Positions 1 through 64,000 of a DNA stretch of 64,000 nucleotides are shown one piece after another. The notes under the pieces are model-generated. The model worked only from the letters and a program-made list of their open reading frames with translations, made no database searches and was not told the DNA's origin. The stretch comes from Pratylenchus scribneri (lineage: Eukaryota > Nematoda > Chromadorea > Rhabditida > Pratylenchidae). Where the stretch lies: assembly GCA_030063045.1 (NCBI GenBank), contig JAQSEB010000266.1, positions 1-64,000 on the forward strand, written 5' to 3'. The translations under genes and the position numbers were made by a program. Every line of letters starts with the position of its first letter. Within the stretch, counting starts at the first letter, position 1.

Positions 1-78
1 GAAACATTTTTTTATATTTTCTGAATCAACTTATTTTTTCAAATTTATTTACTCACATCTCATATAACAATTTTGCAG

Positions 79-480
79 ACCCCATTGCTGATTGGCACAC
101 ATCCGACGCCTCAACGGCCATCTGCTTCAAGAAATGACTCAATTAGGACCAATTTGGAAGATGTAAAAGTTGTGCCTCAATTTGAAGGAAACCCACCTTT
201 GGAATTTGGTGCACCTCCGTCATATGAAGAACCCGGAAATGGCCAAAATCAGGCATTAGAGAATATCCCACCTCCCACCTATGCCCAAAGTGTGGCTGGC
301 CTTTCGGCAATTGGCAATGAACAATTTCATCCGGGAATGGTTCAAAATGGAGGAGCGGGAAATGAAGAGGAATGCTATGCCGGCCCAATTTGCTATCACT
401 ACAATTTTGGATATACAACAGATCCAGATACGGAGGATTGCAATCAGCGAAATGAGGGAATAATCCGCAGAAGACAATGA
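79..480 (+). CDS. alpha-arrestin (ARRDC-like), C-terminal exon only
   Basis: This is the last exon of a gene that begins before the window. It opens after a TTTTGCAG acceptor ending at 78 and stops with TGA at 478-480. The first residues (TPLLIGTHPTP) resemble the end of the arrestin C domain, where alpha-arrestins have a conserved I/V-G-T-x-P strand. The tail then carries two PPxY motifs, PPSYEE and PPPTYAQS. In this family (established knowledge) PPxY motifs recruit WW domains of NEDD4-type ubiquitin ligases, so the protein would act as a trafficking adaptor on endosomal or plasma membranes. The exon ends in a basic RRRQ. The arrestin fold itself lies outside the window, so the family call rests on the strand remnant plus the PPxY tail. 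Confidence 0.7.
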   Translation, partial: TPLLIGTHPTPQRPSASRNDSIRTNLEDVKVVPQFEGNPPLEFGAPPSYEEPGNGQNQALENIPPPTYAQSVAGLSAIGNEQFHPGMVQNGGAGNEEECYAGPICYHYNFGYTTDPDTEDCNQRNEGIIRRRQ

Positions 481-3198
481 TCAATTTACTATAGAATATG
501 GATTATATCGAAAAATTTTAAAATTTTTTTAATGCGAATTATATATTATTTTCCTAATATTATTAAAAATTTTCAAATAATCTACAATCTATATTTATTT
601 TATTTCTTATTAAATTTTTAAAATTATTAGTTTTCTTTTAAGTAATAATAAATTTTAAGCAATCTTCTTGAAAGAAAAACCAAAAAATATTCAAAAATAA
701 TTTTATGAATAATTTTATAAAATATTGTTACAAAGAATTTTTATTGCCTTTAAACATAAGAAAAATCTTAAAAATTTCCTGAAAATTTTTCCAAAATTTG
801 TAAAAATTTTATTAACTCATTCATTTCCTAAATCGATTCGGATGAATGCAAGTTGATTGAAATTTTAATTCTTTTTGTTTTTAAATAAAGGTATAAAACA
901 GATGTTGAATTGAGTGAAGAGGCATTGAAAAGGATTTGAGGAGGAAAAAATGAGAAAAAATGTTCAAGAACAAAAACCACAATTGACGCCGTTCTTCTTA
1001 TTCTTTCACAATGAATGTTGTAATTTCTTTTTTTTGTGTTTTTTAAAAAAGAATTTTGAAATTTTATCTAATTAGAGACAAAAAAAGACTATGTATTAAG
1101 TAAAGTCAGTCATTTCGTCAATTTCACAATGATACTTTGCAGTACATTTTTAATTTTTTTTTTATTAATTAAAATGATCATTTTATAAAAAATGCATCGT
1201 TAATTACGCATATAATTGGGGATTATTATTTACCGCATGAAGTAAAAATTAATCAAATTATTCTTATAAAGATGAATTCTACAATTTTTTAATATTGGAA
1301 TTTTATACATATATTGTAAGGCAAAATAGAGTCTCATGCATGTAGCATGTAGCTTGATGCACGTGTTTAAGATACTGATGTTGATTTTTAAAAAAAAAAT
1401 GAAAAATAATTTTGTTTAAATCTCCAAAATAGCAATTTTAATATTCATTTTTTATAAATTTTGGTTTATTTATATTGTAAATGCTAAAAATACTATTTCC
1501 TACAATTTCCATCAATTCATTTTAATTAATATTCGAATGAGTGTGTTTGAATTTGAATTGATGAGTCTGTGAATTATGTTGCATTTTAATATTAATATCT
1601 AATTAACTTTAATTAACAATTCCAAAATTCGATCTACAAATCTCGACAATAAATATGGCAGCAAAACTAATTTTTTAGAAATTTGTCTTTGACTTTTTAA
1701 TAAATATTTTTTTATATTTTAGTTCGCTTTCACGAACAGCCGATATTATCGAAAAAGTCTGATTTTTGCTTTTGCTTTCAAATTTAGCATCGCTATAACA
1801 TATGTATTAGTTCTTTTTCCTCAAAGAAAATTGAAATAGTTGGTTTTCCTTTTGGCAACATATTTGAAAAGCCCAATTAATAATAGCTTTTTTTCCAATG
1901 ACTGATCGTAGACTTGAACTTTGTTCCTTCACGTGAAAATATTAAGCATTTAGGAAATTTCAATTTTGGCCGTCATAAAGCTTCGGATTGGGACAATATA
2001 ATATTTTTTGTTAAAAGATTTCAGATTAAACTATATTATCTTTTATTTGATTTTATCTTAAATTTTAAATGATTAATTTTAATTAATAATAAATTAAGTC
2101 AATTTTCGGATAAAAATAAAAATTCAAAAATAATATTCAAAATAATTTTATGAATAAATTTAAAAAATTGTGTTCTCAGAAAAATCTTTTCAGGCCATCT
2201 TATTCAAATTTGTACACTAGCAACATCCAAATTATCCGCAAGTTTTATTCTCCCAATAAATCTAAACCGTAGCTCCAAAACCACTATAAAGTAAATTATG
2301 GACCCTCAAAATATATTGTCAAAATTTGTTAAAATTCTTTTATTATTTATGAGTAAAATAATGTTTTATTTTAATAAATCATAAATTTAAAAAAATTATA
2401 TTTCTTTTACAATAAAATTGATTAATGAAGAATCTAGCCTTAATATCGAATGTTGATGTTATTTTGAACCGACAAATAGGTAGTACCTTTTGTAATGTAA
2501 GATGAACGATCATATTCAAAAAGAATGAAAAATTGGTAAAATAATACAATACAAAGACTTAAAAATATATCAATTTTACATCTAAATTTTTTGATTCCAA
2601 TCCAATATATTCTCGAAATTTTTCATTCTATTTCGAACCAATCGAATAATTCATGCCAAAAATTGAAAAAAAAAACATCATATGTTTGTAGCAGTTGTTT
2701 CTATTCTTGACAAAATTAAAGAAAAATGAATCTAAGTTCTTCTTTTTCAATTTTTTTCTGAACCAAGGAGCCTTTTCATGTGAATTTCATTTTAAATCCA
2801 ATTGAAACTATATTTTGTTGAACACTTGTTGGTCCAGAGTCCAGAATAATTTTTTGAAGCAATTTTTTCAGATTCACCTGCTGCTGCTCTTGGATTTTAA
2901 AGAAACATTTTAGGCGGATTGCTTTGAAGATTGAAAGAAGAATTTATCAATCAAAAAATTTCTTATTTAGAACGAATGAATTGGCAGGAAAAAGAGAATT
3001 TCCTGGCTAATTTTTAAACAGCTGGTTTCAACTTCAGTTGTTTAATTTTCTCTTTCTTTCTTCATGAGTTCTTCAAAAAATGTCTTTAAAATAAGAATGA
3101 ATCTGATCGATGGTCAATCAAAAGTCAAATATATAAATATTGTGGAATAAGCACATTTTAGTCAGTGTTAAAAATCTGGATGAATTGAAATAAAAAAA
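481..3198. other. AT-rich intergenic DNA, no gene seen
   Basis: There is no open frame with coding character in either strand, only short poly-A/poly-T rich stretches. It holds the 3' flank of the arrestin gene and the upstream region of the saposin-like gene. An AT-rich TATA-like stretch lies near 3129-3140, about 60 bp before the next ATG. Confidence 0.6.
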
Positions 3199-5531
3199 AT
3201 GAAGGTATTTGCTATTCTTTTATTAGCAATTCTCTGGAGCCAGGTAATTTTGGTTCCATCTTCGGAAGATCAATCTTCAACATCCGGAGAAGAAGACAAC
3301 AAAATATTACCATCCAAAAAATTACCATCTATGCGATTATGGTATGCTCTTTGTTGTGGATATATGACAGAGAGCCTTGAGGTGGAAAAGGAGGAATTGG
3401 ATCGTGCAAATGGTTTAATAAAAATACAAAAGAATGTGATTGCAGAAGAACTCCGTTCGGATGATGGAGTAAGCATTATTATTATTATTATTATTATTAG
3501 AAAAGCTCAAAGTCGATACTAGTGTGAGAAAAATTTATGCAGTTTTTGAATGAGATTGGGAATTTTATGCTCATACTAATCGAAAATTAACTTTTTTTTT
3601 AATCAAAAACCAAATACCAGATTTATGCAAAAATCTTGGTTTAAAATCAAATTGAGCTACCCTATTTATCAATTTATTAATAAAAATTATATAATGGACA
3701 AAATTATTTTAAAGGAAATACCAGAAGCAGAGAAGGAAGATGAATCAACCACTTCCGCCCCAACAATAAAAACAACCACTTCGTCCCCAACAACAAAAAT
3801 TACCACTTCGACCCCAATAACAATAATGACTACCACTCCAGCAATAACAACCACTGCTAGCCCAACAATAAGTGGATCGAATCTTGCGGCAAAATGTGAA
3901 AGCTGCAAAATAGCTGCCACATTATATGACAAAGTACGTTTTAAATAAAATTTCTATTTTTTATACATTAGATATTAGATGACCGTTAGAATTTTATGGA
4001 GTTACAAAAAATAATAAATTTATTTGGATACAATCAATATTTCTGATAGGATTTCATTAGACATAACTTTTCTTAATTATAGTCAAAAATTAATAAAAAA
4101 AAAAAAGAATAAAAAATTTTACATTGGCAAAAAAATGAAAATAAAAATATTTCCACCTATTCATCATGTTCAAAAATATGTTTTTTTGAATTGGTGATTT
4201 TAATTTATAGCAGTAAATTTTTGAAACATTAAATTATTTTTTGTTACTAACTTGCCCAAAATTTCGGAAAATCTTTATATAGATAGATAATATTCTATTG
4301 AAAGAATTAAGAATTTAAAAAGTTAGAACTAGACCAAATGTGATATTGTGTGCCATGGCCATAATTCATTTTGTTTTTAAACTCCATAGTCTATATATAA
4401 AATAGTTAATAAATAGAGCTTTGGTTTAAGTTATCCAATTGTAAATTCATCATCCTGGATACTAAAAACCAAATAAATTTATGGTTTAGTTAAAATAACT
4501 GTTAAAAATCATAGCTATTGAAAACTACGATTGATATTTTTAAAATCATAATTTTCGCCATCCTAATTTCCTAAAATCGAAATCTTAATTTCTATTTTCA
4601 GATAAACAATATTGTTGAAGTGGATGGCAAAAGGCTTTTTCAAAGCATGTGCGACCATGATCAAGCCACAAAAGCTGATTGTAAAAAGATGTCGGACAAA
4701 TTGTTTGCTGTTGCACTTGCACCAGTGAAAATCATATTCCATCAAACTTTCCTCTGTGAAACCTTGTTTCCAGTGTGCAAAACGTTTGTTAAAATAAAAA
4801 ATTAATTCTAAATTAATAATTTTGGAATGAATAGTATTTTACTTGCCAAAATAAATATATAACTCAAATAATTATAATTATGTATAATGGATTATAGGTT
4901 TTTCTTCCATTCAAAAACCATATACTTTAAATATAATTTGTCAAACACATCTAATGGGTTTTTTTAAGGTTTAATCAAAATTAAATTGGTATTTAACTTC
5001 TAAAAACGATTTTTGCTTTTTTGGTTCAAATCTTTTGGTTTTATCTAAAGAAGCTAATTTTTAATAAAAAATGCTTCTTTGCCAGATCTATCGATTGTGT
5101 ATAAAGTTTATAAGCTTAGGAATCGGGATAGTAAAAACATGAAGTGTTAAAATTTTTCGCCACTTTCAATACTCTATTCGATGGTTTCAATGTTTTTGGT
5201 AATTTAAATATTCTCATTTTGGATTGGGTTAATGTATTTTTCCATTTAAATTTCAGTATTCCCGGTTCCTGTATGCAGTGTGAATCAGTTATCAGTTTTA
5301 CTGATAATGTAAGTTATAAGTAAGTATTTTTAACCATATACATAAAATGATTTCCAGCTTCTTTCCGCTGTGCAAAAACCAATCGAAACAGTAATGCCAG
5401 ACTTGTTCAAAGAACCAATGCAAAGCAAGGCAATTGCCTTTATGAATTCCTTGTTCGTCGAGATACGTACATATACGAAAGATGATGAAAAAAGCTCAAC
5501 TTGTACCAAATTCTTGAATTGCCAAAATTAA
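3199..5531 (+). CDS. secreted saposin-like protein with two SapB domains
   Basis: Five exons (3199-3468, 3715-3933, 4602-4783, 5257-5308, 5358-5531) join in phase to a 298-residue protein. The 3715 acceptor (TTTTAAAG) is the least certain junction. Residues 1-20 are a signal peptide (MKVFAILLLAILWSQVILV). A Thr/Ser/Pro-rich linker follows. The first SapB-type domain has its cysteines in the order CESCK, MCDHD, DCKKM, LCETLFPVC. A second domain starts with CMQCESV and ends STCTKFLNC but lacks the central cysteine pair. Saposin-like proteins bind or perturb lipid membranes; nematode members are often gut or gland antimicrobial proteins (family knowledge). The Thr-rich linker suggests heavy O-glycosylation. 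The function here is inferred from the fold only. Confidence 0.75.
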
Positions 5532-6238
5532 ATTTTGGCCTAATTTCAAAATAACTCAATTTTACTCGATTTTTAAATTCTGAAATGAAATATTAGTAAA
5601 AAAATAAAGAAATTTTCATTCATTATTTGGAATATAATCAAACACAATTTGATAAACTTATTTTTAATCATTATTTTATATATAATATTTGTCAAAATTT
5701 TAAGAGTAATATGATGAAAGATCACCTCAAAAATTAAATGGGGCATGGCGCATGGTACGATAAAAATAAAAATGAAGGAAAAAGTTTTTCAAGGTTAAAG
5801 TATATTAAAACTGACCCTTAAGCAAAGCATAAATGAATAATGGGAAAATGAGATGTTATCTACTTATGTTTAAAGAATCGGCAATAATATCACTACACAT
5901 TACTTATATGGTTACTAATCTTTATTATCTACAATCGATGAGTGAAAATATTCTCTTTTTTATATTATTTTTATTAATTTCAAGCCTATGTATTTTTCCT
6001 CGATTATTTTATAATTATTATAGTATATTTAAAAATGATAATAAATTCTTTCTAATTTTGAGCTCATTTCTTAATAACAAATTTAAATTTTAACCATTTT
6101 TATTATTTTTATAGCAATTTATCAAGTATAGATTTCAAAAAAAATAAGTTTTTCAAAAATTCTCAATCCTAAATAATTATTCTTCAATTATGTTTTTAAG
6201 AATTCAATTAAAATGATAAAATTTCATGCTCGAAAATA
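5532..6238. other. intergenic AT-rich spacer
   Basis: This is the spacer between the saposin-like and propeller genes. It contains an 86-codon hydrophobic open frame (5833-6093), judged to be chance because of its AT-driven composition and the absence of splice partners or a recognisable family. Confidence 0.5.
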
Positions 6239-9200
6239 ATGCTTTTTATTTTAATTTTGATTTTTCCATTGGCAATATCATTTAAATATTACATTGCTCC
6301 TCCATGGGAAAAATGCTTTACAAGAATAAAATTGCCTGAGGGTAAATATTTATCAAATGTTCGACAATTGAGCAATTTTATTGGCGCAAAAAATTTACAT
6401 TTTAGGTTGGATTTTATATAATAATTAATTTATAAAAATTATTTTCAAAATATTAAGCTTGCAAGATTCACAGAAATTATATTTTGAATCAAACATTGTT
6501 TTTTATGACACAAAATATGGATGTAATCAAGTATGAATTTAATTTTTTTTTAATTTTATATGGAAAAATTTCAGTTTTATTCACTCGAGCACGAACAAAT
6601 TCCTCCTGAACGAATATCGGTTGGCCATGGAGACGTGGAAAATGTTCTATTTATAAATAGTGAAGAAAAGTTGGCTTTGATTTCATCGAACAATAAAATT
6701 ATGGATAAATTTTTAAACTATTCGTCATTGGCTAAAGGTAAAATCTTTTGCAAATTAAATATCAAATTTGGTGATGGATTGTCATGGAACCCATAAATTT
6801 ATTTAAAAAAAAAAAGATTAAGAAATAATTTATATTTATTTTTAGGAATGGATACAGATTTGTTAATTTTGCCTACTAATGATGAATGTAAACAAGCAAA
6901 ATCGCCCTTGATTGAATATTTGTATGAAAATTGTCGTATTTCTCGTGAATGGAAAGATTCCAAAAAAGAATTAGAATCCATTTGTAATTTAAATATATAA
7001 TATTTAATCCAAAATGTAAGTCACATTTTTTGTTTAGGTAACTTTTGGTGGAACAAAGAATTAATTTACGACAGTTTTGAGCGATTTATTATGCTAAATC
7101 CAAATAAGGATATCTATTTGTATGATTTTGTGACTCAATTGCCTTTGAAAAAATTTATTTCAAATACTAATTTTGATGGATATCATTGTCTATCAAAGGA
7201 TGGGAAAACAATTTATTATATTTCCATCGACTCTAAAATTAGCCAAATTCCTCAAATTTGGAGTATGGATGTAGAAAATGGTGAAAATAAACAACAGGTA
7301 TATTTTTCGGTACTTTTGTACTTTGGGTCCCCTTTTTGGAAGTGCTTGGTCCCTATGGTGTTAGGATTTGGTTAGGGTTTGGGTTTAGGATACTCGTAAG
7401 ATGTTCCTTATCCCGTCCTAACCCTGACTAATCCCAACCCGAAATATGACAAACCAAAGGGGGGAGGGACCAAGCACTTTCCAAAAAAGGGGACCCAAAG
7501 TACAAAAGTACCTCTTTTTCTTTGAATTAAATTTAGTGATTATAAATATTATTATATATTCAAAATTGAAGATGAATAATTTTTTGACCATTGGTAATGA
7601 TTATATATTTTTTTATATCAAAATTTATCGGTTTATCTTAAAAAAATTAGCATCTTATAACTTTAAAATTGTCAATGAAGTTGGAAAAAAATTTTGTGAC
7701 ATTAAATTTATAAATTATTTTGACAACAAAATTCTTTTTTATTTAATAATAATTTTAATTAATTTGTAGTTGACTTCCTCTAATGATTGGAAAGTTGGAC
7801 CGTTGAAGCGTTCACCCAATGGGAATAATCTTGTATTCATGTGCATACCCGGTGGAAATGGAATCCACGAGGAATTGCAACATTTATTGAGGCAATAATC
7901 ATTTATAATTATTTTATAATAGATTTTAAAGCAATCAACCTGCAACATTCAATGCCAGTGCCACTCGAATTTGTACAATTGGTTTAGAAAATGGACCGAA
8001 TAATGTCATTTTTAAGGTCATGAATATATTACAATTATTTAATAAAAATATTTTTATTAGATTGTTGAATTGTCAAGTCCAAAAGAAATATTACCTGATA
8101 TATCCGTGCTCTATCAATTTGCAAATCCTATTTTCTTTTCTGATCAAAAAATCATTTTTAGTGCCCGAAAATTTTTAGGAATTGAATCTAAGATGGATTT
8201 AGTAAAGGTATGTCCAAAATTCTAACAAATTTTCCAATTTATATAAGAAAATAATGGTCAATTTTTATTAATTCAATAAAATTTATTTAACCATATTTTA
8301 TAATTTTTGGGCAGTTTTTTCTGATAATTTTATTTCTTGAAATTTGCATTTAATATAAATCACTTTTATAGATAGACTATTATTCAAATATGGCACTGTT
8401 TATTAGCAATTTGGATGGATCCGATACGGAACAGGTTATTATAAATTATCATAAAAAAATGGCATTTATTAATTTTATACTAATATAATAATGTTCGGGT
8501 TAATGATTATCATCTGCATAAGATTCAGACTTCTATAGTCAAATTTGGGCCTCAAAAAAGGCTTTCTTACTAAGAAATCTTAATTAATATGAAATATGCG
8601 AAAATTGCAAATATTTGACATTTTTAAAATGATGAAATTGTGGAAAAATTTAAATGTTCATTCAAAAATAAATATTTTTAATTTCAAATTAATTTTTCAA
8701 AGATTGTCGATTACCGCGCAATGAATGATTTTCCATTTTATGATTTTGTTAGTGGTCGTTTCACATGGATAAGCAGCAATGGAAAGCACTCTAAACAGCG
8801 CTATATTTATATGGCACAATTCACAAATATAACTGATATATTAAAAGGTTATTTATCAGGGGTGTTGCTCGTCTTGAAAATCACGAAACGAGTATTTTAG
8901 ACGAGTACGAATAGGCCCAAAAACGCGAGTATTACGAGTAATACGAGTACGAGTACGAGTAATTCAAATAAATTTAATTTTAAGTAAAAAAATTTTCCAA
9001 AATTAATAATCAATGGCTAAATTGATCTGTATTGCATAAATAAATGAATAATCAAAAAATATGAGCAAATTGTTTTTGCAAAAATAAAATTAATAATCAA
9101 AATAAATAGCCAAATTGTGGTGTAAAAATAAGAGTTTTTTAAACATTTTCCACTAATAATTTCTTTCTCAAATTGGTTAAAATTTGGCCAGCCGTAGAAA

Positions 9201-12200
9201 AGAGTCTTTCGCTTTCTGCGGACGTGGCCGGTGCTGAGAAATATTTGTTAGCCTATTTGCACAACAATGGCCATTTGATGGCATTTTCCTTGGACCAATA
9301 TGTGAATGGATCGCCTCCAATAGGAATCTTTTTCATTTTTGGATCCAAATTCCAAATAATCAAAAACCTATGAATGAAAAATATCCAATTTGGTTTTAAT
9401 AAACAAAAAAAACTTTATTTTCTGCCTTTTGACGAGCACTAATTTGGGCAGTTAATAAAAATAAAAGGCTATTTTGCTTTTATTTGTATCGGAAAATCAA
9501 TATTTTCATGAAAAATGGGAAAGTGAAGGGTCCCCTCTTCACTTTTCAATACTCGTCCAAATACTCGTTTCGAGGGCCAAAAAACGAGTACGAGTACACG
9601 AGTACGAGTAGGCCCAAAATCACGAGTAATACGAGTAATACGAGTACGAGTACGAGATGAATCAACACCCCTGTTATTTATATAATTTTTTGACATCTAT
9701 TTTTCGTTTTTTTTCTCAAAAAGTGATTTGTCTAAACTAAACTATAACTGGATTTTTAACCTAAACATTATATCAAAAGAGATAAATATCGTTTTTAGAA
9801 AATTATTGTGATAGCATTTAATTTATAGAAAAAATAAAAAATCAGGAAACGTGAATTTGAATCGTAATTTAAAATATTTTAAAAATGGAAATATTTTGTC
9901 ACATTTTTACTTCAGGAAATAATTAATTAAAAATAACTATCACAAAACATATTTTTTAGTTTTCAATTTAATAATAATTATAATTTAATTTGAAATAAGT
10001 ACTTTTAAATGTTGCCAAATAATGCTTAGCTTAAATTTAGAATCTTTTATGAGTTTGCATTTTCAGAGTCTGCAAAGCTGCAATTTGAAATACGAAATGT
10101 AAAGCAACTAACGAATTACGGAAATAACCAGTTTGCAACGCGTCCAATTTTCAGGTAAAAATAAAAATATAATTTTCATATTTTCCAATCGGAATATTCG
10201 TATACAAAATTCTATTTTCAGTGCCGATCATGAATCAATCCTCTTTGAATTAATTAAATTTAAATCATCCATGAATTCTTCTAATAATATCAATGAAAAA
10301 ATGATAAGCGAAATACGAAGAATTCCAATGCCAACAATAAATTTCCAACAAAATTGTGAAGATTTGATAGAGAAAAATGAACTCTACGAATTCTCTTTTT
10401 CAATCCAACAAAAGTCTTTATTAATTAGTTCGGCGTTTGAATTCGCTTTGAATGTCGTCTCCTACGATTCTGAAGGCAGTTTCATATTATATTCAATTGG
10501 ATCAAGTTTACTAAAAAAGAACAAGAAAATTGTGGAAAATGCTATAAAATGGAGAAAGCAGAAAAATTCTTCAATTTTGGAATTGAGAAATTATTTGAAA
10601 GAAAATTTGCAATCAAATGTTTATAAATCCAATGCCCTAGGGCAAATTTTGTATCCTTTGGTGGAAACAAATGGTAAGTTAAATAAAAAAAAATTCAAAA
10701 ATTCGCTTGTTACATTTAATATTGAAAATTAGCTAACTCCTCTGAATTGACTATATGTTACAGCTTCTATGATACCCAAGGACTTGAAAATAGGCTTATT
10801 CGACTCGGCATGATCGATGACCGATATTAAAAACTAGGCAAAAATAATATACCAAAATATATTTGATTTAAACAACGGTTCAGTTTTTAAGTACACGATC
10901 ATACTGTTTTGAAATTTAAAATTTATAGACTAAATCGACCATGTCGTGTCGAATGAACCCATTCTTATTTTTTTTATGAAACTTTGAAGAGTTTCAAAAT
11001 AGCTAGCTCATAACATTTAAATAATTCTGTAATTAGTCAATTTTCGATATTAGTTTTAAAAAATATAATATGAACAAAAAAATTCACTACAATAAGATTC
11101 TAATGATATATTTAAATAAACAAATTTATTAATAAAAATAGTAGTAATTTTATTCTAATTTTCGTTCTTATTTAAAGAAGAATTTTCCACTATTATTGAA
11201 GAAGTTGCTCATATTAAAAATGATAGTATTTGCCAACTTTTATTCATTACAATAAACTCTAAAAAGAACTATGAATTGTGGAGCATTTTGAGTAAAAATT
11301 GTTGGAATGTCTATGATGAAACATTTTGCTATACAACACAAAATAGTCGATGTTCAAAATGGGATAATTGGAAAACGATGAAGGATGGTGGAAATTTGCC
11401 AATGAATAAAATACAAAAATTGTTAAACTTGGAAAATTTTAATTATATTGGCGATTTAGCATTTTCTCTGGATGGCCAAAAAATTGTTTTCGCTGGAAGC
11501 ATTCAACAAAATGAACAAGAGATAAGGTAAATTTTATTTAAATTTTATATTGACTAAAGAAATTTAAACAATTTACTTGATCCTTTTATTTTATAAATTT
11601 GATAGAGCTTTTTTCCTCAGCAAAAAATCTGGGACTTTAATTTTTTATATTTTCCTTTAAAATTTTATTAAATTTTTATCGCACTTTTAATACACCAGAA
11701 TTTTAATTTATATTGATAAATGTGTATTTATTCATAAAATAAAATTATTGCTTCTATTTCTTTTTTAAAAATTTAAATATTAATAGAATAAAAATATTTA
11801 TAGCCCCGAAGACAATGTGATGAACTTTGAATTACCAAAGGAATTGTTTATAATGAATTGGAATGGCACAGAATTGAAACAATTAACAAATTTTAAAGCA
11901 CAAAGTTTTGGGCCAAAATTTTTGCCCATTCCCTTCAACAATTTCATCATATTCAATTCAAATTATGCTAATAATTGCTCTACCAACTATTCACTATATA
12001 TATATGATTTGAATTCAAAGAATTTAGAGAAAATTCAGGTGAGAATAATATTTTTAATAAAATAGTACTAGAGCAATAGTAAATTACAAAATTTTTGAGG
12101 AGATATAAATTGTCCTTAACGAAACCCTAAAGGCTTATTTTTGGTGTTAGATTTTCGTTAGATTTAGGCTTATTAGACAGAATATAATCATAAAGAAATC

Positions 12201-12554
12201 TACGCCACAGGTCATTTAGCCCTAAAATACTAATTTTTTGATATGAAAGTTTTCAATTTATTTTTATTATTTCTATTCATAGTTCCCAGTTCCCATGGCT
12301 AGGGCCTCGCTCTCCGCCAATCTTTCAATATATGTACATAAAAATTCAAATTTTTATACTTTTAGATTTCTATGGGCACAAATTCATCGACTATTTTTGC
12401 TGATGTAATTTCGACTAAAAAAAGTCCAACTCAAATGGCAATAGTTTGGAGTGGAAAAGGAGGAAAAGAATATTGTGCCGATTCTCCATTATGTAATGAA
12501 CAATATGATATATTTTTTGGAACATTAACAATTGATATAAAAAACAATATTTAA
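6239..12554 (+). CDS. secreted TolB/PD40-like beta-propeller protein, 15 exons
   Basis: Exons 6239-6341, 6466-6530, 6575-6737, 6846-6983, 7038-7297, 7770-7891, 7932-8016, 8061-8207, 8372-8434, 8703-8847, 10067-10154, 10222-10673, 11178-11526, 11804-12038 and 12366-12554 join in phase to 867 residues. The N-terminus (MLFILILIFPLAIS) is a signal peptide. Repeated blade-like motifs are visible: CLSKDGKTIYYIS, RSPNGNNLVFMC, FSLDGQKIVFAG, LFIMNWNGTELKQLTNF and LYIYDLNSK. These match the S-x-D/N-G-x-x-I/L-x-F/Y and W/D-x-x-G-x-x-x-x-x-L-T pattern of TolB/PD40 propellers. No peptidase S9 catalytic domain follows, so it is likely a secreted binding protein. The 7892-7931 intron needs a GC donor. The 8848-10066 intron holds an hAT element and the 7298-7769 intron a small MITE. 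The function is unknown. Confidence 0.65.
7309..7512. mobile_element. 204-bp MITE with long terminal inverted repeats
   Basis: The left end GGTACTTTTGTACTTTGGGT is inverted at the right end (ACCCAAAGTACAAAAGTACC), and the inverted arms extend through GTGCTTGGTCCCT. The centre has TTAGGGTTTGGG-type telomere-like runs. It sits in a propeller-gene intron, 11 bp after the donor. The 8-bp flanks agree at 7 of 8 positions. A relative lies at 26056-27577. Confidence 0.8.
8857..9673 (-). mobile_element. decayed hAT transposon with transposase C-terminus
   Basis: The termini CAGGGGTGTT / AACACCCCTG are flanked by a perfect 8-bp duplication TTATTTAT (8849-8856 and 9674-9681), the hAT hallmark. On the minus strand at about 9150-9350 a degenerate frame reads YFSAPATSAESERLFSTAGQ, the hAT dimerisation signature (SERxFSxAG), with an in-frame stop just upstream, so the transposase is dead. 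Both ends carry arrays of ACGAGT-type repeats pointing inward. The element is 817 bp long and lies in intron 10 of the propeller gene. Confidence 0.9.
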
Positions 12555-12714
12555 ATGAAGAAATTTATAGAATGCATGAATCAGTACAAATACAAATACC
12601 AAAATGAGCCATTTTTGTTGATAGAATTAAAAAATGCCACCTATCCAATGGTCCAATTGTGCTTTGATTATATTTTATCAAATTATCTTCTATAATTGTT
12701 CGTTCAACTATAAT

Positions 12715-12905
12715 AAACACTAGCTCAGGCCCTTTTTCTCTATCTTACTCATCTTATCTAAATTCCTTTTCTTATCTCTTTCTTACTCATATTTAAATTC
12801 TTTTTCTTTTTTCTTTCTTACTCATATCTAAATTCTTTTTCTTTTTTCTTTCTTACTCATCTTATCTTAATTCTTTTTCTTTTCTCTTTCTTATTCATCT
12901 TATCT
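12715..12905. repeat. CT-rich tandem repeat downstream of the propeller gene
   Basis: Three to four imperfect copies of a roughly 60-bp CT-rich unit built on CTTACTCATNTNTAAATTCTTTT. No coding potential is seen. Confidence 0.7.
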
Positions 12906-12966
12906 ACGATGTCCCCCGAAACTGGTGATATATTTCCGTATCATCTTCGCCATTCGGGGTTCAGAC

Positions 12967-13462
12967 CAGGGTGACCGTTTTACCACATAAATGTGGCTTT
13001 TGCCACATTTTCAACCATTCTCCCACATTTTTTCCACATTTTTGACTTTCCCCACATTTTGCCACATTTTTGAAATTTAGGAAATTTTTACCGAAAATCA
13101 TTAAGATTCAATAAATACCCTCTAAAAAAGCTAAAATTTTTCGCTGCGCGGCCATTTTTTACTAAAATTTTCCCCTATCGGGCCATTTTTGAGGCTAAAA
13201 TTTTCCCCTATAGATTTATTTTTTGGCTAATAAAATTGCGAGGTAAAATTGCGAGGCAATTTTTGGCAATCCCGAATTTCTAAATAGAGTGAAAACATCA
13301 GAAAAATAAAAAAAATAAATATTTAAATATGAATTTTTAGCGTTTTAAGCATTTTAAAAAAATGCCACTTTTTATGCCACATTTTTGCAAAATTTTGCCA
13401 CATTTTTCCTACATTTTTCATGGCCTAAGCCACATTTTTGATCAAACCAAACGGTCACCCTG
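12967..13462. mobile_element. 496-bp hAT-type MITE with CCACATTTT repeats
   Basis: The termini CAGGGTGACCGTTT / AAACGGTCACCCTG are flanked by a perfect 8-bp duplication GTTCAGAC (12959-12966, 13463-13470). Both ends are built of GCCACATTTTT-like repeats, and the interior has the motif TTTTTCGCTGCGCGGCC shared with other elements here. It has split a pre-existing repeat: a GATATATTTCCGTAT.ATCTTCG segment lies on both sides (near 12928 and 13489). Confidence 0.9.
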
Positions 13463-13718
13463 GTTCAGACGGTTGATAAGGGTTTATGGATATATTTCCG
13501 TATAATCTTCGCCCCTTCGGGGCTCAGTTCCAGTATCATCAAACTTGGGCATAACTTATGGCCTAGCTACGCGAGACTTGAACCAAATGCAAAATCATTA
13601 TCATATTCGTATTCAGAACTCTAGATTACCCTATACTTGACATTTCTATCATTAAAATCTAAAATCCTCAAACTTGGCCCTAACTTATGGCCTAGCTGCG
13701 CGAGAATTTTCTTATTAG

Positions 13719-15330
13719 ATGAAGGTGAAAGGACTATTTAATGCAGGAATCGATTTTAATTCAGTTGATTATAAATGGTTGCTTGCAGTGCTGGACAGTG
13801 ATCTTAAGGTATATAAGAGTAATATTTAACTAAAAAATCTTTATTTTACATAAAAATACTTTTTTTACCTAAAACTTATTTTTATTTTCTATTAAATCAG
13901 AGACCGGTTTTAAACCCTACAATCCGTATATCAATTTGTAGATCTCATCGATAAGCATATTTTAATATATTCATTTCTTAGTTTCAATCAAAGCTGAACG
14001 AACTAAGCCATTTAAACATATATTTTAATTTTTTTGTTTTAATCACTTTAATTTGTGAATCAAAACATAATATTTCATTTATTATTCGATGTTCTCGATG
14101 AGATCTACAAATTGGTAAAAGGTTTGTAGGGTATAAAAGTGATTTATGATTTATTAGAAGTCAAAAATAATTTTATGTAAAAAATTCTATATAAATATGT
14201 ATTACATTAATTAATAAGATTTTTATATGCTTTTTTAGTAAAATAAATTAGAGATTTTAATAAATAATTTATTTTGCTTTAATTATTTTCTAAATTTTAT
14301 GAATCGAACAATCAATTTTCACTTAATAATATTTTAGGCATTGGCAAAAATGGGCCGCTATGACTACAGCTTGATTCTTTCAATCCATATTTTGGAACAT
14401 GAAGAAAATGTTGAGAATTTTCTGGACCGTAAAAAGTAATATTTCTGGATTTTTAAAAAAAATTTTTTTTCTTGGAAATAGAAAAATTTGAAATTTTGTC
14501 GGATTGGGGTGAAATGTGGGAGGACTCTGGTGTTTTCGGGTATGAATAATTCAAAAATGACATATTAATTTTAAAAATTAATATCCTACAAACCAAACTA
14601 TTTTCCGCGCAAGGTATGGTTTTCACTCTGGTTCGAAAAATAAATTAAAGCCAACTATCCTCAAAAATTGATTTAAATATTAGCTCTAGGATAGGTCAAA
14701 TTCACCTCAATCATTGACATGGCCATAAAAATCTTATATCCCTACCGAAACCGATACTTTTCCTAAACCCCCATATACTACAATTTCCAACATATTACTT
14801 AACCCCACATTTATTACTTAATTAAAACCACTTCCCTTAACTCAATTTTTTAATATTTTTCATTTTTCTTTGAAATTTATTATTTTATTACAGAGGCTTA
14901 TTACGCGCCTATTGCAAATTTTGCACACTTCCATCCGGTGTAGACACAGACAAAATTGAAACTCGAACCCAATTACAACACATTGAAGATAGACAACTTC
15001 TAGTCGGCATAGGCATTGTGGACACATTGAAACCGTATTCCCCTCTGAAGAGTGCAATTGCGAAAATACACAAAGAAATACACGGAAAGGCAAGTTTATT
15101 TTAATAAATTTATAAATTTTTAGCCTCGCGTGGTTGCCAGCCCTGATAATTATGCTGAACGTTTCTTTAAAATACTTGAAGAAAAATATTTTTCCCTTAA
15201 AAAGCCTATAAAATTTAAATCGACTAATAAGAAAAGGGGAACTGCCAATGGTTTTCCCAGCAGAAAAGGCTCAAAGGGAATGGCCAGTGGTTTTGTTCCA
15301 AATTCTGCTGGAGTCAAAGTTAGATCCTAA
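13719..15330 (+). CDS. unrecognised 196-residue protein, 4 exons
   Basis: Exons 13719-13808, 14338-14435, 14894-15089 and 15124-15330 join in phase to 196 residues. The first ATG follows directly after a TTATTAG that could itself be an acceptor, so further 5' exons are possible. I do not recognise the family. Visible features are a helical, mildly hydrophobic N-terminal half (DYSLILSIHILEHEEN), a YCKFC pair in the middle and a very basic Lys/Arg/Gly/Ser-rich tail that could bind nucleic acid or be disordered. The last intron (15090-15123) needs an AAG|GCAAGT donor, a near-perfect GC-AG site, but is only 34 bp. Just upstream, two copies of an AACTTATGGCCTAGCTNCGCGAGA segment lie near 13550 and 13680. 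Confidence 0.5.
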
Positions 15331-17440
15331 AATGTTGTTGCATTGGAGATGGAATTTTTTTAAATTTAATTCTGATTTATTTATCATTATATACAATGTT
15401 TGTTTTAATTCTTTCTCATATTCTATTCATTTATACAATATCCCCTTTCTTTTACTTGCTGAGTACTGAACATTTCAATTTTCCATAATACGATGATTTT
15501 TTTTATTATACATTTAAATGTGTCATTCTTTTTCGAAATAGATAAATTGAAAGATTATGCATTGTTTAAATATGTACAAAATATTTTTTAAACAAAATTA
15601 CATAAACAATTTATTACCTTTGGGCATTATTTTGTAAATCCTATCCCTGCCCAACTCCATATTAACCATCAGTATAATGCCTAAATTGAAATTTATTGGC
15701 TGCCTATTTTCAACACTTTGGCCAATCTTTAGATTTTTCGACCATACTGAGATGCTTTAATTCATCAAATCAAGAAGATAATTGATGATCGGTTACAATG
15801 ATTAACAGGAAGAAGTAATTTTGATCAATTACAATGATCTACAGGAAGAAAAAATTATAAATATGTATTTGTTATGAATATTATTTCTATAAATTTTTAA
15901 ACGGAATAAAATTAATTTTTCATTTAGTAAATAAAAATAATTCATCACAATTTTTACTTTTATTCACTCTCATAAATTAATTGTGAAAGTGAACAAATGA
16001 TTTGAACACTTGGCGATCGGAGTCATTTTCAATTTTTTTTTACCATTAAATTGTTGCAAATATTAATTACCGTATAAACTCTTAAAATTCCATGGGAAAT
16101 TATTTTTCAACCCTCAAAATTTGAGAAAATTTAATATCTAATAATTTATTGACTTTTTGGAACTCACTGATTTGTAGAACTATAAGGAACTAATAAAATG
16201 TAATAAATAATTTTTTATTAAGCTTACCCTGCCTGGAGCTATATGCCTTAAATTCGAGACTGGAAAATCATCGTTGATGTGGTTTTAATTTTAAAGAAAA
16301 TTTTGCCGTATTCCTCACATTTTAATATAATTTTTACCGGACTTGTCCAACCTCATCTAGCTACAGATTTTTTTCGCCCCCAAAATTATACTTTAAAATT
16401 GATAAATTGGAAATCAAAATTGAATATTTTGTATAGTAACGGAAAATCATCAGGACTTAGGAGAAAAAGAAAATCGATATTTTATCGAAAACTGGAAAAC
16501 AGGGAATTTGCCGAAATCTCGGTTTAAAATCAAATGCAATTGAAAATTGTGAATTATTAAATAGCGGAAAAACAAAAAAAAATTATTGACAATATAAAAA
16601 TTAAATTTTAAAAATTATTTTTGGAAAAATAAATTTTAAAAATTCAATTTGATTTTTTTTTACTACCAATTTTACCCTATAGCTTTCCTTATATTTTTTA
16701 TTTTATCAGTAAAATCAAATTTTCAGTACAGTAAACACGGTGTCCCTCGAAAAATGTAAGTTTTTAAAATTAAATAAATAAATTTTTGAAGCAAAGGTAA
16801 ATTTTTGTATCAACTATATTTTATGTGAATTTTTGACATATATCATTTGTCAATATTCCATGTGATTATAAAAAATTTTATTTCTGTAGATTTTAAATTT
16901 TATGATAATTAAAGAAAAATTTGTAAAAACTTAATAACCCTCAAGCAAAATTAGGAAATCCATTATCAATTTAATAAAAAAAAACAACAATCCATTGCAT
17001 ATCGAAAAAAAAAACTAAACTATTAGATGTCCAAACCATAAAGAATAATCCATTTTTAATTAAACATTTTAAAAAATATTTAAAAATAACGGGGAAAAAT
17101 AAAATAAAATTATTAAATTTTTGTGACCCACCTTAAGGGGTCAAATGGTATGTCAAAAATTCTCTATTTAAAAATAGGAAAAAAACATGGACACAAATAT
17201 TAAGAAAAACATTTTAAATTATGCGTCTCATCAAAAAGCGGATAATAAGTTCAAGAAAAATCATTTTCCATAAAGATCAAAAAATTGTTTTAATGTTAAA
17301 ATTAAATGCTGATTATTATTCATTTTATAATTAAACGTAAATACAACAAGAACATTTTTATTTTTTATTATTTATAATGATAATTTTTTATTTTATTTAG
17401 CAAATTTGATACGTCAATTACAATTACTTATTATTAAAAT
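15331..17440. other. AT-rich intergenic DNA, no gene seen
   Basis: This is 2.1 kb between two plus-strand genes. An 82-codon frame at 16279-16527 has no family resemblance and AT-driven composition. Nothing else is supportable. Confidence 0.5.
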
Positions 17441-19385
17441 ATGTCGGCACAAATTGTGGATTTCAAACATGGCACCGGAACATGCAAAAAATTGATATAT
17501 GATGGTTATTTCTTTGTGAAATACTCTCTCAAAAATGGAATTCAACAATGGCGTTGCGATTTTTTTCGAAAAAAGGATGGAAGTTGCAGTGCCAAAGTAT
17601 GGACAAACGCCCAAAATCGAGTTATCAAAGCGAGCCAACATTCATTTGTGCATGCAAAAACATTGGAATTGAACAAAATTGGCCAATCGAAGGAGAATAA
17701 TAAAGTTGGTTAATTAAAACATTTAATTTAACAAAAGAAAGGATTGCTGGGGCCCTCGAGGATCAGTTGATCCCCACCCCCCCCCCCCCCTAAAGATCAA
17801 CTGATCTTCTCATCTCAAGGTCTCTCTTGTTCCCTCTTGGATGCATTGGGCAACACATTTCAGACTCTAATTTTCCTTCCATAATAAAAAGCACTAATAA
17901 TGGAAAATCCCGAAAAGACAAAAAAATTAACAATTTTGCCAACACATTTAATAGAAGAAATTGATGCCTTTTTATGGGTGCCATTCAATGATGATAGTGA
18001 AAAAGTGCATCTTGTTATATGTTATAAAAAATTGGAAAAATTGCACTTCCTTACAATTTATACATCTTTAAAACATAAATAATTATCATCTAATCCATTT
18101 TTCAAATTAACTTCTAAAATATTTATTTTATAGGACTCCGAGATCGCCCAGTTGAAGAAGGAAAATGAGGCATTCAAGAAGGAAATTGAGGCGTTGAAGA
18201 ATTTCATAAAATCTGAAAATTTGACACTTCCACCCGGTACTGAATAATAAAAAATGTTCCATTTAAATATTTATTTTAAATAGATTTGATCGCCTCAAAT
18301 GATGGAAACAAAGCTCATTCACAAGAGCAACAATTTGCGCTGCCTTCATCATCTGCTGGTACTGATGATCCGATTTTTGCCGAATTGGGACTTGAACCGA
18401 TGGACATTCTTCAACTTGAATTTGACCAAGAATTTCAGCAGTTGGCCCCTGGGATTGACGAAGAGTTGGAAGAGGTATATTTTTATATAATAAATGGGTA
18501 ATAATTTCTTGACGAAAGATTTAGCTTCTTTTACCGAAAAATCACATTCTTTTGCCGAAAGATCGGTTTTTATTGTATAATTAATTTATGCTATTCTTAG
18601 ACTCCCAAATCTCATAATCATTTCATAGAGATCATCGAGAAGTGTTGATTGATATATAGTTTGTCGGGGCTTAGTTTAAAAACCAAAATATTTAAAAATT
18701 GGTTTACTTTTAATTTTAGACAAACCGTGACAAAATATACATCAAATGTCTCGATGAACTATATAAAATGGATATACGATTAGGGGGTCTAAGAATAAGC
18801 ATAAACTAGTTATCCAAGAAAATCGATCTTTCGGCTGAAATGTTTTCTTCTAATTAATTTATTATTATGGAGGAAAAAGTCCAAGATGTAAGCTATCTAC
18901 TAGACCATTTTGAATGGTGAAATTAATATTTTTTATTAAAATCTGCCAGCAAATTTTCGGATGAATTTATTCTTAATACAAAAAACTAAAAGCTATCTGA
19001 AAAGGGCAATCGTAATGAATCCGGGCCACAAAAAAAAGTTTTTAAAATCACATTCCTAAAGATAGTATTTTTTCTAAATTTTTGTGTCAAAATTATTTAA
19101 ATTGACCAAATTTTAGTGTTCAAAAGATTCCTAAAATGGTATTGAATAAAATGGAAATACATGTTTTAATTTTTACCGACTTCCTTAATTTGGTCTTTAT
19201 AAGCACCGCTAGGCGCAAAATTTGTGGCGAGGAATATTTTGGGGATAATAAGAAGTAAATATTTTAATGCCATCAATTTTATTATTTTACAGACCCCGCA
19301 GCAGGAGCCAGAAGATGACGAGGTTGATGAGAAATTCTTGAAGAAAGTACTCAACGAGGCCATGAAAGAGAAACAAGACCCTTAA
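17441..19385 (+). CDS. FLYWCH zinc-finger protein with coiled coil and acidic tail
   Basis: Exon 1 (17441-17704) encodes a FLYWCH-type finger: YDGYFFVKYSLKNGIQQWRC, then CSAK and a H-x4-H pair, giving the C2H2 ligand set in the expected spacing. Exons 18134-18236, 18284-18474 and 19293-19385 follow in matching phases and add a Lys/Glu coiled coil (IAQLKKENEAFKKEIEALKN) and a long acidic segment, for 216 residues in all. FLYWCH fingers bind DNA or proteins; C. elegans FLH proteins are transcriptional regulators (established). An alternative is that exon 1 is a separate fragment and the coiled-coil exons start from the ATG at 17900, whose frame can splice in the same phase. The 18475-19292 intron holds CGAAAGATCG-type inverted repeats. 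Confidence 0.5.
17761..17806. repeat. perfect 12-bp inverted repeat with poly-C loop
   Basis: GATCAGTTGATC at 17761-17772 is exactly inverted as GATCAACTGATC at 17795-17806, separated by a cytosine-rich run. It lies in the first intron of the FLYWCH model. Confidence 0.8.
17900..18082 (+). other. possible F-box-like exon or alternative first exon
   Basis: A 60-codon frame starting at an ATG reads MENPEKTKKLTILPTHLIEE and continues with a pattern (LPTHLIEEIDAFL then VHLVICYKKLEKL) that loosely resembles an F-box. It can splice after GAAAAA at a GTGCAT donor into the 18134 exon in phase 0. It may be an alternative start of the downstream gene or a degraded F-box fragment. Confidence 0.3.
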
Positions 19386-20358
19386 AGAATGACCAGGATC
19401 CATGCAATAATTTTGAATGAATATGATTTATTTAAAAGAACATTCATGATTGATTGTTTTTAATTTATTTTGATATAAAATCATAAAATACAAAATATAT
19501 CATCTCTATTTTAAAACTTGATAAATTTTTGTAAATGCAATCAATTATCAATACCGCCCAGCTGGGCTTATTCCCTAAAATTTCGGGACAAAAATTCGCC
19601 ACCTGTTCTTGGATATTTACTATTAAGTAAAATTTTTGTTGTTGTTTATTCTATGGCTGACGCACTTTTACATTTTGAACTATTTAATAACGCAGTTATA
19701 ATTCGCAAAAAAATCGTATAAAAATTTGTTAATGAAAATTAAAGGAAATAATGAGAAAATTTGAAATCTGCTGAAAGCATTTTCAATAGGGCATTCAGAA
19801 AAACTAATTAATCAGGGCACAATAGTAATTAAAGACAGTATGGCTCAGACAGGAGAATTGTCCAAATTTGTTATGTTATAATTTTTATCAATTATTTTTT
19901 ATAATAGTTCATTTAAATATAATAAACATATTAGAATATATATTCAATATTTTGGTGCAGAATTTTTGCTTTTCACCATAATCAATGATTGAGTTTGTGT
20001 TTGTTGTTGAATTCGACACCATCCATACAGCAGTTCTTTTCGGATTGCCGTACGATAATCAATACTAAAATAAAATTATAAAAATTACATTTAAAATGAA
20101 AATCGAAAAGTAATTAAATTTATATGCCACGTTTAATATTGGAAATTGATAAATCCCGGAATTATCCAAGTGTTTTTTTTAATTATGGAAATTTCGGCCT
20201 CTGGGTATCTTAATGACTAAAATAATTTAATTAAACTTTAAATACTATTTTAAAAATAAATGAATGCTTCTACTCTTCAATTTTATTCAAAAGTAATTTT
20301 ATATAGTAGTTTAAAAAAAGAATATAAAACGTGAATTTTAGAGAATTTTTTTGAAAAT
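19386..20358. other. convergent intergenic region
   Basis: This is the shared 3' flank of the FLYWCH gene (+) and the F-box gene (-). No coding region is seen. Confidence 0.5.
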
Positions 20359-22416
20359 TTATTCAAAATTGATGAATTTCGGAACAATCATTGCAAATTC
20401 TTTATCAATTGGAAATTTATCATCCAATGGTTTAGTGAAGTACAAATAGGCTGTTTTCATTTTCATTGGTTGCTCATATTCTGGTTTTAGAATAGAGCGT
20501 AATGTTGCCAAATGATCGCCATGAGAATTGCAAATTTTCTTCTCATATTTTGTGATTTCATCAGTTTGGGTACCAAACAGAACTTCGATCATCATAAACA
20601 TTTTTTCGGCAATTTTCTTATCGGAATGCTCCTGAATCGGTGATTATATTAAAGAGAGTCGTTCAAATTATATTTTAAAATGGTATTTCGCAAAATTCTG
20701 TTTTTTTAATTTATCGATTTTGGTTTCGATTTCGATTTCTCCTATTTTTGGTTACTTTCAGCATAATTGCCCAATTTCCATTTTAAATTACATCGATTTT
20801 TTGAAACCGCATTCGATTTTGAGTTAATTCTAATTGTAAAGTCAGTAGGAATAAAATCAACTTAAAGCTTTTTTTAAGAGACATTTAGGCAGATGAACTT
20901 TCGAAATTTTTCTAATTTGGAAAAAATTTTCATTTCATTTATTTTTCAAAATGCCATTTTTGATAAGGAAATGCCAACATCTATATAATATAAAGGTTGC
21001 CACATTATTTTTCAAGATAAAGAATACATGCCTTGAAAATAAAGATTTCGGGGTCAAAATAAAGATTTTTAGTTTTAAGCTAAAATAAATTGATTTAATT
21101 TTTTAATTAGCTTTTTTATTATAAATAAACAATAGAGGATCAACCAGAGGGCTAGGATTACACTTTTTGATAAAAAATTTTTTACAATTTTTCGAAATAT
21201 AATTTAAAAAGTCCAAAATTGTAAAATTAGGCCCAGACATGGTCGCGCAGCGAAAAATTTAGGCCAAAAATGGCTGCGCAGCGAAAAATTTATCATTTTT
21301 TTATAATTTCATGGAAAAAAAGTACATAAAATACACCAGGTCAAAATAAAGTATAAAGTACAAATCTTTAAATAAAGTATATCTCTGGCAACCTTGATAA
21401 ATGTGAAATGATAAATATTGGCATTTGGCATTGTAATGCTTACCAAAATTAGAAAAAATTTAAATAATGAAAATTTCGAAATTATGCATTAAGATAATTT
21501 CTTTTTTTACATATTCAAAAAAATTTTTAATATGTAAAAAAATTAATAAATTCGCCAAATATTCTCTTACCATTTCAAAGTTTTTAACAATTTTGCATGC
21601 CAACTCCAGCGCTTTTTTTCCATCGTAATGATAAACATAAAGTCGTCGGCTTTTCCCAGCGCCGGCACTGAGCCATTCATAAATTAGTTTGGCATCTTCT
21701 TGTTGACCCTCTGGTTCGCATAAATTATACTCATTTACGAATGGCATTGAAAGGAAGCCATTGAATTTAGCCAACACGGGTTCGGCAAGCATTCGGGCAA
21801 TTTTGGGAAATTTATAACTGCCATTCAATTCCAATGTTAATTCATTTTGTTCCATCAAATTCAATAATAATTCCCGCTCCACTGTTGTGTCCATATTCGA
21901 GAAAAATTGTTGATTGCATACAATCCATGCATTCTCATCCGAAATGAGTGTCTTTTTTAATTAAATTTAAGTTTTGCAAAATTATATAAAATCACCTGCT
22001 GAAATTTAAGAAGGAATTGCAATGCTTGCTTCTGACAACTTTTTCTAATAGTTATATTTCCAAATGATTTGAAAATATTGGGTGGATCAATTTCGGGCAC
22101 GGGAACGGGGACAAATTTGCCATCGCGTAATATTTTTATTTCCAATGTACCTAAAAAGCAAAATTTTTGCATTTAAATTTTTATTAAATTTTATAAGACA
22201 AAATTTGAGAATTTATTTTTTACCTTCCTTCGATAGAAACATGGACATATCTCGAACATTTCTGCGCTTTTTCTCTACCTTCCCAGAAAGGAAAAATTCT
22301 TCGCAAATTGTGAGTGAATTGCAATTGACCAAGAAAAGATTGGGTGCCTCATACAATTTTACAAATCCAAAAATGTCGAACCAAATTTCAATTGGAATAG
22401 AATTCACGTTGCCCAT
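20359..22416 (-). CDS. F-box protein
   Basis: Minus-strand exons 22416-22224, 22150-21996, 21951-21571 and 20631-20359 join in phase to 333 residues. Residues 6-50 form an F-box (IPIEIWFDIFGFVKLYE, then LFLVNCNSLTICEEFF), which in this family binds Skp1 in SCF ubiquitin ligases. The remaining roughly 280 residues have no recognised repeat and show the divergent substrate-binding style common in nematode-expanded F-box families. Exon 2 has an unusual PVPVPEIDPP run. The 20632-21570 intron contains a 403-bp inverted-repeat element. No signal peptide is visible, so an intracellular role is likely. Confidence 0.65.
20993..21395. mobile_element. inverted-repeat element in F-box gene intron
   Basis: The ends AAGGTTGCCA / TGGCAACCTT are inverted. 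The interior has ATAAAGTAT/ATAAAGATT repeats and two GCGCAGCGAAAAATTTA motifs shared with three other elements in the window. I could not find a clean 8-bp duplication. Outside it lies a second pair of inverted AATGCCAA segments, suggesting nesting. Confidence 0.65.
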
Positions 22417-23244
22417 TAATTAATATTTAATTATAGTTGGAATAAATTCACTCAAATTGACTGCGATTTGCAATTTTTTGAATTTCCTTAATAGTTTAAT
22501 TGTGCAAAAAAAAATTAAATTTATTGAAAAAATTTGGTTCTTAAATTTGTATTCAGAAATTAATCGAAAAATGAAGTATGAATTTCGGCCTCCATTTTAT
22601 TTAATGCAAATTTTGGTAAGCAAAAAAGCAAGGCCGAAAATTGCATCGCAAATTAGCAAATAAAAACAAATTTGAATTGAAAAATTGGCAGATGAAGATT
22701 TAAATAAATTCATTTTATATTAATTGGCGAAAACTGGAAATGAGATAATAGTCAAAGAATGTTATTTAATTTATTGCACAAAATAATGAAATATAAGGTT
22801 TGAATTTTCTTTATTGAGAAAGTAGAGTAGGCATAGATAGTCCATAGTATAATTCTTATAATTCTATTAAGTATTGGGATGAGGATTATTTTAATTAATA
22901 TTAAATGGTAATTTGCCTACGGCAACATCCATCAATGTGGAAATGGAAAATTCTTTTTATGATGCGCTTGGAAATTTGAATGGTTTGGGAAAATTTCCAT
23001 GGGCTAATTTTTAAAATATTTTTACAATTCCACATAATTAATGACTTTATGTTTGAGATGATTACTTTGGGCTAATAATATTTTTAGTAACACAATTAAA
23101 GGAATAGTAAAAAATGTAAAATATTTAAAATTGATGATCAATCCAACATGATAGAGGATTTATTTTTTCCAATTTTCAAATCAAAATGAGATTGCAAAAA
23201 TTGCTTGGGAAGATTGCCTTGAGCTAATATTTGAATATTTTAAC
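22417..23244. other. upstream region of the F-box gene
   Basis: AT-rich. The open frame at 22457-22663 looks like chance. No gene is supportable. Confidence 0.45.
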
Positions 23245-24455
23245 TAGGGTTGCGCCCCCGCACTGCGGGGGCAGAGTTTGCGGGGACGGGGATATGCGGG
23301 GATGGCACTTGCGGGGACGGGGACGGGGATGACCCTTGCGGGGATCCCCGCGGGGATCCCCGCGGGGATCCCCGCGGGGACGGGGATAGACTGAATTTTT
23401 GAAAAAGGTCTTATTTTTCAGAAAAAAAATTTCTGAAGAAAAATTTACTAAAATTTCAATAAATTATAATGGGCAAATTAATTTTAAATCATAATTTTCT
23501 CTTTAATTACTTTATCTTCTGGATCATTTGAATTTGTTGGTACTACACATAATTGGGTCATTAGCGTTGGGCCACTTGCATCTAAGCTATTTTGACGAGC
23601 CGTAGTTCATCAGCCAATAAACCAATTTAAATTATCTAAAGTGCATTTAATAGCCCGAAATATTGGCAATCCATTATTATATTGATCATCAAAAATGTAA
23701 AGTCTTGACTCAGTTTTGGCCAAAAACTTTGAAAAATCGCCTTTTTTGTATGTATGGTCATAATATGGTTGAAATGAAATATTACATTTTGGATGATCAT
23801 TAAACCATTGGATAGCCAACATTTAAAGGCTATTAAATGCACTATGGATCATTTAAATTGGTTAATTGGCTGATGAGCTACGGCTTTTCAAAATCGCTGA
23901 GATGCTAGTGGCCAAGACGCTAATGTCCCTCGTCAGTTACACATTATCCAAATTTGTCTTTACAACCAAGATCTGAGATAATTTTTTTGCCATAAAGTTT
24001 CTTATATACATAAATCAACAATATGGTATGATATAATTAAAAAAAGGATATCAAATTCTTGATTATCACCATAAATCAACCATAAAAAGTGAATTTCTTA
24101 ATTTTTCATTGTGGGGTCTGGGCCTGGGCTCCATAACAAAAGATTACAAATAGCCGCGCAGCGAAAGAATTAACTAAAAACGGCTGCCCAGTGAAAAATT
24201 TTTAATGAAAATTTAAAAATTCTACTAAAATCTGCTCAAAATTTCTTTGTCATTTTCCATTTTCCTTGAAAAATCCAAAAATATGGGGTGCATGTTCATC
24301 CCCGCGGGGATGAATCCCCGCGGGGGTGGCTCTTGCGGGGACGGGGATGTGCGGGGATGGACTTGCGGGGACGGGGACGGGGACGGGGATGAGGCCCAAA
24401 AAGTGCGGGGATCCTCCCCCGTCCCCGTCCCCGCGGGGACGGGGGCGCAACCCTA
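23245..24455. mobile_element. 1.2-kb hAT-type element with GGGGACGGGGAT arrays
   Basis: The termini TAGGGTTGCGCCCCCG / CGGGGGCGCAACCCTA are flanked by a perfect 8-bp duplication ATTTTAAC (23237-23244, 24456-24463). Both ends are arrays of GCGGGGACGGGG-type units, extremely GC-rich in an AT-rich genome. The interior has an inverted pair around 23593-23640 and 23830-23890 enclosing a coding-like minus-strand frame (23610-23822), plus a GCGCAGCGAAAGAATT motif near 24150 seen in other elements. Confidence 0.88.
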
Positions 24456-25079
24456 ATTTTAACTATATTTTTGATTGGTATTAAAAACGATTACCGTATT
24501 TATCCTATTCGAAGCCCTGTCTCTATTTGTCCGCATGTTTTGTTTTTATTCCACCAGTTCTAATTCCGTCTGTTTGCTAACAAATTATTCCTTCTGTTAT
24601 TAATGAAAAGGGTCTTCTAAACTCTAAATTAACTTGTAAATTGTAATTTGTGGAAAAGATAGAAGGGGGCCAACTTGTTTGTAAAAAATTTTGCAGAATG
24701 TTAAACTCTGTGATATTCTCTTCATTCATTTTTATATAAAATATATTAGGTATATATAAAAATTAAAATTCTATGTCAATATAACCCCATAATAAAATAA
24801 ACTGTATGTATTTATTTCAGAATTATCAGGTATTATTCGATCAAAAAATATATTATATATTTTATTTTTTTTACAAATAAAATTGTGTGCTAATTTATTT
24901 TTTATAAAATATGAGGATTTGAATTTATTAATTTTTTCATGAAATACCTATGAGGATTTAGATTAGAATTGATTGGAATATTGGTGGAATCGAAAAAATT
25001 TTTATAAATTTTTTCTCGACAATATTCATTGTATCCTTTTTTGATCGAGATTCAATTTTTCATTGCATTTCAACGATAA

Positions 25080-28000
25080 TCAATCATCTTTTGTCAAATT
25101 GCATGCATTGTTTGACGGCTCACAACAACAAAATGACTGATTAAAATTTCTAAATTTAAAAAATATATTTAAAAAATAAAATTATTTATTAAATTTTGAA
25201 TAAAGATTGACATAATATTCACTATAATAATATATTAGGAAAAATTATTAGTGACATTTTCAAAAAAAATTTTTTTGGCACTACTTACATACTTGGACTT
25301 TTTGACTTCATCATTTTTTTCTCGCTGGAATGTGTTGGAACTGCTGTGGTCGCGCGGAGGCGGAGCACACGGAGGAGTCCACTCTGAAATGCCCACCAGA
25401 GCAGTTCCAATCCGTATTTTTTTTTTGCGCAACTGTAACTTTCGTATTTTTGAGTTTTGTGCGAAACCAATTGCATTTTCGTAATCAGCTCGTCGAGACG
25501 AGTCGATTGGTATATCATTTCATGATTTAGAAAAAAAAATTCAAAAATCCAAGTATGTAAGTAGCGTCATTTTTTTTACTTCTCTACCAAGTAATTAACT
25601 TTTTATTAGCGAAATTTTTTATTTCTATCAAAGGATTTAATTTATAATATTTATTTCCATATCATATCTACAAAATATTAATTAACATACTTTGATAAAA
25701 TTAGTTCACAGTGCCGACCCACATTTCCTCGTCTAAATGTTGTGTCATAATAGAAAGTGCCATCCCTATTTTGGACACATCCATCCGTTTGATAAGGCAG
25801 CAATTCGGCATTTCCCTCTTCATTCACACCGGATGCCATGCAAAGTTTAAATTCACCCTGACATTCCACCGGTTCAGCCGTTTTTGTTTTGCCAGTTTTA
25901 TTGGTAGTTACATTTTGGATCATTGCATCACATCCAAGTATTCCATTAATCTGTGGAAAAGTATTTATATAGATGAAAAAAATTCCAATTACAAAATTTT
26001 TTATATATAGGACAAACATTTAAACCGTTGTAATTATTTTGACTTTAAATAATCTGGTACTTGTGCAGTTTGTATCTGTCGGCGGAGAAGTTGAAATTCA
26101 GGAGAAGTTGAAATCTCCTAGGAGAAGTTGAAATTTTTCAACTTCTCCTAAATTTTAGGAGAAGTTGAATATTATTCTAATTCTCCTAGGAAAATTCAAC
26201 TTCTCCTGAAAGTTAGGAGAAGTTGAAATATCTACCCCCATCTCTACAACAAATCTCTAATAAAAATCGAGAAAAGTTTTTTTGTCCCAAGAATCTGTAC
26301 TTTTTGTCCTTAAAGGCCAAAATGGATAAAAAAGGTGGTGCGCGGGATATATGGGTATTAGGGTGGATATGGTGCGATTAAGGGGGATTAATGCTGAAAA
26401 TTGATGGGTGATGATTCGGATGGATTAGGGAAGGTATAGAAATGAGCCGGAAGCTTTGAGAGTGGGCGGGATTAAGCCGGATATATGGGGATTAAAGTGG
26501 ATTTGGTAAAATTAAGGGGGATTAATTGCGGAAATTGATGGTCGATGATTCGGTTGGATTAGGAAAGGGCGGGAATTGGGCCAAAGGCCCTGAGAAGGCA
26601 CAGATCCGGATATAGGAGGATTAAGGTGGATAGAGGGGGATTAAGCCCCGAAATAGATGAGAAATGGCCCGGAAGGCCAGTGGAAGGATGGAAAAGTACG
26701 ACAGAGGCTTGGAGAATGTGCGGGATATAGCCGGATATAAAGTGATTAAGATGGATATAGGGGGATTAGATAAGATTAAGCTCCGAAAAAGATGGGCATG
26801 AGTCCTGATTTAGGCTGTTATGCTTCCGGCTTCGCGAGAATCCTATGCTCCGAACCCCTAATCCTAATCCCTAGCCACTAATTAGGTTTTTTTTGGCTTA
26901 ATCTCCCTATATCCGGCTATATCCTACGCATTCTCAGCACTTTCAGCTAACTTCTCCTACATTCCACTGGTCTTCTGGGCGATTTACCATCTAATTCGGG
27001 GCTTAAAACGCTTAATCCCCCTATATCCATCTTAATCCCCTTATTATTTTTCACTTTTTTTTGCAAAAAAAATTTTCCATTAATAATTAGTAAGTATTTT
27101 TTTCGATTTCCAATTAAAAAATTAAATTAGTAACCAATTTCTTCGAATTTCCAATTAAAAATTTAATCTTGCCGAAAATGTAGTGATTTGGTAGAAATTG
27201 GTTGTAGATGTTTCAACTTCTCCTAACTTTCAGGAGAAGTTGAATTTTCCTAGGAGAATTAGAATAATATTCAACTTCTCCTAAATTTTAGGAGAAGTTG
27301 AAAAATTTCAACTTCTCCTAGGAGATTTCAACTTCTCCTGAATTTCAACTTCTCCGCCGACATATCCTCTTTTTTGGAAAGTGCTTGGTCCCCCCCCCCC
27401 CCCCCCCCCCTATGGTTTGTCATAATTGGGTTAGGGTCAGTCAGGGTTGAGTTAGGGATAGGGTGGGATAAGATTCATCTTACATGTATTCTAAACCCAA
27501 GCCCTAACCAAAACCCTGAAACCATAGGGGGGACCAAGCACTTTCCAAAAAAAGAGGATACAAACTGCACAAGTACCTAATCTCTTTTAGCCAAATTAAA
27601 TATTTCCTATTATCTTAGAAAGACATATTTTTAAACTCGATAAAATTTATCGAATGATAAAAAATGTAATGGTTTTTATTAGAAAAAAAGAATAATAAAC
27701 GTTTTTTAAACTGATTTTGCTTCATGCTTCTTGATGAGATCTATCATTTGAATATAAAATTTATGGGTCTGAAGATTATAATATTTTGGATCCATTTTAT
27801 ATTTGGCTTGAATAATATTCCCTCTATTAGTTATATTTTCTTGGTATATGCTACATTTTTCTGCCTCATTTTTGGTGATTTTCGTGGACTATTTTTCTTA
27901 TCAGATTTTATGGTCATTAAATCTGACTGAGGCAAATTTGGAGTGAAATAAGAATTATTATGATAAATTTAGTCATTGTTTTTCTCATTCTTTACTAAAA

Positions 28001-28091
28001 CATATTTAAAATTCACCTCGAAGCATGTCAATTGCATTGTAAAATCGGGAATAAATGTGAAGAAATATAATAAAAATAATTTGTAAGGCAT
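25080..28091 (-). CDS. small secreted Ly6/ET-module-like cysteine-rich protein
   Basis: Minus-strand exons 28091-28017, 25950-25691 and 25149-25080 join in phase to 134 residues. Exon 1 is a signal peptide (MPYKLFLLYFFTFIPDF) ending LTCFE. Exon 2 has GCDAMI, EPVECQGEFKLC, DGCVQ and RHC. Exon 3 ends CCCEPSNNACN, close to the CC-x-n-CN end of Ly6/three-finger and nematode ET-module proteins. The neighbour at 28406 has the same exon number, phases and cysteine order, so the two are paralogues. The exon 2 donor (AA|GTATGT) sits inside an otherwise readable frame that would stop four codons later. Intron 1 (2.1 kb) contains two nested MITEs and intron 2 a third. It is secreted; its target is unknown. 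Confidence 0.7.
25281..25564. mobile_element. 284-bp MITE in intron 2 of the Ly6/ET-like gene
   Basis: CTACTTACATACTTGGA at the left is exactly inverted at the right (TCCAAGTATGTAAGTAG). A GC-rich interior (CGCGCGGAGGCGGAGC) contrasts with the flanks. No transposase is seen. Confidence 0.8.
26056..27577. mobile_element. outer MITE interrupted by another element
   Basis: The ends GGTACTTGTGCAGTTTGTAT / ATACAAACTGCACAAGTACC are inverted and flanked by TAATCT on both sides. Removing the insert at 26077-27362 leaves an element of the same family as 7309-7512 (GTGCTTGGTCC arms and telomere-like centre), in opposite internal orientation. It lies in intron 1 of the minus-strand Ly6/ET-like gene. 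Confidence 0.82.
26077..27362. mobile_element. 1.29-kb nested foldback element with GGAGAAGTTGAA arms
   Basis: It starts TGTCGGCGGAGAAGTTGAA and ends with the exact inverse, flanked by a 4-bp duplication TATC. The arms (about 160 bp) are made of GGAGAAGTTGAA units. The middle (26330-27050) is a degenerate array of GGATTAAGNNGGATATAG-like units, inverted in its right part. It is inserted in the older MITE at 26056-27577. Confidence 0.82.
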
Positions 28092-28405
28092 TATTTAAAC
28101 TTGAAATTATTTATAATTATTTAAAAAAAATTAATTAAATATGTTCATTTAATGCGAAAAAATAATATTCTTAGATGTGTTAAGAAAGAGTTCGAAATTT
28201 TGGATTGTATCAGAAATAACAAGTAATGATAATGATATTGATTATAAAATGGCTTTTTCTTTTGAAATGATTCTACTCTATTTATTTAACTAACAGCTGT
28301 TAAACTTGATAGCATTGTTGTATAAAGACCCACAAATTGTTGAAAAATTTCAAATCAATATAAAGCAAATAACATTTTTACCTTTAAAATAAAAAAATTT
28401 CAATA
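28092..28405. promoter_or_regulatory. shared divergent upstream region of two paralogues
   Basis: 314 bp separate the two start codons. It contains TATA-like stretches (TTGTATAAAG near 28318 and AATATAAAGC near 28357) closer to the plus-strand gene. A bidirectional regulatory role is inferred from the layout only. Confidence 0.45.
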
Positions 28406-29208
28406 ATGAAAATCCAAATTTATATAATTTTATTTATTTTCAACATTTTAATTTTCCACGATGAAGGAGTTTATTCGCTGAAATGCTTTCAGGTTAATAA
28501 AATATATTTATATTAATAGTCAATAAAAACTTTTTCAATAGAATTGGAAAATTCAAAAATTAAATTTCTGAACTCTTTGTTTATAATTTAGTTTAATTTT
28601 GTAGTTTGACGGAATTTATGGATGCGGAGACAAAATGATTGATGAACCGACGGAATGCCGAGATGAAAAGAAAGTTTGTTCATTCTTCTTTTTGGATGTG
28701 GATTGGCCAAAAGTTCGTGACCGTTATTATGAGACGGAAGGATGCTTTCGGCGCCAACGAACAACTATTAATGAAAACAATGGAACTACCCCGCCGGTCG
28801 TTGAATTTGTTTATCGGCAAAGTGTTAAGGCCCTAAGATGCAAATCTTTACAAAGGTTGATTTTGATTTTTTTACTAGGCTTTGATTATGCATTGTAAAA
28901 TACAAATGCATTGATGTAAATTTAGGGCATCATGTTTGCCAAAATTCATGATTCTGAGATTATTTTTTAAAGCGCTTTTATAAGTCTGTTTTTTATAGAA
29001 TTAAAATAGTGATTTTACATCAATATAGCAATATTAGACAATTTTTTAATATCAAAATCACTTGAATTTTCTATAATTTTCATTTAATATATTTTATTAC
29101 ATTTTATTTAAATACATTAAATTTAGATATTTTAACCCAATCTCATATTGTTGTTGCCAATCAACAAACAATGGATGCAATTTGGCAGATGCCATTAATG
29201 ATCATTGA
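28406..29208 (+). CDS. small secreted Ly6/ET-module-like cysteine-rich protein (paralogue)
   Basis: Exons 28406-28492, 28605-28855 and 29127-29208 join in phase to 139 residues. The signal peptide (MKIQIYIILFIFNILIFHDE) ends before LKCFQ. Cysteines then follow as GCGDKM, TECRDEKKVC, EGCF and LRC, and exon 3 ends CCCQSTNNGCN. The order and all intron phases match the minus-strand gene at 25080-28091. The TEC motif and CC..CN end recall the nematode ET module and Ly6/three-finger families; assignment between these is not certain. Exon 2 runs open for 14 codons past its donor, so an intron-retained form would lose the last cysteines. Introns are short and free of mobile elements, unlike the paralogue. 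Confidence 0.72.
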
Positions 29209-29495
29209 TTATTGAATGAAATATATTTGCTTTTCCCGAGGCTTCAATTGGTTAAAAATTGAATTGACCAAATTTATGAAGAGAAATACATCAACAGTGA
29301 TGAAAACAAAAATGTATCAATTTATATCTCAATATCATAAAATAATTGATAATTAATATCATTTGTAAATAAATTAATTTGAAATCAAAAATCCATTTAA
29401 AAATACTATAAAATAAATAAAAGCTTTTTTTAAAATGAAAAATGATGGAATTTGTGTAGAGATTGAATCGAAAGAAGGAAACCTTTTCAATTTGA

Positions 29496-30329
29496 TTTCC
29501 GGTTAAAACTTTCCGGAAAACAGACGGACATAATTCTTTCCGGTTAAAACTTTCTGGAAAACAGGCGGAATTAATTCTTTCCGGTTAAAAACTTTCCGGA
29601 AAACAGGCGGAATTAATTCTTTCCGGTTAAAACTTTCCGGAAAACAGGCGGAATTAATTCTCTCCGGTTAAAACTTTCCGGAAAACAGGCGGAATCTTTC
29701 CGGTTAAAACTTTCCGGAAAACAGGCGGAATTAATTCTTTCCGGTTAAGACTTTCTGGAAAACAGGCGGAATTAATTCTTTCCGGTTAAAAACTTTCCGG
29801 AAAACAGGCGGAATTAATTCTTTCTGGTTAAAACTTTCCGGAAAACAGGCGGAATAAATTCTTTCCGGTTAAAACTTTCTGGAAAACAGGCGGAATTAAT
29901 TCTTTCCGGTTAAAAACTTTCGGAAAACAGGCGGAATTAATTCTTTCCGGTTAAAACTTTCCGGAAAACAGGCGGAATTAATTCTCTCCGGTTAAAACTT
30001 TCCGGAAAACAGGTGGAATCTTTCCGGTTAAAACTTTGCGGAAAACAGGCGGAATTAATTCTTTCCGGTTAAGACTTTCTGGAAAACAGGCGGAATTAAT
30101 TCTTTCCGGTTAAAAACTTTCCGGAAAACAGGCGGAATTAATTCTTTCCGGTTAAAACTTTCCGGAAAACAGGCGGAATAAATTCTTTCCGGTTAAAACT
30201 TTCTGGAAAACAGGCGGAATTAATTCTTTCCGGTTAAAAACTTTCGGAAAACAGGCGGAATTAATTCTTTCCGGTTAAAACTTTCCGGAAAACAGGCGGA
30301 ATTAATTCTTTCCGGTTAAAACTTTCCGG
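29496..30329. repeat. satellite, ~41-bp unit, about 20 copies
   Basis: The unit contains TTTCCGGTTAAAACTTTCCG then GAAAACAGGCGGAATTAATTC. Variants recur in a fixed order: a short unit joined as GGCGGAATCTTTCC appears near 29690 and again near 30018, and the TCTCTCC variant near 29660 and 29984, giving a higher-order period of about 324 bp. Confidence 0.9.
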
Positions 30330-30385
30330 GAGTGGATAGATAAATTTAATGATAAAATGTTTAGAATTAAATGTTTTTTATGTGA

Positions 30386-31274
30386 TCATTTTGTTCCTTT
30401 CTTGTCATCATTCACATACAATTTTTTGAATTTAGTGAATCTCCAAAAATCTTTCTCAAATTTCACCCGAACTGAATCATTGGCATTGTATAATGTGACA
30501 GCCGGGTAAATTTTTATTTCGGCGAATTTTGGCGGTAATTCGATTTTTCCTGAATTTTAATTATTTATAGAAAAATATGATATATTTTTATTATCATTAT
30601 AAAAAATTTCAATAATTTTTCGATTATTTTACCCAGCAATTCGCCATTACAAGTAGCAAAACATTCCCATTTTGAATTCGAATTCAGCGGATGATGGATT
30701 ATGCCAATTCCAACAAAATCCTTTTTACGGAAATGTCCTTCAACATTTCCAAATGTTTTCTCTATTCCATCAATCCAAATTCTTCCTTTGTTCCAAATTC
30801 CAATTGAATTAATCCAATTGCCGATCGATTTGCCTTCTAATGGAAAATCGTCATCACAATATCCAATGCCTGCAGTCCTGAATAAAATAAATAATTTGGT
30901 AAATACAATTTTTTGCATCTTCTAAATTTTTATAAAACAAATTTATAAAATTTATAATTATGATATCATTTGTAGAATCAAATATAATTTACCAAGCATG
31001 TTCGCTGAGAATTTCCATTTCAAAGTAGAAATAAATTATTGGTTCATTGATATAATTCAAATTGAATGTAGGAATCGACACATCAGTACGAATGGAATTT
31101 AATTCTAAAAAAAAATATATTAAACTTAGATCGGATTTTTTTTTTTTTACTTGCGACAGAACGAATGAATCCTCCCTCGAGAATGCTCAAATGTGGTGAG
31201 CCGTAACGAGGAAGCAATTTATATTCATTCGGGTCATAATCTGCCCATAAAATTTCGTCAATCAAAGTGGTCAA
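30386..31274 (-). CDS. SPRY-domain exons
   Basis: Minus-strand exons 31274-31151, 31104-30993, 30877-30633 and 30549-30386 join in phase to 214 codons plus a stop. The SPRY/B30.2 core is visible: YFYFEMEILSEHAWTAGIGY, then GNWINSIGIWNKGRIWIDG, DFVGIGIIHH, ECFATCNGELLG and KIYPAVTLY. SPRY domains bind proteins, and cyst nematodes deploy large sets of secreted SPRY effectors (SPRYSECs) from the dorsal gland (established). Here no start codon or signal peptide precedes the first SPRY exon, which begins in phase 0 after TTTTAG. The upstream RING gene can supply a phase-0 donor, so these may be the 3' exons of that gene. Confidence 0.7.
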
Positions 31275-31858
31275 CTAAAAATCGGAGCGGGACATTTAGT
31301 GGCGAGGCCGTTTAGTGGCGAAAGCTAATAGCTCCGATGCCTAATGAATCGCATTGAATGTTTTATATATCATTGAATATAGCAAAAAATTCTCTATCAG
31401 CCCTTATAAAAATCGAATTAGAAAATATATTTTTACATTTTTTAAAAATCATAAAACCTTCAAAATTGATACCATTTTGAGTTTACATGAAAAAGCTGAC
31501 ATTCATGCGCAATACCCTTTCATCCGACCCAAAACCCAAAAGGAAAAATTTAACATTGGCAAACTAAAAAGTTCAATCTTTGATACCGGATTTTTGCACA
31601 AAATTTGAAACCGACGTAAGTTTTTTGGGGAAAATGGATTTTTCCCACATGTGCCACCGAAATGCGAAACTTTTCAGAAAAGATTGCTTGGCTTTTTAGA
31701 TTTTTGCCACAATATATTTTTGATTTTTTGCGACTAAATTTTATTTACAAATTATGGCTTATAGCCGCAGGCGGCTATGGCTATGAAATTTCACGGCTAA
31801 AATGGCTATGGCCATAAAAATCATAGCCAATTAAATGCCCAGTCTCTATTAGATTAAT

Positions 31859-33378
31859 TTATAATTTAATGTATTCAGCAATTATTACGCTATCAATTGT
31901 TATTTTGTCCGATTCATCAATATAAATTTGCCGAATAATATCCTTCTTTTCCATTTCCTTTCTGCAAATTGGACAATTTTTATTATTCTAAAATTTGTTA
32001 TAAATTAAATTAAAAAACAAAAATTAAATATAACGTTGATCGACGATTTTATGCAATCATAATGAAAAGTATGACCGCATTGAATTGCTGAAATTTCATT
32101 GAATTTGATTGGATTCAAGCAAACTGAACATTTTCCAATATAATTTTTTTCCTTTTCTATTTTTAAAATTTCCATTCTATTCTTCAGTTCAACATTTTCC
32201 TTCTCGATTTTTTCCACTCGATTTTTCAAATCAACATTTTCCTTTACTATTTTTTCCATTCCAATCTTCAATTCAACATTTTCATTTTGCATTTTTTCGA
32301 TTCCAGTCTTCAATTCATCATTTTCCTTCTTCATTTTTTCCATTCCATTCTTCAGTTCAAAATTTTCCTTTTGCATTTTTTCGATTCCAGTCTTCAATTC
32401 ATCATTTTCCTTCTTCATTTTTTCCATTCCATTCTTCAATTCGTTTTTTTCTAATTTCGCATGCAATAATTCCCTCTAGGAAAAATATTTTTTATTATAT
32501 TTTTAACGTTTGTACCATAAAAAATATTTTTTGTGCCAAAAATTAGTTTTTGTGATAATGAAATACTTTTTATGCCATTTAAAATATATTTAATTCCGTG
32601 GGCCAAAAAAATATTTTTTGTGCCAAAAAAAATTTTTTTTGTGTGCCAAAAAAAGAAATAATTTTTGTGTGCAAAAAAATATTTTTTGTGTGCCAAAAAA
32701 AAAATTTTTTTGTGGGCCAAAAAAATATTTTTTGTGCCAAAAAATAGTAACCTTCCCTCTAAATTTATAATTAAAACTTATTTTCGTAATTATTAAAATT
32801 TACCCCCAATTTTTCCATTTCCATTTCCGCGTTTTGATCCTCTTCTGTTTCTGAATATTTAAAAGATAAATCAATTTTTTGAAATTATAAATTCTGAAAT
32901 TTTTGAATGAATAAAGGGAAAATTTGTTATAATAAGTTATTATATAATATTGATTTTTTTATCTATTCTAAGATTATATAGAAGGAATACTGTGATTAAA
33001 AAAATTAAATAAAAATGATCCGATTTATTATAGACAATTGAAAGAATTTTCATTAATAAAAAAATCTAGAGTGTGTAAATATTCTATCAAGGTTTAATTA
33101 TATTGAACTCAAATTTATCCCAAAGGCAAAATTCTAATAAAATATTTACCATTTTTTGATGAAGAGGAAGATGGTTCAATTCGACCAACGGTAGCAATTT
33201 TGCCATCTTTCTTACCAACAGAGGCAGCAGATTTCCCACTCTTCTTATTTTTATTTTTTACACCTTAAAAATTGCATCTAAGAATAAGAATAGCAAAATT
33301 ACATTCTGCAATGGTCAAAATGATGATTAATATGATAATCAGCAGAATAAATATTCTACGGGTTGATTTCTTGAACAT
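31859..33378 (-). CDS. membrane-anchored or secreted coiled-coil RING-H2 protein
   Basis: Minus-strand exons 33378-33303, 33263-33150, 32850-32804, 32475-32035 and 31987-31859 join in phase to 268 residues. The N-terminus (MFKKSTRRIFILLIIILIII) is a signal peptide or signal anchor. A basic Ser/Lys region and a coiled coil follow, the latter built of 14-residue repeats (ELKNGMEKMKKEND, ELKTGIEKMQKEN and so on). Then comes a RING-H2 finger: CSVCLN, QCGHTFHYDC, CPICRK. RING fingers recruit E2 enzymes for ubiquitin transfer. Secreted RING-H2 effectors are known from Globodera (the RHA1 group), which makes a signal-peptide RING protein plausible. Instead of reading on to the stop at 31859, exon 5 may splice from AGC|GTAATA (exon end 31889) into the SPRY exon at 31274 in phase 0, giving a 473-residue coiled-coil/RING/SPRY protein. 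Confidence 0.65.
32480..32750. repeat. low-complexity AATATTTTTTGTGCCA repeats in RING-gene intron
   Basis: Irregular copies of ATTTTTTGTGCCAAAAAA fill most of the intron between exons 3 and 4 and can fold on themselves. Open frames in it (for example on the minus strand) are repeat artefacts. Confidence 0.65.
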
Positions 33379-33779
33379 TTCTTGTCTTTTTTTTATTCAA
33401 AATTATTTGAAAAAAAAATTTTAAATAATTTGATCCTTTCAATTGCAGAATTTAAATTTCCTTTTTTAAAATTTATAAGAAAATTTTAGTTTTGAAAGGA
33501 TTTATTAAATGTTGGGTAATAGTTGGAATTTGGGATGATTATGTGAAAAGAAGGGAATTTACTGTTTTTGATATTGGCAAAGGGAATCTGTGAATAATGG
33601 AAGGTAAAGTTCCATTGTGGATATGAAGAAGGTATAGTGAAAATTGCCGATTCAGTCGATTAATTGCTTTCATTTAATATTAATAAATAAAATAATACTG
33701 GATTTTTCCCCTTATGCGATTGTTTTTATGCCCATTTTACCGATCACCCATCCCTTTTCTCCCATTTCTTGATCCATTT

Positions 33780-34356
33780 CCGGAACACTCCTCCCCTTTT
33801 GCCTGATCAGTGATCGATCACCCCTCACTTTTGTCCCATTGCCTGATCACCCCTCCCTTTTGTCCTATTGCCTGTTCACCCCTCCCTTTTGTCCCATTGC
33901 CTGATCACCCCTCCCTGTTGTCCCATTGCCTGATCACCCCTCCCTGTTGTCCCATTGCCTGATCACCCCTCCCTTTTGTCCCATTGCCTGATCACCCCTC
34001 CCTGTTGTCCCATTGCCTGATCACCCCTCCCTGTTGTCCCATTGCCTGATCACCTCTCCCTTTTGTCCTATTTCCTGATCACCCCTCCCCTTTGTCCCAT
34101 TGTCTGATCACCTCTCCCTTTTGTCCTATTTCCTGATCACCCCTCCCTGTTGTCCCATTGCCTGATCACCCCTCCCTGTTGTCCCATTGCCTGATCACCC
34201 CTCCCTGTTGTCCCATTGCCTGATCACCCCTCCCTGTTGTCCCATTGCCTGATCACCCCTCCCTGTTTTCCCATTGCCTGATCACCCCTCCCTTTTGTCC
34301 TATTTCCTGCTGATCACCCCTCCCCTTTGTCCCATTGCCTGATCACCCCTCCCTGT
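33780..34356. repeat. ~30-bp minisatellite, about 19 copies
   Basis: The unit is CCTGATCACCCCTCCCTGTT then GTCCCATTG, with variants TTTTGTCC and TATTTCC. It is strongly pyrimidine-biased on the plus strand and lies upstream of the RING gene. Confidence 0.9.
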
Positions 34357-34368
34357 TATTTAACCCCA

Positions 34369-34605
34369 CTAGGAAACTTTTAAAGCGCGATAGCGCTTTC
34401 TTTCTACTTTTAATCTTTTCAACCGTCCAATGTATTCCTTCCGGTCCCACTTAAATTCTTTTAATAAATATAAGAAATAATTGATAGCGTGAATTTTAAT
34501 TGCACACAACTTATAATCAGGCCTAATATCTTCTCTAAATAATAAGATTAGTTGCTGGTTATCCGAACTTTTATTTAAAATAATTAAATTTATTAATAAT
34601 AACAT
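34369..34605 (-). other. weak 78-codon open frame
   Basis: The minus-strand frame contains DIRPDYKLCAIKIHAINYFL and a basic end (RKEYIGRLKRLKVERKRYRA). It looks somewhat coding, but I see neither a family nor a splice partner. It could be the last exon of the gene at 35044-35480 only if that gene's stop were bypassed, which I do not favour. Confidence 0.2.
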
Positions 34606-35043
34606 AAATATATAACAATAAATTTCTTATACCTCTCAAAATTTTGCACTGATAATTTAATTTTAAATAATTGAGATTCGTTATTAATGATAATTTAGAT
34701 GCCACAAGGGTGGCTGAAGGTTCGACCAATTAATTTGGACTATCGATATTTGATGACCCTCATCCAAATGACCTTCTTGTTGATAAAAATAGGATTAGGC
34801 ACATTAAACGATTGAAACAGTTCTTTATACCTTATATAATGGAAAAATTTACATAATGAATTGTAGACCTAAAAGACAAATTGAAAGTAATAAAATAATT
34901 GTTGGATGTATTACAATAACCGAAAATATGAAAAAATATCCATGTTATTTGTGATATAGTCATTAACCAAAAAAAGTGAAAAAAATCCGAAAAAAAACAG
35001 GAAGATAAAACATAAAAGTGCGACTTTTTAAAAATTTTAATTC

Positions 35044-35480
35044 TTAGAAAATAGGCAAAAAGGGTAGGATCGCAAGGAATATGCAGGAAATTATGGAGAA
35101 TATCCCGAAAGCCACAGCCCACGGTTTTGCACAACCCTCATGCTGTCCACACCAATATGGGGGCCCATTGATTACAGTGGTTCGGCCATTCCAATGGAAA
35201 GAGCTATAGGTACTGCTATGCCAGAGGCTTATCGTGAAGACGTACATCATTGTGCCGTAAACGCACAGGCCAGCATAGTATCCAATTATAATAAGGCTGC
35301 CAATAGCATCGCTTAAAAATAATTGAAAGTTAGAATTATTTTTTTTTTTTAAAAATGCACCTGTATTTGTGTCCAAATAATTTCACTGGTTTATTATCGT
35401 CGCCCGCAATGATTATTGTTGTACTACTTCTGGGCGCGGGCCTTGTTGCCGGTGCACGCTTTTTTCGATATTTTGCTGCC
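35044..35480 (-). CDS. membrane protein, last two exons
   Basis: Minus-strand exons 35480-35361 and 35311-35044 join in phase. The first opens after a CAAATTAG acceptor in phase 2 and encodes a basic cytoplasmic-type segment (KYRKKRAPATRPAPRSS). The second encodes two long hydrophobic helices (AIGSLIIIGYYAGLCVYGTM and WAVAFGIFSIISCIFLAILP) separated by a loop with PPYWCGQHEGC. The two loop cysteines suggest an extracellular disulphide. I find no convincing 5' exon, so the protein is partial as annotated. The family is not recognised; the layout resembles half of a tetraspanning protein. Confidence 0.5.
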
Positions 35481-35963
35481 CTAATTTGTGAAGTGCAATG
35501 AAATAAAATTAATTTTATTTTATTGAATTTTCATTCATCCAAATCCACTATTATTCAATATAACAGAAAAAAAACGTTCGGAAAAAATTAATTTGTCTAT
35601 TATTGGACGAGATCTGAACCAGCAGGCTCCGGAAAAAAGCGCACCGCATTTGGAATTAGTAATTGAATGAAAAATTTTCTGGTAAATATTTGTAAAAAAG
35701 GATGATTCCATGCGCCCTAAATTGGTCTGATATCACCGGAATATTTAAAAAATTTTTCTGGATTCCAATTTTTCGATGGGGCCCTATTTCCGAGAACCAA
35801 TTTTCTATAGTCTTTGGATCATGCCGAAAATTAGGGATTGGCATTCTTCGAGTACCTTCCTTTTCCGCCCAATCCTACTTAAGATTAAGACTCAGATCGG
35901 ATTGGGAAGCAGAAACTGAAGGGGCGTGAAAGAGGTAGGCCTCCCCGAGCCCCGATAAGCGGT

Positions 35964-36791
35964 GGGGGACGTTTCATCCCCGCCGGTTCATCGCCAGCTA
36001 CATTTGACGAGTCATAACTCAGCAAAGAAGAAACCGTTTGAGCCAATCTTGGTACCATTGAATAGAGCTATTTAAGCTTTATTAAATGGTATAGAGCAGG
36101 GTTTCTATCTGTCCTTATTTATAAGATTTGTCCTTATTTTGAGAGGTCAAATCTTACAAAATTAAAATGTCCTTATTTGTAAGAAATGTCCTTATTTTTG
36201 GAGAATTGTCTTATTTTGTCTGATTTTTCATAAATTTTTCATTTTTTTCCTTAAAAAAGTCTAAATTTTTCTCTGCGCGGCTAATTTTAGCTTAAATTTT
36301 TCGCTGCGCGGCTATTTTTAGCTAGATTATTCACAAATGTATGATTTGATTATTACCCAAAATTGCTCGAACAGAATATGGGAGGTGAAAAATATGATAT
36401 TTAAACGATTTATCCATGAATAAATTGATTTTAAATTATTTTAAAGCAATTTTGTAAAAATCTTATTTTCTACTACAAAATCTTATTTTTTGATGTAATT
36501 TGTCTTATTTTGAAAATTTTTTGATAGAAACCCTGGTATAGAGTAATATGTGAAAAGTTGAATATTCGCTTAATTACAAGCTTCTAAATAGGGAAATGGC
36601 GACTTTTATCCAGTTTTTCGACTTTAAGCCAATTAAATTTCGATTATTCGAAAAAGCTTTAAACGTTATTCAATAGATCTTAAATAGCTCTATCCAATGA
36701 TACCAAGATTGGCTCAAACGGTTTCTTCCTTGCTGAGTTATGACTCGTCAAAAGTGGCTGGCGATGAAACGGCGGGGATGAACCGGCCCCC
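35964..36791. mobile_element. foldback element with ~120-bp arms, split by a hAT MITE
   Basis: The left arm (GTTTCATCCCCGCCG through AGCCAATCTTGGTACCATTG) is inverted at the right end (GATACCAAGATTGGCTC through GGCGGGGATGAACC). A separate element at 36097-36535 is inserted between the arms. Confidence 0.8.
36097..36535. mobile_element. 439-bp hAT-type MITE with GTCCTTATTT repeats
   Basis: The termini CAGGGTTTCTATC / GATAGAAACCCTG are flanked by a perfect 8-bp duplication GTATAGAG (36089-36096, 36536-36543). The ends carry TGTCCTTATTTNTAAGA-like units, and the centre has two CTGCGCGGCTA motifs shared with other elements. Confidence 0.9.
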
Positions 36792-37100
36792 TCCGCCGAT
36801 AAGACCCGTTGGAATTCAAACACCGAATTATCATAAATTTTAAATTTCTTTTTATAGAAAATTATATCATAAATTACTCATCATATTTCATATAAACATT
36901 TAATGCTAGTATTCTATCAAAAAAAGGAATCAATGAGGACGTCAAATAATTCAATTGAATTCAATATATTCGCCTTTTGCATTTTATTGGATTAAAATTC
37001 CAATTTTAATTATTCTACTTTCCCGTATTTTTCATATTAACCCCTATGCTTAAATTAATATTCAATTATAGAGAAGTGTTATAAATGACAAATTATTGCT

Positions 37101-40100
37101 TTAATAATTATAAAATTTATTTCCCCAAATAAGCAAAACATACATTCCCTGTTGTTTGTCTTCTCCGCTGATTTTCTGTTCATTTTCCCCAATTTGCAAT
37201 TTTTCCAAATGATTGTTTACTGTGCTAAGGAAAAACAAATTCTTTCGCTGAATCCAATTCAATTCTGCCTGCTCATTGTCGATGGGTTCCTTCAATTTTT
37301 TCAAACAAATTTTTGCCATGTTTAGCATATCCAAATTTTTGATTTTTAGCCAATTCATAATTCCTTTAATTTTCTCAATTCCCTTCATTAATTTTACATT
37401 TCCTCCAATTTCCTTCAGCAATAAACTTTTGATATGGTCAAGAATTGGTTGGAAATACATTCCGATGGATTCATTGAAAGAATGCATTTTAGTTGTTCCA
37501 TATTTTAGATTGTTCTCTAATTTTGAAAACGCTTTAATCGCAATTTTCAGCAATCCTTTTTGTTGTTGCTGCATCTTCTCTTCATTTTCTTCAGGAGTAT
37601 TCGCATTTTTTTCGCCATTCTTTAATCTACAAAAATACAAAAAAATAGTGGTAATCCTTCGGAATTGGGGTCCCAAAAATTTTCAATTTAAAAAATTTTT
37701 CAAAAATTTGATTTTAAGTTAATTTAGGACGCTGATCAAGAATCTGACGTCCATTTTGACATATCTTACCATCTTGGTAAGACAATGCCGACTTTTGTCA
37801 AGAAAATGTCAAGGGGGACCAAGGCCAATTTTCAAAATATTTTTAGTATAGTCATCTCAATCGACGCAGCTCAGCGAGCTGAATCTAATGGTACAATTTT
37901 TATTATGTAATAATGACATAGAGGCAAATTATGACCAAAAGAAAATTTTATCTTGGTAAGCTATTTAGACCTCTAACTTGAGCCAATCTAATATTATGAA
38001 ATAAAAGTTGTACCATTAGATTCAGCTCGCTGAGCTGCGTCGATTGAGCTATAATATGCCTATATTAAGAATATTTTGAAAATTGGCCTTGGTCCCCCTT
38101 GACATTTTCTTGACAAAAGTCGGCATTATCTTACCAAGATGGTAAGATATGACAAAATGGATGTCAAATTCGTGTTCTACGACCACGAAAACTCCCAGAA
38201 ACCAATTTTTGAAAAATCAAAAAAAATTTTTTTTGGGACCCCAATTCCGAAGGATTACCAAAATGGTTTTATTTTTTTAATAATTTTAGCGATATCTGCG
38301 GCGATCCGATTTTCCTGGTTTAGAGTTTTACGCCTCTGACATTTCCGGCCAAAATTCGGACTTTTCCGGCTCATTTTTTAAATTAAATTTTCACTACTCA
38401 GATTTTGCCGGCCCATTTTTTCAAAATTTTTAACTTTTTTTTTCAACTTCTTTGGAAAATAATTAAACAAAACATAATAATAAAAAATTCATGAAATTCA
38501 ATTTTTTCAAGTGCTTAAAGGGCAAATAAGAGAAAAAACTTCCAAATCAATCAACTCATTAATTTTTGGTCCCTAAAAAGCCATCTACGGTTAAAAAGAA
38601 AAAATTTTTTAGTTCCAATTTTCAATCCCATTTTTAGTTTATCTAAATTGTAATGCTTGTCGGAACGAGGGCGAACTCATTGTTTGGGAATGGTGAAATG
38701 ATGATTGAAATAAACAACTTTTATAATATTCGAATTAATTTTGTTTCAATTTTTTATTATTTTTTCCCAAACCAAAAAGGCTCTCTTTATGGAAAACAAA
38801 ACTATGAATCAAGTGCAGATTTGGATGTTTATCATTTGGTAAAATTGTGAATTTCATGCATTTTTTTATTATTATGTTTTGTTTAATTATTTCCAAAAAA
38901 GTGGAAAAAAGGTAATAATATTGAAAAAATGGGCCGGAAAAGCTCGATTTTAGGCCGGAAAGTCCGGGGCGTAAAAATTTCATTTTAAAAATAGGCCGGA
39001 AAATTCCGAATTATGGCTGGAAAATTCTGATTTTAGGTCGGAAAATTCCGATTATGGGCCGGAAAAGTCCGAGAAAGAAAAGTCTAACTGAGCCGGAAAA
39101 GTCATATAATCATATCTGCTGCTCTCGTTTTCAGAAGATGATGCCTTCAAATAGAATTTAGAAGTATTTTATTAGTGTTACACCACAGAACTATGATTTT
39201 GACCAGAATCGGAAAACATTAAATTTATTTTTTTTTTGTCATTTGCACCTGTTTGAAGAATTTTTAAAAAACGCTCCCTTCCCATTCCCACTAATTGTTT
39301 GTCACCCTTTTTTCCTATTCCAAGAATAGTCTGTCAATTAGCCTAAGGCTTTGGCTGCAAGGCCTATAAAAGGCCAGCGGCATTCATTTTGCTTTCACTT
39401 TTCATTACATCGCCGTCTTCGAATAAAGCTTATTTGGCCACAAATGCTGCACCCTATATTTTCCCAACGAATATATAGGAAGGGACCTGCTGGGACTGGC
39501 TTTTAGCCTCATTGTACCGGACTTCGTCCACAATCGGGTTTTAAGCCAAGAGTCCCCAAAATTATAACAGCACCATTGGAATCGCCCTAATTTGCACCGC
39601 CATTTTTGTTGTCCCGTATGGATATTTTCATTTTCAATATTTTATATTAAAAAAATAAATATATTACTCATTATGGCTCTCTATATTTCCTTTGACAAAC
39701 TCTTGCAATAATGCTTTTTCAGCTTTTAATTCTGGGTTTTCAATCATTTTTATCAAAGGAAGCAAATGCTTCGTTTTGATGGCATCCATCAATGGAATGG
39801 CCACTTTCTGAATGCTGACACCTTCATGGGCCATCACTCTGAACTTGTCCATATTTTCCGCTACCATTGCGTTGAAACCGCTTCGAATTGTCTGCATTTT
39901 TTCCGACTTTTCCGTCCATTTCCATAGGAATTGGTCCAAATTCTTTTTTACGGAAGCAGAAATCTTCGTTTGCCAATCACCACCTTTGAACAAATTCTCG
40001 GGGTTTCCTTCTATGTGCATTTGGTCATTTCCATTCTCTTGAAGGCAGGCTTCGCCTTCATCGCTCTCTGAGAATGGGATTTTAAGAAAATTTGTTTTTC

Positions 40101-40789
40101 CAGACATCCCCTATCACGGGCACTGTTTAGTTGTTTTCACCCTTTTGATATTCGGGGATGTTAAGGAGTGTGCCGGACAATTGGGCGCTGGACAATTGGG
40201 CGCCAGGCCAATTTGGACAATTGGGCGCGGACAATTGGGCGCCGCCGGACAATTGGGCGCCAAATTAAAATAGATTCTTTCGTATTTGTTAGGAATAAGG
40301 AGCTATTTTACTTCCGCCTCGTTTCCTATGCTCCGAACCCTAAACTAAATCCTAAACCTAGCCCTAACCCTAAGCCCCTACTTAAAAAGAATAGAGAAAT
40401 TTTTAATTTGGCGCCCAATTGTCCGCGCCCGATTGTCCCGCCCAATTGTCCATCCACCTGTTAAGGAATTTTTTCTGGAGCGGGGAAAAGCGTAGCGGTC
40501 AAAAAATATTGGAGATAGGAAACGGGAATCTGCTGGAGAGGTCATTAAATTGTGGGTCGCGTCACTAGGGCGCTGAGCTATGATTTAATAATGGACTAAC
40601 TCACAAAATATGAATTTTTTATCATACAGTAAAAACTTAAATGTTAGACAAAAATGTGGCTCATTTTTAAATTTTTCCTATTTTTTAATGAGCTTTAGGA
40701 AATTTACCTTTTTTCTCCAATGAAGCCTGCATTGTGAAGAAACAAATAGAAAAAGTTGATAAGAATAAAAGCAAATTTGCATAATTCAT
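37101..40789 (-). CDS. secreted helical protein of unknown function
   Basis: Minus-strand exons 40789-40708, 40067-39668 and 37626-37101 join in phase to 335 residues. Exon 1 is a clean signal peptide (MNYANLLLFLSTFSICFFTM then QASLEKK). The mature part is soluble and helical: a Glu/Gly-rich start, KISASVKKNLDQFLWKWTEK, a Gln-rich bridge (EEKMQQQQKG) and regularly spaced Leu/Ile heptads (IKSLLLKEIGGNVKLMKGIE). It has no zinc finger, enzyme motif or transmembrane segment, and few cysteines. I do not recognise the family. A secreted, cysteine-poor helical protein in this setting is a candidate gland product. The 2-kb intron between exons 2 and 3 is filled by a foldback element, a GGCCGGAAA repeat and a candidate LTR; intron 1 holds another inverted-repeat element. 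Confidence 0.6.
37649..38260. mobile_element. 612-bp foldback element with ~230-bp arms
   Basis: It runs from TGGTAATCCTTCGGAATTGG to the exact inverse at the right end. The arms also match through CTTACCATCTTGGTAAGA, GTCGGCATT and the AGCTCAGCGAGCTGAATC segment, leaving a short AT-rich loop. Its left end is 20 bp upstream of the exon-3 acceptor of the secreted-protein gene, inside the intron. Confidence 0.85.
38310..39115. repeat. foldback repeat built of GGCCGGAAAATTCCG units
   Basis: CCGGCCAAAATTCGGACTTTTCC-type units at the left are inverted as GGCCGGAAAATTCCGATT units at the right. Inner arms around 38455-38505 and 38845-38900 also pair (AATTAAACAAAACATAATAA). It is probably a decayed MITE within the same intron. 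Confidence 0.7.
39176..39569 (+). mobile_element. candidate solo LTR of a retrotransposon
   Basis: 394 bp start TGTTAC and end TATAACA. Inside are a strong TATA box in CCTATAAAAGGCC (39365) and, 57 bp on, AATAAA (39422), the order expected for U3-R-U5. The base composition differs from the neighbourhood. I could not find a matching 5-bp target duplication, so the limits are uncertain. Confidence 0.4.
40173..40451. mobile_element. inverted-repeat element with GGACAATTGGGCGC arms
   Basis: Several GGACAATTGGGCGCC units at the left are inverted at the right (GGCGCCCAATTGTCC). It lies in intron 1 of the secreted helical protein gene. Confidence 0.75.
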
Positions 40790-41063
40790 TTTCGAATTCT
40801 CTATAATTGAAAGTAAAAAAGTTCATTTGAATCAGATTAAAATTTAAAAAGCTCCAAAATGGAAATAAAAATATTTAAAATTTTTCTATCCACTTGAGAA
40901 TTAAAAAATTGTGCCATATTAACCGAGAAGCAGGAACGACAAGCGCGATCCATTAGATCAAGGGGATGGGACGGTTTCTTCTTTCTTATATAACGGTTTC
41001 GATTTAGTACTCTACGATTTCCGATTTTTTTAAACACCAATCCCATCCCTGCTGATTGAGAAA

Positions 41064-41592
41064 CAGAGCTGTGCTTTTCATAATTCTTAGCTCCGGCTCC
41101 AGCTCCGGGCTCCGACCTTTCAAATTTTTAGCTCCGGCTCCGGAACTGGAGCCGGAGCCGGAAAATTGGCTCCGACTCATTTTTTGGAAAACAATTTTGA
41201 AAAATAGTATAAATTTAATCTTCACAAATAAATTAATTTTATTTTCACTTCATTAAAATGAAAATTTATTAAAAAAATGATCTAAAAAAGAAAATTTTCT
41301 CAAAAAAAACCGAAGTCGACCGGAGCCCGGACTCCGACCCATAAAATTTTTAGCTCCGGCTCCGGACTCCGACCCTTAAAATTTTTAGCTCCGGCTCCGG
41401 ACTCCGACCCATAAAATTTTTAGCTCCGGCTCCGGACTCCGACCCATAAAATTTTTAGCTCCGGCTCCGGACTCCGACCCATAAAATTTTTAGCTCCGGC
41501 TCCAGCTCCGGGCTCCGTCCTTTCAAATTTTTAGCTCCAGCTCCAGCCCCGGAGCGGAGCCGGAGCTTAAGTCGGAGCTAGGCACAGCTCTG
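41064..41592. mobile_element. 529-bp hAT-type MITE with GGCTCCGGACTCCGACCC array
   Basis: The termini CAGAGCTGTGC / GCACAGCTCTG are flanked by a perfect 8-bp duplication TTGAGAAA (41056-41063, 41593-41600). The right half is a 36-bp tandem array (TTTTTAGCTCCGGCTCCGGA then CTCCGACCCATAAAA), and the left half has inverted copies. Confidence 0.9.
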
Positions 41593-41600
41593 TTGAGAAA

Positions 41601-43902
41601 CCAAATCTTATTGGCAATTTTTGCTGAAATTTTATCATGAATATTATGGCGCTTTCAATCAAATTCAGCAGAAAGTGTTCCTTCGAGAATAGGGAATTTT
41701 TTTTGGGAAAATTGGGATTTGAAGTGGATTGAAATTGGTTGGTGTAACAAGGATTGAGGCCTGCTTAAAAAGATGAGGCATTGCGAGCGATTGGGTATTT
41801 GGATTTTTTCGCACACACGCCAACACGATAAAGTGAAATTGAAGCTGATGAGTATGGGGAGAATGAAAAGCCCTGCAAAATTGAGCCAATGAGTGGCCTG
41901 CTGCGTGGCTATTTGTTGGCTTGGGGCCGAGACCCGGCACAATCCGCTCCTCTTCTCCTGCGCTCCTGCCTTCTTTTTCCCTCTTCCACAATAACAGCTT
42001 TTTCTTTTTGGCCTTCCTCTGCTTCACCATCAACGATTATTATTTCGCCCATATTCCCGATGCCCCATCATCCATTACTCCTCTATTATTTCAAAGGCAT
42101 TTTATGCTTTGCTGGCATTTTGATTCGAAAAATGAGTAGGTAGCGCGCACTTTGGCAGATGATATAATTGTAATCTGCTGAGTTCCCATGCAAAATTAAA
42201 TAGAAAGCAAAAGGGGCTGAAATGAACAATGAATAGAGCCCGGCAGGGGAGGAAAGAAAATCCCCTCATCATAACTTAAAGGTATGCCAAACGCTCTTTT
42301 AGCCAGGAATGTTGGAAAAATGTTAAAAAGCATTAAAACGGTAGAATATTTCAAAAAATTGAGATAAAACATTTTTTTAAGCAATGAAGGAAAATTCGTG
42401 GAATGCTAATAATTGTTCGCCTAATTTGATAATTTCGGAGGATGGCCTGTGTCGGGGTTTGGCCCTTTCCGATTTCGGTTGAAATTTGTTTTCGCTGGTT
42501 TCAACCAATCCCAAAATTGACCAATGAAAAACTCAATTAGTTGAAGGAATTGTTTTCGCTGTTCCTCAACTAATCCGCAAATTGCCAAAATTTGAGTTGG
42601 GGTTAATTGCCTTCCGGCGATTTCCCAGATCAATTTCACAATTAATCACAGAGAATTTATTTTCTCAAAGTTTTATTTTTGCTTGGTTTTTTGATATAAA
42701 ATGAAGAAGAACATCGGGAATGGATAGGATGGACAATTTCCTCATAGATAAGCATCTAAAGCGAATTGTGGGAAAAGGCGTAACAAACAATTTGTAAATT
42801 ATGAATTGATTGATTGGAAAAATGAAATAAAATAATGAATAAAAATTAATGAATTTTTGATTTAAAATATTTAAATTAATCATTTTCCAAAATTCAAATC
42901 CATTCATTTCACCCTTTTCCTCTCATTAGCCAATTCCAGACTTTTGTCCATTTCCATTCTCTCGGCTCCCATATTCGCGCAATTTTGTTAGATGTTAAAG
43001 TCGCCGATCTGCGACAGCCTGTCCCTAAATTATTCTGGTCCAATTGGTAAACATTTAAATTATGCAAATAAAAATATTTTCTTTTTGAATGAATGTACCT
43101 TTAAAATTTAATTATTAAATCTGTTACGGTTGAATTATCCTAGTGCTTAAATCAGTTAATTTTAAAAACTAGCATTCCGGACTTCCTACAGATTTGTGAA
43201 TGGATTCATTCGACTCTGTACGATCGATGAAGTTTATGGAATTTCAGAGTGTCCTAAAAAAAAAGTTAAACCATTTTGATAACTAAACGGATTTTGGTTT
43301 TACTATTTTTCCTAAGTCTTAATACGGGTTTGAAATTGAAATTTATTAGAATAAATCGATCATGCCGAGTGGAAAAAGTATTCTATAATCTCTGGATTGC
43401 CAAGAAGTCGAGATTTCCAAAATTGACCAACTCAGTCAGTATTTAGATAATTCCGGAATTAGAATTATCCAACCAATTTCTAATATTAAGCCATTATTCT
43501 GAATTTTAAAATGCTTTTTCCTTTGTATACGAATGGTGAATATACGAACTGGGAGTATACGAACTGGCCCAGTATACGAACTGGAAGTATACGAAAAGGG
43601 GGTATACGAACTGGGGGTATAAGAATTGAGAGTATACGAATTGTGCTTGACCTAGTATGTTAATTAATATTTTGTAAATATGATATATAAATATAATATG
43701 GGAGCCAATAAATTTTTGTTAATATTTGAATACATTTTAACATTTTTTATAATTTTTAATTACAATATCAAAACAAAAATTTTAATACAATAGATTCATT
43801 TTTAAAAATGTCTCTCATCAATAATATAAGTTCTGGATTGGAATTTTACTAAAATTTTGTCACCATTTATTTAATATCTAATTTATAATATTTTGAATTT
43901 AG
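41601..43902. other. region without a supportable gene
   Basis: 41640-42180 is somewhat richer in GC and resembles the 51.5-58.3 kb region in texture. A minus-strand frame at 42639-42421 (EIAGRQLTPTQILAICGLVE then WDWLKPAKTN) looks partly coding but lacks a start, splice partners or a family. 43540-43650 is a short GTATACGAACTGGG tandem array. Confidence 0.4.
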
Positions 43903-43978
43903 AAATTTTAATCAATCATTTTGTTGCTGCGAGCCGACAAACAATGCATGCAATTTGAAGAAAGATGAAAATCTTTGA
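43903..43978 (+). pseudogene. orphan third exon of the Ly6/ET-like family
   Basis: After a GAATTTAG acceptor the sequence encodes NFNQSFCCCEPTNNACNLKK and stops at TGA. It is nearly identical in sequence, phase and length to exon 3 of the gene at 25080-28091. No matching exon 1 or 2 is visible within several kilobases upstream, so it is probably a leftover of a deleted or moved copy. Confidence 0.7.
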
Positions 43979-44774
43979 AATTCAATGAAAAAATTGAAAT
44001 TGAATTTCGTGCAAAGCTATCAATATTGGCAAAAACAAGTCCCTTTCGATTTCCCATTAATCCAGCAGTCCGAATACATTTTATTCCAAATTCTCATATT
44101 TTATCAAAAATTAGCATTTTAAATGTCAATAATAAAATTGGCACCAGCTCCTTTTGTAATCATTTTTTATTCACATTAGAAAAACAATTGGAATCATTTT
44201 ATATTTTTTTTATATATTTACAAAATGGAAGGCACTTTATGGAGTTTTTATTGAAAAGGCAACAAAAAATGATGAATAAGTTGAAGGCATTTTGATAAAG
44301 TCAAAAAAATAGAAATAAATAAAACCAAAAAAAAGGATAAATCCAATAGAATGGAGATTGGAGAGACTAGTAAATTCGAATTTGAAATAAAGGGAAAATT
44401 CACTCAATTTAGTATCTTTTAGCATTTAGAGCGAGGGAGGAAGACAAATGTGTGGAGAAAAAGGGACAATAAAATTTCTTTAATGGATTTTTGATTTAAG
44501 AATTGAAAAACCTAGGCATAATTATGAATTGGGCCATTGGTTAATTAGCTTTTTGCGTGGGATTAGGCAAAAATTTTGTGCCGATATCCCAACCTCTCTT
44601 AATTCATTTTTTGGGAATGAATATAAAAACAATAAATTAATGAAAAATTGTATTCAAATTGGAAAATGTTTAAATATTTGACATATATATTGGAATTTTA
44701 GGCATAGAATCGAATGAATCATTCAAAATAAATGATAATAAAATAAATTTAAAATAATTCCGGCATTTCAATTT

Positions 44775-47700
44775 TCATTCAGCCGTGCCAATTTTCTCCC
44801 AATCTTCTCCATCCTCCTCATTTTCATCAGCAATTTCCAGCTTCAATTCCCTTCCCAGTTCGAATAAATCCAAATTCGCAATTCCATCATTTGTTGGCAT
44901 TTCCTCATTTTTAGTCCCTTTCTCTTCTTCTTCATCTTCTTCATTAATTTCGCCTTCTTCCATTTCATTATCATCATCAACGTTTGATTTTCCATCATCA
45001 ATTTTGTTGCCATTATTGTTGTTTGGTTCATTGCTGCTTCCATTGCTTTTTATGCTCATCAATCTGGCACGTTTTTGGCATCCATTTGGCAAATTATTCT
45101 CCACAAGTTCCTCCTCATTGGCAGAACAGCAGCAAATTATCTGATTGGAAAATAAACAATTAGATGGTTTTTAGATTTGTAAAAAAATTATATTTTTTCT
45201 ATTTTTAGCGAATTCATTTAACTATTGACCTATAAGGATAGAATAGATGTACCATATCCATATGTTTAAAATGTGTTTCATCTCAACAAAATAAAATGTG
45301 TTTTACCCCAATTAAGTAAAATGTGTTTCACCCCAACTAAGTAAAATGTGTTTCATCCAAACTAATAAATAAAATGTGTTTCATCCCAACTAAGTAAAAT
45401 GTGTTTCATCCAAACTAATAAATAAAATGTGTTTCATCCCAACTAAGTAAAATGTGTTTCATCCAAACTAATAAATAAAATGTGTTTCATCCCAACTAAG
45501 TAAAATGTGTTTCATCCAAACTAATAAATAAAATGTGTTTCATCCCAACTAAGTAAAATGTGTTTCATCCCAACTAAGTAAAATGTGTTTCATCCCAACT
45601 AAGTAAAATGTGTTTCATCCCAACTAAGTAAAATGTGTTTCATCCCAATTAAATAAAATGTGTTTCACCCCACCTTCCTCTGGCAACAATGTCCATTATT
45701 CTCTTGTTGTTTTGTGCCAAATCCAATATTATTCCCTGTTGTTCCTCCAATTCCATCAACAAATCCGCCGGTTGGCAATTTTCTTTTGCGTTCTTCCTTC
45801 ATTTCCTCCTCTCCTTGAAATGCGAATTCATCGGTTTGTGTTTCACTGTTCACCATTAATTTTTTTGATTTCGGTTCAAAAATTTCTTCATCTTCTTTTT
45901 CCATTATTGTTTCTTCTTTTATTTGAATTTGGTTTTGGTCTAGCAATGGAAGAGGCGATGGGGAACTGCTACTTCCGGCGGCCACTTTGCTTGAGAGTCT
46001 GGGGAAAATTTAAAATAATTAGAAAATATTTTTAATAAATTTTCAAATTTAAATGGTAAAAATATCAGCATGGAAATTACTTTCTAAAGGGCAAAATCCT
46101 TGACCGAATTTTTCTCGCTCACAACATTGAATTTTGGTTGACTTATTTATTGGATTTGGTCAGTCGACCCAGATTTCTGTTGTTCTAAAAATCGATCCGA
46201 TAGAAATATCCCAAAAAGAAGAAAAAATAGGGTAGATAATTGGTAGTTCAATTCGAATTAAAACATTAATATTAGGAGTCCGGGTGATTTTTATTTCGGC
46301 ATATTATACCTATACCTACCTATTTTTATCATACTTCTTTAATTTATGATGATTCAATCGATTCGATAGGCTCGGTTTTGTTTAGAAGATTTCAGTTTTT
46401 ATAGATTTGTTTGAACCTAAGTTAGGGCTAACTGAAATTTTAGGTTTTAAACCAGTTTAACATTTTTAAAATTGATCAAATCTGGTCAAAAATTACCATT
46501 TTTCTAACTAAATCGAACATACCGAATAGAATGAGACATTAATTTTTCAGGATGCTTATGAGTTAAATGAGATATGGTAATTGTCAGATCATAAACTACA
46601 ATGCCTGTGTCTGGCATAATACTATTTTTAGTCAGTGGAAATAGAATCGACTTTAACATAACATTAGAATATATTTTCAATGAAAAATGTATTAAATTTA
46701 AAAACTATTATTTATTTTCCATAGACTGTGATTTCCAATCCAAATCCCATTGTATAAAATAAGAATAATAAACTCACTTTTGTAAAATGCCATTCACCCG
46801 TGCACTTTTCCTCTTCTTCATATTATTCAGCATATTTTGCTGTTGCGCAATCACCGGTGTCGATGTATTTCGTCCACCACCTCCACTGTTGGATGATGCC
46901 ATTTTATTGTTGCTCTGTCCGGCCGATGATGTTTTCTTATTTGTCACCGTTGTTGTTGGCATTTCTGTCAATGATGGCATTTGTTGATTTTGTTGTTGTT
47001 GCGCGGCATTCCCAAGCATTGCGGCTGCCAACAATGCAGCGGCCAACAATTGGTCATTTGAAGTAGAAACTAAGAGGTGGAAAAATGTAAATTATAATAA
47101 TTTGAGGATTTTAAAATAAAACGAAAATGATTTTTATCTACTTTATAAGAAAAAGTTGGGCTTATTTAAGTTAGGCTAATATTTGGGGTTAGTTTTAGGA
47201 TAAGATGAATTGGAAATATTAACTTTAAAAGAGCTTAATTTAGCAAGATTTAAGGCATCAAAAATACCGTTTTTTAGACTTGAATTTTTACCATTTTCAA
47301 CTTATATCTTCCTTTAATAATAAAGCATTATGAATTTGTTTTAAAAAGATTAATTTTAATGCCAAACACGGATACATATTCCTTTGTTTTTTTCCAATTT
47401 CGAAATCATTATTTAAGAGTATGACAATATTATACAAATTTGACATATTCATAGCATTTTTTGGCATGGGCTTTTAGTAAAAATGACATCAATTGGACTT
47501 ATAATTAATGTTAAAATATGCTAATATTCTTAATTAATTCAATGAATACTCAAATGTAAATTATGAATAAATACCCTATGCCCTTAAACTAAAAATAAAC
47601 AAAAACAAAAAAAAATTCACACCCACCTCCACCAACATTCGCATTACAAAATTGGCTGCCATTGCCCACAGCACCACCACTCAAATCACCAATTCCAGAA

Positions 47701-50620
47701 TTTGTGGCCTCCAGAAAGCCAGCCATTCCGGACATTTCCAACAGCTGCTGATTGGATGACCAATTTTGTTGCTGTTGATTTAAGGGCGATGAATCGATGA
47801 AATCCGTCAAAGTGCTACTATCAAAACTGCTTCCAAATCCACTGCTGGTGCTACTTCCGGCCGAACTATTCAAAAATGAGGAGGAAGAGGCGCCGAATGA
47901 TGGCGGTGATTGTTGTTTTTTGTTCTTTCCGGTGGTAAGTGATTTTGATGATGAGGGAATTGAAGAATTCATTGAAGGATTCTGGAGTGGAAAATGGAAT
48001 AAATGAATAAGTTGAATAATTATTAGAAATTTATACATTATCCCAAATGAAGTTTAGGAAATTTATTAAATTTTTTGAATTGATAATATTCGGAAATTCG
48101 GCAATAATTTTAAAAAAAAAAAAACACCATTTTTCCATATTAATGGCTTTCATTTTTTTGTCTGCATTGGATTATCAATACAGTAATCTTATTTAAAAAG
48201 TCGAGGATTAATTTTTGACAAGCAAATGTCGATGATACGAAATTGGAAAATAAATGCAAAGATTTTTAATAAAATCACCTAAAAATTCTTGTAAAATGAC
48301 AGCTATTTTATTTATTCTTTCATTTTTCTAACCCCCTTAAAATTAAAAAATTTGAAAATGTGCCTTTATCAATTAATACTTATGGCCAAATTAATGGTTA
48401 AAAACATTAAAAATCATGGAATTCTCTTAATAATTTATCCGATGTTATTTAAATAAGTCTTATGTGCTTTTTAAAGCTTTAAAATTTAAATAAATATTAT
48501 ATTTTGACCCACATTTTTGCTGGCATTTGCCTTGCCAGCGGTGTTCGGCGCTGCTCTCAATGTGGCCGATGGCATTCCAGTCCCCCCGCCTCCTTTGGGT
48601 CGAACTGCAGTCTTCTTTATCCCAGTGCCCTTCAGCGTATTATTCCGATGCGGAGGTTGGCCAAGAGTCAATTCACCACTTTCTGCCGATTTGCGGGCCA
48701 CAATTAAAGATCTAAAGGAAAAATGAATATGAATACTATAGAAATCAGATGATAAAAAGGGTTTTTGTAAAATTTTTTAGAAATCTTATAAAGGAAACTT
48801 TAAATGTTAAAGTGTGAAAAATTGGTAATTTATTTTTTTAAATTTATGACAATTTTGATAATAATTTCAAATACCAACATTTATAAGTTATAGGTTACAT
48901 TCGTTATTATATTGTTGGCAATTGCCATTAGGAAAATATTTGTATTTAGTAACCAAAATTACACCAGAAAAAATCATAGCTAATTTAGAAATTTTGGGAC
49001 CAAAATTTATAAATTTAAATAACTTTTATAATTACTATTTATTGTCAAGATGGCCAAATATGACGGGAAAAGAAGTGAATATTTGTATTTATATCCAAAA
49101 AATTTTTATTGAAAAATTTTAGCTAATTTGGAAATTTTGGCATCCAATTTTAAATAATTTTTAAAATAAATATTTTATAAAATTAAAATGAAGCACCCAC
49201 TTTTTGAGTGATTCACGGTTGCCAAAATTGAGCCCCGGGCTCAGGAATCTGCTGGCTTCATCCATCAGTGTATTTAAATCGGCTTGTGGATCGGAAATTG
49301 CGGCAAAAATTAATTGGCTCTGCAAAAAAGGAAATTAATAATAAATTGGAAAAATAATTTTATTTATTTATTGGTAAAAAAATAATTTAGTAAAAAAATA
49401 TTTACTATTTTTTTTGTAAAAAATTAATTATATCTTTGGTAATAAAAATTAATTTATTTCAAGAAAAAATATTGGATTCTAGTAGGAATTGAACTCAGGA
49501 CTGAAAAACAAATAACTATGCTTTTACCAACTTGATTCAAGTCATTAAGCGGCTTTCATTTTTATTTCGTTTCATTTCCATAAATATATTTAATTAAACA
49601 AATTATTCAAATTTACAATTAATTTAATATCTTTAAAATTTGATTTTGACTTTTCCCACTTTAAAATATTCTTGCTCGGCCAATTCATGCTCAGTTTGAT
49701 GATTATGTTCGCCCTTTGGAATTCCTTTGGTGTCGCCATCCCAAGTCTCTGCTCGGCCTGAAAATTGAATTAATTAAAATGCTTAAATTAATTGTTGGAA
49801 AATTTTCAAATTTTAATTAGAAAATTTAAAACCTCTTTTAGAATTGAAGAATAAATTTCTCGTCTTTTTTTCCTTTTTTTTTATTAATTTTTCTTCCAAT
49901 TTTCCATTCTTTTTGATATTTTTCATCAATTTTCCCTCAATTTTTTCCAATTTCACTCCAATTTTAATCCGTCCAATCATTTTTATTTTGACTTTTTCTT
50001 GTCGTTTTCCTATTGTCTTCTAACCTTTGCACCAACTCCTTGCACCGGTCAATTTTTTGGCACAAACGCATCGCCAAGTTTTCACCCCTTCCTTCACATG
50101 ATGAATATTGTATCGGTAACCGCCAAGGATCAGCTTTTGATTACCTGAAAAATTTATTATTTGTAAAAGTGAAATTTATAAGGCGAATGTTTTTTTATTA
50201 TTTTAAGTAAAATTTTTCATTTAATGTTTTTGTAAATGGAAATTGGATCATTTATTTTGGACTTTTAGACGAAATTTTCAAGTGACATTCAATCCAGTTA
50301 ATAAACAAAATCATCAAGATAAAAGCCTGGGAATATTCAATTTCAATATTTTACAGAGCATGAAAATATTGACCTCCTATGCTCCTAATCTTCATTTACT
50401 ACCAATTTCTAAATAAATAAATGGCAAATTGATCTTTTTTTAGCATGGTTTTGATAATCAAAATTGCTTATCTATATTCAATTAATCAAATTATTGATCG
50501 CCCAACCAAACCTTTGAACGAAGTTATTATTTGCGGATTTGCCGAATTATATTGCTGGAATTCGAACATATTTCCAATGAATGATTTTTTGTTTGCTTCT
50601 TGCTTAGTCACACAAAAGTC
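44775..50620 (-). CDS. FLYWCH zinc-finger transcription factor (5' end not found)
   Basis: Minus-strand exons 50620-50512, 50144-50025, 49757-49651, 49319-49201, 48711-48513, 47981-47627, 47069-46778, 45998-45674 and 45140-44775 join in phase to 663 residues plus an unknown start. Exons 1-3 form one FLYWCH finger: ITSFKGNQKLILGGYRYNIH, TWRCVC, WCKGRAETW, GEHNHQ. Exon 4 has a helical motif (DPQADLNTLMDEASRFLSPG). The rest is low-complexity: Ser/Gly-rich, poly-Gln (QQQQN), Ala-rich (LLAAALLAAAMLG), a basic KKRKSARV nuclear signal, and a long Asp/Glu tail. The nearest concept is C. elegans FLH-1/2/3, embryonic repressors of microRNA genes (established); orthology is inference. Several donors are GTGGGT rather than GTAAGT. 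Confidence 0.65.
45250..45665. repeat. intronic ~25-bp tandem repeat in the FLYWCH gene
   Basis: About 16 copies of AAAATGTGTTTCATCCCAAC followed by TAAGT, some alternating with a TCCAAACTAATAAAT variant in two-unit blocks. The array ends within 10 bp of the splice donor of the exon ending at 45674. Confidence 0.9.
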
Positions 50621-51480
50621 CTGGAATTTAGTAAATAAATAAATTATTTGTTCATTTTGTTTTACAAACAATTTTCGAATCGGATAATCCTGAGTAGCCT
50701 CTGCTTTTGATGACCAGATTTAAATTGATTGATTTTATTGATGGATGACCGGTTAAGCAATGAAAATTTAAATATTTTGAAGAATTGAAGGCACAATTTA
50801 TTGTTGTTTTGAATTTAAGCAAGTTTAAAATAAGTGAAGTAGTTTTTAAAGTTCAAGGCAATGCAAAAAATGGAAATAAAAGGCACTTAAATTTTTATAT
50901 TTTGGGTTTTGGCTAAAAATTTTATAATTTAATTTATTAAAAATTTGAATTAAAAATGAAGCGATATTTAAATATGTTTAATAATGTAGATTTTGGAATT
51001 AGAATTTCCTCATTAAATATTGTACCTTAAGACATGGTTTGTGAACAAAAATAAAGGAAATTGGTAATTAACCTATTATTCCATTCCGATCTTTGGATTT
51101 TCACTTATTCGAGGAACGAGGATCTTCGTTGGGATTTGGGCATTAGGGTGCATTGTTTTGGCCAAGAAATAAAATTTAAAAAAATAATGCTGTTTTTTAA
51201 AATTTCTTATAAAGAAATTTTCATTGAATAATGAATCATAAATTCATAATGAATTTTATATTTGGATTGGAGTATAAAAACTTTTGGTTTTTTCCCTTAT
51301 TTAACGAAAAAGTAAAATGCCGTATATTTTACAAAGTAAAACCGTTAAGAATAAATTTGGGAAATAGTGAAGTTAAAAGTGACTGACAGCCATGCCGACT
51401 TCCAGCTGTGATTGATTTTATATCGGCTTTTCTGACTTAAGCTTACTTTTAGAAAATGCCGCCATCTAATTCCATTCTAT
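50621..51480. other. 5' side of the FLYWCH gene, nothing firm
   Basis: The first exon or exons of the FLYWCH gene should lie here or further right, but no ATG-bearing exon could be linked by phase. The sequence is AT-rich. Confidence 0.4.
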
Positions 51481-54400
51481 TAAATGGGAATTAGGGAAGG
51501 AAGGAATTCTGGCTGATAATAATTGTGAATAAAATTACAATGAATTTGGAATTGATGGAGTGAATAAATGTGAGGGAATTGTTATGAAGAGAAATGGTGT
51601 AGGGGTGGATTTGGTGTGCGGCAAATGCCAATTTTTGGGTGGTGGTGCGGACAACGTTGTTGCAAAGAGCATTTTGGATTGAATTGAAGGGGTTGGGGGA
51701 AGGTCGGCCGATTTGAGCCGACCACCAACCACTACTGTGCCCGCCAAAGTGTTTGATGGTGGTTTTGTGCGGCGCCCATCCCTCTTCCCAAAATTGGACG
51801 GTGGTAGCGCAAAATTGTTGGTGGCAGGGGAATTTGTGAGAGAGGGGCGATGGCGCGGATCTATGTTGAATAAAAGGGCGGCAATATAGGAGGGGAAAGG
51901 ACGGCACAATGGATGGAAAAGAGAGAGGGAGTTGCCATCGAGCCGATTTTGGTCATCGGAATCGGACTATTCAAATGTGTGCGGGAAAATGCGGCGCGCG
52001 AGAAGAGAATTGGGGCGATGGCACATTCATCGAGCAAAATGAATTGAGAGGGCAGCAGTGCACATTTTAGTCACTAATCGCGCAAATCTTGATGTGAGGA
52101 TTGACCACCAAATATTCAAAGCTTTGATGATTGTGATCAATGTCAACGTTGGATTTTGTGCCATTCTCCTTTTTAAGTCTCAAAAATGCCGAATACCGTA
52201 AATTCTTTTTTTAATACCCCAGTCTCTAATAATAATAATTCCCCGCCCTCGATTTTGAGGACCCATAGCTCCAGGTAGGGTAAACTTTAAAAAAAAATTT
52301 TTTTGCATTTTCTTAGTTCCCTAATGCTCTACAAAATCCCCTATAATTTGTTCAAAAATGCCCACAAATTAAGAGGGCTTGAAAAATAATTCCCCATTGG
52401 GCTATTAAAAAAGTATTTATGTTATTTTTCATATATGCCGAATTATTAAAAGGGGGAGGGAATTTTTAAGCTAGATAGAAAAAAGAATGCCACGAATGGA
52501 AAAGCTGGCGGCGGCTTGCTAACAAGAGTGCTAAAACCTGTTTTTCCAGCATAACAAACAACAATGGTATAGTAGGCATGCTGAAGGAATGAAATGGCGA
52601 GTATGTTTTTGGCGTGAAGAATTGATTTAGGAAAGGAAAGCGTAAAACCAAAATAAATTGTTGCAAATTAAAAGAAGGGGATTAACAATTAAGAAACAAC
52701 ACAGGGCGCAGTGCACTCTTACTTGGCAAATTGTGGAGAAACTGTGGAATAATCTTGATAATTTTAGGAAGGAATTGAAAAATATATTTGTGGACTTTTT
52801 GTGCCGGCTGTCAATTATGACTGGCCAAATCGCTCGGCCATTTGGGCGAGGATTGTTCAAGTCAATTGACTGAAGCAATGATCGACATAGTGTGAAAGAC
52901 GGCAATGGTGAAAAAGTGAAGGGGAGGCCATCGACAATTGTGGCGAGAGCCACCACCGTCGGCCCTGTCCAGAGTCCATTTCTGAATGAAAAGTGGAAGG
53001 TGGTTGGTCCGCCAAGAGTCAGCCACAAGTCCCCTTCGGGGCCGGCGATGTTTGGCTGTGACTGATGGGAATGAATGAGTGGTCGGCGGCGGCCCGGCCC
53101 AAAAGAGTGGTGGTTGGGGCTGGGAAGGAGAAGAATGGTTGGCGCAATGATGGCGGCAATCGGCTGGCAGCATTCATTCACAACGGCCCCAATGATGGAA
53201 GGGGGAAAAGAGGAGGGGCGCCCGAAAACACACTGTTTACAATGCGCGAAACAACAATTTTTGCCGCGGCCTTTTCCACCCCCTTCCCTTTCCCAATGCC
53301 CAGCCCTTCTGCCGAGCCGACTCGTTTTCGCCAACCAAGCAGCCGGCCTCCTTTCCCATCTTCCTACCAGCCACCCCTTTCAGCCCTTTTCGCGCCGCTG
53401 CTGTGCCTTTGCCCAGCCACAAAGTGCGCCGCTGCCGTCGTCAAAGTCCTTTTCCTCAACATTTTCCTTTTCCAATCCTTTCTTCCCCCTTTCCCACTCC
53501 TCCAGCAGCATTCACGGCCTTTTTCCCTTCCATCCATAGGAGAGGAGGAGCATTGCCGCTGCCAACGATGCACACAAAAACTTTTTGGAAAGTAAATAGA
53601 CCGATAGGCCCCGACGTGATTTGCGCCGGCTTTCTCAACATTGGGCCATTTGGCAGAGGGAAGAGAAATATTTTACGTTTTGGTGGCACTGCTACGAAAT
53701 AATTTGGCCCAAAATTGGTTGACGCTGATGAAATGAAAAATGGTGATGGTGAATGGTGAAAGGGTCCTTTGGGGGATGGAGGATAGGCAAAGGCACACAC
53801 CGGACCTAAAAAGGAACACGGCGCTCTAGGGGGAGGAGGGAGGTTGGCTCAAATGTGTGACTGGAAAATGTGTGTGATTGTGGGGCCATTCTATTTGGGT
53901 GAAAGGGAAAATGGAAAAGGTGGAGGCACATTTTTGGGTGGGGTTGAGCACAAAATAGCGATGTGAATGCTGCCATGGCCGATAGGCCCCTCTTTGCCTA
54001 TTTTGAAAACGAATTGTGTGAATGAAATGTGGAGGAAGGTTGAAGCGAGAATGGCGGCTGGAAGGAAGAAGAGGGAAGGCAGAAGAGGCCGATTAAGGCA
54101 GCCGGGACCAACCCATCATTGGGCGCCGTGGCAGAGCCCAAAACGGAGATGGCAATGCTAGGAAAGGTGAAAGGGGGGGGGGCTGACTGGGCAGAAAAGT
54201 GTGCACTGATGATGGCGGAATGAAGGGAGGAGGGAGCGCCGGTGGGCCGATGTGAAATGGTAAAAGGGAGGAGGACGAGAAATCAGCGCCGATGGGGACG
54301 GCGGCAGCGACCGACCCTGACGGCCCTTTCTTCATTCACAAATTCTGCCCGATGTGAAATGGCAATGTGAATGAATGGAAGTATTGGAAGAATTGGGAAG

Positions 54401-57400
54401 GGCAAAGGCACACACTGGGCAAGGGCAAAATATGTTGGGGGAACAAAACTGCAATGGTTTTGTGTGTTGGTTTGGCATGGCAGGCCCAGGGCAAATGACT
54501 GAATGTGAAGGAGGGTTTTGGCGAAAGTGGGGAGATGGGCCGACTGACTGAGGGTGGAATGAATGGGAATGGGTGGGGGAAGGGAGCCCCGGGAAAGATA
54601 AACGCCGGCACAAATTGATTGCTCCGGCTCTTCACATTCCACCCTCCTCCACATTTTCCCTTTCCTTTCGTTCTTGGCCCCGGCAATGGAGGGGAAAAGC
54701 GAAAACCACCCAATGGCTTCCTTCACATCGGCGGCCACGATTGAGGCCTAGTCATCGATGGCGGCAGCGGCGGCCCAATCGGCCACTGTGTCGTTGTCTT
54801 CGCCGAGAGGGTTGGCCTCCTCTCCTCAATGTTGGCCCAAAAGGCCCTTCTTTTTACCCAGCACTCCTCCTCCACATTTTCGTCCCCATTCACAAAATCG
54901 GTGGCCCCGGACCGGGCCGTGCCTGCCCACCCCATCACCATTGAAACGTCAACACACACACACACAGGATACAGTCTTTTGGCTCAGAATTGGTGGGATG
55001 AGAAAATGGGCCAAAATGAAAGAAAAGGAGGGAGGAACAAGAGAGGAGCTCAACTGCTGGATGGACTTTCGCGGGCATTGTTGGACTGACTTTGTGAGGT
55101 GACCAGCAGCATACAGATCAAAGAAGAATTGGTCACGAAAATGTCGAGGATTGGGGAAATGGGGGAAATGAGGGAAAAATGCGCGCAAAAATTTAGGCCA
55201 TTTTATAAAAGGGAGGCCAAAATGGCTTAGAATAGAAGAGGCCCAAATGGCTTTGATGTGGATAGTTGAAAAGGAAGAAGTCAAAATGGCTTTGAATGGG
55301 ATTGATGGATTTTGCGCGAAAATGGCAACAATATTTTTAGGCACTCATATCAAAGGGCACAAAAATATTTCCCCACTCCATAAAAGTTGTAAATGGATCC
55401 CCCTTTCTATTTGTGCCCATTTATTTTCTTTGAATGAATGGCCAGCAATCCGCCGGTTTTACTTTTTGCCGATCCCCCAAGTCTCCGTCGATTTGTGCTT
55501 GGGAAAATGCCTTGGGGGGAAATTTGCTGCATTGCTCTTTGCCCTTTTCATCGCCTTTCTTCTTTTCTCGGCGCCCCTTCCCCTTCAGGGCCGTTTTTGT
55601 TCGCCGCCGCCGTATAATAAATGGATTGATGGCGCGCTCCAGGCAAATTTGAACTTTGGCAGCAGCGAAGTTTGTTTCGCCTTCTATTTTTACTTTTAAA
55701 ATGCTTTTTTTTCAAAAAGGATGGAAATGGGAAGGGAAGGGGCCATTTTTATGCTCCCAATAACGCTCATTTGTCCCATTGTTGATTTCTATATCAAATT
55801 AATGAGCAAACTTTTGGCTATCAATTGATATTAATTTTTGGTTCACAGTAGTGATGAAAATGTATCTAAAAAACTTAAAATATTCTTTACAATGGATTAA
55901 CCAAATTTTCAATGGTTTTTTGGGCTTAACTCCACAATTTTGAGCCAATTTAAATAAAATTGATATTTTATTAGGTAGGCAATAGCCTATTCCCTATTCT
56001 TTAAACGGTTATCAAAAATAATTAAATTGGTTCTGTCTTTGATCAATTATTTTAAATGGCACCAAGTTGGACCGACAAATTGGTCTGCTCCGAATTGTAA
56101 GGAAGCAATCCCGGCGCTGCCAATATTTAGATTTGGGATATAGCCCATCAAACTGCCAAAATGATTACTGCTGCCAAAAGTGGTGGCAGAGGTATGGTGG
56201 CAATGAAAGTGGTTGGGGGTTGGGAATTGGCGGAATGAATTAGAGGGAAGGGCCAAATTGATTGGGAGAGGGTGGCAGGCAAAATGGCCGACCGAGCACC
56301 GCTGCCGTGGTTGATGTGAGCAAAAGGGGGCGAATGTGTGATGGAATGGAATGATGGGCCGGAAAATAGGAAAAGGAAAGGTGGGAAGGGAGGCTGGTTG
56401 ATATTGGCGGCCCAGGGCCGGCTCCTCTTTCTACCCTGCCCTTCATCATCGGCGGCGGCGCTGCCACCATTCCTTTGTCTTCTTCTTCCCAATCGGCGGC
56501 GGTGTCCCGTGGCAGCCGCCGACTCCGTTGTGCTCATCAACCAACAACATTCATTCTCGGCCTCACCAATGATGGCCTGACGATGCGCCTCAATCAAAAT
56601 ATGGGCAGTCGAGAGTCGGCGATGATTGTGCCCTTTCCCCTTTTTAATGGGTCTTGAGACCGACGAAAAGGATAGAAAAGGAAACGGCCAAATCAAACAA
56701 TTGGTTTTTAAGGCAAATGCCAATATAATGCGGGAATTAGTGACTAAAAATTAGGCAAAAATTGAAAAGAAATTGGAAAAATTGAGATGCCCGCAATTAA
56801 AAATAAACACAAAAGAGGTGGAATTAATTTACAAAACAGGCGGAATTATTCTAAGCGAAAACACAAACAGGCGGAATTATTCTAAGCGAAAACACAAAGA
56901 GGCGGAATTATTCTAAGCGAAAATACAAAAAGGCGGAATTATTCTAAGCGAAAACACAAATAGGAGGAATTATTCTAAGCGAAAACACAAAAAGGCGGAA
57001 TTATTCTAAGCGAAAACACAAAGAGGCGGAATTATTCTAAGCGAAAACACAAAAAGGCGGAATTATTCTAAGCGAAAACACAAAGAGGCGGAATTATTCT
57101 AAGCGAAAACACAAAGAGGCGGAATTATTCTAAGCGAAAACACAAAACAGGCGGAATTATTCTAAGCGAAAACACAAATAGGAGGAATTATTCTAAGCGA
57201 AAACACAAAACAGGCGGAATTATTCTAAGCGAAAACACAAACAGGCGGAATTATTCTAAGCGAAAACACAAAGAGGCGGAATTATTCTAAGCGAAAACAC
57301 AAAACAGGCGGAATTATTCTAAGCGAAAACACAAAACAGGCGGAATTATTCTAAAAACACAAAACAGGCGGAATTATTCAAAGCGAAAACACAAACAGGC

Positions 57401-58330
57401 GGAATAAGCGAAAACACAAAATAGGCGGAATTATTCTAAGCGAAAACGCAAAACAGGCGGAATTATTCTAAGCGAAAACACAAACAAGCAGAATTATTCT
57501 AAGTTGAAAATATAAACAGACGGAAATATAGAAAAAGTTGCAAAGTAAAAATACAAAAACTTTTTGTCCAATTTTAAAATATTTTATATTCTACTTTTTC
57601 ATCGTTATCATTTACTTGAAAATAAGAAAGTTTTGAAATGAATATTGGCCAAAATTTATAAAAAAATTCCATATTACTCATCCGTCCACATTCATTGCCA
57701 TTTCACATTTTTGTATCCCATGATTCTCCTTTCACATTCTCAACAAAGGCCTCTTTCTGCCACCTTGCCATAATGGAATGCGGCCGGCGCGCCTCACAAA
57801 TCGACGGCGGTGGCGATGGGACAATTCTCAATTTTGGTGCTTCGGCCCCATCATCCCCCTTCACAAATTCCCGTTTATTTTGCCCAGTCTTTGGCTGGGT
57901 CTCGACTCTCGACACATAGCACAGCACAGGGTGAGGTCGGCGCCCCGGCCCAACCATCCATCGCCATTTTCTCCTTATTTTTTCAAAGCGCCAACGTCTC
58001 CCCCACCCATCCCCATTCACCTATATACAATTTCGCCATCATCAATATTTTGGCTCGTCGATATTTTAGGGTGGAGGCACCGCCGGCCCGATTTGTGTGT
58101 ATATTTATTCTATTTGTGTGCCTTACCCTCAATTTTTGGTTTTGGGTCGGCCAAATCATCCACCGTTGCCACCAATTTTTAGTGTGGACTGTGGATGGAA
58201 GAAAGGAAAAGGCGAATTTATTATTGGAAATAAATTTGGGAGAATAATGGCGCCATCAATAAATGGAGAATGGGAGACTAATTGTTTGCGGGAATATTTC
58301 CCGCACACTCAAAATTTTTAGGACGTCACC
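51481..58330. other. extended GC-rich intergenic region without a convincing gene
   Basis: The base composition changes abruptly near 51.5 kb and returns to AT-rich near 58.3 kb. Many overlapping open frames exist on both strands, the longest at 53334-52627 (-), but they are a by-product of low AT content: they lack domains, overlap in up to four frames, and are Pro/Ser/His/Arg-rich. The region lies between the divergent FLYWCH and solute-binding genes and could be a large regulatory region or hold untranslated first exons. A satellite occupies 56820-57535. Confidence 0.5.
56820..57535. repeat. 31-bp satellite, about 23 copies (left of solute-binding gene)
   Basis: The unit is AGGCGGAATTATTCTAAGCG then AAAACACAAAC/G. 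The same satellite recurs at 61200-61685. It shares ACAGGCGGAATTA and TTCT with the 41-bp satellite at 29496-30329. Confidence 0.9.
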
Positions 58331-58793
58331 TTTAAAAGTATTAATGGCTTTGGCACTGACATCAGGAAAAATTTGGAGAATAAAGAGGAATAAAGTGAAA
58401 TTGGAATAATATATAGAAATGGCAAGATGGAAGTTGGAAAAAATTGTAAAAAATTTTTTTTAATTGAAAAATTGACACATTTTCATTTTCATTTATTATA
58501 GCCTACTCAAAACTGTTAAATTAACAAAAATATCTTTCTAAAATTTTTAAAAAGCATTTTTCTTCATCCAAATTCAATTTGAATTTAATTTTTAGTCTCA
58601 AAAATTGGTTCCTTAGTTTTACCAAATTATGGAAAACCCAACCACTAAAAAAGATTAATCGGTCCATTAAAATGTAAATTTTTTAAATATGCTCTATCGC
58701 CATCGTTCATTTTGAATATATAGAAGGGGGATATATATAGAATTTAAGCACACCAAAACCATTTACTTTTTTCATTATTGTCCCAAAAAGTTT

Positions 58794-60874
58794 ATGTTGC
58801 CCATAAATAAATTTTTTCACCTCTCATTTTTCTTCATTTTGGTTTGGGCAGTGATAAAATTGGAGTCAAAAAATTCGCAAAAACTTAAACAGCGCCCAAA
58901 AATTGCTGTTGAAAATCGAACAATTGAACAAATTTATGAGGCAGCATTAGCCGAAGGTGGCCAACTTGTTGTGTACGCCAATGGGAACCGTGCATTCCAG
59001 GCATGTTCTATTTGTTGAGCACCTATTTAGGAGAGCCATTTATATTTCATATGATTCAGATACTTTATAAATGTTGCCATCTTCAATGAATTTTAAATAT
59101 GCAATGAAAAACTATAAATATTTCAGGCTCGAACATTATCACAGATGGTGCCTGCCTTCCAACGCCGATTTCCCGGCGTAAATTTAACTATTGTTGTGGA
59201 CAAAACGAACACACACGCTTCTCGGGCAAATGTCCAATTAGAGTTGGGCTCTGTGGTTTTTGACTTAGTTCAGTTGGAATCTGTGCATGATTTTTATAGA
59301 TGGAAAGCTCAAAATGTTTGTAAAATTAAATAAACCAATTTTCTAAAAATGTAATTATTAAATCTTGCTTAAATAACGCCAAATATTTTTCACATTTTTA
59401 AATGTTGGCATATTCTCGTAAAAATGGCAAAATATGGCTTGAATAAAGAGAATATTTTTGTTTAGTGTCCGAAATTAACTTATTAGATAAAACAGCGATT
59501 GTTTTAAATTTTCGACATACTTAAATTATATAAATTCCAATGTTCCATCATTTTATATTTAGAATTTGTACTACTATAAGCCAATTGCATGGGACTCCAT
59601 TCATTCGGCATTCCGTGACTGCGATGGAGCGTTCACCTCAATTTCTGGTACAGTATTCTCCCTAGTGGTGAATACAGCATTACTACCCAATCAGTCGGAT
59701 TGGCCTCGGAGTTTTGGCGAATTGGTTGACGATCCCAAATTCTATGGAAAAATTTTGGCCGCATATCCCATTGATGTTGATGCGCCTGATACAATTCTTT
59801 ATGGGTATTTTAATTACGGATTAACTATAAATATAAAAATTTTGGCTTGACCAAATAAATTTAATTTGTTTTTTACATTTCCCATATAATACAAAGAAAA
59901 ATAAATAAATAAATCTTTTGCTCATTGATAGGTACAAACAAATTTTGGACAAATATGGCTACAATTGGATGACCAAATTGATGAAACAAAATGTGACATT
60001 TATGCGGGACACCAGTCTAATTTCAGCAGCCATGAGTTCTGGCCAATTCTCTATTGGACTATTTGGGTGGCAATCAGGCAATGTGTCCAATCAGCGGTTC
60101 GTTCTTCCAGAGGAGGATAAATTTGTTTCATATACAGTGCTTACCGCCATATTCAATGAGGCAAATTTTTTGAATATTAATTTCACAATTAAATTTTGGG
60201 TCATTCTTTCTATCATTCATAAATTTGGATGTTTAAATTATATACAATTTATAGAGTATTCTCTTAATTATTGGCCAATTTTTTCCCATTTACTTACAAA
60301 ATTAAAAAGAAAAGATAATCATAAAAATATCATTTAAACAATGGGCAATTAAAATTTAAGTATCGAGATTTTCGAAATTAATTTCTTAATTGCTTATTAT
60401 TTATTTTTATTAATTAATTTCCAATAACTAGGGCTTAGGAAAGAATTTTTCTTCAATATCATTTAAATTTAATAAAAACCATTCAAATTTTGCAAATCAT
60501 TTTTTCAAGTTTATTAGATAAATTTGAAAAATTATTAATAATTTTCAATTAGGTATATTTTTAATTTATCATGCATTTTTCGAGTTAAAAAATAAAAAAA
60601 TCATCACAATTTCTTATATATCTCATCGAACCTCTAAATTTCTATTCAAACAAAAAAATTCCAGAGTCCGCACAAGGAGGCGGCAAAATTGTACATAAAT
60701 TGGCAGCTTGAAAAGGAGATGCAACAAACATTGGCTTGGACCGTTCGAGAAGATATGGCACCAACCAACGGTTTTCGACATATTTGGGAATATGGCGCCC
60801 AAAGCAGTTATGCAGATTATGTGCGCTTCTATTTGGATCGAGCCGGTGCAGAACGAGTTCGAAATGCGGTCTAG
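58794..60874 (+). CDS. secreted ABC-type solute-binding protein (periplasmic-binding-protein fold)
   Basis: Exons 58794-59000, 59127-59315, 59563-59804, 59932-60160 and 60665-60874 join in phase to 358 residues, full length for a family-1/6 extracellular solute-binding protein. Residues 1-20 are a signal peptide (LSFFFILVWAVIK core). The mature start EQIYEAALAEGGQLVVYANG is the typical first strand of the bacterial and fungal Fe(III)/polyamine-type binding proteins. It is followed by FQRRFPGVNLTIVVDKT, DLVQLESVHDFYRW, YYYKPIAWDS, SLVVNTALLP, SFGELVDDPKFYGKI and, near the end, SPHKEAAKLYINWQLEKEMQ. Animals normally lack this family, while some fungi and oomycetes have it, so horizontal acquisition followed by intron gain is the leading inference. 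Two of the four introns (59001, 60161) need GC donors. Confidence 0.8.
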
Positions 60875-61199
60875 TGGGAGAGCCTAAGGGTCCGCGGCCA
60901 ATGGATCCGGACAATTTGTTGGGCATAATGCCACACTAAAAATTGTTCCAAATTTAAAGGATTATTATTGAATTGATTTTTTTTATCTATTATCAGCAGT
61001 TCGTTTTTTGCCGAATAAAGAGTCGATTCACCATTTTCTGTAATTTATTCAATGAAAATCGTATATCATTATGCTCTAGGAAATTCTGTAAATTTCTTTT
61101 TTATTCGTGTCTAGAAATAGGCGAAATTATTGTTAAATTTTTATATTATAATTTGATAATCGACAGGTTTTTCAGTTATGATTATCCAAAATCAATTTC
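60875..61199. other. 3' flank of the solute-binding gene
   Basis: AT-rich, no gene. The short frame at 60973-61218 runs into the satellite and is not supported. Confidence 0.45.
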
Positions 61200-61685
61200 T
61201 AACAGCAGGTGGAAATAATCTAAGCAAAAACATAAAATAGGCGGAATTATTGAAAACACAAAGAGGCGGAATTATTCTTAGCGAAAACACAAACAGGCGG
61301 AATTATTTTAAGCGAAAATTCAAACAGGCGAAATTATTCTAAGTTGAATACACAAACAGGCGGAATTATTCTAAGTGAAAACACAAAAAGGCGGAATTAT
61401 TCTAAGCGAAAACACAAACATGCGGAATTATTCTAAGCGAAAACACAAACAGGCGGAATTATTCTAAGCGAAAACACAAAGAGGCGGAATTATTCTAAGT
61501 TGAAAACACAAACAGGCGGAATTATTCTAAGCGAAAACACAAACAGGCGGAATTATTCTAAGTTGAAAACACGAACAGGCGGAATTATTCTAAGTTGAAA
61601 ACACAAACAGGCGGAATTATTCTAAGCGAAAACACAAACAGGCGGAATTATTCTAAGCGAAAACACAAAGAGGCGGAATTATTTA
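61200..61685. repeat. 31-bp satellite, about 15 copies (right of solute-binding gene)
   Basis: Same unit as 56820-57535 (GGCGGAATTATTCTAAGCGA with AAACACAAACA), with more TTGAAAACAC variants. It starts about 330 bp after the stop codon. Confidence 0.9.
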
Positions 61686-61833
61686 TCTTTAATTTAATGT
61701 TAAACCGGCAAAAAAAGCAAAACATTGTTTGTTTGATTGAAATGTTTTAAACGCCCTTCTTCGGTGAAACACACAAAAACATAGTTTGTAAAAATCGTGT
61801 TTGCGTGGGCGTTTCACCGAAAAGGTCGGAAAT

Positions 61834-62153
61834 GCGCGGTTTCATCGAAAAAGGTCGGAAATGTTCATATTTCAATTTAGAGGGGTTAAACTAAAAAACC
61901 AATGATGTTTTCAGATTCAACATGTTTGAAAACCCTTAAAACCAGTTTAAAAACATATGTTATAAATGTTAAACTAGCAAAAACATTGTTTGTTTGAAAT
62001 AAAAACATGGTTAAATGTTTTTGCGCAAAAATGTATGTTTTTAAACTGGTTTTACGGGTTTTCCAACATGCTGATCTGAAAACATCAGATTTTTTGGTTT
62101 AACCCCTTTAAATTGAAATATGAACATTTCCGACCATTTTCGGTGAAACGCGC
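61834..62153. mobile_element. foldback MITE
   Basis: The left arm GGTCGGAAATGTTCATATTT then CAATTTAGAGGGGTTAAAC is inverted at the right (GTTTAACCCCTTTAAATTG then AAATATGAACATTTCCGACC). The inner arms also pair (AAACCAGTTTAAAAACATA). A second GTTTCACCGAAAAGGTCGG copy lies just to the left. Confidence 0.8.
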
Positions 62154-62541
62154 TAGCACCTATTAAAAATTATTGCATTAGGTGAAGGTGACTTCAAAAA
62201 TCACTGGCTATAAAGACACGACACAAACAATTTTCTCTTCAAACCTGACAAACCCAACATTCCCAGCAGTATCGATTTAATATCGATTTTTTGCACCTGC
62301 ATTTTTTGTTCGCTTTAATTCATTCAAAATGTTTTGTGAATGAATGGATGGATGAGAATTATCTTCCTTGTCCAGCAGCAGTTGAGCCAAAAGCCCTTTA
62401 CTTTTATTCCGTCCAATTTTATTTCATCTCAGTAATAAAAATTCTCTTTCCCAATCTTTGTCAAAAATAAAAATAGAACATTTACTTAAAACTTCTATTT
62501 TCAGACATCATTTTATTATTAATTATTAAAATAAATACAAA

Positions 62542-63242
62542 ATGGCTAATCAATACGAAATCAACGACGGTTCCGTTCGTATAGTTTATGGAAAACATTC
62601 ACATGAGGCGGTTGGTGTATTTCTACTCGTAACTGATCGTCGACTTCAATCAAAGCCAGAAGCATCGGATGAGGCGAACAATGTGGTCAAAGAAATTGCA
62701 ACAAAAGGGTGCGGTTGTTACTTGAATTTGCATACAGGTTGATCGATTGTTTTTATCGAATTTTGTTTAAACAATTAAGGTGATGTTAACATTGGAAAGA
62801 AAGTGTCGAAAGCCACAATGGCCGATTTTATGGGACGCTATGGAGTGCCAAAAGAGCGAATTGATGAGCTGTTGAGCCTTTCCATGTACAATCCTCCATG
62901 TAAGGAATGCCTGAAAGCGACCAAATTGCGATGTTCCAAATGCAAATGGAAGTTTTATTGCTCAAAGGAATGCCATCAATCGAATTGGCAACGCCATAAG
63001 CACTTTTGTGCCATCAAAGTGCTGCCCGAAAAACGAGTTAAAGTGACAAGTAATTTAAATCATTTTTAAAATAAATTATTTTGAACAATTTTAAGGTTCG
63101 AAGAAATCCGTCTATGGAGTGTTGCTGATACCCGAGAAGGAAGCCAAACCGAAATTCGTTGAAGTCAAATTGAATTTTGTACATTTGGAGGATGTTTGTA
63201 ATGATCCTTTCTGGCTGCCCAAGTTTGACGAATTTATCCAAG
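62542..63242 (+). CDS. MYND zinc-finger protein, first three exons
   Basis: Exons 62542-62737, 62780-63049 and 63096-63242 join in phase; the gene continues past the window. The start ATG follows a short leader, with a TCTATTTTCAG acceptor at about 62495-62505 that could be a trans-splice or 5'UTR acceptor. Residues about 100-140 form a MYND finger: CKECLKATKLRCSKC, FYCSKECHQSNWQRHKHFC, with all C/H ligands present. MYND domains bind proline-rich peptides in chromatin regulators and other proteins. The N-terminal 95 residues (SHEAVGVFLLVTDRRL and so on) are not recognised. The next intron is filled with an AT-rich tandem repeat. Confidence 0.75.
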
Positions 63243-63479
63243 GTCAGATTTTTTCTTTTTTTTTCAATAAAATTTTTAAAAATTATTCTAGGTCAGATTT
63301 TTCACATTTTTGAATAAATTTTTCAAAAAAATAAAAATTATTCTATTTCGGATTTTTCATTTTTTCAATAAAATTTTAAAAAATTATTTTAGGTCAGATT
63401 TTTCATTTTTTTCAATAAAATTTTAAAATTGTTCTAGGCCTGATTTTTCAATTTTTGAATAATTATATTCTAGGTCAAA

Positions 63480-64000
63480 TTTTTTTTCAATAAAATTTTT
63501 AAAAAATTATTCTATAAATATTTCAATTTTTGAATAAAAAATTTTAAAAAAAATATTCTAGTAGGATTTTTCAAATTTATAAAATTTTTAAAAAATTATT
63601 CTATAAATATTTCAATTTTTGAATAAAAAATTTAAAAAAAAATATTCTAGTAGGATTTTTCAAATTTATAAAATTTTTAAAAAATTATTCTATAAATATT
63701 TCAATTTTTGAATAAAAAATTTAAAAAAAATATTCTAGTAGGATTTTTCAAATTTATAAAATTTTTAAAAAATTATTCTATAAATATTTCAATTTTTGAA
63801 TAAAAAATTTTAAAAAAAATATTCTAGTAGGATTTTTCACATTTATAAAATTTTTAAAAAATTATTCTATAAATATTTCAATTTTTGAATAAAAAATTTA
63901 AAAAAAATATTCTAGTAGGATTTTTCAAATTTATAAAATTTTTAAAAAATTATTCTATAAATATTTCAATTTTTGAATAAAAAATTTAAAAAAAAATATT
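63480..64000. repeat. 88-bp AT-rich tandem repeat in MYND-gene intron
   Basis: Copies of TATTCTAGTAGGATTTTTCA then AATTTATAAAATTTTTAAAA and TATTTCAATTTTTGAATAAA recur every 88-89 bp (TAGTAGG at about 63559, 63648, 63736 and on) and run off the window. Confidence 0.88.

What the first reader, a model, noticed from the sequence alone, without database searches (positions are those of the whole stretch)
58794..60874. Bacterial/fungal-type solute-binding protein gene in a nematode-like contig
A full-length, signal-peptide-bearing, intron-containing gene encodes an ABC-type substrate-binding protein. The family is a bacterial uptake component also found without its transporter in some fungi and oomycetes; it is not a standard animal family. 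Five exons with nematode-style introns argue against contamination. A secreted nutrient- or metal-binding protein would be a new kind of acquired gene product for a plant parasite. The ligand cannot be told from sequence alone.
Basis: partly seen in the sequence, partly recalled or inferred. Interest (0 to 1): 0.88.

Follow-up and report, generated by a model that had tools for sequence, protein, structure and literature searches.

The report
Remodelled bacterial-type metal scavenger in nematode
A root-feeding nematode carries its own spliced copies of a bacterial-type secreted protein whose relatives soak up iron and copper; the family was already known in such nematodes, but this copy belongs to a branch that has changed the metal site while natural selection kept the rest of the protein.

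Summary
The gene is real: five exons at 58794-60874 (+), 358 codons. Three paralogues on other contigs share its exon structure; dN/dS among the four is 0.12-0.21. Assembly size and contig number match Pratylenchus scribneri. By sequence it is a relative of the secreted metal-binding protein IbpS of Dickeya (E 1.3e-71), not of AfuA/FbpA or PotD. The family is already published in cyst nematodes and, gland-expressed, in Radopholus. So "a new kind of acquired gene product" does not hold.

New here is the window gene's clade. Six of eight residues lining the IbpS iron site are changed, three of them at positions invariant or nearly so in 206 homologues, while four dimer contacts are kept. The genome's other clade (contigs C23, C46) shows the reverse. 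Enrichment of losses at the iron site over general divergence is weak (P 0.02-0.08). In the window copy the family's C-terminal tail lies in another frame, with 8 synonymous to 2 non-synonymous differences from an intact copy: a recent break or an assembly error.

Most likely: a secreted flytrap protein from an acquired metal scavenger, drifted to another ligand or partner. Ligand, expression and secretion are untested.

The parts
58794..59000 (+). Exon 1: start codon, hydrophobic N-terminus, begin of domain
   Evidence: conserved in 3 paralogues
59001..59126 (+). Intron 1, GC-AG
   Evidence: GC donor in 4 of 4 copies
59127..59315 (+). Exon 2: positions of IbpS S86, K87, Q110, T111 (here T, N, E, S)
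59316..59562 (+). Intron 2, GT-AG
59563..59804 (+). Exon 3: broken triple-aspartate loop with three-residue insertion
59805..59931 (+). Intron 3, GT-AG
59932..60160 (+). Exon 4
60161..60664 (+). Intron 4, GC-AG
60665..60874 (+). Exon 5 with stop codon; position of IbpS M334 (here Y) and dimer contacts R337, E341, R344 (kept)
60874..60939 (+). Family C-terminal tail, readable only in a different frame from exon 5
56834..57529 (.). 31-bp satellite array upstream
   Evidence: genome-wide count
61252..61683 (.). 31-bp satellite array downstream
   Evidence: genome-wide count

Best explanation
This is a nematode gene derived from a horizontally acquired bacterial-type Ibp (secreted iron-binding protein) gene that has duplicated within the genome. 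Shown: gene structure, homology to IbpS, paralogues, purifying selection on the body of the protein, change of six of the eight residues around the IbpS iron site, retention of four dimer contacts. Inferred: the protein is exported and folds as a two-lobed Venus-flytrap dimer. In relatives such proteins lower free iron and copper outside the cell and so limit hydrogen-peroxide damage. In this branch the low-affinity metal site is probably lost or altered, so these copies most likely bind another small ligand or a partner molecule in host tissue, while the C23/C46 copies keep more of the metal site. The window copy may itself be newly damaged at its 3' end.
For: IbpS is the only PDB sequence match (2 sequences, E 1.3e-71 and 2.8e-71). 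Rhizobium and Enterobacter plasmid homologues are about 40% identical over 90% of the query. The nematode copies carry introns and lie on several contigs. dN/dS is 0.12-0.21 in 6 of 6 pairs of the four copies. IbpS S86 is S in 206 of 206 homologues, K87 is K in 205 of 206 and D192 is D in 203 of 203 with a letter; here T, N and a non-acidic residue, with a three-residue insertion; Q110 is E, T111 is S, M334 is Y; R223, R337, E341 and R344 are kept. Iron site and dimer are described in PMC6813330 (Results parts 1-3 of 4 read). Gland expression of an R. similis homologue is in PMC8601627 (passages).
Against: Loss at the iron site is only weakly enriched over general divergence: the window protein lost 3 of the 5 site columns that are conserved at 95% or more, against 12 of 50 such columns overall (P 0.08; 0.02-0.08 over the four copies). 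Where the broken DDD sits depends on gap placement (differ). The published iron site is poorly coordinated (PMC6813330), so its loss need not abolish metal binding. No expression data were at hand. Neither a P. penetrans nor an R. similis gland promoter motif was found upstream of 5 of 5 genes looked at. Only 1 of 4 copies of this clade has the tail contiguous in frame. The grouping of the two nematode clades and the donor are not resolved.
Confidence: 0.55

Rival explanations
1. The protein is still a secreted metal scavenger like IbpS: the changed residues are tolerated because the site is loose and binding uses acidic residues that remain, and it protects the nematode from peroxide in plant tissue.
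For: Homology over the whole domain; D191 and D193 equivalents kept in one alignment, and extra E and D nearby; iron in IbpS is poorly coordinated (PMC6813330).
Against: Three positions invariant or nearly so in 206 homologues are changed and shared by copies under purifying selection.
Confidence: 0.25
2. The window copy is a decaying gene with no present function.
For: C-terminal tail out of frame; the tail is also interrupted in C169 and closed by stops in C212; a degraded fragment exists on C186.
Against: 358 open codons over five exons with intact splice sites; dN/dS 0.13 to C27 and to C169; tail differences 8 synonymous to 2 non-synonymous, so any break is recent.
Confidence: 0.13
3. Bacterial or fungal contamination in the assembly, or an old animal gene passed down vertically.
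For: Closest solved relatives are bacterial.
Against: Introns, paralogues on other contigs, satellite on both sides, MYND-finger frame nearby; Vieira et al. found no homologues in other metazoa than some plant-parasitic nematodes, Folsomia and fungus gnats (PMC8601627, passage).
Confidence: 0.02

Closest known systems
IbpS of Dickeya dadantii (PDB 6fjl, 6hhb) and the Ibp family (Liu et al. 2019, PMC6813330)
   Same: Sequence relation over residues 34-355; dimer-contact residues R223, R337, E341 and R344; tail sequence present downstream in the DNA
   Different: Six of eight iron-site residues changed, three-residue insertion in the triple-aspartate loop, tail out of frame, introns, animal genome
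Radopholus similis SBP_bac_6 gene g10597 and its family of 8 (Vieira et al. 2021, PMC8601627)
   Same: Plant-parasitic nematode, same Pfam family, introns, small gene family; homologues reported in root lesion nematodes
   Different: The R. similis gene is 50% identical to a Rhizobium protein and gland-expressed; the window protein is about 40% identical to Rhizobium homologues and its expression is unknown. The sequence of g10597 was not available to compare
Copies on contigs C23 and C46 of the same genome
   Same: Same family; one intron of the C23 gene lies 2 nt from intron 2 of the window gene (my reading)
   Different: Keep S86, Q110, T111, D192, D193 and M334 but change R223, R337, R344 and E353; 27-44% identical to the window protein in the matched pieces
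Folsomia candida homologue LOC110841702 (P0028)
   Same: Animal copy of the same family, 36% identical over 90%
   Different: Keeps all eight iron-site residues

Membership tests
Ibp family (IbpS-like secreted metal-binding proteins) | Sequence relation over the whole substrate-binding domain | tested here: met
   E 1.3e-71, residues 34-355 of the query
Ibp family (IbpS-like secreted metal-binding proteins) | Iron-site residues S86, K87, Q110, T111, D191-193, M334 | tested here: not met
   Six of 8 changed, against an alignment with 206 homologues. So I call it a derived relative, not a metal-binding member
Ibp family (IbpS-like secreted metal-binding proteins) | Dimer contacts R223, R337, E341, R344 | tested here: met
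   4 of 4 kept
Ibp family (IbpS-like secreted metal-binding proteins) | C-terminal tail linking the two lobes (IbpS 352-372) | tested here: not met
   Present in the DNA but in another frame; 10 or more residues follow the aligned end in 199 of 206 homologues
Ibp family (IbpS-like secreted metal-binding proteins) | Secretion signal and no ABC transporter partner | tested here: inconclusive
   Hydrophobic N-terminus by eye, no predictor. No ABC component among 10 window reading frames scanned, a part of the 81 frames of 90 or more codons
Ibp family (IbpS-like secreted metal-binding proteins) | Binds Fe(III) and Cu(II) | not testable with these tools
   Needs purified protein
Ferric-binding proteins AfuA/FbpA/FutA or polyamine-binding PotD | Sequence match to solved members | tested here: not met
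   Only two IbpS sequences matched at E up to 1; folds were not compared
Nematode oesophageal-gland effector | Gland promoter motif known from P. penetrans or R. similis | tested here: not met
   CAANTGKC and the Rs-SUG pattern absent from 0.9-1.0 kb upstream of 5 of 5 genes. Weak test: motifs of other species, and only a part of their gland genes carry them
Nematode oesophageal-gland effector | Gland expression | not testable with these tools
   Needs in situ hybridisation or gland RNA

The most novel reading that the evidence does not exclude
In Pratylenchus an acquired bacterial metal scavenger has split into complementary clades: one (C23, C46) keeps most of the metal site and loses the dimer contacts; the other (window, C27, C169, C212) keeps the dimer contacts and gives up the metal site under purifying selection, becoming a secreted binding protein for a new, non-metal ligand or plant partner.
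Probability: 0.33. Interest if true: 0.6.

Novelty: new variant of a known kind. Interest (0 to 1): 0.42.

Why it matters
The family is linked to plant attack by bacteria and fungi (PMC6813330) and to nematode glands (PMC8601627). Two clades with opposite losses in one nematode genome give natural material to separate metal binding from dimerisation, and to ask what an acquired solute-binding protein does once its original ligand site is gone. The result also corrects the idea that such genes are new to plant-parasitic nematodes.

Tried and rejected
Contamination was considered and rejected (introns, paralogues on other contigs, satellite on both sides). A donor for intron 2 at 59320 would make a stop at the junction, by eye; the donor at 59316 is the one shared with the paralogues. 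A scan of viral contigs found no relative. The Rfam scan at gathering thresholds and the tRNA scan of the window gave 0 hits. Two gland promoter motifs were sought and not found. The bacterial donor could not be named: the window clade groups with the C23/C46 clade and the environmental protein P0002 at SH-aLRT 81 in a tree of 83 of the 212 sequences held; C23/C46 and the window clade group at 67 after removal of 8 rows (which warns of meeting long branches); without C23, C46 and P0002 the window clade sits on a branch with support 0. In some searches the row labelled M334 (or its M-W-S-V-R context) is IbpS residue 303, not 334; one search corrects it. Passages of the H. avenae effector paper PMC5775296 held nothing on this family; passages of the P. 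penetrans gland paper PMC7585316 held no mention of 'solute-binding' or 'SBP_bac'.

The library search for 'Pratylenchus' with 'solute-binding protein' gave 1 paper, PMC8601627; a search on IbpS with nematode terms gave no further nematode study of the family in its listing of 14. Most subscription journals are not in that library.

Full report
Observation. The finding describes an intron-containing gene for a bacterial-type solute-binding protein at 58794-60874 on the + strand. It is there. Five exons give an open frame of 358 codons, with Pfam SBP_bac_6 and SBP_bac_1 above their cut-offs. Introns 1 and 4 begin with GC, introns 2 and 3 with GT.

Where it lies. The window is the first 64,000 bases of contig C266 (94,826 nt) of an assembly of 227,248,964 bases in 276 contigs. 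These numbers equal those published for Pratylenchus scribneri, 276 contigs and 227.24 Mb (PMC10138993, passages), so I take the organism to be that root-lesion nematode; no sequence was compared with a named record. A 31-bp satellite lies on both sides of the gene (56834-57529 and 61252-61683); a 22-base piece of it has 4,405 exact matches on one strand of the genome and 4,445 on the other. A reading frame 2 kb downstream holds a MYND finger, the only one of 10 scanned frames with a Pfam match above its cut-off. Contamination is therefore unlikely.

What it is. In a sequence comparison with PDB chains two sequences match at E up to 1, both of IbpS, at 1.3e-71 and 2.8e-71. IbpS of Dickeya dadantii is a type II-secreted protein that binds iron and copper, protects bacteria from hydrogen peroxide and forms dimers; its iron sits at a surface site near the dimer interface and not in the usual pocket (PMC6813330, abstract and Results parts 1 to 3 of 4 read). 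Bacterial relatives on plasmids include Rhizobium and Enterobacter at about 40% identity (18 records with a match, 11 of them covering at least 80% of the query). A profile search gave 168 proteins, 120 listed, including a Folsomia, an Aphanomyces and a Plenodomus protein. A scan of bacterial and archaeal genomes gave 174 relatives, 80 kept.

Already known. The Ibp family was reported in Heterodera avenae and Folsomia candida in 2019 (PMC6813330). [quoted passage not shown] An 'extracellular solute-binding protein family 1' transcript is up-regulated in the hatching table of a study of potato cyst nematodes (PMC5478601, passage). So the claim of a new kind of acquired product does not stand.

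The paralogues. DNA searches of the own genome found three further genes of the window type, on C27, C169 and C212, and a degraded fragment on C186; two further short hits, on C31 and C136, fall in intron 2 of the query. All four genes have the same five exons, and intron 1 is GC-AG in 4 of 4. Pairwise protein identity is 74-94% and dN/dS is 0.12, 0.17, 0.13, 0.17, 0.13 and 0.21 over 349-356 codons. Two further genes, on C23 and C46, form another clade, with dN/dS 0.21 between them over 377 codons, the first exon left out. One intron of the C23 gene lies 2 nt from intron 2 of the window gene, by my reading; other introns differ. The number of copies is a lower bound: searches scored 40 candidates each, and the protein search of this genome did not complete.

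The metal site. I aligned the six nematode proteins with 206 homologues (85 bacterial loci and 121 database proteins). IbpS S86 is S in 206 of 206; K87 is K in 205 of 206, the exception being P0002, which groups with the C23/C46 clade; D192 is D in 203 of the 203 with a letter. The window protein has T and N at the first two; the DDD triplet is broken and carries a three-residue insertion; Q110 is E, T111 is S and M334 is Y, although Q110, T111 and M334 also vary in the homologues (177, 181 and 159 of 206 keep them). The C27 and C169 copies share these changes; C212 has lost the S86-K87 stretch and D191. Dimer residues R223, R337, E341 and R344 are kept in 4 of 4. The C23 and C46 copies show the reverse: they keep S86, Q110, T111, D192, D193 and M334, change K87 to I and D191 to M, and change R223 to Q, R337 to Y, R344 to S and E353 to H. 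Against this reading, the window protein loses 12 of 50 strongly conserved columns overall and 3 of 5 of those at the iron site, P 0.08; the values for C27, C169 and C212 are 0.05, 0.06 and 0.02, and 0.26 for C23 and C46. The enrichment is weak, and the numbers of residues are small.

The tail. Ten or more residues follow the aligned end in 199 of 206 homologues. In IbpS this tail joins the lobes and takes part in the dimer (PMC6813330). In the window gene the tail is readable right after the stop but in another frame; in C169 it lies about 0.5 kb further on; in C212 stops close the frame within it; in C27 it is in frame. The window tail differs from that of C27 by 8 synonymous and 2 non-synonymous changes over 21 codons, so it was under coding constraint until recently or the break is an assembly error.

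Origin. The window clade is solid (100) and groups with the C23/C46 clade and P0002 at 81 in a tree of 83 rows. Support for the nematode rows as one group is 67 without eight long or short rows, and the donor is not resolved. A single acquisition with later duplication is the simpler reading, but two acquisitions are not excluded.

How it probably works. Export and the two-lobed fold are inferred from the hydrophobic N-terminus and homology. Relatives lower free metal outside cells. For this clade I think a change of ligand is more likely than retained metal scavenging, because the same replacements at near-invariant positions are shared by copies that remain under purifying selection. That last step is inference and needs protein chemistry.

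Noticed in passing
window 29496-30329, 56834-57529, 61252-61683: Two different satellites (41-bp and 31-bp units) share the core ACAGGCGGAATTA; a 22-base piece of the 31-bp one has 8,850 exact matches in the genome.
   Followed up: partly
L108 (C169), 2333-7676 and 8747-9264: The C169 paralogue has a 5.3 kb third intron and about 0.5 kb between exon 5 and the tail; intron or inserted element not resolved.
   Followed up: no
G000 C46:2109517-2121972: The C46 paralogue spans about 12 kb because a long stretch separates its first exons from the rest.
   Followed up: no
P0002 (261 aa, environmental protein): It groups with the C23/C46 nematode clade (SH-aLRT 95) and shares its change at K87; it may come from a nematode or other eukaryote in a soil sample.
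   Followed up: partly
window 7001-7372: This reading frame has a WD40-like beta-propeller match just below the cut-off (PD40, 19.3 against 20.9 bits).
   Followed up: no
L002 (Rhizobium etli plasmid), 1-2535: One Rhizobium homologue lies directly after two ABC permease genes, unlike IbpS, which has no ABC genes nearby (PMC6813330).
   Followed up: no
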